From: Arabidopsis thaliana | Taxonomy: Eukaryota; Streptophyta; Magnoliopsida; Brassicales; Brassicaceae | Assembly (NCBI RefSeq): GCF_000001735.4 | Contig: NC_003071.7 | Coordinates: forward strand, 16,467,443-16,531,442 | DNA length: 64,000 nt | Direction of reading: 5' to 3' | Shown here: piece by piece, positions 1 through 64,000 of the stretch | Layout of the letters: each line of letters begins with the position of its first letter | Position numbering within the stretch: the first letter of the stretch is position 1 | Program-made: the position numbers and the translations under genes | Notes under the pieces: generated by a model | Databases searched by the model: none | What the model was told of the DNA's origin: nothing | Seen by the model: only the letters and a program-made list of their open reading frames with translations

Positions 1-777
1 GTTTTATTTGGAAACTGAATAATAGAACCACATAGATAATTTGACCCAAAACAGAAGAAGATAGAATAGACAAAAATGAGAAACCTACATATTGAAAAGT
101 CACTAAAAAGACAACTATATCATTGCTCATATATGCATTTTAAACTTAGATTTAATTTAGGGATTATTCACTAAGATCTGATTACAATTATATCTTATTA
201 CCTTAGTATACAAAATTATCTATTATGAAAATTCAATGGATTGCATTGACTTTGTTCTGATGACAATTACAATCATAAAATTGAATAATATAAACCGATT
301 AGGTTAAAAATTTACAAGAAAAGAATAAGAAATTACAAAAATATGTATTTGGAAACAAGTAAAAAACTAAAACTAAAATAGACTAATATTTTCTTCTAAT
401 TTCATTTCCAAAAATCATAATCATAGCAGAAAATATAATAGCTTATCAAATATACTCCACAACATATTTGTTCACCTTTGGTTTTCGAAGATTTTTCAAA
501 TCATAAAACAGACCAAAAAACACTCATGGAGGAGAGTCTTAGACCAGAGATAAAAATTCCAATGCTTGTAATGACTGTTATTAAAGGAAATTGAACTGAT
601 TTCTCTAAAGAATAATATGATTTTCATTTCTTATAAAAAACAGCTTACAGAAGAAATACATGATCCAGGCTCGAACAAGCCTGAAGCCAACAAGCCTTGA
701 GAATTTCATGTCATAGATCACTTACTTGCTAGTTTCACAAGATGTTTTGTTCAAAACCCGAAACGGTAATTGCCACT
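1..777. other. Gene-free interval, window edge
   Basis: AT-rich DNA with no long open frame on either strand. The right-hand part, roughly 500-777, is probably the 3' untranslated region of the RNase H2C gene, whose stop lies at 778-780. I see nothing else that I can name. Confidence 0.5.
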
Positions 778-1671
778 TCATATTTTATTCTTTCCACCAT
801 GTGAAACTGCAACCAAGTCTTCAACTTTCACTGGTTTATGCAGCTGCAGACAAACCATTGTTCTCCATCAAGTTAGGAACAGAAAAACTTATGAGCTAAG
901 CCAACAAGAGATGGATGGAACTATACACTCACCGCTTCTGCAATGCTAAACCAATGAAAAGAGCGAAAGAAAGTATCGTCCTTTGAAGGAAGACTATCGT
1001 GATTCCAGTATGTCAGGTTATTGAATTTCGCCTTCACTTCCCAACACTGGTTATCTTCTGTGGGCATAGAAGCTTTTCTCTTTCCATTAGCATTCAAGTT
1101 ACTCGCTTGTCTAAGCACAAAGCCTGAACATGTCAAACACAAACGAATTGTCAATAACCAAAACATAAAATTCTTCAACACCATAATGATACCAATAGTA
1201 GCAGATTCTTCAGGACATGTCAAAACTCTCTAACTAAAATCTCCATCAACAGGAATGTGTAACATTCATCCAATCATACTTTGATAAACATCCGTAAGAA
1301 ATCAAAAGTTTGCAACTTTTTCTCAGTAAGAAAAAAAAGGTACCAGAATAGCCACTAGGGAGTGAGATAGTTGCTCCCTGCAACTTCCTTCCTCTGAAAT
1401 GAGCTTCTTCCGTTTTTACTCCATCGATTTCAACATCTACAAATTCAACAGCTTTCCACATTAATCTCACTATAGAATACAACACATAAGTGAAAACCAG
1501 AAATACATAAACATACAAGTGTTGTTTGTTACCGCTAGATTTAGGCTTGAAATAGTGGGAAACTTCAACAGGACCATCAAATCTAATGCAGCAAGGGAGC
1601 TGGTGAACTTGACTGCTGAGATCCACAATGGAGTTTTCATCTGCAGCAGCTCTAAAGTCTATGGTTCCCAT
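778..1671 (-). CDS. Ribonuclease H2 subunit C (non-catalytic)
   Basis: Small accessory subunit of the heterotrimeric RNase H2, which removes ribonucleotides from DNA and degrades RNA in RNA:DNA hybrids in the nucleus. Four coding exons fit: 1671-1533, 1469-1344, 1123-933 and 843-778, giving 173 residues in continuous frame with GT-AG introns. Family marks are the early HQLPCCIRFDGPVEVSHYF segment, FRGRKLQG in the middle and the C-terminal YWNHD...FHWFSIAEALHKPV region. The ATG at 1671 is followed at once by family-like sequence. It corresponds to what I remember as At2g39440. The next gene upstream (PIG-P) ends about 0.9 kb away on the same strand. No broken parts were seen. The last exon is only 21 codons, so its acceptor is the least certain point. 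Confidence 0.88.
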
Positions 1672-2582
1672 CAGAGCCCACTTGTATCAATTCCTCAGAT
1701 TCCTTCTATACCATAATTAGCCAAAGTTAACAATTTGGACAATGGTTAAATCCCAAACCCATAAAACACTAGTCAAATTGGTATGAGCAATCGTCTTATA
1801 ACAGTAGAAAATAACCTAATCTACCAAAATTTGATTCTCTGTTATATCAATCCATAAAGTATCAATTTTGCTACCTCGAAGATCATAGTCAAATGAACCC
1901 AGGAGAGAAATATCCCTCCAGTCCCAGATTTTGAGTTTTAGTTCGAACAAAACTCGAAAATTTGGTGACGAGAATTAAACTCTACCAATACAGAAGAGTA
2001 GAGAAGAAGAAGCAAATAAAACGGAAATCACAAAATGCCAAACACAAGTCTTACATTACAAAATCAAGCAAAAGCGCACGACGGAGATTGAGAGAATTGG
2101 TCTCTGAGAGAAAACTGCTAATTTGTGGTTTTCCCAAGGTGGGTTCTAAAATGGTCTGAATGTTTGATTTTTTTTTTTTTTTCACTGAATGTTTGATTAT
2201 ATTTACTTATATTTATACTGAAACAATTTAAATTATTTCTCTTAAACACATTTTTTTTTTATGGTTAGTGTTTTTCTTGATAGATTATTGTACTTCATTT
2301 TCGGACATCCAGGCTTGTAAAAAAAAGCATGCATAAGTTTTTATATAATCATGTTTTACGGGTCAATTACCAAACTTGAGTTTCTCTTGATGATTTCTAC
2401 TGGTAATGGTTGACATATAAGAAGAAAGATAGTGCAGGATCCATCACTGGACTGGAGATAATCATTAATCACAATCTCCTTTTACACGTGATCACTCTAC
2501 TAGTCACTAAAACCTGAATCCATTTACTAATGAGAGTAATGGCTTAGTCAATATGGTTACTACCTCTAGAGAATTTGAAATT
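1672..2582. other. Intergenic interval between RNase H2C and PIG-P
   Basis: Holds the 5' region of the RNase H2C gene and the 3' region of the PIG-P gene. A 65-codon lysine-rich open frame at 1962-2159 (plus) has no family resemblance and was not called. A short T-run insertion with flanking repeats at 2156-2198 is listed separately. Confidence 0.5.
2156..2198. repeat. Short T-run insertion flanked by 14-bp direct repeats
   Basis: The 14-mer CTGAATGTTTGATT occurs at 2156-2169 and again at 2185-2198. Between the copies lie 13 T residues followed by CA. This is the footprint expected if a severely truncated poly(A)-tailed retroposon inserted by target-primed reverse transcription. Slippage or a simple local duplication could give the same picture. 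Confidence 0.55.
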
Positions 2583-3683
2583 TTAATCACTTGAATTGAA
2601 CATAAGATCATTTATTCTTGTAATATCAATGTCAGAGATTGGATCTATAGGCCTGTCTTCACCTTCCTCCATCCCAGCAGCAAATTCACCAGGTTCTCTA
2701 CTGTACTCATCTGCCATACCAAACAAACAAACATAACTAGAATTATCATCCTAAGCAAACTCCCAAAACCACGCCCTGCAGATCCAACATTTCGAAGCAT
2801 TCTAGCTCTAGCTATTGTAATGACACAGCGAGCACTTACTTGAGAAAACAGATTTTTAGGAAACAATTTCTCATATCTCCAATAACATCAGATGAGAGGA
2901 AATTAAAGAGCGGTGCGGGCACTCACCAAACAAGGTATTGAGAGAGGTTGGGGGTGGAGTGGCGATGAAGTTGAGACCAATGTAAAAAGCCAAAGCTAAC
3001 ATCAGAGTCACCATCAAATACGTTGGCATAGCCAATACCCAATACCTACTAGGGTAGTAATGGATTCCTATAGACTCCAACAACTTATCTGGAACATATG
3101 CCCATACCAAGAAGATGACTGTGGCAACAACAGTCGATATCGATCCTACGAAACCGTACACCTCTGAGGGTTTAGGTCCATGCACTTCTGATGCTCTAAA
3201 TGAAGATGACCTTCTACTGTCTGTATCTTGGAAACCAGGCTTTTGCTTATTTCTCTTCGAGAAGCTTAAAACTCGTCTTGGACTACTCACTGAATGAGCT
3301 TCTTCAATGTTTTGGTCAAAGGAAGAGACTGAGAAATGAAAGAAAGATAATCAGTTGTTGGTTTTTCTCTCCTTGTCTGCTGTAACTAGATATCAATTAT
3401 GAAGATTGTAAATAGATTCTGTACAGATCAAGATAGACCAATTTGAAGGACTACATATAAACGAATTAAAATGAAAACTTTATTAACCTCACTTAGTGGA
3501 AGCTAATGAGGACGATATTGAAACTAATCACCTAACGAAACATGATTGAAAACATTAATCTAGACCAGTTAAATAGCGTCTCCATCAAAACTAAAGACTA
3601 ATGGTAGAAGATTCAAATCCATCACGTTCTAGTGAGATTCAAGGGGTTATCAATGAAAAGATCGTACCTTTAGCCGGAGACAT
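2583..3683 (-). CDS. PIG-P/GPI19 subunit of GPI-N-acetylglucosaminyltransferase, with a first exon derived from RPL23A
   Basis: PIG-P is a small ER-membrane subunit of the complex that adds GlcNAc to phosphatidylinositol, the first step of GPI-anchor synthesis. Coding exons 3683-3668, 3328-2927 and 2710-2583 join in frame to 181 residues. The family core is clear: GPKPSEVYGFVGSISTVVATVIFLVWAY (split here by position, about residues 55-82) is the first membrane segment, followed by HYYPSRYW and a second hydrophobic segment, then ATPPPTSLNTLF and an acidic C-terminus ending in RINDLMF. Exon 1 encodes only MSPAK and, with its donor, 5' leader and promoter, matches the first exon of the L23a gene at 7607-7622. 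Without that exon the frame opens only at a GTG (3290); no ATG lies near the family start. The splice acceptor at 3330-3329 follows a strong pyrimidine tract. The family call is firm; the start is inferred but well supported. Confidence 0.85.
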
Positions 3684-3940
3684 GGCTCGAAATGATTCTT
3701 CACACTAGAAATCTGTCTCAGGAAAACGAAAATCAGTTAAGGATCGGACAAAAGAAATGTAGGGAGATATCGAGAGACAGATTGCAGAATCGAGACACGA
3801 ACCTGGAGAGGTGAAGCAGCTGAGACTCAAACTACTTTGTTGGGCCTCGAATGGGCCTTTAACCACAATCATCATCTAACCCAGTAAGATTTGGATCGAA
3901 TATAATAATCCTCCATAAGTGACAAGAATTTCATTTTTTT
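3460..3940 (-). promoter_or_regulatory. Inverted copy of the RPL23A promoter, leader, exon 1 and intron 1 start
   Basis: Read on minus, this stretch aligns with about 7255-7825 on plus. The copy runs from an AATGAAATTCTTGTCACTTATGG-like far promoter, through TTACTGGGTTAGATGATGATTGTGGT (in two pieces under 20 bases this is visible at 3865-3886), two TGGGCC site II elements (3841-3846 and 3852-3857), the leader and exon 1, to the middle of intron 1. A 61-base core covering the end of the leader, exon 1 and the donor (about 3649-3709) differs from the L23a gene by a single base. About 45-50 bases present in the L23a gene, with its TATA-like box and two AGGGTTT elements, are absent from the copy. 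It now lies exactly where the PIG-P promoter should be. Confidence 0.85.
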
Positions 3941-4301
3941 GTTTGCACTTTTCACAAAAAAAGAAAGAAAGATAATAATGGTAAATAGGACTCCTCCTCG
4001 TCTGCACAAGACAACATCCATTTGAATATGTGGATCAGAGAATAAACTACTAATGGTTTTTTTTTGCAATTTGTGTGGTTTCTATTATGTCTTCTGCTTG
4101 AGACTAATCTAACATATGTCAACTTTATTCATTGAGACTGGAAGAGAAGTTATAATCTTGTTGCTAAATGAAACACGCAAAACAAAAGTAAATAGTTACA
4201 AAGGTATTCCTTTATCTCACAATTGTCTACTAAACAACAATACAGTGAAGATTAATTTGTAAAGATATAGAAACGTAGAGATCTTTAAAAAGGATAAACA
4301 G

Positions 4302-6293
4302 CTAACAGTGGGATCTAGCGTGCTCAGGTTTGTGAGTGTACTCATAATCAAGATGCACAAAAGCCCGTTCGATCTCCTCTAGTAGCTCGAGCTTCTCTTG
4401 CAGCGATTCTCCAATGTCGTGAGCCACTTGCAGAGGCATGTCAGCTGGGAGAACAATATCAACCTCCACAAAATAATGAGAGCCAAATGTGTATGCCCTC
4501 ACTGTGTCAATGTGCCTAATGGCTTTATGGTGGTTCCAACACAGGTAAGTTAGTTTCTGCAGATACTCTGGTCTAGCTGATTTCCCAACAAGAGAGTTAA
4601 CGTTCTCCAAGACCGTCATTGACCATGTCCGTATTGTGTATAATGCAAGCTGCATGAATTAAGAAACAATTTTCAGCAACGAGGAAAAAAAGACTTGATT
4701 TTGTTTTCATAAACTTGGAAACTTACAATGATAGCTCCAACTGGATCAATCCAATAATCAATGTAATTGGCCAGGATTACTGCAATGAGTCCAATGATGT
4801 TTGTGATGACGTCGAAGAAATGATCTTGAGCATAAGCTTTAACGATCTCGTTAGTGAAGGATCTGCAGTAAAGAACCAGAAGCAGTTTGACCAATGTAAC
4901 AGAAAGCATGATCCCAACTACCCAACTCTCTTGCTCTTTTGTTAGGTTGAACTCCTTGTGCTGTATGAAAGAGATTTCGTGAATAATGTATGACTTTCAA
5001 AGCTCTAGACCAAAGCTAGGTGATCAAGATTCAGACATACGCTGGATAACATTGTGCGAAGAGATTCCAAGATAATCTGCAATCCAAGTGTTGCCATCAC
5101 TGATGCAAAGACTAGGATTCCCTGAAAGGATTTGAACCAAAAATCACATATTGAGAAATCGGAAAAACTTTATTGACTTGTCGAAGGTGTTAATAGTTGC
5201 ACAGAGATATCAATAGCAGAAAACAAGCTTGCTTAGGCCGATTCAATAACATAACATATAATAGAAATATACTAATGGAAGACAGATCATGTGCATTAGT
5301 CTTTAAAAGGATGATACAAACCAGTGGTTGCATGCGTTTCTTGCCAATGGGATACTGATACGGGTTGGGTGTCTGCATGGAGAAGGCGGTAAACCAGAGG
5401 ATGAAGCCAGAAAGAAGATCAAGAAGAGAGTCCAATGTAGAGGCAATGATAGCTAAAGAGCCACTAGTGACAGAAGCATAGACTTTAGCAGCAAAAAGAA
5501 GCATGTTTGCAATGTTTGATATTCTAATCGCCAATGTCTCGCTTTTAGCCAAATTATCCTGCTCTTCCTATGTACACAAAACACAAAGAAATTCAGAAAA
5601 GTATCAATCAACAAGAACAAATGCATCATGGTTTCAACAAATGTGACAAGTAGTAGCCTCATTTAGGCTAACCTTTGACATTCCAGGAACAAAGCCACGT
5701 TCTGCAAGTTCATCCATTTCAGTAAAGCCCTCAAGCATCTCTACTTGCTGCTGGTAATAATCTGCCACATTGTCTTCCGGACCTGAAAACACCAAGACAC
5801 ATAGCTTCACAAAATCATATTTGATCTCTTCACAAAATCATATTTGATCACAAAATCATATTTGTTGACATTACTTCCACATCCAAAAGAAAGATTAGAG
5901 ACAAAAATCAAGGATCGGGATTAATGAACTCTAGACTAATCAATACCAAGATTCAACTAAATCTCAACTTCATAACAAGAGTAAAAATATATCTTTGAAG
6001 AATCAAAAATGCTAAAGATAGCAAACAAAAGAGGCCGAATTCAAATGTTATCAGCTGCTGCTAAAGATTGAAACTGAAGAAGACGATAAGAAAATGGAAA
6101 TGCGGAGAGGAGGAGCAAATTGTTTACCCAAACAACCAAGACAGTTGTGTAGTTTACTCGGAGATTTCTTCTCCTTGTGTTCCGGTGAAACCTGGAAATC
6201 ATCGAAATTTAACTGCCAGGAACGGTCACCGTTACCGTGAAACTCGAGCAGCGAGATCCCTTCGTCGGAATCTGGACTAGCTGGCTCAACCAT
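4302..6293 (-). CDS. MTP11: Manganese transporter of the cation diffusion facilitator family (MTP11)
   Basis: Golgi/pre-vacuolar Mn2+/H+ antiporter giving manganese tolerance in plants. Six exons (6293-6128, 5782-5673, 5567-5322, 5121-5041, 4960-4727, 4649-4302) give 394 residues, the length I remember for MTP11. The two metal-site motifs typical of the Mn group are present: DSLLD (residues 138-142, membrane helix 2) and DHFFD (247-251, helix 5). The cytosolic C-terminal domain holds the [11 protein letters not shown]...VEVDIVLP ferredoxin-like fold. The ATG at 6293 begins [12 protein letters not shown]. Intron 1 carries a short tandem repeat near 5813-5864. The gene is divergent from RPL23A, with about 1.3 kb between the starts. 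No defect seen. Confidence 0.96.
5813..5864. repeat. Short tandem repeat in MTP11 intron 1
   Basis: The unit CACAAAATCATATTTGAT appears two to three times in a row with small spacers (TCT, TT). It is intronic and low complexity; no function is suggested. Confidence 0.7.
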
Positions 6294-7606
6294 TTTTCCG
6301 GCGGCGGAGAGAGACTTTGTATTTTTTTTTTTTTTTTTTTGAGAGAGAGAGAGAGTGGTAAGGAAATGGGAAATTTGAAGAGACGGCGAGGGTAAAATCG
6401 GTAATTAAGAAAGATTGAGGCTAGCTACTACGACTGTTGTGGTAGTAAGACATTCCTCCACAGAGATACTTGGACCAGCCTTTAGAAGAGACGTCTCTGC
6501 TAATTATCCACGTGGCGTTCTCTCAATGGATTTGGGATCTCGCACGTGATTGGAGGAGTCATCATACACACGTGTACAGTTGAGATTCAACTGCAATTAA
6601 ACGACCCCGTGACATGACATGGTTATGAGTCACATATGTGCCCTCTCAAACTCTATTATGTAGTATAAAAACTGTATTAGATACAACCGACCCAAGATAT
6701 AGAAGAACCTTTGAAAAATGGTAGAAGCCAGTTCAGCTAAAGCTTTCTTCTTCACAATTATCGTAAAATATTAGACATGTAGAGCAGGCTTGTTGTTCTC
6801 TTATTGTCAAGCGTAAGTAAATGATTATTGTTTAGTTTCGTGACCAATTGGTTTGTTTTTTGGTTAGCCATTGTTCGATTTGCTTTGGTTTGGTCAAAGA
6901 TTGTATGCTTTCAAGTCAAACCAAAGCTGACTAAATTTTATTCTGTAATAATTTACTTTGGAATGGCAAAACCAAAGAAAGGTCATAGACACAAGAGAAG
7001 AAGCAAATATGTTTCTTACGCCAAAAGACACGTTTGTATGGTAAGACAAAAGACACGTTTGTATGTTTCTTACGCCAATACCATTACGTTAAAAATAAAC
7101 TAGTAACTTAAATTTACGCTCACTTTCTATTTGGGTTTTACATGATGATTTTGGTCAAAGGCCTATTTACAATGTTGCAAGCCCATATTATCTTTTAAGT
7201 ATCTTTTTGTGCAACCAAAAGAATCAGTGATCTTATGCTCATTTTCATTTTTTTCTAATGAAATTTTTCGTCACTTATGGCTTATGCGTCCGATGGACGA
7301 TTATGGTAAAAGGCCCATTTATTCAATCCAAAGCTTACTGGGTTAGATGATGATTGTGGTAAAAAGGCCCATTATAGACCCAACTAAGTATCTTAGGGTT
7401 TCAGTTTCCACTATAAAACTTGTTGCGGCGTAAGTTAGGGTTTTGAGAATCAGCGGCTTCACCTCTCCAGGTTCGTGTCTCGATTTTGCAAACTATCTCT
7501 CGAAATCGTCCTACATTTCTTTCTTCAGATTCATTACTGAGCTTCGCTTTCTGGGTTTCTATCTAAAAATTTCACAGATTTCGTGTGTGAAGAATCATTT
7601 CAAGCC
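6294..7606. promoter_or_regulatory. Divergent promoter region of MTP11 and RPL23A
   Basis: Contains the promoters of both neighbours. On the RPL23A side there are GGCCCA site II elements at about 7312 and 7366, AGGGTTT telobox-like elements near 7395 and 7438, and TATAAAA at 7412-7418, a usual combination for plant ribosomal-protein genes. At 7009-7078 short segments (GTTTCTTACGCCA and AAGACACGTTTGTATG) each occur twice. Open frames at 6828-7103 and 7443-7640 show no family resemblance; the second covers the L23a leader. Confidence 0.7.
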
Positions 7607-8462
<856 letters not shown>

Positions 8463-8892
8463 GTCTATCTATCTCTGCAGTTATAAAGACTATTGTGGTT
8501 TTGTCTCTTGTAGTCTCAGTTTTGCTTTTAAGATATTTATTATTACTATCATCTGGTAATTGTAGTATTTTGGAGCAAAAACGTTTTACAATACATTCAT
8601 GTTGCAGTTTATTGTTGAATTCAAGTTCTATGTTTTTGACTTATCAAGATTCTCTTTTTAAAACTCACTAACTTATAAACTGTAAACATACAAATGCAGT
8701 ATCTTCTCTAACCAGTAAATGATCATAAATCGATCTATCACCACATATTGTTTGCATCTTTCATTATCCTTTTATCCACATGTTGATGAATGGAGAAGTC
8801 CGAGAAATGACGAAAATCAGAAATTTCTTATCCACATAGAACACTAAGGCAATGTTCATTGATCATCAAAAGTCTTGTGAATTGTAGCCACT
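8463..8892. other. Interval between RPL23A and PNSL1
   Basis: 3' untranslated region of RPL23A followed by the short promoter of the next gene. AT-rich; nothing else recognised. Confidence 0.5.
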
Positions 8893-10211
8893 ATGGCAGT
8901 CTCCTCACTCTCAATCCGCTGTGGTGGTTTCTCACCAACAATCTCCCACAAGGTTAATAACACTGTTCTGATTCCAGTCTCCATTTCTGAAAACTAAAAA
9001 TCATTATTGTTCATTGATTCATATTTCTTACCAGACAGAAATTCTCTGTCCAAATCCATCACTCAAAGCTTGTTGTTTACTTTCATCCGGTGGTAAGGCC
9101 GACTCCTCGGAGAGTAGTAAGAAACTAAACTCTTGTGACATTTTCCTTCTCATACGTAATACATTGACTTGTGTGGATTGATTTTTATTAAAATTCAATA
9201 GCTTACCAAAAAGGCAGCGGAAACAATTGGAAGAGAAGGCAAGCTCTTGTGGGAGTAGGAACTTTAGTGGCAACTTCAATTCCAGCAACTTTGCTTCTTG
9301 CTGAAGGTAATCTGCAAAACTAAGGGTTTTGTTTTTGCCTCTCTTCTTCATTCTTTTGGGACCAAAAGCCTAATATGTTGATTCATATCATGTTTGCAGA
9401 GATACCAAAAAGCTACTCGCCTTTTGTGGATCGAGAAGACGGGTATTCTTACTATTACCCATCAGACTGGAGGGTGGGTAATGGCTTTGTTTCCATTTTT
9501 GTTGAAAGAATGAAACATAAATGAATTGAGAATATCTCTGTTCTGCCCTTACTACGTAGGAATTTGACTTCAGGGCACATGATTCAGCCTTCAAAGATAG
9601 ATACTTGCAACTGCAGAATGTGCGGGTCAGGTTCATACCAACGGAGAAAAACGACATCCATGAAGTAGGTCCTATGGAAGAGGTATGTATTACACACCTT
9701 ACTTTCCCTCTACCATCTATGTCATTAGAGAATTCACATTGGTTCATCATTCTTATATATGTTCATCAGGTGGTTTATGATCTAGTGAAGCATAAGTTTG
9801 CAGCACCAAACCAAGTAGCTACCATCTACGATATGAAAGAGGTCAGATGATTGTTAACATCTTAAAGAATCATCAAAGTTGTTGAGAGATTGGATCTTTA
9901 TAAACAATAAGAGATGAAAATGCAGAGGGTGGAAGATGGAAAGAACTATTACACGTTTGAGTATGGACTAAGAACTCCTATCTATGCAACCACTTCCTTT
10001 GCAACAGTGGCAGTTGGAAACAGTAAGCACAGATTATAAGAATTATGAGATAGATGAGAGAAGAAATTGAGGAATAAACAAGTGTTATGACTGATTTGAT
10101 GTTGCAGACAGATACTACACTCTCATAGTTGGAGCAAATGAGAGAAGGTGGAGGAAAGTGAAAAAGCAGCTTCAAGTTGTGGCCGACTCTTTGAAGATCC
10201 TTCAGATTTGA
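8893..10211 (+). CDS. PNSL1: Thylakoid lumen PsbP-like protein 2 / NDH lumenal subunit PnsL1
   Basis: Lumenal subunit of the chloroplast NADH dehydrogenase-like complex, needed for cyclic electron flow around photosystem I. Eight exons (8893-8952, 9035-9116, 9202-9306, 9400-9473, 9560-9682, 9770-9841, 9926-10022, 10108-10211) give 238 residues. The N-terminus is a serine-rich chloroplast transit peptide. A twin-arginine thylakoid signal (WKRRQALVGVGTLVATSIPA) ends near LLLAEE. The mature part has the PsbP fold: SYSPFVDREDGYSYYYPSDW, then VEDGKNYYTFEY and NRYYTLIVGANERRW. All splice phases close. The start is the first ATG and begins the transit peptide. Confidence 0.95.
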
Positions 10212-10806
10212 CAAACACAAGAAACATCTTACTCCTATATATCTTTCTCTCTCTGTGGTTACAAAACTGTCTGTAGATAACAATTTGATATTTTCATATT
10301 CTCTATAACTCCAACGATGGTTTTGGCATTGTGAGTTAGATTCTGAGTTGGTTCAGTAATTCAATCAAACTTGCAAATAAAGTGGAAATAATGTATTTAC
10401 AAAACAGACATATTTCTTCCTAGCCATTACACACTTCTCCACCTAAATCACTCACAACAACAAAAAAGCAAACCTCAGCAAATAAAATTGCCTCTAATCT
10501 TCAGTTTCAATAAACAAATCGATATACCTTAAGAGACCAATCAATGAATAAATAACACAGTCCTACTTCATTGCTTAGCCTCCTGAAAGAATAAGGGAAT
10601 CTAACGTCTACAAACTCCTAAGTTGCTTACAGAAACTAACCGTGGTTGTACAACTTCTGCTCATCTGCTGTCATCCCGGACCCGATAAGCCTTTGATCAG
10701 ATGCATGTCCTGTAACTACATCCAATAACGTTATCTCGTGGCATATCACATGATGGTTGGTATGTGACTGAACTAATCTCAATTAGGCACATGAGTCCAA
10801 TCTCTT
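10212..10806. other. Convergent 3' interval between PNSL1 and ABCB6
   Basis: The two genes end towards each other here. The sequence holds both 3' untranslated regions; no open frame or repeat worth calling. Confidence 0.5.
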
Positions 10807-13800
10807 TTAGATCAGTTGATGTCGCCGTAGATTCTTGCCAAAATGTGGTTGCATTAAACGGACATACAATCCGTTTTTACCCGCTAAACAATCATGCGTA
10901 CCTTCCTCTACTATTTTGCCTCCATTGAGAACCACAATGTTATCCACATGTCTCATCATCGCTACTCTATGCGCTATCAGAATTGTTGTTTTGTTCCCCA
11001 TTATCAATGTATCAAGAGCTTCCTGCACAACACGGCTCGACTCGGATTCGATAGATGAACTCGCTTCGTCAATCAACAGTATTGGAGCATTCTTCAGCAC
11101 TACCCGAGCTATAGCGATTCTCTGTTTTTGTCCTTGGGTAAGCTCAACACCTCTCATCCCGATATGTGTGTCGTATCCGTGAGGTAAGCTGCTGATGAAA
11201 TGGTGGGCATTTGCAATCCTTGCTGCTTCCTTCATCTCAGCTTCACTTGCATTGTGCCTTGCGTATATAATGTTTTCTCTGATCGTTGTGGAAAAGATTA
11301 TGGGTTCCTGTTGAATCAGACCCATATGGCTTCTTAACCATCTCAAATTATATGACTTCAAGTCTCGCCCATCTAATAAGACCTGACCAGCAACTGGGTC
11401 GTAGTATCTCTCGATCAACGATATTATTGTGCTCTTTCCAGAACCAGAAACACCAACCACAGCTACTGTTTGTCCGCCATTGACTTTGAGACTGAAGTTG
11501 CTTAGTACTAACACTTCCGGGCGGGTTGGGTAGCAGAAGTCGATGTTTTTCAGTTCAATGCTTCCATACACGTTAGGCGGACTAAGAGCCGAGGTATCAT
11601 CAGGTTCGATTGTAGGAACTCGATCTATTATTTCAAAAACTGAAGCGAGAGATCTACGGCGCTTGAGAATGTAAGGTGCTAATCCGAATGGCTCCACAAG
11701 AGCAAATGTAGCAAAGGAGAAGACCATGTACTCGGTTAGAGCTGTAGACAATTTCATATATCTGCGGTCTACTGATAACGCGGTGTACCACAGGAGGAGC
11801 GCATTACAGGCGAAGAGAAGAAACTGTGAGAAGCCAAACGCAAAGCCAATAGCCATCCCATGGAAAAAGCTCTGCCTGAGTATCCGTTGGAGTTGCAGTC
11901 TGTAGAGTTCCATCACCTTGTTGCCGGCACAGAACGCGACAACAGTATATATGTTTCTGACAGCATCCTCGAGTACTAAGGACGCCTTTCGATGCATCTC
12001 CTGGATGCCCTTTGAGAATCCAGCAAGCCAAAGTTTCTGGAAATTTTATAATGTTGTTAGAATTGCAGAACAGGCGAATACTTCCAAGCTAAGTGCATGA
12101 GGATAGGATGACCAAAATGAGGTATAAAGTCAAATTCACATCTTAAATCGCTACTTGAACTGGAAACCTTTTGCATAAATTAGACGCACATTTTGACTGA
12201 GGGAAGCATGTGACTACTAAACCGGAATCGGGAACAAAAAAAAAAACATAAGAAAATAATTTCAAGCGGTCTTCTTGAGGCTTTGTTGGGGAAGATTGAA
12301 GGAACAAAACAAACCTGGGCAATGGCAGAAAGAGTAAGTACTGGCAAAGTCGCTAATGCAACAAGGGCCAAACGCCAACCGAGCAGCAGCCCAATAAGAA
12401 TGGCAACGATAACAGCAAAACTATCCTGAATAAATATGGAAAGCCTGTTGCTGAAGGCAGCTCGGACAAAAGTGGCATCATTTGCTAGGCGCATGGATAA
12501 TGTATCTGGACTGTTCTCTTCTTCGTCATACCATCCAACTTCATTACGCAGCATTGCTATCACATCAGATAAAGTCAATAAGTTAAGTGAAAGTAGTAAA
12601 CATGTAGTGAAGTGAGTTAACAGTGAGTTAACAATGAAGAAAAATATGGCAGTACCTGAGAACATCATTCGCCGCACTCTCTCAGTCATTTTCTCCCCCA
12701 TAATACCAAAGTAGAAGTGCTGTAAGAAATTGGCAACAACTGTCACTATTCCCATGCAGGCAATGATCAAACACCACTTGTCAACCTCTTCACGCAGGTG
12801 GCTTCCCTTGCTCGTATAGTATGTCGTCACTACTAATGCAATAACATAAGCTAGAAGAGGATTGAAAGAACCAAAGATTGCAGCACCAATACTCCCTAAT
12901 ACAGCGTATAGCCACTCTGGAAAACTAAGCTGTGCCAACCTCCAAAATGAAGGTGGCTCCTTGTGTTGACCGTCCTTGGCCACCTTAACACTTGCTGAAG
13001 TGTCATCTGAGTGACCAAGAGGGCGGCTAAAAGTCTGTGAATGAGAGCGCTCATTTTGGGGATCTGATATCAAAAGGGGTGATATAGGGGACTCCGGATC
13101 TGAACCATTTGATTTCTGACGTTGTGGACACTGAATGTCAATTTTTGGTAATTCTGGTAACCGCATCTCGAAACTATCTTGTCTTTTGATGGTGGGTTCC
13201 TTCTCACCAACATCCAACGACGAGCCATTTTCTCCCAGTTTCTCTGGTGCAGGGCTATGATCATTGGGCGATTCTTCACTATTAAAGCACAATTCCTGGG
13301 AGCGGAAAACATTATGACCTCTCTGAAGAGATGGAGACTTAGCCATTTTGGGCGATGATGGTTCTTGGAAGCCACGACCAGCTGAAGAATCCCTCTCAGC
13401 CTGAAACGCAGCAGAATCGTTGTAGTTCCTAACTGGCATCCTGCAAGGCAACACGAGTTCCATAAACAAGTAGAATCATCAAAGTCCACCCTTCCATAGA
13501 TCATTAAATCAAAAGCAGCCAAACAAAATTCTCAACCACATGGACTTTACTACACAACAGACTTTACAAGTTGTTAGATATGTATATGGTCTTGGCTGGA
13601 AAATCATACCGTCTGGGTAGCTTTGTTGCTTCTTCACACTTCAGAAGCTCAGCATACAAATTACCAAGGTTGATTAGTTCATCATGCGTACCCATTTCAA
13701 GTAGCTGGCCCTCCTCCATTACAGCAATATAGTCAGCATTTCTTATCAGACTTAGTCGTCGGGCTATTATTATGGTAGACCTTCCTAACATTAGAAGATC

Positions 13801-16800
13801 AAGGGCTTCTTGGACAACTCTTTCAGCTTCAAAGTCTAGTCCTCCAGTGACCTCGTCAAGCAAAAGAATTGTTGGATCTAAGAGTACGGCTCTAGCAATC
13901 GATAGCTTTATTTTCTGCTCCTCTGTCAACGTTAAACCAGTCTTTCCAACCTAGAGGACAAACAAGTCATTTTCAACTTCTAAAAATGAGAATAGCAACA
14001 AAAACACAATTCATAACTACAAACTTTTCAGTGGATAGTTACCTGAGTTTCATATCCTTTTTCAAGTGAGCTGATAAATGTGTGTGCATGTGCTTTTTTA
14101 GCTGCTTCCTCTATCTGATCCAGAGTAGCATCTCGGCCGTATGCAATATTCTCTCTTATGCTCAGACTAAGCAAAGCAGGCTCCTGTGTCACCAGGCCTA
14201 TTTGGCTTCTCAGCCACTCTAATTTTAGATTTTTAATATTTTCTCCATCAAGTAGAACTTCTCCTGTATAAGAGAAAACCACAGATCTAATCAGTTACTA
14301 ATAGTATCCTTCGCAGGTGAGTATCCAAAGGGGATTATTCAGAAAAACTGATACATCTTAAATTACACATCATAGTACCTAGTGTAGGATCATAAAACCG
14401 TTCCATTAGAGGAATGATACTGCTTTTTCCAGAACCATTTCTACCAACAAGTGCAACAGCTTTTTTAGCCGGCACAGTAAGGTAAAATCCACTCAAGATT
14501 GGAATTTCAGGTCGTGACAAATAGCTGAAATATACATTCCGAAACTCAATATTTCCTTGGACAGCAGACAAAATAATTCCCTCTTGATTAGTCCCAGAGG
14601 ATGAACGACTTATCATCTCAAAAAGCCTATACGCCGCAATTCTTCCTTGATCAAATGAATAAAAGTTTGTAGCCGCTTGATTTAAACCCCTGCACAGCAC
14701 AATATGAATTCAATTAGCAAACAGACACTGGAGAAAAAAAACAAAAAAGAAGAAGATAAGAGAGTAAAGTAGAATCGGAAGCTTACAGCCCACTTAAAAT
14801 AACAGCAAAAAGGGCTGTTATGATCTCTCCACCATTTGCTCTATGATGAATAACAAAGAACCGACCAATCCAAAGTTGCATAGCACATGAACATATAGCA
14901 AGCCCATAAGTAAATCCAAGTCCAAGTCCTTGCACAAGACTAATCAATATACCATATCTCAGAGTTGCTTGGAGAGAAGTTGCATAAGAGTATTTTGCAA
15001 GAGTTTCATTTGTAAAGGCATACAAAGTCCTAACATAAGAGACTGCCTGCACATATAGAATAAAACCTTTTGAGCGTTAGAAAATATATTCAGATGCGAT
15101 CTGACACTATAAACAAACCAGAATGAAGAACTCAAAAAATGGACCAGTAGGGGATGCGTTTCAGAAGAACTTGAACTCATAAGACTGACGTGGGCATGTA
15201 ATTGCCATGCATCCAAGTCGATGCAATATCCAAGTTATGGATGCTAAGATTAATTATACATGAATCCTATTATAACAAAACCGAAGCCATGACTTGGGCA
15301 ATATGTTGAGATGAATTTTAATTCACGATTGCAGTCGCATTAAACCAAGATAAGTAACCTAAACAGTCCGACCTGCCTATTACAATCTAACCCTCATAGA
15401 TTCTGCCTAAAATTTTCTGAACTTAAACAAGTTTTGATTCAAATAAGAGTACTGTAAAAGATATCAAATTTTGCACAGCAAAAATTAACTTTGATGTTCA
15501 CAAGTCAAAGAAGTCTCTCTGTTATAACTCTACTGCTTAAACATCATTGTCATTGTCGGAAACATGTCATTTAATGCTTGCAACAGAATTCGTCAATCAA
15601 ATTGCGCGAATTTCTAATACCTGTTCAGCAATGCTGGCTGCTTCAGCATATGCATCTTGAATATTCTCAGCAAGTCTGTGGAGAAATATATTTGATATGC
15701 CTCCAGCAGCAACAATGAAAGGACCGGTGGCTAACGTAATGAGGGCAATTTCCCAGCAGTTGACAAAACCAATAATAAGACCACTGATAAATGTCGCCAT
15801 GTTATGAATGTAATTCCCAACCTGTAAAGTCCAAGATCAAAAAGATTAAGGAAATCCATGAAGATGTATCATTCTTTGCAAAAATAAAGATATTCAATAG
15901 GAAACTTGAAACCAAATTCAAAAGTGAAACATACTTTTTCACTTAGAGCCGACTGAATAAGTAGAACATCACTCAGTACTTGGCTTACTATATCCCCGTT
16001 ATTCCCATATGTATCAAAGAAACTCATATCCTGATTTAGTAGCACTTGGACGTACTTTGACCTGATCACAGCAGTCTGCCTCTCTCCAGTCAGTATCCAG
16101 CAAGACACCTCTATAAAAAAGGACAACTAATTATGGTGACGGATAATAGCATCATTGCATTAGAGGAAAGAAGGACACAACTAGATTATAATATATGTAA
16201 GGATTTTAGCAAAGGTGAACTTACCAATCCAACCAGATATGAAAACACCTCCAGCGATATATACAATGGTCAGCGAAAGCTGCACAAAGGGACTCAATAA
16301 TTTAGACGAGCACATTATTTCAGGATTGTTGCCACTGTTTCAAGATTCCAGATAAACAGGTTTGCAAACAGATAAGACCTCGAATAAAAAAATGGACATT
16401 CAGAAGACCATACATAGAAATCCCTAGAGGTGAGAAATACGAAAGCATAGACTTAGAAGATAGGTTGTCTTCCTCTGAGCATGCATTTGAGTAAAAGAAC
16501 ACGTTTGATGATTCAAAGTAGGCTTCCCAGCTAAGTCAAGAACAGCTAGCTTCCAGGTTAATATGCCATCTTAGAAGCAAAAACTACATGAAAACTGGTA
16601 TACTTAACTAGTCCTCCAAACAAAAGCACATAGGAATCATGAAACAGAAAACCTACTAACAAACCAACAAAGATATAGAGCAAAACAATCAAAGGATTTC
16701 ACACTCTCATGTTAACTTCTTGAACTAATACATTTATGACCAAAGAGTGCCACAAAGTTTGTCGAGATAACAGACTTAACCTTAATGTGGCAACCCGCTA

Positions 16801-17385
16801 AAATTACAATCCAGCTCGGAAGGAGAAACAAAGTTCCAAAATTTCATCACTAAATTATATACTAAACTGAATCAATAGCTCCAACACCTAATAAATTATC
16901 CAAATTCCATATCCCCTGAAGCTCACTCAGCTAGGAAATTAGAAATTTTGAAAAGCCACAGAAGCGTATTCAAGCTGACCTACCTCGAGGAGACGATTGA
17001 ACTGATCATCACTTATCAGATGATCCGAATCAGTGGGAAATGCAAGAACCTGAACAATTTTGGCGAAGTAGTGCAAGTAAACAATAAGCGCAGTACCATG
17101 AGCAGCAGCAGCAACGGATCCAAAAACCATAAGAACCCAATCAAAGCGATCAGCACAAGCAAATAGCTGAGAGAAAGGAACAGCAGCAGGAGGAGGCTCC
17201 ATCTCCTCCGGCTCCTCCATTTCCTCCTCATCATCCGCTTGCGCCGCTGTTCCTGTACCACCGTGCTCAGCACCAGGATCAAGGTAAGGAGATGGAGACT
17301 CAGGAGGCTCGGAAACTTCAGAAACAGGAGTTAACGGTTGTATATGCGGCGGAGACCAACCAAACAAACCTCTCGAAATCATCAT
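10807..17385 (-). CDS. ABCB6: Full-size ABC transporter, subfamily B (ABCB6/PGP6)
   Basis: Plasma-membrane P-glycoprotein-type exporter; with ABCB20 it is linked to auxin transport. Eleven exons (17385-16984, 16279-16225, 16110-15935, 15821-15621, 15046-14787, 14689-14379, 14263-14043, 13950-13610, 13440-12656, 12556-12315, 12036-10807) give 1407 residues in TMD-NBD-TMD-NBD order. The N-terminus is acidic and proline-rich; a long serine-rich linker (about 660-800) joins the halves. NBD1 has Walker A GRNGSGKSS (about 446), signature LTEEQ (550-554), Walker B ending LLLDE (E575) and R606 where the H-loop histidine is expected. NBD2 has GVSGSGKST (1193-1201), LTQGQ (1297-1301), E1322 and H1354. 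Both signatures depart from LSGGQ. The linker is rich in SP and RxxS sites, suggesting control by phosphorylation. Confidence 0.97.
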
Positions 17386-19708
17386 AGCTACGACGGGGGG
17401 GAATTATATCACCTCCGTCTCGTGAATTAAGAAACCCTAGCTTTAGAGAATTCTTCGGATTTTGAAATTTTCACCGGATCTGTTAAAAAGCTTAGGAAGA
17501 AAAGTCTTGGAATCGGCGAAGAAATCGTTTCCGGTGAGATACTTTTTTTTTTTTTTTTTTCCTTTTTGTTAGTTTTGATTTTATTTTGTTTTGTTTTGTT
17601 TTTAATTTTTGGGTTTTCGTGAATTATGAAGAAAATGGGTCAAAGAGTCTAAAAAAGTGAAAGACAGACAAGTCTTTGTGTATTTCTGTGTCATCTTACA
17701 TAAAATTAAATTTTCTTAACACATAGTTTTAATTATTGAATGTGATATTTCATAATAATTAAAAATCAAAAAGTAACGGTCAACTACGGCGACGAGTTTT
17801 AAGTTTTGTTTTTTTGTTTCAGATATTCTTCGTTTATGTCTATTTATGCAACGATTATATTATGAGACTTGACTAAATGATATAAGTTGGGTCTAGACAC
17901 CACTAGACCGGACCAGATTATTGCACTGCAACATTTATTAACGTCTTTGCGTCATTACTTTATATACAGAAGGTAGTTGTCGACAAATATTGAACTGTTT
18001 CGGAATCTTTTGGTAACCAATTTTGCTGTATTATTGAAACCTTGTATGATTCGTGCTCTAACCAACCCATGACAATGATGATCACGAGAGTTTCGTTTGA
18101 TGAAATACTTTTATGTAGTAATTAGTCAAAGTTAAAGATTAATCACCATTAGTTATAAGATTGTAAGAAACTTGAGAAATGTGCGAGGTTGGTTAGTGTG
18201 CCGTGGAGAATGCAACAACAGCTGTCTTTGTTTCTTTCTATTTTCACTGTCAAAGAAAGAAGAAAGGTGCGGGTGATAGAAGAGAAGAGTGTTACCACAT
18301 GTGAGATTAGCTTATATACCTAGTGGGGGCAGGTATGATTGAGGCAGCATGGAGCTTCTTTTTCTGCCAGTGCATTTGATCTGTTCCCTTTTTGCTCATT
18401 CTTACACTTTTTTTCTCTCTTTAGCAAAACTGCTCATATGATATAATTTGTTTGGAACTTGACCTTTATAGTTGGGATTATACGTTTTCAAAACAGTTTT
18501 ACTGTTGACAGATTCAATGAGATAGCTTCTATTTTTCTTTAAATTGGGCCACAACGGGACAGTAGCCCAATTGACTTCATTGCTATAGAAGAGATTCGAT
18601 TTTGAGTGAGGTTGTACTAGTTCTTGGTGGACTTATGAATGTCACTATAAAATGTGGTCACTTCTTAGATAGTCTGTTTAAAAAAACGACTGAGATCTTG
18701 TCATTTTAGTCTAGTAAAATTGTTTGTATAATAATATAGAAGTCCATAGATCGATATTTCTAAACTAAATTTGTACTATATGTTGTACCATGCAATAGTG
18801 TGAGTAATGAGTATTCTTGTGCTATATATCATTTTTCAGCATGTTTTATTACACGTGGAACTTGAATAAGTCTTTGTTAGGGTGTCCATTTGAAAGTTTT
18901 GTACCACAAGGCCTGTCTGAGCCATTTGGGGTTGGTGTAAAAATGTCCAGTATATTTTTGGCCACAAAATTATTGTTAATTAGAGTGATTGTTTTGTCCA
19001 CGTTATGTGTCTTCACATCATCCGTTGGATGATATATAACATTTTGTTTCTAAACGTAATTGATTTACTTTAAAAAAAGAACTCAGAGCATTTCGAACTA
19101 ATTAAGTTGTACTAAGTTTAAGAAAGTAATTCCTTAGCAATATTTTCCGAGGCAATTGTATTTTAACCAAGTCCAACGAGCAAACTTGATGATGTAATCA
19201 AAATGGTTTAGTTGGTTTAGCGTTAATTAATCGATTTAAAATGACCTTTTGATGAATTGATGCACGCTTTTCTTTCGTTGACAGCTGAAGTTTCCACACA
19301 TGCATGCTTTTGTTGAACAGGTCAAAAAAAGAGAAGAAGACACGTACATGGTTTAAAAACGATACTTCACCTAAGCCAAATATTTGGGCATTATAGGTTT
19401 AAGTTGCAACTTGCAAGTGTGTACGAGAATTTGGATCCCTTATATATATACACATACTTGCGAAAATCAACTTGATGTTGTTTTAAGTAATTTATCATAG
19501 TAAGTACATTACAATAATACATACTGGTGAAAAATCTTTAATCTGTAAACTTGACGTAGCCAAATTTAAGTTCCGTTTACACGAGGATTTCTTGTATAGC
19601 AAGAAATGGAATATATCCACGCGTTAAAATGACAGCAGGTTAATTAAAGCATGTTCATACGTGTATCTTTAGACATAACTCTTTTGTCGTTTCCATTCCA
19701 AGCCGAAG
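17386..19708. other. Intergenic interval upstream of ABCB6
   Basis: About 2.3 kb of AT-rich DNA containing the ABCB6 leader and promoter (near 17386-17700, with a long T run at 17546-17562) and, at its right end, the 3' side of the F-box gene. A 71-codon open frame at 18817-19032 has no recognisable family. No repeat family recognised. Confidence 0.5.
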
Positions 19709-21022
19709 TCAAGAAATTGAAGACAGTACAAGCAGAGGCTGATCGATACTGACTATCTCTTGTAGAGCAAATATCAGTTGATTCTTATCTTCTTCACTCT
19801 TGAATCCTTCCAATTTGACCACTTCTAGATCCCTTAGTACTACTCTTGCATGGTCAGCATTAACACTAACTTCTTCGTTTGAACTATAAGTATTTGAATC
19901 GATCTTACAAAATAAATAAAGGTATTAGCACGACGCAAGAACTAACAAAGTAACAAGGTTTTAGGTGTGTAACACTTACAGTAATGAAGAGGCGCTCTAT
20001 TGATGGACAAAGTTTGAGAAAAGAGATCAAAGAATTAATTTGTTCTTGGTTCATCGAGTTATCGATCCACCGCAATTCTTGTAACTTGTAGAATTGGAAT
20101 GATCTCCAAGATGATGATATGGACGGTTTGATTACTTCCTATTAACAAAGATAGTAACATATAACTTTCGAATTATCTTAGAACAAAAGAATTTAGAGAC
20201 TAACTTTGTTACCTCGAACATCCATCTGCATAGTGTAAGAGATTGAGAATTCTTGATGGTCAGCGAGAGAGGACCGATGTCTAACGCGTTGTTGTAATAG
20301 CTTGGGCCTTGTGTTACATCGAAAACCGCCTTGGTCAAGTTGAAATGTTCATGAATCTTGATCAAAGGTAGAGATCCTTGGTAATGAAAAGTTTTAAGCT
20401 TAAATGATATGATCTCGAGGTATCTCAGCTTCGGGCATCCCGAGATGGACAAGTGAAGAAGCTTAGTTGGTGAATCAATAGTGAGAGAAGTCAATCTCTT
20501 ACAACGACAAATCTTGAGGCTGTCAAGTAAAGAAAATTCCAAAACCATTGAGGAAACAACCTCATGGGTTAAGGAATTAACGGAGTCTAAACAAAGCGTC
20601 TTCACCAAGAAACCGCTTGAGTCCACACGTCTTGGGATCTGATCGTCGATCTCAAGACGCCAGCAAAAGCTCTCTTCTTTCTTAGAACCACCGGAGAAGA
20701 AGAAGCTCATATGCATGACGTTATGAGGTGCGAGAATAGTGGACACGAAGGTTGACTTGTCAACGTGTAACTCCAGCTTCCGAGTGTTTTTAGAAGGATC
20801 ATGCTCATCGAAGTTGTTGATGAAGCGAGAGACAGCATGAGATATGTCTTCGATGGAGCCGTTGTGGCTGTGAGCGACGAGTATGGCTTGGTTCCAAACG
20901 GACCTAAACCGTGTGGAGACCAAAGGGGTTAGTCTTGCGGATTCGAAAGGGAGGAAGCTGATGATGTAGAGTAGAAGCTCTAGCGGTAGGCACGAGAGGA
21001 TATCTGGTTTGTGTTCCTCCAT
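19709..21022 (-). CDS. F-box protein with leucine-rich/FBD-like C-terminal part
   Basis: Probable substrate receptor of an SCF ubiquitin ligase. Exons 21022-20213, 20138-19980 and 19903-19709 give 387 residues. The N-terminal F-box is plain: [37 protein letters not shown] (residues about 8-44, quoted in parts: [15 protein letters not shown] and [12 protein letters not shown]). Degenerate leucine-rich repeats follow, for example [20 protein letters not shown] and PKLRYLEII. The C-terminal exons ([30 protein letters not shown]) resemble the distal part of plant F-box/RNI proteins. This is one member of a very large, fast-changing plant family and no specific target can be named. Intact. From memory At2g39490. 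Confidence 0.88.
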
Positions 21023-21648
21023 GGTTATTTCACTGTGAGGTATTGCTTTGAATTTGCTATGGAGAGGTTTTAAAGAAATGTACGTTTAGGTACGTACGGA
21101 TTTGGATTTTCATAAAACTGGATTCTCGGCGTCGATCATGTTACTTTTGTTGTTAAACACACTTCTTGATATATATAATATTGTATATCTTTTTGTTAGG
21201 TATTGTATAAAAGCTAATACGTACATACATCCTATGATGACACTGAAAAGGAAAAAAAAGTCCTATGATGATAATATATGATGTCTTCATTCGTATTTCA
21301 ACATCTTTCCGGATTTTGGAGGAATCCAAATGTTCATACGGAATATTCAAAGTTGGTTTTGAAGTCAGATTGTCATGGATATATAAACGCAGAGACCAGA
21401 TATTATGACTTTTTGTGATATGTGATCGGTCCATTTTGTTTGGATTCATAGATTGGAATCATAGACTGGTCCAGTTTCAATTTTTCGTTAGCGTTTTACA
21501 AAATATTATTGGGCTTTGATTGGGCTTGGGCCAGTTTGGTAACGAACTTTGTTAACCAAGTTTGGATGTAAACAGAAAAAACAAAATCCGAATCAAAATT
21601 CTCAAATAGCCGATTTTGAGCAAATTCGATGCTTAACGAAAGGGTTTA
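21023..21648. promoter_or_regulatory. Divergent promoter region with three tandem site II elements
   Basis: The interval separates the F-box gene (minus) from the small membrane-protein gene (plus). TGGGCT at 21510-21515 and 21521-21526 and TGGGCC at 21527-21532 stand close together, about 120-140 bases before the plus-strand ATG. Such clustered site II elements are typical of plant ribosomal and mitochondrial genes. The 98-codon open frame at 21153-21449 (minus) has no family resemblance. Confidence 0.6.
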
Positions 21649-21932
21649 ATGGCGACGAGATTCGATGTGAAGACGATCGTCAAGGACAAGAGATTCTGGA
21701 TTGCTTCCTTCATCATCGTCTGGGCTGCTGGTCTTCAGGTCAATTTTTGCATTTCCAATGAATTTGTTGATTCTAGGGTTTTCTTACATTGAAATTTTCG
21801 AAGCTCATAAATCTTTGATTTTGAACTAATTTCTGTAATTAATTCGTGTTCCAGGGTCACATGATGTGGCTGCAGAAGCAAGAATCTTTCAAGCAGAAAT
21901 TTGGAACAATCGATGAAGACGACCACAAGTGA
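21649..21932 (+). CDS. Very small single-pass membrane protein, unknown function
   Basis: Two exons, 21649-21738 and 21855-21932, encode 55 residues. The sequence begins MATRFDVKTIVKDKRF, continues with one hydrophobic segment (WIASFIIVWAAGLQ, about residues 17-30) and ends with a charged tail (MMWLQKQESFKQKFG, then IDEDDHK). The intron falls in phase 0 just after the membrane segment, and both splice sites are consensus. I do not recognise a named family. Size, topology and the site II elements upstream would suit a small subunit or assembly factor of a mitochondrial membrane complex, but that is inference. From memory this is At2g39500, annotated as unknown. Confidence 0.8.
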
Positions 21933-23915
21933 TTCATGACTTTATTACGTCTCTGAAACTGCTTTCTTTTTTTGTATTTGTGAGTCTTGAGGAAGAGTTA
22001 GATTTGTATGAAATTTAATCATACAGACTCTGGCTTACTATCTCCAATGGTTAATTTGCCAAATGCTAGTAGTTTTTGATTGCTAGAGATGTCTCTGTAT
22101 TTTGAGATTTTATAGTATTTCAGCTTGAGCTTTGTTTAGTGGACTAGTTCGAGATGCTTTATAGTGATACTTCCTCTCAGTTAGCAGCAAACCAACCATC
22201 TTTCTCCCGAAACATTTCCTGTGAGGTTGAACAACAAATTTCAGAAAAGGGCTTGTGGTGAGTCAAAGGTTAAGTTTTGGTGTTGTTTCAGAAGATTTAC
22301 TTCAGTGAAGCTTGTAGTGTAGAGATTGTTGAATCAACTATAACTGAGAGGCAGTGTACTGAAGAATGAAGCATGATAGAGTTATGAATGTAGTCTCTGT
22401 AGTTTTGTGACTCGTAGTTGTAGGATTATGTACTAGTCAAATTTGAGAAATCAAGAACTAGAGCCTGTTTTATACTAAGAGTTATGGATAGTGGAACTAG
22501 ATATAGGCCTAGTGTTGTTGCTTAGAAGAAGTGAGGATCTTGGATTGAGAATTTTGGATGTTTTCTTTGGGATTTGTTTCACTGTTGTCAAATTTTTGAA
22601 GCTTTGAAGCATTATCTTGTTGCTTCTTAAATCAACCATCGACTGTATCAGAAAAGCACCAAAATTTAAATTGAAACATAGCGTAATTTTCTTACAATCA
22701 AACGCCGCACTATAGTTTTGAATGGAAACATATTACAGATAAAAGGGAAAATATTTTATTCTATTATTCTTCTAACTTTCTCAAAGTTTACAGTATATTA
22801 AGAAAAGTTTATAGATATGGACTTGAGACAAGTCCTCCAAATTCATTCTCTATGGACAAAGAAAACGTCAGCAGATGTGCATATTATTCTTTGTTTTTTC
22901 TTTGTCAACTATATAGAAATTATTCGAAATTAAAATTTTTAAGCATATATTATCTGCAAACAGATGTGGATCTCATTGTCCATATCATTTATTTTACTTT
23001 TCTCATATTTTATAGATAGCAGTAACTAGTAAGTATTAAAGAGCTAAAAGTAGTCATAGTAGTAAATGTAATTATGTATTTTCTCACATAATTCATTTCA
23101 GAAAAAAATATATCATACAAAATATCTATTTGTTTACTTTTATTATTATGTAGGGATTCAAATTATCAGTATTTCATTCGTTCATTTTTGATTCATTCTT
23201 CTATTGTTCGCTCGACCTAAAGCTTTTTCTTTCTACTTTACCGACGTCAAGTAGGATGGTGAATTGGTGATCCGATAGGATTTTGAAATGACTAACGTAG
23301 AATATTCGAACAAAACAGCACCATACACTCAATGCTCTTTCAGTATGAAGCTTTCTGTAACTAAAGTACAAAAGCTGTCACATCAAGTACAAAACTATCT
23401 CACAACGTGATGCTTTCTTATATAATGAGATGCTTTCTTATGTGGCGACCAGAAACCGCAACATGCAGAATCTCTAAAACACGTCCCAATTCATAAAAAG
23501 TTTTGATTTGATCCATTATGCTCCACTACCCACTACCGCATTACATCATACTCGTGCTCTAAAAGCATTATTTTCCAATAACTTTTTGTAGATTACGTAT
23601 ACAAAGAAAGAAACATGATTATTTTTGTTGCAGATTTATTGGCCAGCTGTTGGAAATATACGTAGGAAACCCACAAGTGGTTGAAGAGGTGTTATAAATT
23701 AAGAACTCAAAACACTATATAATTTTAAGTAAAGGTACTTTTAGTAGTGCAAAACATTTCATATATTGTAGCCGGATACAAAATTTAACAAAGCCAAAAT
23801 TAGCATTACAATAACACTCTACCAATAAGCAACGATCGATCCGGTGTTTAGAAATCGGACACTCATTGTTTTCTCTTATTATATTTTAATAATCGCCGTT
23901 AGTCTTTTCTTTATT
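21933..23915. other. Convergent interval between the small membrane-protein gene and UMAMIT14
   Basis: About 2 kb. The left 100-200 bases are presumably the 3' untranslated region of the preceding gene. Between 22.0 and 22.7 kb the DNA is less AT-rich than its surroundings but has no open frame over 60 codons. From 22.7 kb on it is strongly AT-rich. A short repeat, GATGCTTTCTTAT, occurs twice near 23410-23440. Nothing else recognised. Confidence 0.5.
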
Positions 23916-25643
23916 TTAGACTGATTCATTGGTGTTAGGCCTCGAGATCACAACACTTGCATCATTTGTGTCCATTTTTGCATTTGCTTTTGATGGGAGC
24001 ACAATTTGTGGTGTACTAAGTGGTAGCTCCTTGTCCATGTCTGAAAATGATGAAGATGGTTCGTCTTTGCTTTTTCCCCACAAAACCGAATAGAGTCCAA
24101 GAACTATCACTATTGCTCCAAGAATCCTACAAAAATTATTCAATCAATGAGATTAAACTAATTAAATCATTAGATTTTTCAAGAGCTTTTTGAAAGTTTA
24201 CGTACCTTCCAAGGAACATAACCTCAGCAAGAATTATAGACCCCAAGATCGCAACAATGACCATGCTCAATGGATTGAAGGCAGTAACAAACACGGGTCC
24301 ACGAGTTTTCATTATCACTCCTTGAACGTAGTAACCAATCCCTGAACATATGACTCCCTGCATCAAATCAAAATAAGATCATTTTATTTGATTGTTTATA
24401 TATGTAACCGGAATCAAACCCTCGATTGTATTTTAGTATAACTAATTAATCTTACACCATAAACAGCAGCTAGTAATTTGGAATCCAAGTGGATGGCCCA
24501 CGCAGATGGATTTCCTCTTTCAATAAAAAGTGCCACAATAGTGCTTTCAATAGACCCCAAAAAACATATGTAAGCTGTCAAGGATAGCTCTACAGGGTAC
24601 GACTTAAGCGTGATCGCCTGCATAAACAATCATTTTAGTGGTTTAGTACTATATATAACCGTTTCTAATATATTGAACAATATATAAATATTGGTCTTTA
24701 AATTACTTGGAGATTGATAAAACCGGCCCAGCAGATACAACCGATAGCGATGAGGCTTGCGCCTTTGGTTAGGTCTTGTTTGACTCCGGTATTGGATGAG
24801 TCTTGATGAATGTCGTGAGGATTAGCCCAAGGCAAAGGAATTAAAGGTCCTTTCACAACAGTCATAAGCATTGCTCCACCAACTGTCACAATTGTTCCTA
24901 GAATCTTGGCTTGGCTGTGTATTTTCTTGACGTTAACCTTCTCAAGTCTACACAACAATAATAATGATCTCTTTAGACCAAAAACCAAAACTGGACCAAA
25001 TTAAATTATAAGTTTTTAATACCTAAAGATCCATGCCATAATAAAGGCAAAGGCAGGAAGAACATTTGTCATTGCAGCTGTGAAAGTGGCGGAAGTGTAC
25101 TTCATACCAGTGTAGTATAAGTTCTGATCAATTGTTGGTCTATAAACATAAAACACATAAATTCAATTAAGCATTTGGAATATAAGAAATAAATAAAATA
25201 TGAAAAACCAAAATAGTAATTCTTACTCCAATAACCCAAGCAACAATATCTTGAAGAAGATGGATAGCGTCATCTTCGGCCGTATTTTTCTGCTCATGAT
25301 ATTCAAAAAGTAAATTAAAGTAACATGATCAGAAAAAGAAGATTAACATATTCTGCGTGAAGAATACGTAGACACAAGTCTCTACAAGTACGTACGTATA
25401 GGTAAAAGCATACATGCATGCATGACCATTATACAATTTTATATTCCAAATGGACATACTATACCTATCCAAGAAATAGGCAAATGGAGCAATGAAAATT
25501 GTAGCGACGATATGGCGATACGACGCTAGAACGTGAGGACTCATGCCTTGGTTCAGTGCGAATTTCGCTATGATCGACAATCCAGCATATCCAAATTGTA
25601 GAGAAACAACAGTTATGAATGGCTTCCATGTTTTTAAAGCCAT
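23916..25643 (-). CDS. UMAMIT14: WAT1-related / UMAMIT amino-acid transporter
   Basis: Plant drug/metabolite transporter family protein with ten membrane spans in two EamA repeats. From memory UMAMIT14 exports amino acids in roots and developing seeds. Seven exons (25643-25465, 25289-25227, 25139-25023, 24947-24707, 24617-24456, 24357-24206, 24126-23916) give 374 residues, the expected size. Marks include the opening FGYAGLSIIAKFALNQGMSP, EPTIDQNLYYTGMKYTSATF, NVLPAFAFIMAWIFRLE and the second EamA repeat with GIGYYVQGVIMKTRGPVFV and FNPLSMVIVAILGSIIL. The C-terminus is a hydrophilic cytosolic tail. All junctions close in frame and no lesion was seen. Confidence 0.95.
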
Positions 25644-28586
25644 ATCTCAACGTAGACTTTAATTTGTTATAAAGTGATAGATTGGAATATGATGTAAGAA
25701 AGAGCTGATGGAGAAATGTGGGAGGGGTTGAGGTTGGTTTTATAGGAGGGTTTTTAGGGTTTTGTAATATTTTTCATGGGAATTAAAAAAAGAAGAAAAT
25801 ATGACTTTTGAGTTAGGAGGAATTCTAGGGATTCCACTAAGTAATGCAATTTTGATAGTAGAGTATATTGTATATGCTATTCTTGCTTTGTAGAATACAA
25901 CATGGTTTTGATGTTATCTCTGATTTCTTATAGGAGCATACATAATTATATAAGTAATTGGTGGTCGTGATGATGATGGAAACATCAACTACAATTGTTA
26001 CTTATTAAATTTTAAATTAAGCTTCCGGTTTTGGTCCTTGGTTTCTTTTAAGTCTGAACTTTTAACCAAGGAAACTGAGTACTTCTCACTGGATTCAACA
26101 ATATTCAATACCATTGGATATCCCATAGATTTCACATTATTTCATACTACAGAAAAACAAGTTACCGTGGTTACATTTAAAAAAAAAAAAGACATGTCAA
26201 AATTATCCCAAATTAACAAGTTTGCTGTTAATTTTGCTGTTTTGTAACTAACAAGCTTAAAAAAGAAATATTATTGTAATAGCTAAGAATAAAAATAGCA
26301 TTATATAATTTAAAAGTTATTTTCTATTGTACTAATGTAATAATTATTATCTGAATTTTATTTTTATTTTTCTGTATAAAAAAAAGAGAAAAAAATAAAA
26401 GAGTTAGCAAACGAATATGACATTTAGCCAACAAATGGGTATAGTGAGATTCAATTGAGGAACACAAGTGGATCCGTGTCGATTATGCTTTTGCTGTTTA
26501 TGAAAAAAGATAAGAAGAGATATATAATTGAACCCACCAAATTAAATATTACTTGAAAGGAGCTGGAAAAACAATTAGTAAATGTATGTCCACATAACAC
26601 ATTTTATAAATGGAAAAACGCATTATGAAATCCGAATCGGATCATATGTGGAAGGAAAGAAAACAAAATAACTTTTGGCCAACGTCGTGGTTGAGATTTT
26701 TGGCACTTTATGATTCTCCCCACCTGGAACCTATATCTCTTACATAGAATAATAATAGTAATGTTTTGATAAAAATAATAAGGGAATTTATACGTATCTG
26801 ACGAATGCCACAGAGTTTAATTCCCGACAGCCTAATTTTGTATCGTAGGCATGTTATGCGAACCCTCCCTGACGATATATATTCCAATCATCTTTCAGTG
26901 TGATTTGCTAAACAAAATTAATTCGGATAATAAAATTTTGAGTAGTGATGATGTTTGTTACTTTAACTTGTTAAGAATATACTATTTTTGTCAAATCAGT
27001 TATGATGGTTAGTGAAATTCAAACCTGATCAAAATTATTCTTTAATTGTAATATATCATGCGTTTATACATATCATGAACTCTCTTTTTCTTTTTCCTTC
27101 TCATAAAGACATATCATGAATTTACACAAATTACCCTGTAAAAAGATTGGGTGATAATGTCAAATTGCCCACTATATTGGACAAATTTGGCAAAGCTGAG
27201 TTGACACCGAATTAACTTAGCTGGATTTTTTAAGTAGCGGATGCATTACAATTGATTTGATAGTTTATTCGTAATAAAATATCACAATTTTCTTTTACTA
27301 TTGTTATTCGATATAGAAGAATACAGATAAGAAGTCATGAACCCAAATAAAAATATCATTCAAAATGAAAGACTCAAAACAATACAGCTTTCAAAGCCGG
27401 ATATTAGACGGCATATTCATTACTTAAAAGGATATTAATTAATATCTCAAAGAACCAATTAATGGTGGTTTTATGCTTGACACTTAACTATATGACTAAT
27501 TTTTTTACTGGGATTACAATCATGGTTGGTCAATGTAAATATTTTAGTGGATTATTGTTAGCTCGGTACAAAATCAGTTAATTATAAATAAATAAATAAA
27601 TAAAAAAAATCTTAAGAATCATGACCTAAAACAAAACAAATTTTAAAAAATTAATATGAATAGGAAAATTCAGTATATAGGAAAAGCCAATGCTTCATAA
27701 ACTGGAAGTTTAAACTTTAAAAAATCCAAGTAGACATTAATACAGTTTTTTTTTTTTTGGTAAATGCAGAAATTTTCAACACTCGAAGACTACCATAAAC
27801 TTCAAGAAATATATGAATAATATCTTTAAATGTCGAATCATCTCCGCCAAAACAAGTGGTATAGTGAAGCTTAAGACTTAAGATGATTCATCATCCCACC
27901 ACCACCTGTGCAATTTTGTTATGTGATAAATTTCATCTGAAAATATTGTTCTTGAACTAGGAGCAATTGAGGCTATGAAACCAAATTAAGAAGCAAAGGA
28001 AAGGATGACTTCCATTGTCTAAGAAAAGCTTTAGCATATAGTGCGGAATTTCTTTATTTTTTTATTTAATGTAAATATATAAAAGAAAACTCTAGATAAG
28101 ATAGTGCCGAGACACATCTCAGATATGTGTTGGTGTGCTCTTCAGGTTGGTTTCGTGGTTTAGGTTTTGCCATTATTATATCACTCTTTGCTCCACTCAA
28201 ATCTGCATATTTTATGTTAAATTCTGTTCGATTTGGTACATACTCCGATATGTTTGAATTTTTGGATCAGAGATTTAGGTATAGTGTGTATAAATTGGGC
28301 GGATGTGTAATGTGTTTGGAAAACTAAATCCGATGTAGTATATAATGGTTTGGTACAATTTTAGCTAGATAAGTTCTACGTTTCCTTTAATTAAATACAG
28401 ACTAATTTTAACGAGTACATAGATAATTTTTTGTTAAATGTAATTCTTTCGTAACAAAAACAATCATTTGACTTCGTATGCATAATTACACCAACACACA
28501 TATAGCATAGCATGGTGACAAAGCTATATCTGGTCAAATCATATTGGAAAACATTACAAAGTTGTATAATGATGATCAGACTAGAA
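25644..28586. other. Long AT-rich gene-free interval
   Basis: Almost 3 kb with no coding signal. The left end holds the UMAMIT14 promoter. Open frames at 26038-26247 and 28127-28327 (plus) are short and without family resemblance. A T run followed by GGTAAATG near 27746-27767 looks like the reverse-strand tail of an old poly(A) insertion, but no clear flanking duplication was found. Old transposon remnants may be present; I cannot name any. Confidence 0.45.
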
Positions 28587-29495
28587 TTAATTTCGTTTGG
28601 CCATGGCAAAGGATGAGAAAACAGATAAAACAGCAAGACAGATGAAAGCAAAGAGAAGAAGACTGGCCGATGCGTAGCCTTTGCTAAAGAACTTATCCAC
28701 TGGATCAGTCGAATCTAATGCGACTAATGCTAGAAATGTGTCTTTCAAATCTTTGGTCACTCCAAATCCAGCTGCAGAACCCGTCGCCACTAGGTATGAT
28801 ATTAACTGCCAAATTTTCAATTATGATCATTAGTTAGGAAAAAAAAACACACATTTTCATGAAAGTTTCGTTTGATTCAAAGTATCAATAGGTTCAAGAA
28901 ATTAATTTGGTTAGAAATTAATTAAATACCTTGTCACCGTAAAAATCAAGTTGATAATTAAAAGGGTTTTTCACTCCGGTGGCGAATTCGGAGATTGTGA
29001 AGAACAGTTGTATGACGGCGTAAACCAGTCCAATGACGGCAGCTGAAAGCATATATCTTCAAGAAGGCAAAAAAAAAAAAAAATTAAACGAAAAAGTTTG
29101 ATACTCTTCGGTTTAATTAATAACCAAAAAATGCCCAAATTTAAATTCCTAGTTTAATTAATAAACTCATAAATGACTTATTACAAGCACAAACCAAAAT
29201 TCTTTGATCAAAACATAACAAATTACTTTAGTTTATGACTATTGATTTCCTCAATCGTACAAACCAACTCGAATATAAATACAAAAAATTGTAAATTAAG
29301 AGTTTCGTTCAATTACCTATAAGCATAAACATCTTTGAAATGAAATTTCAATGCGCTTCCTTGAGATACAATGGTGACACTGTTGGTGCTGAGGATGATT
29401 AGCGCTATAACAAGGAAAACTCCTGTTAAAACCCTAAGTAAAAGGAGTAAAACCTTCAACGAAACAGCTGGTGGCGAAGGAGGTGGTGGTGCCAT
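28587..29495 (-). CDS. CASP-like membrane protein (CASPL4D type), copy 1
   Basis: Four-span MARVEL-related protein of the family that forms the Casparian strip membrane scaffold; most CASP-like members have unknown local roles. Exons 29495-29317, 29056-28930 and 28805-28587 give 174 residues. Features: proline-rich cytosolic start (MAPPPPSPP), span 1 LLLLLRVLTGVFLVIALIIL, conserved YAYRYMLSAAVIGLVYAVIQ in span 2 with the family arginine, DFYGDK before span 3, and span 4 KGYASASLLLFAFICLAVLS. The intron phases and exon lengths of the first two exons (179 and 127 bases) are identical to those of the copy at 31.2-32.0 kb. From memory At2g39518. Confidence 0.93.
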
Positions 29496-31216
29496 AAAAT
29501 TGATCAGTACGTTGAATGAAATTTAATGATCTTCTTAAATTGGTAATCGGAGAGGAAGAGGAAGATAAAAGTCTGAGATTAATTTATAACCAAAACTTGC
29601 TGCCAGAGGGATAAGAGTTGACTTTTGCTCTATGGCATGGGACCAAGTAATGACGGTAAATGTCAAACAAACAAAATAAAGATACTTATGAAATATACCA
29701 AAGTTTATTGTTGAAGTCGTGCTCAAACTGGATCACCACGTCTAGCTTACCAAATCAATGGGATACATATTTTTTTCCTATAATATTTTAAATCTCAAAC
29801 TTAAAAAACACACCAAGCTTAAATTAAGTGCAAATTAAAATTAAGGTAAAGGCTATTATAAAGAAGCTTGTGAAGATATAGTTAGTTATCTACCGGCGAA
29901 ACTTCAAAGCCGTTTATCATTTTTCTATCTGCAATATCAATATTGAAAACAGTTCTATTTAGGAAATAAAATCTAGAGAGTTTGACTATCCGACTAAGGC
30001 CTTATATAACGGCGTCCAATTTAGCGATCAACGTTCACATTCGCTACTCGTTTACGATGATTACAATTTCTCAATACTTTCATTTAGTTGACGAATTGAG
30101 AAATTGCACACGGAAGGTTTGGTCAACGTATCCAAAGGAACTCATAGAGCTTCTCAGAGATTCGATGGTGACACACTGACACTGACAGTTTATTACATAA
30201 ACGTATAATTAGAGGGAAGAAAAAGAACTGCCATATTAACTATGTAAAATGTAAATTTTAAGCACCTTTTAAAAACTTATATCCAAAAACAAATGCACCC
30301 TTTTAGGCTTTTATACTAGTTGTTATGATACAAGATTACAAGACACGGAATGCGCGAATTAACTAAGCAAAAATATTAAATAATGATTATGATTACATTG
30401 ACTATAACGATAGGAGTTGAATTTTATTAATGTCAACGTCAACCATTTTTAAAAAAAATCATAGAAATGCATATTGTTTATTTTTTATTATTATTTAATT
30501 GCAAATTTGCAATCGTGAAGGACTCAAAAGCCGTATATAAACGAATTATGTAAATTACTAATAACATTTTTGGAAAAAATGTGAATATTCAGGATATAAA
30601 AATAGTATAATACTTAAATTATTGTTCGTACAAGAATGACACGTAACTGCAAACGCGTTGACTTCGTAGGCCTAATTAAAACGCTTATGAAATTGCCAAT
30701 AAACACACACGGGAAAATAGTAACATCCAAACATTGCATGGAAAAGAGTTTAAGGTTTGTGAAGGAATTTGAGAATTTTCTTCCTTACTTTTTTTTTCTT
30801 TCTGAAATTAAAATTGTTTTCTTCCTTCAATTTTGATGAAGAAGAAAACACATAAACGTTGCAAAACGACACTATACATGTTGACTTTTGGTAGGCGTAA
30901 ATGATTCGTTTTACTGGCAAATTATGAAAAGTTAGGGCTTTTTAATAACATTTTTTAATGATCCGACACAATAATAATTTTGCATGATGATTAGAAATAA
31001 GAAGACTTGACCTTATAGATAGGTTGGTTACATATGTTTTCACAGAAATAGTACTCCCAAACATAGCCTTGCGAGATATGTAGCCAACAAAGTAATATAT
31101 GTATTTGGTAACGTGACCCAAAGAATCTTAAAAAGCGTATAATCTTATTAAATTCCACGATTGGTGAATTAAAATGAAGGAAGCATAATGTAGGGTTACA
31201 ATGATCATATGTGTGT
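29496..31216. other. Interval between the two CASP-like copies
   Basis: About 1.7 kb, AT-rich. It contains the promoter of copy 1 and the 3' side of copy 2. Open frames at 29982-30179, 30636-30836 and 30991-31359 show no family resemblance; the last is partly antisense to copy 2. No intermediate gene remnant was found. Confidence 0.5.
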
Positions 31217-31959
31217 TTATGAGACTGGAACTGGTCGTTTGGAAAGAGCAAGGGATGAGAAAACGGATAAAACGGCAAGAGAGACGAATGCGAAGAGAAG
31301 AAGACTGGCCGATGCATATCCTTTACTAAAGAACTTATCCACTGGATCAGTCGAATCAAATTCTATTAATGCTATGTATGTGTCTTTCAAATCTTTGCTC
31401 ACTCCAAATCCTGCCGCCGAACCCGTTGCAAGTAAATATGATATTACCTGTCCAAATTTGAACCAGATTTTGTTATATATCAATATACAGTATGACTTAT
31501 AATTTTAATGTATTTAAAGATAGTATTTCCTCAAAAATGATATAAATACCTTATCACCGTAGAAATCGAACTGATAAGTAAGAGGATGTGTTTTTCCGGT
31601 GGCAAATTGGGAGATTGTTAAGAACAGTTGTACAACGGCGTAAACTAGTCCGATGACGGCAGCGGACAGCATGTATCTTCATGAATGATGAATCCAAACA
31701 TATATGCAAAAAATAGGTAAAAATAGTTAGTCAAATATTGGATACAAAATTTTCACAGAGAAGGTAAATAATTTATTTACCTATAAGCATAGACATCGTT
31801 GAAAGGCAATTTGATAGACGTGCTTGAAATTTCGAGAGTGACGGTGTTGGTGCTGATGAGGACCACCGTTATGAGGAGGAAAGCCGCGGTCAAAACCCTA
31901 AGGAGAAGGAGCACTGTCCTCAACGTAACGGACGGTGGTGCCGGAGGTGGTGGAGCCAT
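31217..31959 (-). CDS. CASP-like membrane protein (CASPL4D type), copy 2
   Basis: Tandem paralogue of the gene at 28.6-29.5 kb. Exons 31959-31781, 31676-31550 and 31447-31217 give 178 residues. It shares the MAPPPP start, span 1 TVLLLLRVLTAAFLLITVVL, FNDVYAYRYMLSAAVIGLVY around the conserved arginine, GDK at the end of exon 2, and TGSAAGFGVSKDLKDTYIAL leading to span 4. The introns are much shorter than in copy 1. The last exon ends RPVPVS where copy 1 ends AKRN. Both copies are intact, so this is a live duplicate pair. From memory At2g39530. Confidence 0.94.
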
Positions 31960-33423
31960 ATAAATCTTCCCGTTAATTAATCGTTACGCTTTAAAGAGTA
32001 AGATGAAAATGATTAAGGCTAAGATGTTCGAATGCAAGACATGGAATGTTGACTAATTTATAGCCAAAATTTACGTTGACTCGAGTTCGAAGAGTTGATT
32101 TTTGTTACATTATAATATTTAACCATAATGTAAAATATATATATGCACAAATTGTATTCTTCAATTCGTGCTGGAGCTTGCTGGAACTCGATCACCACTT
32201 CTAAGTTCTAACTTAGTAATTGAAGTCGTGATATATTTTATTGACATATGGTATTAATTTAGATTTAAAACAGTTTTTAGCCAAGGAATTGTAAGTCTAA
32301 ATTCATAGTCTTCGTAGCCAGAAGGCAACCTTTGATATTATTTTTATTATCTATATCTTTTTTTTTTTTTGGACAAAGCTTGTATCTACATCTAACTGAG
32401 AAAAAAGAATGTTTTTCTTTGTCATATTATTGTTCTCAAATTCTGATTATACAACTTTTGACATCAAATCATAATTATGCAATCAAACAAACAAACCAAA
32501 AAAGAAATATGCGACTAGCGTAATTTTTGCGCCACAATGTATTTTATATGCATAGCAAATCATTAGAATCCTAGTACAACTGTACAAAGTTCGAGTTGGA
32601 CACCTAGCAGCGATAATTCAAACCATGTTTCCATCTAATGTAACAGTATAGACTTAGTCGTCTATCAATTTTAGGTGCAATCATTCGTATTAAAAAGAAA
32701 ACTTAGTTTTTTTTTCATACTGTTTAGAGGAACAAAATACATGTAACAAGAGGTACATTTTTGTTTGAGTTAAATTTTACAATTTTTGAATATATAGTCA
32801 ACGAAGACCGAAAAAGTTGAGTCAATTCCTAAGAATCAATCTGCCACATGCATCGCCGTGCTTGAAGGGCGGCTCACTGTCTTCTTGCTTATTACTACAG
32901 TTAAATCTTTTTTTTTCAACATCTAATGCTATACTTTTAATCTATAATATATATTAGATGTGACTTAAGGAATTTCAATAGTTATACATAATAATAAAAA
33001 TGAATATTTGTTAGTGTTACAAACTGTGTGTCATAATCATCATTCATCAGGATTTCAAAAATATCTCAAAATTGTTGTAAGTTCATGTAATTCGAAATGA
33101 ATGTGCACTATAAGAAATAAATTTACAATTTAAAAAATGCTTCAATACTGGTTACAAAAAAAACTTTCAATACTAGTATTATACTACTTACTTAGTCAAA
33201 AAAGTTTATGAATATGGTTTTTTCTGTATGTTAATATTTTTAACTGAAAATAGTACCGACATAACAAGTAAAGATATCTTTATTTAAAGTAACAAACATT
33301 AATTTCACTTCAAATTCTCACTATTAAGGATTCCTCTCTTTGTAGCCACATTTCACCATCACTACTTTGTTTTCGCATATCTTTAAATTTTGTATACGTA
33401 GCAAACTCTTTCGAGAAAACAAG
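31960..33423. other. AT-rich gene-free interval
   Basis: Holds the promoter of CASP-like copy 2 on the left and of the GASA peptide gene on the right. A T run followed by GGACAAAG lies at 32359-32378 with imperfect similar sequence on both sides, possibly an old poly(A) insertion. No gene seen. Confidence 0.5.
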
Positions 33424-33799
33424 ATGAAGCTCGTGGTTGTACAATTCTTCATAATCTCTCTTCTCCTCACATCTTCATTTTCTGTACTTTCAAGTGCTGA
33501 TTCGTGTAAGTGTTTACTTAATCTAGTTAATAATTGTAGGTCATGCATGTATCATTTTGAAACAAGTTTTCTGAAATTCTAAGATTTTACATATATATGT
33601 GATAAATGAATTAGCAGCATGCGGTGGAAAGTGCAATGTGAGATGCTCAAAGGCAGGACAACATGAAGAATGCCTCAAGTACTGCAATATATGTTGCCAG
33701 AAGTGTAATTGTGTTCCTTCGGGAACTTTTGGACACAAAGATGAATGTCCTTGCTACCGTGATATGAAAAACTCCAAAGGTGGATCCAAGTGTCCTTGA
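33424..33799 (+). CDS. GASA / gibberellin-regulated secreted cysteine-rich peptide
   Basis: Small secreted peptide of the snakin/GASA family, involved in hormone-linked growth and defence. Exons 33424-33505 and 33618-33799 give 87 residues. A signal peptide ([20 protein letters not shown], ending near SSADS) precedes the GASA domain. All twelve cysteines are present: [27 protein letters not shown] and KC, with the typical KCP end. The intron acceptor is a tandem TAGCAG (33612-33617), so splicing may add or omit one alanine codon just before the domain. From memory At2g39540. Confidence 0.94.
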
Positions 33800-34223
33800 A
33801 CGTTCTTTGAAGATCCTCATCACATACATATAACTTCTACGTACTATATGTGTGGAAATATTAATCACATTCTATGTTTGAAATATATAAAATAAAATCA
33901 ATGCCCCCAATGTTGGAAATCTTCAATGTGATATCTTAATATATATCACGAATAAAAAAGTTTAAATTTCTCAATCTCATTTTTAATCTTTAATCTAATT
34001 TCTTAACACATCAACGAATCTTTAATCTTTAATCATGTAGATAATTATCAGAGCACCTAAACATTGCGCCGTTTTGTGATTATACAAAGTAACATCGTGC
34101 TGTTTTTGACTTTTGAAAACCACAGATCCAAAAACTGTTTACTTTCCTCTAAGAGAAAGCAAAGCCGAGTGAGTCCAAGCGAGTTTTGAGAGATTCGTTG
34201 ACTCACTACCGGAGAACGACGCT
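33800..34223. other. Interval between the GASA gene and GGB
   Basis: 3' untranslated region of the peptide gene and promoter/leader of the next gene, including a purine-rich leader near 34150-34170. No other feature seen. Confidence 0.5.
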
Positions 34224-36702
34224 ATGTCAGAGACCGCCGTGTCAATCGATTCGGACCGATCTAAGTCGGAGGAAGAAGACGAAGAAGAGTATTCTCCACC
34301 GGTGCAATCATCTCCGTCAGCGAATTTCGAGAAAGATCGACACTTGATGTATTTGGAGATGATGTACGAGTTGCTTCCGTACCATTACCAATCTCAGGAG
34401 ATCAATCGTCTTACACTCGCTCATTTCATAATCTCGGGTCTTCATTTTCTCGGCGCAAGAGACCGTGTTAGTCTCTTTCTCCTCTCTCTCAAAGAATCGA
34501 TCTTTGTTTTTCCCCTGAATCTGATTTAGTGAATTTCATCTATAATTTCTGAAGGTTGATAAAGATGTTGTTGCAAAGTGGGTTTTGTCCTTCCAGGCCT
34601 TTCCTACTAACAGAGTTTCACTGAAAGATGGTATTTTTCTTGAATTTAGTTAGAAGTATGTTTATGAGCAAATTGTTAATTAGTTAGTGATCAATGAATG
34701 AGATGTTCTTGTTCTTCTCTGCAGGAGAATTCTATGGTTTCTTTGGTTCAAGGAGTTCTCAGTTTCCCATTGATGAGAATGGGGTAATTATAAGTCTATA
34801 TTCCTTATGCTTTATATGTTACAAGATTTATCTTTGTTTTGCATCTGTGTGGGCTTGACAGTTTAGTTTGTTGCGTAGGATTTAAAGCACAACGGTAGTC
34901 ACTTGGCAAGCACTTACTGTGCTTTGGCTATTCTGAAGGTCATTGGACATGATCTCTCGACCATCGACTCAAAATCATTGCTAATTTCCATGATAAACCT
35001 TCAACAGGATGATGGAAGGTATTAGTTCTTAGAGCTTAAAAAAGTAAAATGCATTTTATAATGCCATAAGTTTATTACTTATTTTCTTTGTTCTAAGTCG
35101 TTTAGGCTAGCAATATTCTCATTTACATGGTGCAACAAGTTTGGCTTGTCAGCATATAATGATTAAATAAGCAATGGGGTCTGAATTGTGTTTGATACTT
35201 TTTTATTTTGCTACAGCTTCATGCCTATCCATATTGGAGGTGAAACGGATCTTCGATTTGTATATTGTGCAGGTAAGGAATAGCTACCTAACAGGATTTA
35301 CATACCATGTCTTTATACTTTACGTAGAGTATCAATCTAGTTTTTTTTTTTTTTTGTGGTTCAGCTGCAATCTGTTACATGCTGGATAGTTGGAGTGGAA
35401 TGGATAAGGAGAGTGCTAAGAACTACATATTAAACTGTCAGGTTTACTTCTGATCTTGTAGTTGCTTTTGTCTTTTTTTCTTCCATTGATATTTGTCAAT
35501 TTCTGTGTTGAGAAGACATTCTTGTGCAACATTCTTTGTGCAGTCATATGATGGTGGTTTTGGATTGATCCCTGGTTCTGAATCTCATGGTGAGTTGAAA
35601 ACAATTTTTCTACTATCTCACAGTTGATTTTTTCCATGTGCAGTCCAACTAAGTGGCGCATATGTTATTACTGAATTGATCATTGAGGACACTTTAGATA
35701 ATTTAGTTCCTTCATCTAGGTTTCTACTTCAATGGCAACCCATAAAGAAAAGAAGTTTACTATGTTCTTACGTTATGAGGGAAATGTGTTTAATTGACTC
35801 CACTCGTGTATGATGCTTACCTACGTTCTGCAACTTAGTTATGCAGGTGGTGCCACTTACTGTGCTATTGCATCCCTTCGGTTGATGGGATACATTGGAG
35901 TTGATCTGCTGTCAAATGATTCATCCAGTTCAATAATAGACCCTTCATTACTTCTCAACTGGTGCCTACAGGTACTGCTTCATAAAATCTGTTAACTTTC
36001 ACCTCATAAATATTACCTTTAGATTCGTAATGGCCTGAGTGATCTGAAATTTTTTCTTACCTTGCCTGTAGAGACAAGCAAATGATGGTGGGTTTCAAGG
36101 TAGGACTAACAAGCCAAGTGACACATGCTATGCATTTTGGTTAGTCCCCTCAACTTTTGCTGTCACCGACCCTAATTGTTCTCATCTGCTTATGATGGGC
36201 CTTGCATATTTGTAGGATTGGAGCTGTCCTTAAACTTATAGGAGGCGATGCATTGATCGACAAAATGGCTCTGCGCAAATTTTTAATGAGTTGTCAGTCC
36301 AAGGTAACTATTCTCTACATCTCATATCTCAGCTGATATTAATTTCTAAATTTGTAAAGTAACTGAGTAGATAGGCAAACCTGCAACTAAGCTAATATTT
36401 ATTTAGCAATATTACTAGTAGCAGCCTATAGAGCCATTAGGATAGTTTGGTACATTGTCTTCATTCATGTGTTTACATCTACGATTCATGATCGGTTACT
36501 GATGATAACAATCTGCTTAACGCCGCCATTGTTTGTGCATTTTTGTGTCCAGTATGGTGGATTCAGTAAATTCCCCGGACAATTACCAGATCTGTATCAT
36601 TCATACTACGGTTACACGGCTTTTAGTCTCTTGGAAGAACAGGGCTTGAGTCCTCTATGTCCTGAGCTAGGTTTACCTCTTCTTGCAGCCCCGGGAATTT
36701 GA
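34224..36702 (+). CDS. GGB: Protein geranylgeranyltransferase type I, beta subunit
   Basis: Catalytic beta subunit of the cytosolic zinc enzyme that attaches geranylgeranyl to CaaL-type cysteines of ROP GTPases and other proteins; it works with the alpha subunit shared with farnesyltransferase. Eleven exons (34224-34466, 34555-34630, 34725-34783, 34879-35018, 35217-35272, 35365-35441, 35544-35589, 35847-35971, 36072-36139, 36216-36303, 36553-36702) give 375 residues. The alpha/alpha-barrel repeats show as HLASTYCALAIL, YDGGFGLIPGSESHGGATYCA, ANDGGFQGRTNKPSDTCYAFW and YGGFSKFPGQLPDLYHSYYGY. Zinc ligands expected for the family are present: D291, C293 and H342. The N-terminus has an acidic stretch (SEEEDEEE). 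No lesion seen. Confidence 0.97.
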
Positions 36703-37681
36703 TGTTTAGATTGTCTCAAAGTCACATTCTTTTTTCACCACATTGTAACATTTATGTCAACATTCCGTGTGGTAACATTGCTAAAACTCACAGAATGAAT
36801 ATTGTAAACCAAAGAAAAGCAAATTTAGTTGTTGAGTTTTATTTTCTGTTCTTTTTAGACTAGGGACGAAAAATCAAAAACTTTTAAATCATAAATCTGT
36901 GAATAAGATGTTGCATGATTGTGTAAGAAAGTTCGGGAAAAAAAAACAAAAGACTATTGTAAGATTGCAGTTTCGCTTTGTTAACGAGTGAGTGGTGTTG
37001 TTGACGCCACTTGGATGGAAAAGTATCAGACATAAACTGCAAAAACTGGGACAAAATCCTAAAGGGGAAGAGATTCCCCACTTGGCCTCTCATGAGTCTT
37101 GTCTCTATTCATAAATCGTCTTATTCCAATTTACCGGTCGATGTTCTTCAATGCCGTAAAAAGAATCATTCTTACTGTAGTGTGTTTTGATGCAAATGAT
37201 CTCGAATAAATCAAATTAGATTAGTATATAATTCTTTTACCTTTTCTCTTCACGTGTTCTGTTTAACTTTCTAACTCCATATTCGATAAAACGAGAATTA
37301 ATTCCTTTTTAAAAGTGAAAGTCGGTTTAGGATTTGAGTGTTGAGTTCATGCATCTTTAAATGTCAACCACAACACTTGTGGTAACTTTGCTACAAGAAA
37401 ATAGAATCCAAAGCCTATCTTTATTCGCGTGATTTGACTCAAAATCCACAAATTTGGCTAACAAATTCTCTATCCACCGAAAATTTACAACCGGTTTAAT
37501 CCGATGACGAGCTAGACCAAAAAAAATGTTGATGATTAAGGACAATTAAATCAGACTAAAAACCGGTTTAATTCTATTAATCATTCCTGGTTTTTCTCTC
37601 CTAGACCTCATCTTCTTGAATCTTGATTACCAAATCCGATTCTTGAACTGTGTTTTACCAAACTTTTACCACTTGAATTTA
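36703..37681. other. Convergent interval downstream of GGB
   Basis: 3' regions of GGB (plus) and of the membrane protein gene (minus). Open frames at 36884-37093 and 37357-37545 have no family resemblance. Nothing else recognised. Confidence 0.5.
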
Positions 37682-38383
37682 CTAAGCTTCTGCAATCTCC
37701 ATCACTTTCTTCTTGTAAAGCTTCTCCTCTGCATCCCTTAAGAACTTGAATCTCGACAATGGCGAAGATGACGGTGAATGTGATGATGACAATGGAGATG
37801 ATCTCACTAGTCTATTAAACTCAGCATCAGAGGATGACTCAAACAAACTCGAGATCTCTTCTTTTCTACCATTACAAGACTCCATTAGCAATGGAGTTAA
37901 AGGAGGCGTGAACAACGAAGGAGAAGCACGAGGAGTGAGATATGGAGGAGTTATGACACCACTTTCCATATTAAGAAACAAATCATTCAAACTCTTTCCT
38001 TTTGTGGAAACCACATCTTCAGATTCCATTTCTTCCACTGTTTCTTCCATGATTGTGAACAGAAACCTCGGCACAAGCCCTGGACCACCAACATTCTCAA
38101 ACCCATTATTAAGAGGACACTGTTGTTGAGTGTCAATGGGTTTAGGGTTTGAGAAAGAGGAAGAAGAAGGAGAAGAAGAAGAAGGGTTTGTGCTACTACT
38201 GCAACAGAAGATGAAGAGAAGCTCTCTGGTTCCAGGGGTAGAATAGTCATTTCGAAAATCAGGTCTTCTCGTCGTCGACCTCTTCTTACACCAAAGCAAG
38301 TAATAAAGCTCAGCGAGAAGAGCTAATAGCAAGCAACCAAAGACTATGCTTAGAGCAAGTCCCACACTGCTCAGAGATCTCAT
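37682..38383 (-). CDS. Plant-specific single-pass membrane protein, unknown function
   Basis: Intronless gene of 233 residues. An N-terminal hydrophobic segment (SVGLALSIVFGCLLLALLAE, about residues 5-24) is followed by YYLLWCKKR, which fits a signal anchor with a basic cytosolic flank. The rest is low complexity, with serine runs (near 65-80 and 200-215), a TPPYLTPRASPSLFTPPLTP segment and a charged end (EEKLYKKKVMEIAEA). I know of similar plant proteins called putative membrane lipoprotein or unknown, but no function. The C-terminal charged motif and the membrane anchor look like the conserved parts. From memory At2g39560. The ATG at 38383 is the first in the frame. Confidence 0.85.
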   Translation of the reverse strand: MRSLSSVGLALSIVFGCLLLALLAELYYLLWCKKRSTTRRPDFRNDYSTPGTRELLFIFCCSSSTNPSSSSPSSSSFSNPKPIDTQQQCPLNNGFENVGGPGLVPRFLFTIMEETVEEMESEDVVSTKGKSLNDLFLNMESGVITPPYLTPRASPSLFTPPLTPLLMESCNGRKEEISSLFESSSDAEFNRLVRSSPLSSSHSPSSSPLSRFKFLRDAEEKLYKKKVMEIAEA

Positions 38384-40520
38384 CTTTCTTCTTCTAGATA
38401 AGATTCACTTCTCTTGTTCATCGTTACTCCAACACAAAGAGAAGACCTTTTTATCCGATTCGACCAAATGTGAAATGCAGAAGGAATGGACACTATGGCG
38501 GTTGTTTATGATTCTGAGAATAGCAAGGGTTTTTGCAGAGACGGAAGAAGAAAATAAAGTTGGGATGAAAGAAAAGCTTGGGAATGTGGAAAAAAAAGAA
38601 AGAAAAGCTTGGGAATGTGAAAATATAAATAATTTCCTAAAAAAGGTGTTATATAGCCAAGTGTGTAAGTGTAAGTGAAACTCTCACTCATATTTTAGAA
38701 TCAATAAATGCATAAGTGAATACGAAATTTTACCCTTAATGAAAGACTTTAGCTTCTGACCATTTTTTTTTCTTTTCAATTTATATGTCAAATGATGATT
38801 TTATCATTGAAGATGTATGAATCGAACTCCATGCATCATTATTCTGACAATTCTACTAACAATTAAAATATGGGAGAGATGACTCGCGCGGTGTTGTAGT
38901 ATATGGATCATGTTCACAGTGATTCGTGCATATATATTTGAAACATATGAAATTACGAGGAACAAAACAACTCTACTTCATTACACCATTCTGAAAATAT
39001 TTGGCAAGTTTATCTCTATTAATCCTATATTAAGAATAGAACTCCAAACCTAGTACACTAAATTAATTAATAAACTTATTTTGGTATAACCACGGGATGG
39101 ATGATGGAAGAAGGGGACTTTCAATTTTGACTACTTTATGATTTTCTGATGTTTGATCTACTACTTAACTTTGTTACAAAAAGAATACCATTGCAACAAA
39201 AAATTTCTTTAATCACAAAAATAAACATTGTTTTTTTTCCTTTTATCTTGGTTTCCCTTACAAAGCATCATATGGATAGCACTTCAAGGCCTTATAGCCC
39301 ATGTGATGTGACGCATATGAAGTAAGAGATGTGAACTTGAAACTGATTATAACACAAGTAGCCTGAGATAGAGTGAGATTTGTTTTGTTTTGCGGTTCTT
39401 CATGTTGATTGATATCAAAGTCAGAGTCAGATTAGCCTACCAAATCGAAGTGTCAGTGATTCCACCTCAATAATACAATTTCGTAATGTGCATCAACAAC
39501 TATCTAGCCTCCTCCATCAACCAATCACAACTTCATGTAGTAGGCTAGTAGCATTGATAATGATATCCCTTTTTAGACTTGTTTCCATTCGTCATATACC
39601 ACTTGATGACTTGTTTAAATCCCTTTATTCTCTTTAGTCCGTGTACCAATATTTTTGCAAAGAAAGTAGAATCATGGATTACTCATAACTAACAGAAACG
39701 TTGAGAAATTGGAAAATATGTTCATAGTGCTAAGGAGGAAAACTACTTCTTCTTCTCTTCTCAACAATTGCAAATAACACAAGAAACTAAAACTGTGACT
39801 CAGTCTTGGCCTCCCAAGTCACAATTTCATGTTTACAAATTTTCTCCTGCAAATATCATTTCATTTTGCAAATTAATAAGTTTAGTACGGTGATTATATT
39901 CCCTTGGATTTATCAAATAAAACCCAACATATGAGTCCATTATGCATCCTCACATGAAGTATTTTGCATTTCCTTTTATACACACCACAAAATATACAGC
40001 AAACTTCAACTAAAACACAATCTAATAAATAAAAAATAGAACACTTAGTTCCCACCACAGATTTTATTACAAAAAAAACAAAATTATCATTATCCGTATT
40101 TTATATCGTGCATCACAATTTGTGATTATTCATTGTATTAACGAGCCCACACATAAAAGATCTTAATTATCCATCTACACCTTAAAATCTACGGACCGTC
40201 TTACATTAATACAGCTAGTTCACCTTGTGAAATCTCGGTAATACCCTCAGCTGCAAAAGATAGAAGTTTCATAGAACGGTACGTGTTCATTACCCAACCC
40301 AGCTTTAAATTTTCTTCTTACGTGTGTATGACTAGACACGTAGGTCCCACTCAGCACCACGACAACCCAATAATAAACATATAAAAACAAAAAGAAATTA
40401 ATTAATTTTTTTTCTTTCTTCATATATATAATTCGTTTCTTCTTCCTTTTTCCCCGAGATTTTTTTCCTCTGTTCGGTCGGCCATTGAATTGTTGTTGAT
40501 TCATTGGCTCTAAAACGAAA
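38384..40520. other. Divergent interval between the membrane protein gene and ACR9
   Basis: About 2.1 kb holding two promoters. A near-exact pair of 20-base GGAATGTG/AAAGCTTG-containing units is seen at about 38572-38619. The region 38.7-40.2 kb is AT-rich with no open frame over 60 codons except antisense to the ACR9 leader. Nothing named. Confidence 0.5.
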
Positions 40521-42299
40521 ATGGGAATTCTCAACGACGACGCCGTTTTAATCGAACCGGGAAAAATCTCCGGAGATCCCACCGTCGTTACCGTCAATTG
40601 TCCTGATGAATCCGGTCTCGGTTCAACTCTGTGTAGAATCATCCTCGAATTTGGTCTCTCCATTACCCGAGCAGGTCAATATTCAATTTTACTTCGTATC
40701 TGTTTAGGGGAATATTCTCTGTTTGTCGTTTAGCTTCACGGAATATTCTTCTTTATGATTCGAAAAATTCAATTCTGTTTTTCTTATTTTGAGGGTAATT
40801 AATATGTTTGTAAAAATGGTGTTTGCAGATTTTTCAACAGATGGAAGATGGTGTTATATAGTGTTTTGGGTTACTCCAGATATTAGCTCTCCTAAAATTG
40901 ATTGGGACAGCTTAAAGAATCGTCTTTTATCAGCTTGTCCTTCTTGCTTAGGCTCTTTCTACTTCTGCCTTCAATCCAATGTCTCTAAGCCTCCTTCCCT
41001 TTATCTTCTCAAGTTCTTTTGCCGTGATAGGAAAGGATTGCTTCATGGTATGTGTAAAGTTATTGTCTTTTGTCTTGTGCTTGGTGTTTTCTTTATATGG
41101 TTGATTAAAAGTTTGTGTTTTTTTGGTGATTCGTAGATGTTACTAAAGTTTTGACAGAGCTAGAGTTTACAATACAAAGAGTCAAAGTCATGACAACACC
41201 AGATGGAAGAGTTTTGGATATGTTTTTCATCACTGACGCAATGTGAGTTTTCTTCTTCTTTCTAATTCTGATGTTTCATTTGAGAGAAGAACCAACATTA
41301 ACGTTGTGGTTTGTGACTTTGTGTAACAGGGATCTATTGCACACGAAACAGAGACAAACCAAAACGTGTGACCATCTAACGGCTGTGCTTGGTGAGCATG
41401 GTGTGAGTTGTGAGCTTGAACTAGCTGGGCCTGAGTTAGAGAGTGTGCAACGATTCTCTTCACTTCCACCTTTGGCTGCTGATGAGCTGTTTGGCCCAGA
41501 TGGGTTTGATATTAGCGGCTCTAGCTCTAACAAAGCGGTTCTTACCGTTGATAATCAGTTGAGCCCTGCACATACGTTGCTTCAGATTCGTTGTGTTGAT
41601 CAAAAGGGACTTTTCTATGATATCCTCAGGACTTCCAAAGACTGCGATGTCCACGTACGTTAAAACTGATCTCTCTAACATTAAGAGAACCTAACCTTAC
41701 CTCTGCTAAGAGAAGTTGGGACTTCTATGGTTGAAAGATTTGTATAACTCAAGTAGTTCTTGTTTCTTTATCCAGATTGCATACGGTAGGTTCTCCTCCA
41801 AGGTTAAAGGTTATAGGAATTTGGAGTTGTTTGTTAGAGGCACAGACGGGAATAAAATAATGGACCCAAAACATCAAGCCAACTTCTGTGCTCGACTTAA
41901 GGAGGAAATGGTGTGTCCTTTGCGAGTGATTATCGTGAACCGAGGACCAGATACTGAGCTATTAGTAGCCAACCCTGTGGAACTATCCGGAAAAGGAAGA
42001 CCACGAGTTTTCTACGATGTCACACTTGCGTTGAAATCACTAGGAATCTGCATCTTCTCCGTAAGTACTGTATAATAATACATTGTGTTCTCTAAGCTTT
42101 TTGAACGGTTATTTTCGGTTTGTTTTAAGATTGGCATTGCGTTTTCTTGTAGGCTGAGATTGGGAGACATTCGACTTTAGATCGACAATGGGAAGTTTAT
42201 AGATTTCTTTTGGATGAGAGTCGTGAATTCCCATTGGCTAGCCTCCGTGCGAGAAATCAAGTAGTAGATAGAGTCACAAAGACACTTATGGGTTGGTGA
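40521..42299 (+). CDS. ACR9: ACT-domain repeat protein (ACR9)
   Basis: Member of the plant ACR family, made mostly of ACT domains of the kind that bind amino acids; ACR proteins are proposed sensors in nitrogen or amino-acid signalling. Six exons (40521-40674, 40829-41047, 41137-41242, 41330-41654, 41776-42060, 42153-42299) give 411 residues. Repeats of the ACT pattern are seen at VVTVNCPDESGLGSTLCRII, LKFFCRDRKGLLHDVTKVL, LLQIRCVDQKGLFYDILRT and VIIVNRGPDTELLVANPVEL with RPRVFYDVTLALKSLGICIF. No catalytic domain is present. The length agrees with what I remember for ACR9. Intact. Confidence 0.95.
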
Positions 42300-43097
42300 A
42301 GCGGATGAGAGTGAGCTTTCATGAACGTTATGCTACACTCAAGGGGACAAAGAAACAAAGTCTTCTTCGCTTGCGGCTTCGGGTCGATGAAAAGAGTGAT
42401 GCAAGGGGGTTGTGATTGCTGTTGTGTGGAGCTAATAGCGTTGTAAAGCTTTGGAAATTGTAAAAGGATTATATAACCGCAATTGCAATGAATGCTTGTA
42501 AACTCACTTTGCAAAGGTAACATTTCCGTTGACTAGGTGGTCACTACAAGAGAGCGACAGAGTTGACCCGAGCCAGAATCGCAAACATGTTACATTTAGC
42601 CATGTAGTGGCCTTTGGGGGATAATATGGTAATTAGACAAATTGTATCGAAATATATTTAGAGTGTTGCCATCAAAGATCTCTGTGTTTTTGAATTCTTT
42701 TTAATCATATACTGAAATTTGTTTTAGTTGTCATCAATATATTCATCTACTACTGTACTAATCCCTTTATAATTGAGTTTATATAACGAAGAAAAAGGAG
42801 ATATAGATGCATTGACAAGTCCATAATTATGTTTAGTTGTTTACCATTGGATCTGAAATAGATTCGAAAAATTAAACGGTTAAGAAAAAGGAAACGCGTT
42901 AATTAAAAATAAAAAAACGAAGCGGTAGGGTTAATTTCGTCGTTTCGTTATCCGTTGTCGCTCGCTCGTGCTTCATCGGCGGCTAGTAATCCAGTGCAGC
43001 AGAGGTCCTCCTATCTTAACGAAAGCTGTGATTCTCCTTCGTCTTTCAATATCATTCTTAGGTTTTTGAAATTCATGTGTCGTAAGAACCGAGGAAG
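42300..43097. other. Interval between ACR9 and the ZFC3H1-like gene
   Basis: 3' region of ACR9, then an AT-rich stretch and the promoter and leader of the next gene. A TAGGGTTAATTTCG element lies near 42926. The leader carries a short upstream ORF, listed separately. Confidence 0.5.
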
Positions 43098-43101
43098 ATG
43101 A
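43075..43101 (+). promoter_or_regulatory. Upstream ORF overlapping the start codon of the zinc-finger gene
   Basis: An ATG at 43075 opens an eight-codon frame (MCRKNRGR) whose TGA at 43099-43101 overlaps the main ATG at 43098-43100 as ATGA. No other in-frame ATG lies between. Such an arrangement can permit termination-reinitiation. Whether it is used depends on where transcription begins, which the sequence does not show. Confidence 0.6.
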
Positions 43102-46100
43102 CGACACCAATCACCGGGAAAAACTCTCCTGTTACCGGAAAAGAAGAAGGCGAACTATCTACCTCCGACGACGAAGTATCAATTCTCGCTACTATAACTT
43201 ATATTTTCTGCTATTGATTTTCACAGTCTGCGAATCTGGATTCTGTTGCACCCTGAACATATCAACTGATCTCTCTCGATTTGTGTGGTTTTTGAGATCT
43301 GCCTGTGTTCAATTTGTATGGGTTTATAGATTTGGGGTATAAATTGTGTTAGTTCAGAGACTAGAGCTTATTTCTTAGTGATTGTTCGTTGATTATTTGA
43401 TTTCAAAGCTTTCGTGTTGCATTAATTGCGGCAATCCACTGTTTCCAGAATGTTTTATTATTATTGATTAGCAGATTTCAAAACCCTAAAATTTCAACGA
43501 TTTTGTTTTTCTTAGGTACAACCAATGCAAACAAGCACGAGATCTCCTCTTACTGAACATATATCAGCAAACACAAATATCCAAAGGCGTCAAGCTGGTA
43601 AATATTATTTGTTATATGTAACTTCTCCATGGAAGTTGCCTCTGAGACAAACTCCTTGTTTTTCTTTTCATTGTGACTTGGCAGGAAATGGTGGATCTTT
43701 TATTAAGCCTTCTGATGCTACACCAACGAAGCTGACAAACCCTGGAGGCCGGATTTTTGAGACGAAGCAAGCCATTGCTGCCATTCATGGGAAGAAATTT
43801 CCTGTAAGGGGCAACAACAGCAACCTCGTGATAAACTTCTCAGATGATGATAGTGGTAGTGAATCTGATTGTAAAGGACGTACACAGACATCAAAGATTC
43901 AACCAAAGGGAACCATATCTGGGAATAGAAACCCGTCTACATTTTCACAAACAAAATTGAAAGGACCAAGACAGATTGATATAAGAGCCATAACAAAGAA
44001 GGCATTGTCCACTAGCACCTTTAGTCATGCTGCGACGTCCAAAGTCTCCAACCTTTCATTTGCCAAGGAAATGAAATCCAATAAATATATTCATTCCTCT
44101 GAAAGGACGGTTAGCAAAGATGCACAGCGTCCTGAACAGATTGTGGAGTCCAATAGCAACAAACTTCAGGATTTAAAGCAGCAGATTGCGCTTCGGGAAA
44201 GTGAGCTGAAGCTTAAGGCTGCACAGCCAAAGAAGGATGCCGTTAACCCAAAAATCACTCCAGCAAGGAGGGTCAGTATTATTTCTGATGATACTAGACA
44301 TCTAGAACCAAACGAACCTCCCAAGAAACGTTTAAAAGTTAGTGGAATTGACACAAGTCAGCCTGTTATTGATTACAGAGTGGCAGCATCTGCGGCTGCA
44401 CCAATGAATGCGCCAGACATCCGCAAAAGTCTACTGCCAGGTGAGTCTAGAGGCAAACATTGAATTTGCTACTGGCTGTTTCACTTAAACTCTATCTTGG
44501 TTATGGAATTCAGTGTTTTGATTTTTACCACATCTGATATCACCTGACTCTGATGTTTATTTCAGGTGTCAATGCAAATTCTAGTTGCAAACACCTCGGA
44601 AGTAAGAGTGATGAGATTGTTCCACCTGTTATTCCTCAGCATACTGTGGAAGGAAATACAAGCTCAAGTGTCTTACAAAAAAGCACCGTACGTGTTACCA
44701 TGGTTTTGTGTTTTATGCTTTACTAGAATTGGAAAATTTGACGCAAAGATTATTTAATATGCTACTTATGGGTCAGTATTTTTCTTTATTTGAGCGTTTT
44801 TATTTTTATTGCAGGGCAAAGTGAATCATTACGAAGGTGGAAGAGAACTCGAAACAATGAAAAATGTTGATAGGAGCGTGTCAAGTGAACAGTTACTTAA
44901 AATAGTCAATGGAAACCATCAGGTTTTTTCTAGATCCTCAAATAACAACTGGAAGCGGCTGGTAGGAATTTGTGATCCTTACTTTTGATTTTTTTTTTGT
45001 GTCTGCTTGCAATCTAGCCTTGTTCGAATAATTCTGGCCTCTACAACATCCCGGGAAGTACAACAGTTCCTGGACATAGTCAACTGGATATGCTATCCTT
45101 GACGAACCTAGAGGAATCGCTTGACAAAGAGTTGGAGGAAGCACAAGAACGAAAACGCCTTTTTGAAATTGAAGAAAGAAATGCTCTTAAGGTTTATAGA
45201 AAGGCACAGAGATCTTTGATAGAGGCAAATGCCAGATGTGCAGAACTTTACAGTAAGAGAGAAATTTTATCTGCTCATTATGGATCTCTCATCGTTCGTG
45301 ACTCCAGATTGTTGTGGCCTTCTATACATGGTGAGAATCCTGAAACCGGGTTTCACTTCTTGAATAATAGTACTGGAAGCATTGATCTGGCAACCAAAAC
45401 GGACATTGCTCAGCATTCTCAGCTAGAAAGCAACCACAAATATAACAGTGAATATGTTGGCAGTCATCCTCCACCTCATTCCCGTAGTGGACAGAATTTG
45501 GGGTACAGTGATCTTGGTGCTAGTACCTCTGATGGATTGCCTTGCGGTAACAAGCAAACTGCAAGTAGACTATGCTCCCCATCAAGTGATGCAAACATTT
45601 TGCCAGATGACGAGTCATTTCCAGTTGACCATGAATCTACCGAGGGGAACCCTGGACATCAAAAAGAAAATATTGATCAAACACTAGGCAATCAGAATGC
45701 TTTGCTTCTTGAAGCATCATTAAGATCAAAATTGTTTGACCGTCTAGGCATGAGGGCAGAATCTAGAGGTGGCACATGTTTCAATGAAGAGACTGTGATA
45801 GATAGAGGGGATGAAAGAGATTTCGGAAGTGAAGGAACCCAGAGAGATAACGGTAGTCCTTTCTCCGAAATATATCTGCATAATGATTCTCTAGGTAAGG
45901 AGTTTATCTTTAAGAGATTGGCATTTTGTTTAGTTATTATATGATTTTTTTATCTTATGTGTGGCTGTGCATTCCCTTCAAAAAGGAAAAATAATAGCAT
46001 GGTCGTTTTGCAACCATATTTTACATTGCGGATAGCAAATGCATGAACTGGGGTCAAATGTGATTGAGTTCCCATAGCATTGTCCCGAGATGGATGAACC

Positions 46101-49100
46101 AACGTGGTCCCCATGTGCTTCACTTTCCTTTATATTTTCAGTAAGATGTCTTCCTGTTTTCAATTTCAGAGCCAGGGGCCAATAAACTGCAAGGAAGTCC
46201 ATCCGAAGCACCAGTTGAACGACGCTCAATCGAGGAAAATTCGCTAAATTATCAGTTATCTATAGATATGGAGTCCCATAGGAGTTCACCAGAGAATGCC
46301 CTTTTATCGTCTGTAGCGTTGTCCGGTCCTTTATTTCGGAGCACAATCTATCATTTGAAAGTCCCAGGGTCTTCAATTACATCTCTGGGACCAGAATATA
46401 TACTTCAAAACAAGACATATAGCCTATATAGTGATAAAAGACAATGTAGGAGCTTGACGGAAACTATAGTATATGAGAAAAAAATTGGCTTCTACACCTG
46501 TAATTTGAAGGTGGACCCTTCTTGGCCTCTCTGCATGTACGAGTTACGTGGAAGGTGCAATAACGATGAATGTTCTTGGCAACATTTCAAGGATTTCTCT
46601 GATGACAGTTTGCATCAAAGTCTACATGATCCTGGTACGGCAGAATATTTTTGTAAGAGTTCTAGAAATGATATTTCTTTGCTAAAATTTCTAATTTTTT
46701 TATCTTCCAGATGGTAGAGTTGGGTCAAGTTCACATCAGAAGACACATAATTCTTCCAAAGGATCCCAGATTTTGGACTCAGTGTTTTCACCAACTTATC
46801 TTGTCTCCTTGGATACGATGAAGGTTGACTCGTGGTCTTATGAGTCCGTTCTGGCTCAAAGACATGGACAAATATGGTGCAAGCACTTTAGTGCCTGCCT
46901 AGCCTCATCAAACTCGCTTTACAGGAATGTACCTGCAAAGGAAAATGAAGGTCGAATTGTGGTCCTAGGAAATTCGAAAACATACTCATCATACTTCAGG
47001 ATTAAGCATAGCTTAATGGTTTGTCTTTGTTTTCTCTTTCTTATAAGTTAACCTTAAATTTTGCTAATATCTAGATGCAGATCTGACCGATGTTTTCTTC
47101 TTTTGTTGATATTCTTATTATCATCTTGCACTGACCTGCTTGGTGCATTCGTAGAATATCCTTAAACAAGGTTCAGATGCTGCTGTTGAACCCATGGAAA
47201 TGGCTCTTATTATTTTCTTTCGGGAAGTTGAGCAGTCAGAAGGCTTGATCCAGGCAATGTTGTTTGATTCCTGTCAATATTGTGTTGTATCAAATTTGAC
47301 TCTCGTTCTAATTTTAGTGGCACATATTTCAGGCCCTTTCTTTGCTTTCACAAGGTCTTGAAGGTGACCCAACTTCTGAGATTCTTTGGGCTGTTTATCT
47401 CCTGATTTACCATGCATATGAAGGATCAGATGGGAAAGATATGTTTTCTTATGGGGTATGTTATCCCCTTCTACGATATTGCCTGCATCTACATAGCCAC
47501 ACCATTTGCATTTTATGATTGATTGTTTGTGTATGTTTGCATATATTCATATACTAATCCAACTTGGTGTTTCTGATAGTGTTTTACAATTTTCAAACTT
47601 CTATATAGATGTCTTGGCATGTTATTATCTTTTTCAGTTTCGTTGTCTAGTTACTAGTTAATTTTTTATCTTTGCTATAGAATGCTTTTTGATGCTTCAC
47701 AGTCTTTCCACCTGGTTTATATGGGATAACATTTCAACTCTTCAGGTCAAACACAGTAGCAGATCATACGTAATTTGGCTTATGTACATCAACAGTCGAG
47801 GACAACTTAATGATCAATTAATTGCATATGATACCGCCCTCTCAGCACTTTGCAACCATGCATCTGGGTCCATTGACAGGAATCATGCCAGCGCTTGCAT
47901 ATTAGATGTTTTGTTGCAGATGTTCAACCTTTTGTGCATTTCTGGGAATGTTTCGAAGGCAATACAGAGAATATCCAAGCTTCAGGCTCCAGCAGCAGTT
48001 TCTGATGACCCTGACTTTTCACTGATGTCTCACATTCTCACATGCTTAACATATTCTGACAAATGTGTGTTCTGGGTTTGTTGTGTGTACTTAGTTATTT
48101 ACAGGAAGCTGCCTGACTCTATTATCCGACGACTTGAAATGGAGAAGGAACTACTTGAAATAGAATGGCCTACTGTTAATTTGGATGGTGATCTGAAGCA
48201 AATGGCGCTCAGACTATTTGATAAAGGGATGCGTTCCGTAGAACATGGTACCAACAATGGAATACAAAAGCGACCTGCTGGGCTATTTGCTCTGAACTAC
48301 GCCCTGTTTATGATTGCAGTAGATGAGTTAGAAAGCCGTAGGGACATTTTGAAGGCATCTGTTCAACTCTACCCAACATGCTTGGAGCTAAAATTGTTAG
48401 CAGTTAGGATGCAATCAAATGAGTTAAAGGATATGTTTTCGTCTGGGTTTGAAGAGCTTCTCAAGCAGGAAGCAAAAGAGGCGTCATGCATACAGTGTAT
48501 TTGGAATCAGTATGCTGAATATGCTTTGGAAGGAGGAAGCTACGATTTGGCAAGAGAACTCATGTCCCGGTGGTACGGTTCAGTATGGGATGTTTTGTCC
48601 CATAAGTATAAGACAGTACGAGGCAATGAAGAAGAAGGGGATGATAATATGCTGGAATCAGCTTTATCAGATCTAAATGTTGCATCGGATCAGGTGGATG
48701 TGATGTTTGGATATCTTAATCTCTCTCTGCATAATCTACTGCAGAGTAACTGGACTGAGGCTCGCTTGGCCATTGACCAAGCACTAAAAGCAACAGCTCC
48801 TGAGCATTTCATGCACTGTCTTAGAGAGCATGCTGTGTTTCAGCTAATCAACGAGTTGCAAGCAACGGGTGAATTTTCAATCAACCTACAAATGAGATTA
48901 CTCAACTCTTATTTGGATCGAGCAAGTTCTTTACCTGTAAAAGAGCCACTATCTTGGAAATTCATTAGCAACAGCGCTGAGAAACCAAGAGTCAGGAAGC
49001 TAGTTACTAACCTTCTGGCTCCAGTTTCATCTGAACTCTTTGTGGTGAATGTTGTTCTTGAAGCATGGCACGGACCATCTCTTGTACCCGAGAAGCTAAG

Positions 49101-49506
49101 TAAGCAAAAGGAACTGGTGGATTTTGTGGAAACAATCTTAGGGTTGGTTCCAAGCAATTACCCGCTGGCTTTGTCTGTAAGTAAGCTGTTAAGGAAAGAA
49201 GAGAAACAATCAGATTCTGGTTCCTCCTCGGGTATTCATTTCTGGGCAGGTCTGAATTTGGCGAGTACAATATCTTGTGCCATCCCAGTAGCTCCGGAGT
49301 ATATTTGGGTGGAGGCTGGAGAAATAGTGAGTGATATCAATGGTTTCAAGACTAGAGCTGAGAGATTCTTGAAGAAAGCATTGTCTGTATATCCAATGTC
49401 TGTGAAGTTATGGAGATGTTATTGGAGTTTATGCAAAAGTATAGAAGAGAGAAGGGGTATTGAGATCGAAGAAGCAGCCAGAAAGAAAGGAATCACTCTT
49501 GCTTGA
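43098..49506 (+). CDS. ZFC3H1/Red1-like zinc-finger protein with HAT/TPR-like C-terminal half
   Basis: Likely plant counterpart of human ZFC3H1 and yeast Red1, which link the nuclear exosome to polyadenylated RNA decay. Exons 43098-43175, 43516-43597, 43685-44440, 44566-44687, 44815-44961, 45018-45894, 46170-46634, 46711-47018, 47155-47253, 47333-47455 and 47746-49506 give 1605 residues. The N-terminal half is disordered (acidic start, serine-rich, a helical LKQQIALRESELKLKAAQ segment and an EEAQERKRLFEIEERNALK coiled coil). The zf-C3H1 motif is CMYELRGRCNNDECSWQH (C-x7-C-x4-C-x3-H, about 46530-46590). The last exon holds helical repeats (for example WLMYINSRGQLNDQLIAYDTAL, FALNYALFMIAVDEL). 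The intron at 47254-47332 begins with GC. The acceptor for the last exon (47744-47745) is chosen because others bring stops. Confidence 0.88.
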
Positions 49507-50145
49507 AACTATTAAGTCTTTTGATTTTTGTCCCCCTATATATAGCAAAAGTAAGAGTAAAGGGGGATTTTTGGAAAAGAAATGGGAATATACAGTTTAA
49601 AAAGTTTTAAGTCAATACGAATTATACGTTTAAAATGTCTTCTGGTTCAGTTTGTGTTATAAGTTTTTCTTCTTCTTTTGGATATTGTAGAGTGTTAATA
49701 GGAAAGTTCAATCATTGGCTCTCTAATCCAAAAAACAATGCATTTCGTTGGGTATTGGCACACCATGTTATTGAACATCCATCCCGAAGTCGAGAGCTAA
49801 CTAACCCAACAACATATGTGTTTTTGTTTCTAGTAAGTAGTCGAACTAACGGTAGAATGAGTTTACTATCTCCTATCAAGTACCACCAGACCAAGGCCGT
49901 AAAACAACAACTAGTAATCTCCGAGATCCAAATTGTTTGTATAAAAAGATCGTAATCCATTCAACAAGCAGTTAAACAACTTGGGACTGGCCATAGCAAG
50001 GTTCTTGACGCCAAAATAGTAATAATAAGCAAAAGAGTAACAATCGCCAAAAGAGTAATAATAAGTAAACCAATCGAAAAATCAATAAGAAAACACTAAA
50101 AAGACTAACAATTAAGTCCCAACACATAAAATCATAAAAATCCCT
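49507..50145. other. Convergent interval before RPS15A
   Basis: 3' regions of the zinc-finger gene and of RPS15A. Mirror open frames on both strands at 49.64-49.96 kb (106 and 82 codons) show no family resemblance. Nothing else seen. Confidence 0.5.
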
Positions 50146-50805
<660 letters not shown>

Positions 50806-51121
50806 TATCGCCTCTACACACATAAATATAAGAATTGCCTCATAAGTTTCATGACTTGTGTGTTGTGTCATAAAAGAATCATAAATTCAGACTTTTTGTT
50901 ACCTGCCGATTTCAATTTCAACTAGATTACAACAAACGTTAAAATTCTCACGCAGACAAAAACTCACAAAAGTTACTTACGTATTCTGGCTAGGGTTCAG
51001 AAGGTTTTAAAACTAGGGTTTTTTTAACGGAGAATATATAGCACAACCCTAATCTCTCTTCTATGTACGTTCCCATTTACTACGAAACCCAGTTTTTACT
51101 GGGCTTAAAAAAAAAAAATTA
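50806..51121 (-). promoter_or_regulatory. RPS15A leader and promoter with telobox-like elements
   Basis: Read on minus, AACCCTAG elements occur near 51018-51025 and 50990-51000, and an AAGCCCAGT site II-like element near 51095-51103. This is the usual architecture of plant ribosomal-protein promoters. A probable leader intron begins at a GTAAGT near 50981 and ends just before the ATG. Confidence 0.6.
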
Positions 51122-51193
51122 AGAGCCCAACCGGATTCGAACCGGTGACCTATTGATCTGCAGTCAATTGCTCTACCACTGAGCTATAGGCTC
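51122..51193 (-). tRNA. tRNA-Cys (anticodon GCA)
   Basis: The 72-base sequence folds as a full cloverleaf. The acceptor stem GAGCCTA pairs with TGGGCTC, the D arm is GCTC...GAGC, the anticodon loop CTGCAGA carries GCA at its centre between ATTGA and TCAAT, and the T arm ACCGG/CCGGT encloses TTCGAAT. There is no intron and no encoded CCA. A run of T on the transcribed strand follows within 15 bases, as expected for RNA polymerase III termination. It is a mirror image of the gene at 51327. Confidence 0.97.
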
Positions 51194-51326
51194 TTATTGA
51201 CTTTAGTGTATACTACTTATATATAACTTAACAATTATGTTTCTCCAAAATTCTGTTTTAAGTAAAATAATGTTCTATCATGCAAGTTTAGTATTTCTAT
51301 TAGTTAGCATACACTAAAGTCAAGAA

Positions 51327-51398
51327 GAGCCTATAGCTCAGTGGTAGAGCAATTGACTGCAGATCAATAGGTCACCGGTTCGAATCCGGTTGGGCTCT
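51327..51398 (+). tRNA. tRNA-Cys (anticodon GCA), inverted second copy
   Basis: Identical 72-base cloverleaf to the minus-strand gene at 51122-51193, with the same GCA anticodon loop and box A (TAGCTCAGTGG) and box B (GGTTCGAATCC) promoter sequences. A T run follows at once (51396 onwards). The two genes are transcribed away from each other, 133 bases apart. Confidence 0.97.
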
Positions 51399-51525
51399 TT
51401 ATTTTTTGTCTCTTAACAGAGATTTCAACAGATTTTCCAATATTTCTCACAATTTCAATTATACTTAGAAAGATTTTTTGATACAGTAAAAGATAGAGAA
51501 GAAGAATCAAAAGAATTGAGTATTC

Positions 51526-54036
51526 TCAGACTTCTATCCAACTACAAGCAGGAACTTTCTTAATTCTTGATACATTATTGACCTCTCCTAATCTCCGATC
51601 TTGACTATAATGAGAAGGATTTAGTGGCTCAAGTTTAACAAGCTGACACAATGCAGCATTGCTTAACCACAAATTACAATGCATTCTTGAAGAATTTAAT
51701 AAAGCTCCCCATACTCCTACACTTGTTTTCACTCTCATTCTTCTCATCATTTCCACAGCTTCACCAAACAAACCAGCCTTCCCTAATAGATCTACCATAC
51801 ACGCGTAATGTTCAACTTCTGCTTCGATCTTGTGTCTCTCTCCCATTTCCTCGAAAATTCGTTTTCCTTCTTCGACTAACCCTGCGTGTCTACAAGCTGA
51901 AAGAACACTGAGAAAGGAAACAGAGTCTGGTTTGAGTTCGTTTTCTTGCATGGACAAGAAAAGTGAGACCGCACAGCTTGCTAGACCGTGGGCTGCGTAA
52001 GCGGATAGCATAGTGTTCCATGAAACTATGTATTTGTTGCTTATCTCAATAAAGCATTTCTCGGAAGATTCTATCATTCCACATTTCGCATACATGTCAA
52101 CAAGGCTGTTTCCTACTGGTGTTTGGGAACAAAATCCACACTGAATGAGACTGGAATGAACCGACATTCCTACTCTCAAGGCTGATAATTCTGCTGCTGC
52201 GCGTACTATGTTAACAAAAGTGACTGCATTTGGCTGAAATTTCTCAACCTTCATCTGACGAAAAGTGGCAACAGCTTCTTCAGCCTGGCCATGGAGTAAG
52301 TACCCGTTCATCATTATATTCCAAGATACAGTACTTTTCTCGAATCCACACTTGTCAAACAAAACTATCGCTGCAGCGAGGGCATCACATTTGGTGAACA
52401 TATTGATAAGAGCATGTGCCACGTGACATTCTGAATCGAACCCATGCTTTATAATTTGTCCATAAACACAAGAACCTCGAGCATAGTCACTACAGAAGGC
52501 ACAAGTTTGAAGCATACCAACCATAGTTCTTGAGTCTGGGCATACACCATGTAACTTCATGTTCTTGTACACATCAAATGCTTTATTGGCATCACCAATC
52601 TGAGTATACCCTTGCGCTAGAGCGTTGAATGCCACAGCATCTTTAATTGGCAGTCTTTCAAAGGCTTTGAGCGCGGGAGAAAATCGACCACATTTAGCGT
52701 ACATTGAAATAACAGCTGTGGCAGTTTCCAACTCAGACTCAATATCAGCCTTTATAGCATAACAATGTATGCTCTTACCCAATCTAGAGGCGGCTACTCC
52801 TGCACACCCTTGTAGCACACTAGTCAAAGTTACAGCATTAGGCTTGATATGTATTCTCATCATATCTCTAAACAAAGAGATAGCCTCATCGTGTTGCCCT
52901 GCTTGCTCATACGACGCAATCATGGCAGACCAAGAAACAACATCTCTATCTTCAATATTAATGAACAGTTGTTCGGCTATCTCCAACTCACCACATTTGG
53001 AATACATACTCATAAGAGAAGTAGCAACTGAGACATCACCGATCAATCCTTGTTGCACTGCGTAATCATGAATTGCAATCCCCTTCACTAAATCCCCTAC
53101 ATATGCAGCAGCTTGAAGAGCACTTGCTGCAGCTACCTTATTCATTCTAACATCATAGTTTCTCATAAGGTCAAACAACTCCAATACCTCCTCAAAGAAC
53201 CCATTATGTGCATAAGCTGCCATCATTGTACCCCATGAAGACTCATCCTTCCTCCACACTTCTTCAAAAACAGATTCAGCAGCATATAAATCCGCGCAGT
53301 TGCAATACATGTCAATCAGCCCACTAGAGAAAGCAAAGATAAAACCTTTCTTAATCACAAGTCCGTGAAGACATCTACAGACATCACTCTTCTCTAGCTT
53401 CGAAACCGCAGGGATCAGATTATATAAACTAACATGATCAATGTCAACACAACACGAACGCATATCATGAAACAACAGCAAAGCTGCACTAGAACATCCA
53501 TTTTGAGCCAACCCGGAAACCATAGTGTTCCAAGTAACAACATCCTTCACATGCATTTTATCGAACACTTGTCTTGCAGAAACCAAGTCACGAGCTTTAC
53601 AATACATTTCAACTAACGCAGTTCCTATATAAACATCAGACTCAAGACCCATCTCAGCAATCAAATCATGTATCCGTAAACCCTTCTTAAAGTCCATAGA
53701 TCCGGCACAAGCCTTCAAAGCAAAAGTGAAACTGTACTTGTCTGGATCAATACCTTTCTCCTCCGACATATACCCGAAGAATCCGAGAGCTTCTCTGTGC
53801 AAACCGGCTCTCGTGTATCCTCTGATCATTGAATTCCACAAGACAACACCTGGATCTCGAACTGAATCAAAGATGACGCGAGAAAGGTCCTGTCTTTGAA
53901 AGAGAGAATAAGCGTTTATGAGCTGGTTATGAGGTTTAAGACCTGAGACTATCAAGCTGCCGTGAACTTGAAGAAGACACCGGAAGTTCTTACATTCCCG
54001 GAGCATAAGGAGGAGGTTAGTGTAGTTAATTGGCAT
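51526..54036 (-). CDS. PLS-class pentatricopeptide repeat protein with a shortened E motif
   Basis: Intronless gene of 836 residues, an organelle RNA-binding protein of the PPR family. Repeats of P, L and S type run through nearly the whole length, with recurring VSWNTMLSAYAAHG-, SLVDMYAKCGMIESSEKCF- and PDSVSFLSVLSACRHAG-like units. The C-terminal part (EEMGERHKIEAEVEHYACMV, split as seen, then DLLGKAGLFGEAVEMMRRM and ACSWIEV) is that of the E subgroup. The usual E-motif stretch YVLLSNIYAxAGRW is missing: HYSQDRRLGEVNNVSRIKK stands there. There is no DYW domain. The N-terminus lacks an obvious transit peptide, so targeting is uncertain. From memory At2g39620. Confidence 0.94.
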   Translation of the reverse strand: MPINYTNLLLMLRECKNFRCLLQVHGSLIVSGLKPHNQLINAYSLFQRQDLSRVIFDSVRDPGVVLWNSMIRGYTRAGLHREALGFFGYMSEEKGIDPDKYSFTFALKACAGSMDFKKGLRIHDLIAEMGLESDVYIGTALVEMYCKARDLVSARQVFDKMHVKDVVTWNTMVSGLAQNGCSSAALLLFHDMRSCCVDIDHVSLYNLIPAVSKLEKSDVCRCLHGLVIKKGFIFAFSSGLIDMYCNCADLYAAESVFEEVWRKDESSWGTMMAAYAHNGFFEEVLELFDLMRNYDVRMNKVAAASALQAAAYVGDLVKGIAIHDYAVQQGLIGDVSVATSLMSMYSKCGELEIAEQLFINIEDRDVVSWSAMIASYEQAGQHDEAISLFRDMMRIHIKPNAVTLTSVLQGCAGVAASRLGKSIHCYAIKADIESELETATAVISMYAKCGRFSPALKAFERLPIKDAVAFNALAQGYTQIGDANKAFDVYKNMKLHGVCPDSRTMVGMLQTCAFCSDYARGSCVYGQIIKHGFDSECHVAHALINMFTKCDALAAAIVLFDKCGFEKSTVSWNIMMNGYLLHGQAEEAVATFRQMKVEKFQPNAVTFVNIVRAAAELSALRVGMSVHSSLIQCGFCSQTPVGNSLVDMYAKCGMIESSEKCFIEISNKYIVSWNTMLSAYAAHGLASCAVSLFLSMQENELKPDSVSFLSVLSACRHAGLVEEGKRIFEEMGERHKIEAEVEHYACMVDLLGKAGLFGEAVEMMRRMRVKTSVGVWGALLNSSRMHCNLWLSNAALCQLVKLEPLNPSHYSQDRRLGEVNNVSRIKKVPACSWIEV

Positions 54037-54565
54037 TTCACCGGCGACGAGGATGCATTTGCAGTTTTTTGGCGGTTTATAGGAAAAACCGTTAAATTTG
54101 AAAGCTTCAAAATTTTCTGTAATATATAAATTATAAAATTGAAGTCATTTAATTAGAGCGATTTAGTTTATAAGAGGATCAATCAGTTCCTAAGATTAAG
54201 ACTTTAATCTTTAGTTCATGCCATGAAGATGTAAAACTCAAAGTAGAGCACTGTCATTGGAATGTTTGAGTAGTTTAAACTTTTTTTTTTTTTTTTTTTT
54301 TGAACAAAGTTTGAGTAGTTTAAACTAAAACCAAAAAAAAAAAAATCTAGAGCTGTAGTAGTTTCATTTCATCATTTATAATCCGGTAAGATTTTTATCA
54401 CATCTATTGAAACAAAGACCGACATATTTTCTATCGCCTTAGCTTTCCTTGAGCTTGACCAGAAATTCAGAGACATCAAAACTATATCCTCTCTGCAGAA
54501 AACCAGCGTGGACGAGTTGTTATTCCCAAGAGGAAATGCTCTATGTATGTTGTTGTCTATGTGTC
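54037..54565. other. Interval between the PPR gene and ALG5
   Basis: Holds the short promoter of the PPR gene and the 3' region of ALG5. A poly(T) insertion with 17-base direct repeats at 54264-54325 is listed separately. Confidence 0.5.
54264..54325 (-). repeat. Ultra-short poly(A) insertion with 17-bp target-site duplication
   Basis: GTTTGAGTAGTTTAAAC occurs at 54264-54280 and again, identical, at 54309-54325. The 28 bases between are 21 T and GAACAAA. On minus this reads TTTGTTC plus poly(A), which looks like the 3' end of a LINE or SINE that was almost entirely truncated at its 5' end on insertion. The perfect duplication suggests a fairly recent event. Confidence 0.8.
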
Positions 54566-57119
54566 TCATACTTGATGGATCTTCCACATGCCAGTTCTGT
54601 ATCCCACAGACATTAAAGCAAGCTCCCAAAGCATGTTTGGAATGCTCAACATACTGACTTTAGACCCGGGAATTTCGGACCATTTCACAGAGATTTCAAC
54701 CATTGGTATATTAAAACGCTTGCACAAGTACACCAATTCAACATCAAAGCACCACCTGCGCATAGACCGAGTCAGATGAGACTCTTATTGATGTTTTTAC
54801 TGCTAGTTTATCATCATCGATTCATTTACTCATATACCTTTTCAGATGGACGTTTGTGAAAAGTCTCCTAGCAGCAGCCCTAGTAAACATCTTGAAGCCA
54901 CACTGATTAAAAAAAATGATGTTTAGTTATTACTATTCAAGATTGGTGAAACAGAGAGTGTAGAAGGAAACAACGAATGAGATTTAAAAAGCCACCTGTG
55001 TATCCCGAATACCAGGACCAGCAGCTAATAGAACCACAAGATGGAAACCCTTCATCAGAAAGTTGCGATACCATTTCCTCTGAAATTGAAAGACTAAAAG
55101 TCAATTATCTAAGATGCGTAATAAGTATATGCATCTGTGTGTGTACATAGACAAAGAATGATGTTGTCTAGAACAGAAGTTTGCAAGACTTAACTGTAGC
55201 AAGAGCTTTCTCCTCGAGATGAGCACGAGAACCAAATGCGGATACTTGAACATCACCTATTTTGAAATCCATATCCTTAGATGCTGGATTTCTGATTGAA
55301 TATTCTTCTCTGGCTACTGCATTGATCTGAGAGGCTAGGAGATCAGGAAATTTATAGCACAATTTCTAGTTTCTCTGAAGTTTTAACAGTCAAAACTAAG
55401 GGCAAACCTGATTTTCAAGTTTTTCTAGGTCCGTTACTTTAGTTGCTCCATCAGCATCCAACATGAGAAGTAGCTGACCCCGCGAATGCAACATTCCCTA
55501 TTCAATGCTTTCAAAAAGTAGAAAGCTTCGATTATTTTTTTGTACTATGAAATGACAAATTTACAGTCTTACTCAATCACATAAAATAAATATATAGAAT
55601 TGCATGCGCTACGAGTTGAACTCACTTTTCTTATAGCTTCTCCTTTGCCTTGATTCTTCCCAAGGGGTATAACCCTTATGTTGTCAATTGTGTACTTTCT
55701 AATGAAATCAAAAGCTACTCTTTTTGTTCCATCAACACTTCCATCATCAACAATCACCACCTAAAAGGAGAAAAGGTAAACTTAATCCACTGATGCATAT
55801 AGGGTTTAAGGAACACAATAACGACTTATTGAGAAATTTAGCATGAGTGGGCAGTCTATATTGATAGATTAATAAGTTGTGAGCATTACTCTCCTTTTTT
55901 TAATAGAGTTAGGTAAATCAAATTTAGGGACAAAAAACGTTTAAAAGCTCATACATATTCACCATAACAAAGGCCATATCTATGTTAAGAATCCACCTTA
56001 ATCAGTTGTAAGGAGAACTACTTAGTATGGAAAACTACTTAGTATTTACCTCAAAAGAAAAACTCTTGTCCCGTGATGCACGATCTTGAAGGTAACTGCA
56101 AACCAGAGGCGAATTACAATTATGCCTCTGTAGTATGCATAAATAAGACTTGTGCTGCTGTTTCGCAAGAGAAGCAAACTTCTCACGATTGGAAGCAGAC
56201 ACACAATCCAGTAAAAGGGAGATTCGAATAAGTGGAAGTTGTCTAACTTACTCCATTGTTTCCTCAAGAGCAGCAGGAAGTCTCAGTTCTTCATTATACG
56301 CTGGAACTATTAAAGACAAATACTTCTCGGCAGGGTCGGTAATATGAGGGCAAGGAATCTGATAATAAAGTTTGAAAAACAGGGTCAGGAAAAGTAAAAT
56401 CAGATTCCTCAACCACCAGAAAATGCGATCAAGCAAGTCAAACTCGTTATAATTGACAAGACAATCTATGTATGGATTCAACATTATAATGGAACACTTA
56501 ATTTTTCTAGCTAAGCCACTAACTTAAGAGTTTCCAAAGTCTGCATCTGGAAGAGACTCCATAAACTACTTATCAAGTTTCACACGACTATACAATATAA
56601 CTTCTCAAGCTTCTTTGCTAAACCAAAATGTAACATTTGATACAAAAAAAGAGCTAAACTAATGGAAACAGTTCCTCTTAAAGACTACGTGAAGCTTCAA
56701 CATTCGTTTTAGCGAAACACAGAATCAAGTGTTCAAATCGCCAACGCAAAACCTTTTTAACGAGAAAATCTCAGTTCCATTAACTATAATTAACTGATTT
56801 TCAAAACGCTATCGTTCTTTGCCACACTATTGCCAGAAAATCACTGTAAACTAATACGATAAATCAATCAGACGTTACCGGTTTTATAGATTTCGGATCG
56901 TCGAGTGTAGTCACGGTCTCGACAGAGCTGAGAAAATCCAAAACAAATCAATCAAATCTTATCCTCAGAAATCGGAACAAATTCGAAGAAATTGAGTAAA
57001 ACGTACACGTTACTGTGTCTCCTTCTCCAAGCTTCAAAAACAACAACGGATAGAAATCCGAATAAGACGATCAGCAGCAGCCAGAGGCTGAATTCCGCAA
57101 CTGTTACCAGAAACTCCAT
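54566..57119 (-). CDS. Dolichyl-phosphate beta-glucosyltransferase (ALG5 type)
   Basis: ER-membrane GT2 enzyme that makes dolichyl-phosphate-glucose from UDP-glucose, the donor for the last three glucoses of the N-glycan precursor. Ten exons (57119-57007, 56927-56879, 56358-56252, 56095-56050, 55760-55626, 55497-55408, 55326-55195, 55079-54996, 54902-54838, 54755-54566) give 336 residues. An N-terminal membrane anchor (LLLIVLFGFLSVVVFEAW) precedes the GT-A domain: YLSLIVPAYNEELRLPAAL, VVIVDDGSVDGT, NQGKGEAIRKGM, the metal-binding DADGAT, GSRAHLEEKALA and TQCGFKMFTRAAARRLF. All junctions close. From memory At2g39630. A leaderless promoter with the divergent strand empty lies at 57.1-57.3 kb. 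Confidence 0.95.
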
Positions 57120-57728
57120 TGTTGCTCCCGAGATTTGAGATCTGTTTTGCTTTCACGAGAAAGAGAGAGAGTGAAGAAGGAGAGATCGAAACCAATCCGT
57201 GAAGAATAAGCAAGAAAAGCTAAAGTCTAATGATTGATCCGTGAAGATGGTTCAATCCCTAATTTCAGATTAAAATGCAGCAGAGCTCAATTTGAGATAG
57301 CCATTTCGGTTTGACTTTTGGTTTAGCCATTTAGGTTCCGGTTCGTTTGGTAGTGTTAATGTTGAACAAAATCTCAAATTATAATAAAATAAAGTTTTAT
57401 TGATTAACAATTTTCAATATACAGAAAAAAATGTGGATTAAAATATGTTAAAGAATAAAACTGATCAATATTATGATTTGGAAATGGCAGATTATATATA
57501 TGAATAACTAGAAAATGAATAGATGGAAATGACAAAGTATAATTTGGATATTTTACCATATGTATATAATTTTTCTTTTTCATGTACATGTCTACATAAA
57601 TATTTGAAAAATATAATGAAAATTAAAGATACAACATAAAAACAACGAAAAATGATTGTTCTTATAATGAAATAAAAGGATCTTGTTTTATTGATTTTTT
57701 TCAGTTTCTGTAGTTGCTTTTTAAAAAT
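57120..57728. other. Interval between ALG5 and the GH17 gene
   Basis: ALG5 leader and promoter on the left, GH17 3' region on the right. Very AT-rich from 57.36 kb. No gene seen. Confidence 0.5.
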
Positions 57729-59570
57729 TCAGAGCGTTACTGATGCTGGTACGACGCATGTGCTAGTGCTTGGGTTGGTAGTAGTGACGATGCCACTACC
57801 ACGGAAGTCACAAGCGTCTTTGGAGTATCCTTTGCTCTCGTAATAAGCGTTCATTATGAACGTGGATCGAGTCTTCATGTTGTTGTTATCAAAACATATG
57901 CCACCAGGTGATATTGGTTTACAATCAATACCTTGGCTACACACCCAATCAATATTAGCTTGTAGTTGTGTCTCTGTCGCTTCTTGTTTCGCCATACACC
58001 AATTTGCACTTTTGCTTTTTGCGCCATTGCCGCCGCCACCTTCCCCTATCGGTATAGGGCATGTGCTAGTGCTTGGGTTGGTACTGGTAACGATGCCAGT
58101 ACCGCTAAAATCACAGACAACATCAACGCATCCCTTGCTTTGGTAATAAGCGTTCATAATAAACGAGGACCGAGTCGTCATGTTGTTGTTGTCAAAACAT
58201 ATGCCACCAGGTGAGATTGGTGTACAATCAATACCATGGCTGCATACCCAATCAATATTTGCTTGTAGTTGCATTAACGTCGCTTCTGGTTTTCCCACAC
58301 ACCATTTTCCATTGTTGTTTATCGGTGGAAACGGAAGCGGGCTTCCACCGCCTTTTAGAACTCCAACATCATACATCGGTGAAAAATCCGGTTTAAATAT
58401 CCCCCAATTTCTCTCACGTGTTGGACCGGGTTTTCCATCTTCATTGAACAATGCAAATATGAAGATATCGATGTGGCGGTTGGGCATTAGAGGTGTCCCT
58501 ATAACTTGTGCACGCTTGATGATATTGAGGTTGTAGTTTTCAGCGTTTTGAGGTGAGCACCATGAAGCGTCACAAGCCGTGGGCCAACCGGTCTCCCCTA
58601 CCGCGATATCTACGTCGCCATAGCCAAGAGCTTTCATAGCAGAATATGTTGCATCCATGACTGCGTCAAACATGTTGGTGTAGGTTTGTTGTGTATTGGT
58701 ATCCGTTATTGCATTTGATGGACCAAATATTGCGTAATTGACATTGTTCGTGTCCATCGTGAAAAAAGTGTAGGCGTTGATCATGAATGGGGACTTAGCC
58801 TGACGATGAAATTCCAAGATCTTTGTAAAAATATCTTTTTGATCGTTAGTAAATCTGCTCTCACTTGGTGTATTACGGTTATAGCTTATGGTAAATGCAT
58901 GTGGAGTTGTCACCTGAAGCCAAATAATGGTGGATTAATTACATTTTGTTGATAGTAGTATCAAATAACAACGTATTCAAAAAATATTTATGAAATATGA
59001 TTCATATGTAAAAAAACAAAAAAAAAAACATTCATGTATTAGTATTAGTGTTTTCGTAAACGCAAGTTTTTTTTTTTTTTTTTATCATCATGACTTGAAA
59101 CTAACCTTGATATAAGTGAGATTGGAAGCTTTTAAAGCTTCGTTAAGACTTTGCATCGCTGGTACAAGATTTGATATCAAGTTATTGTCGTTACTAGCAA
59201 GAATCTCGTTTCCGACACAAACGTATTTGAACTTGATCTGCTGCTGAAACGGTAAGACATTGGCAGCGACCCATTGACGAGCATTTGCAACGTTGACCAT
59301 GGCAGGAATGTTACCGTTAGGGACCATGATGGTGATGTTGATTTCAGAGCCCGCGAAGGCTCGGAGGATGTCGGGATTAGCATCATAGATCTTGACACTG
59401 TCAAAAGTGGTCTTTGTCTTGATGAAGTCAACCACTTGTTGTGGAGGTTGAAGGTTCCCTAGTGTTCCATAGTTGATACCAATGGCGGAAGTCACGGCTG
59501 AGAGTTGAAAGATCACGCCGGCGACTATGAGGAGGAAAGGGAGAATGAAAGACCGAATCGTTTTGGCCAT
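57729..59570 (-). CDS. GH17 beta-1,3-glucanase with two C-terminal X8 (CBM43) domains
   Basis: Secreted cell-wall beta-1,3-glucan hydrolase or binding protein. Exons 59570-59106 and 58913-57729 give 549 residues. A signal peptide (FILPFLLIVAGVIFQLSAVTSA) leads into IGINYGTLGNLQPP. The proton donor E122 lies in CVGNEILAS and the nucleophile E262 in VGETGWPT, so the catalytic pair is intact. Two X8 domains start at W359 (WCVGKPEAT) and W460 (WCMAKQEAT), each with the family cysteines and PGGICFDNNNM. The two X8 units are about 303 bases apart in DNA and very alike, so they arose by internal duplication. The protein ends VVPASVTL without a hydrophobic tail, so no GPI signal is seen. From memory At2g39640. 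Confidence 0.95.
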
Positions 59571-60651
59571 TGCTTTGTTTTGTTTTGTTTTGTTTTGTGT
59601 AGTAAGACTAGGCTAAGAATAAGCGTGTATTTATACTACTAATGTAGATTCTCCATGTCTCTACAATTTTTCTTTAAAAATCTAGTGAAATTAATGTAGA
59701 TGATAAGCATGAACGTTGCCTTTTATATTGTAATCAAATTTGATGTAATATAAACTAATATAGAAGAACCGGGCGGCAACAAATGGTACACAATTTTATT
59801 AAGTTTACATCACTAAGAGAGGTAGATCTTATACTTAATTAAGAATAAAATGGAATTTAATGGGAAGATCTTATACCTAATTAAGAATAAAATGGAATTT
59901 AATGGGAAGATCATATACTAAATTAAGAATAAAATGGAATATAAGTTTGGATAACATGTCATATGCATCAAATACATTTATTATTAGTTCATCATGGATT
60001 TATTGAAAGAAAGAAAGAAATATATCATTGGCTTTTTATTTCTGGATGAATACAAAATTGTGGATGATTGGATATGACCGTAGATCTTAGAATTTAGAAG
60101 GCAGATTTAACTTGTTTATGTGACTTAACCAGATACGGACTAATCGGACCATTAGTCCGATAATTAGTCCATCGACCACAATTAACTAATTGCATTTCTG
60201 GCGTAACTGTGCAATAGTGATCTGAAATGAGAGGTCATAACATACGTATACCACATTGGTATGAATAATTATAAGAAACATTGATCATAACAGTGATTTG
60301 TTAATCATATTTTCCTGGTAAATTGTTATTACAACACTCAATAACACGGGGAAAAGAACCCCAAACAGAAACATGCTTATTAGAACAATCTCTCCCAATG
60401 TCGAATCATACAACAGCGGCAAAAATTGCGGTACCTTTCGTATATTATCTTCTTTGTATAAAGCCTAACCTTGGCTGTTATTGTAACCCCAAATGAATCC
60501 ATATTAAAAAGAAAAAAAGACGCAGCCGCAAAAATATTACACTCGAAAACGACTCAACAGAGCAAAATTCTTTGGCCTCTTGATGCCTCCAAAAAACATC
60601 TGTACAATCTCTTTAAGGAGCACGAGCCCCTTGAATTCTCATTATCTCGGG
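59571..60651. other. Interval upstream of the GH17 gene, with a 42-bp tandem repeat
   Basis: GH17 promoter near 59571-59700, then AT-rich DNA with the tandem repeat listed below, then the 3' region of the DUF506 gene. The 65-codon frame at 60471-60668 has no family resemblance. Confidence 0.5.
59824..59941. repeat. 42-bp tandem repeat, about 2.8 copies
   Basis: Units begin AGATCTTATACTTAATTAAG at 59824, AGATCTTATACCTAATTAAG at 59866 and AGATCATATACTAAATTAAG at 59908, each followed by AATAAAATGGAAT. The period is exactly 42 bases with only a few differences between copies. A noncoding minisatellite. Confidence 0.95.
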
Positions 60652-61832
60652 TTAGTTCCTGCGGCTAAAACCGCTCTTCTTCTTCATGAATCTCTCGGCC
60701 TCTTGTTCAACCTGGAGAGCAAACTGAAGCCTCTTTAAATTCTCAGCACACTGTCCATGTAATCCCGGTGAGAACATTCCAGGACCTTGTTGATCGATAG
60801 GACCGAGATGCCTTTTGTGAGGTGAATGCCATTTGGATCGCAGGTAGTTCAAAGATCTCCATGGAGGTAACGGCATTGAATTCTGCTTTAAGGAGAATTT
60901 CGCTGCATCAACCATTACTTGAAGGAACTGGTTTAATCTTGCAACAGTTCCTACATAAACCACAGGAAGTGATTCCATTATCCGTTGGTAAGAATCCACA
61001 GCTCTAGCGATCTCAAAATGACTTCTGAAATCAATATCAACAATCAAACGATCATCTTGACCAACTTCAGTATCACTCAATATGATATCTATATACTCAT
61101 TATCTCCTGCAAACAAACAAAACATATCATTCTCTCAGAATTCTATGTCCAGAAACACTTGTATAAGACGGTTCTTAGAAGCGAAAACATACCACCAGGA
61201 ACTTTGCCACCACCTTGCCATCTAGCTGAACATACAGCTGCATCATATCCAGAAAGTCTCAAAAGCTTAGCGAGATAAAACCTGATGCAACTAGCGTTAC
61301 ATGTACCGGATTTCACAGAGTGTAGATCTTTCTCCTTAATAGTAAGCATCAATGTACGAACCACCGAGAGAACCTCGGTTTCGTGTTGAGCCATAGAGTA
61401 CTTGAGATACTGCAGATACAAACACATACTCTTAATTCAACAAAATGTTCTTCACCATTCCTAGAAACCTATGTACTAAAACATGCCTTCCTTCAAATTA
61501 CAACAAACCACAAACGCTACCATTCTAACAAATCCATGATAATCTCTAAAATTCTCTAATCGCGAGTGGAAAACACCGATGAATCTAAGCTAATAGGATA
61601 AATCAAAATGGTGCGATGGTGGTGGTACCTGAATCTTATCGGAAAGGTAAGAAGGATCTGGGAATCCAGAATCGCTGTCGCTGCTGCACCAGGAACCAGC
61701 ACCACCGCTACCACCTCCCGTTTCCAGAAAATCTGTAACCATTAGGCCTAGGTCATGTTCACCGTCGTGACTCGAATCTATCCCTCGATTCAACCATTCC
61801 TCCGCCGGAACAACTCTCAAGTCCATACCCAT
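60652..61832 (-). CDS. DUF506 protein (PDDEXK-like family of unknown function)
   Basis: Plant-specific family, with some members reported in calcium or phosphate-linked growth control; the biochemical role is not established. Exons 61832-61629, 61409-61193 and 61106-60652 give 291 residues. The N-terminal third is acidic and glycine/serine-rich (DFLETGGGSGGAGSWC). The DUF506 core follows: CIRFYLAKLLRLSGYDAAVC, SARWQGGGKVPGGDNEYIDI, RLIVDIDFRSHFEIARAV, SLPVVYVGTVARLNQFLQVM and LPPWRSLNYLRSKWHSPHKR. The start used is the ATG at 61832; an upstream TTG (61841) extends the frame but is not a likely start. From memory At2g39650. Confidence 0.93.
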
Positions 61833-64000
61833 CGTTCCCAAATCTCGGTCAATTGTTCAAATTTCAAACCCAGAACTTATGAATAAAATTGAATTGAATT
61901 GAATTTGAGTCTGTACAAAATAAAAAACGCGTATCGTCCCCTTTCACGAGTCTTGTGTGTGATTGATTTTATTATATTATATAGCGATGAGAGAGACAGA
62001 GCTTGAAGGTTCTTTTTAGCGAAAGAGAAAAATCCAGGAAGATAGGCGAAAAGGAAGATGAAGCGAAGATGAGGTTAATATAATACTCATGTTAAATGAC
62101 AAAAATGCCCTTATATGATTAATGATATTACCATTTGAGCTTGCTGTGGAAGCTGTAACGAACCGAAAATTAAAAACAGAATAACGAACATAGACGGAGA
62201 ATATGATATTATTCGTTTTACCAAAGAAACTAACAAATAGTTTTAACTTTATCTAACAAAGGGGTAAAACGGGTAATTTGTTTGGGATGAGGTGGAGCGT
62301 AGCGGACAATCGAGAAATTAAAAGTTTGGCTTGGGGACGAAGTTAAAGGTGGGCTTTAACGTTTTAAATTGGCTGACTCGGACGATATTTCTTGTATTTA
62401 ATACCAAAAATGAATGACTTTATAATTCATTTGTAGATTGAAAGTTACGTATTGATTCGAAAATCAACACATTGTGTTTTCAAGTGGGCATAAACTATAA
62501 CACCTTGTTGATTGATTAATAGATTACCTAAAGACATTATGGTTTATTACTGGTCTTTCAATATATTTTTATCGCATTGTCAATGATATTGTTTTTGTAT
62601 CCCAAGTCCACTGTTTTGGTCTCTACATTCATTTTGATTGGGATTTATCTTTTTAAAATTTCTTCTAATGTTTTTTCGATATGGTTATTACTTGCTTTGA
62701 TTTTCTTTTCAGTATGTGTATTGCTTTGCAAATTGTTTTTTTCTTAAGATGAAAAACAACTCATTAAATTGTTTGAGAAATACTACTAAAACAAATAAAC
62801 AATGAGGAGAATTATGGAAAACAAAGTGTAATAGGCTTTAATTCATTGCTAGTGGGCTTTTTGGGCCTATGGGCATATTACTTACCACTATCCAACCCAA
62901 AATGCCAAATAACCGACATGTCTCACACAATCCAATTTTGGGCCATACGGCCGAAATTATTTAAACCTGTGCTCATAATTTACTTTACAAATTATTACTT
63001 TTCCATAAATTGTGGAAAAGTTATCTGTAACATCCGATTCAACTGGAGTCTAGACTACTATAGACATTGATACGTTTTGAGTTTTTAGATACTTGGAAGA
63101 TATATGCATTTATGAATACAGATTACAGACACATACTAGTACTACTGTATGTCTGTATATGGATACAAAAAAAATCATGTATGAATACTAAAATTTTATT
63201 AGAAATCTATTTTTCAATTGTTGCAACAATCAAGTTGTCAAATTTATTTTTGTAACCGTTAAACAAACAAATATCGATTTAGGTTTCTAATCTGAATTGA
63301 CATCTCAAACAAAAAAGGCTGAATACTTTCTGAAAATAGTGTATGGAATGAAGGTGGCTTTTAGAGCCATTATAACCGGAAGAAAATTCAGGTGACTTTT
63401 AGAACCATTATAACCGGAAGAAAAGGTGAATTTTAATTTTTAGCTGTGTGGAAGACACGGCAAGTCCAAGTAGTACCTTCGTACGTCAATATTGTCCAAC
63501 CGGCCGTGTCGAAAATCTTCTTGAGAAAAATTGGATTTTCATCTATAAAAAAAAAAAGTCCAAGTAATACCAAACAAAGACAGCGACGTGTAAAACAATA
63601 CAAGACTCATAATCACAAACCTACCACCCAAGTCAAACCTATATTCCATTTAGTGAATTCTTGATTATGACTTCTTGAAATCATTTGTATTCATATGTAT
63701 AATTATTTAAGTCATTTTTCTGTAAGTAAAATTTTTATATATCTAGAATAACGAGTTCCCTACGACAAGATACAGTTGAACGTAAATGTGACATCTCAAT
63801 TTTCATTGGTGTCTAGTACTCTAGTGATTAGGTTTTCGACATTTATTGTACTGATTAAGTAAAAATTCATGGTACAAACATCGAATATATATTTTTCTGC
63901 TTACACACACCAATTAACGTGGATAGACCAATTGAAATATTTTGTTACGACAAAGCAAAACAAAACAAACGTCATGTTTCGCTGTTTGTTTGTCGTCCCG
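61833..64000. other. Gene-free interval to the window end
   Basis: DUF506 leader and promoter (61.83-62.2 kb), then AT-rich DNA. Short open frames at 62846-63070, 63067-63255 and 63446-63664 show no family resemblance. A 38-bp tandem repeat at 63353-63437 is listed separately. No gene start recognised near the right edge. Confidence 0.45.
63353..63437. repeat. 38-bp tandem repeat, two copies and a fragment
   Basis: GGTGGCTTTTAGAGCCATTA at 63353 and GGTGACTTTTAGAACCATTA at 63391 each continue with TAACCGGAAGAAAA; GGTGAATTTTAAT at 63425 begins a third, decayed copy. Noncoding. Confidence 0.9.

Follow-up and report, generated by a model that had tools for sequence, protein, structure and literature searches.

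At the left of the window, a stretch of 64,000 nucleotides of Arabidopsis thaliana DNA (NC_003071.7), two of three neighbouring genes, whose order places them almost certainly at AT2G39445-AT2G39460, share a duplicated segment. AT2G39445 has its predicted coding region on the minus strand, from 3683 to 2583, and is designated a PIG-P gene in published work (PMC6642530; PMC3709736). Beyond it, also on the minus strand, a cation-efflux gene reads from ATG to TAG across 4302..6293 and separates the two copies of the segment; Pfam ZT_dimer and Cation_efflux match two of its exon pieces. By position this gene is AT2G39450, which we take to be MTP11. RPL23A follows on the plus strand, with a coding region at 7607..8462 (exons 7607-7622, 7926-8289 and 8378-8462); it is RPL23aA, AT2G39460, a locus name used in a paper that describes two Arabidopsis paralogues with 95% identity (PMC7545930). 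RPL23A shares 146 of 154 residues with PDB chain uL23y (9h3g), which equals the percentage reported for the paralogues. In a table of an article on bidirectional promoters, AT2G39460 (60S ribosomal protein L23aA) and AT2G39450 (manganese transporter) form a putative bidirectional pair with a value of 331, which we read as their distance (PMC4222868). A small basic ORF of 46 residues at 6963-7103, between the start codon of the efflux gene and RPL23A, probably arose by chance. The order along the window is PIG-P, inverted copy, efflux gene, original copy and RPL23A, and the donor and recipient of the borrowed start lie within 6 kb of each other.

The duplication of the RPL23A 5' end is certain. 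The inverted copy (3464..3940, minus strand) spans the distal promoter, the leader with its predicted intron, coding exon 1 and the first ~200 nt of intron 1, and its counterpart in RPL23A is the donor block at 7255..7827 on the plus strand. With positions 2501-4600 as a blastn query against the window, 3464-3831 aligned to 7827-7442 on the minus strand (318 of 387 columns identical, 82%, with 20 gaps; E 4.5e-108) and 3833-3902 to 7390-7320, again on the minus strand (63/71 identical; E 1.4e-19), which confirms the sequence-only reading that an inverted copy of this 5' end lies upstream of PIG-P. The outer end of the similarity can be traced to about 3936-3940, opposite 7255-7259, with a local score of 46.8, where 500 single-base shuffles reached 28.2 at most; the outermost stretch, 3903-3940, is short, partly T-rich and less firm than the remainder of the copy. 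Past the ends of the block the similarity is not significant, its score being reached by 6.6% (left) and 75% (right) of 500 rough shuffles. The 39-mer that starts at the ATG has just two exact occurrences in the window, and a match with at most three mismatches was seen in 0 of 100 shuffles. Other duplicated sequence in the window includes a direct duplication at 28593-29499 and 31235-31963, with pieces 77% and 73% identical that are possibly tandem genes, and an adjacent, gapless direct repeat of 262 nt at 57756-58017 and 58059-58320 (82% identical).

The clean alignment (3464-3902) contains 59 mismatches over 438 columns (K80 0.148) and, besides these, 21 gap columns, a figure that excludes a 50-nt gap described below. 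Mismatches amount to 7/70 in the upstream part of the copy, 4/31 in the leader exon, 19/89 in the leader intron, 3/29 in the second leader exon, 0/16 in the coding exon and 26/203 in intron 1, with part borders good to one base. A core of 61 bases around exon 1 differing by one base had been pointed out; the longest stretch interrupted by no more than one mismatch does measure 61 columns, but one of this length was reached in 4.5% of 20,000 shuffles (p ~0.045), barely beyond chance clustering. We weighed gene conversion or strong selection on this core and set both aside, the clustering in the clean alignment being only marginal; as evidence of special constraint the core counts for little. 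Further into the copied intron, a second stretch of 34 nt (3514-3547) is identical to RPL23A and has no Rfam match. A snoRNA in the copied intron was also considered as the cause of conservation: the only Rfam matches in the window at gathering score are two tRNAs, and between 3300 and 8600, at E up to 2, neither of the two sub-threshold matches (E 0.28 and 1.7) falls in that intron. Far from this locus, at 51113-51407, two tRNA-Cys (GCA) genes stand head to head in an inverted repeat of ~295 nt with 84% identity. With K80 between 0.148 (all columns) and 0.172 (outside the core) and assumed substitution rates between 7e-9 and 1.5e-8 per site and year, the duplication would date very roughly to 5-12 million years ago, introns and leaders possibly evolving more slowly than neutral sequence.

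The borrowed coding exon 1 (3668..3683, minus strand) consists of 16 nt identical to RPL23A, encoding MSPAK and the first base of a V codon. It begins with the ATG at 3683 and would be followed by a chimeric intron 1 (3329..3667, minus strand) with donor GT at 3667-3666 and acceptor AG at 3330-3329, derived from RPL23A between 3667 and 3464 and made of other sequence from 3463 to 3329. PIG-P exon 2 (2927..3328, 402 nt) and exon 3 with the stop codon (2583..2710, 128 nt) lie on the same strand, and under the predicted splicing the joined exons (16+402+128 = 546 nt) form one ORF of 181 residues and a stop. Start codon, splice sites and exon lengths are those proposed earlier, in an interval (3306-3940) that reaches from the borrowed part just into exon 2, while the predicted coding region runs on to 2583. 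Pfam PF08510 (PIG-P) recognises residues 60-177 of the joined protein with E 2.7e-40 and 137.4 bits, where the cut-off is 39.3, and the match spans profile positions 2-121 of 121. Two hydropathy peaks above 1.6 fall within residues 61-89 and 101-130, and two membrane segments are typical of the PIG-P family. No PDB chain matched the protein by sequence at E up to 1. Its family membership makes it a putative part of the GPI-GlcNAc-transferase complex.

That PIG-P has no ATG of its own near the start of the family sequence, as the sequence-only reading also held, is borne out: in the open frame of exon 2 the borrowed Met is followed by no other before residue 106, which already lies in the second hydrophobic stretch, and the genomic frame 5' of the exon is stopped by a TGA at 3353-3351 with no intervening ATG. 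Translation would therefore need an upstream exon or a non-AUG start, and the copied exon fits this need best. Of its three frames, exon 2 is open in a single one, and this is also the frame into which the 16-nt exon leads, an agreement expected one time in three by chance and weak taken alone. Among the nineteen in-frame combinations of an ATG and a donor listed within 3331-3990 that reach exon 2, the borrowed pair has the best donor when scored against the donor consensus (7/9 letters; the next best has 6). The ATT codon of Ile13 (3306..3308, minus strand) is a candidate relic of an older start codon, purely as a hypothesis that draws on plant PIG-P N-termini. We are fairly confident that the gene is a chimera whose 5' part was duplicated from RPL23A and whose two parts share one ORF after the predicted splicing. 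In a microarray study, AT2G39445 was altered in roots in all six light-intensity comparisons, a gene-level result that says nothing on which start is used (PMC6642530).

What was copied upstream of the start codon is less complete than the capture of a whole promoter, start codon and first exon that had been proposed. Start codon, exon and the splice sites of a leader intron are all in the copy, the last not having been spelled out before. The predicted leader intron (3713..3802, minus strand) is 90 nt long and retains GT...AG, its RPL23A counterpart measuring 107 nt (7471-7577), and the conserved sites suggest that it would be spliced in both genes; the copied leader (3840-3684) contains no ATG. 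In the copied promoter two site II boxes (GGCCCA) are retained, spanning 3841..3857 on the minus strand with first bases at 3857 and 3846, but at the junction 3832..3833 on the same strand 50 nt of RPL23A (7391-7440) are missing. Lost with this stretch are a telo-box (7394), the TATAAA at 7412 and the greater part of a second telo-box (7436), and a further RPL23A site II box, at 7312, is likewise absent from the copy. Plant ribosomal-protein promoters usually combine site II and telo-boxes (PMC3022908; PMC3212954). Within 3684-4010 there is no AAACCCT or AGGGTTT, so the copy does not have that layout. There is no TATA[AT]A in the copy either, and the sole TATA on its strand within 3684-4010, a TATATT at 3904, lies 5' of the site II boxes. 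Because the TATA and telo-boxes are gone, promoter activity of the copy is not assured. The proposal that PIG-P took over the regulation of a ribosomal-protein gene thus exceeds the evidence, with two site II boxes kept and TATA, telo-boxes and one site II box absent.

As to direction, the segment most likely moved from RPL23A to PIG-P, because the MSPAK/MAPAK start is common to RPL23A homologues and the Pfam match of PIG-P begins only at residue 60. The 9h3g chain starts MSPAKV like RPL23A, and three of four other aligned uL23 chains start MAPAK, the start of the fifth lying outside the alignment displayed. A pattern search for PIG-P relatives in viral contigs (1 match) and genome contigs (36 matches), none of them confirmed, brought up no plant sequence and no relative with this N-terminus. 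That the similarity arose in the opposite direction, or by chance, is very improbable in view of the shared N-terminus of the homologous uL23 chains and the alignment's E of 4e-108, and nothing was found in favour of it. How the copy came to stand before PIG-P is a different matter, and three histories fit the sequence: it may have landed before a resident PIG-P gene, it may have landed before a truncated duplicate, or it may mark an inversion with staggered breaks. The replacement of an old PIG-P start that had been proposed is accordingly something we infer at most, as a truncated duplicate or an inversion explains the same letters. If the PIG-P body is a truncated second copy, for which the RPL23A piece supplied a start and nothing was replaced, the present anatomy is the same and only the history differs. 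This account, which we hold possible though not favoured, has on its side that no old PIG-P first exon or promoter was recognised by eye in the ~360 nt (3941-4301) before the stop of the efflux gene, and that Arabidopsis may have a second PIG-P locus, AT1G61280. The body retains a predicted intron (2926-2711) and is thus no retrocopy; the Arabidopsis match of a pine transcript is AT2G39445 (E 2e-37; PMC3709736), which weakly suits an old gene; a chestnut study lists AT2G39445 in one column for a gene model and an unrelated locus in the next and is ambiguous (PMC7465717).

An inversion is rather less likely still. It would have flipped the efflux-gene segment, and fill-in of staggered breaks would have given each edge of the segment an RPL23A 5' end, the two facing opposite ways; the promoter of PIG-P would have been carried off to the distant edge, and that of RPL23A would have taken its place. 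The order of genes and copies seen here is the outcome expected of this mechanism, which is documented at Drosophila inversion breakpoints (PMC3355041). Against it stands a self-repeat in the RPL23A promoter (7142-7208 with 7347-7401, at a score reached by 0 of 1000 rough two-base-block shuffles) that extends beyond the donor block on the left; the flank at 7142-7208 therefore resembles old RPL23A promoter and not a displaced PIG-P promoter, unless a longer block was duplicated at first and this portion has since gone from the copy. Whichever history holds, the borrowed ATG might go unused, with translation starting at an upstream ATG (3875 or 3872) joined through the leader donor at 3802, or at a non-AUG codon. 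In its favour, joins from both ATGs through 3802 are open in frame, and this donor has 6/9 consensus letters against 7 for the borrowed one. Against it, the donor has a nearby acceptor (3714-3713) retained as in RPL23A, and transcription would have to begin upstream of the site II boxes; we regard such a start as improbable.

We therefore return to the chimera that starts at the borrowed ATG. About 570 nt of the RPL23A 5' end were copied, inverted, ~3.3 kb away and directly upstream of the PIG-P body. Transcription would begin in or near the copied leader, served by the remaining site II boxes without the TATA and telo-boxes of RPL23A; splicing would remove the leader intron and the chimeric intron 1, and the borrowed ATG would open a product that reads MSPAKV and then continues into the PIG-P body. 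The six residues cap a polar N-terminal tail, ~55 residues ahead of the first hydrophobic segment, and for that reason probably leave the enzyme subunit unaltered. The effect of the borrowed start would probably lie in where and how strongly PIG-P is expressed, presumably as a weaker, altered form of the growth-linked pattern of RPL23A. A bolder reading, to which we give little credence at present, is that a gene acting at the start of GPI-anchor synthesis has come under a stripped-down ribosomal-protein promoter, and that site II factors now tie the opening step of the GPI pathway to growth signals; if true, the PIG-P/RPL23A pair offers a natural experiment in which control by site II and by the telo-box can be told apart. 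On the same reading, an antisense transcript might leave the copy toward the 3' end of the efflux gene, given that PMC4222868 lists RPL23A and the gene divergent from it as a putative bidirectional pair.

If the borrowed start is used in the plant, the locus shows how a small local duplication can alter the regulation of a conserved enzyme subunit while costing the protein next to nothing. Donor and recipient are so close that their parts can be compared letter by letter, and the loss of TATA and telo-boxes makes it testable which parts of the promoter matter. To our knowledge, few nuclear plant cases are equally clear. In the open-access literature searched we found no description of a chimeric origin of AT2G39445, and plant GPI reviews name PIG-P without this locus number in their available text (PMC7704450; PMC7769824).

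The kind of event is known, both as chimeric genes and as acquired 5' leaders, from PMC3449122 and PMC2631504. RPL23A itself has the site II and telo-box layout of ribosomal-protein promoters described in PMC3022908 and PMC3212954, whereas the PIG-P copy keeps two site II boxes and has neither telo-box nor TATA[AT]A. At the Drosophila inversion breakpoints, too, non-repetitive DNA is duplicated in inverted orientation around a segment and the structure of a gene at its edge is changed (PMC3355041); here the inversion is hypothetical, with one observation against it. Like the chimeric duplicates, and the partial duplicates with recruitment, reviewed by Katju, PIG-P would draw its coding region from two genic donors, the 5' part by duplication at the DNA level (PMC3449122); unlike those cases, its donor gives five residues and one codon base, and mainly leader, splice sites and parts of a promoter. 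Nuclear rpl6 of rice is similarly a plant gene with a foreign 5' leader that includes an intron, but there a transposable element gave the 5'-UTR and the receiver was a mitochondrial gene moved to the nucleus (PMC2631504), whereas PIG-P received its leader from a neighbouring gene for a ribosomal protein, apparently together with the start codon.
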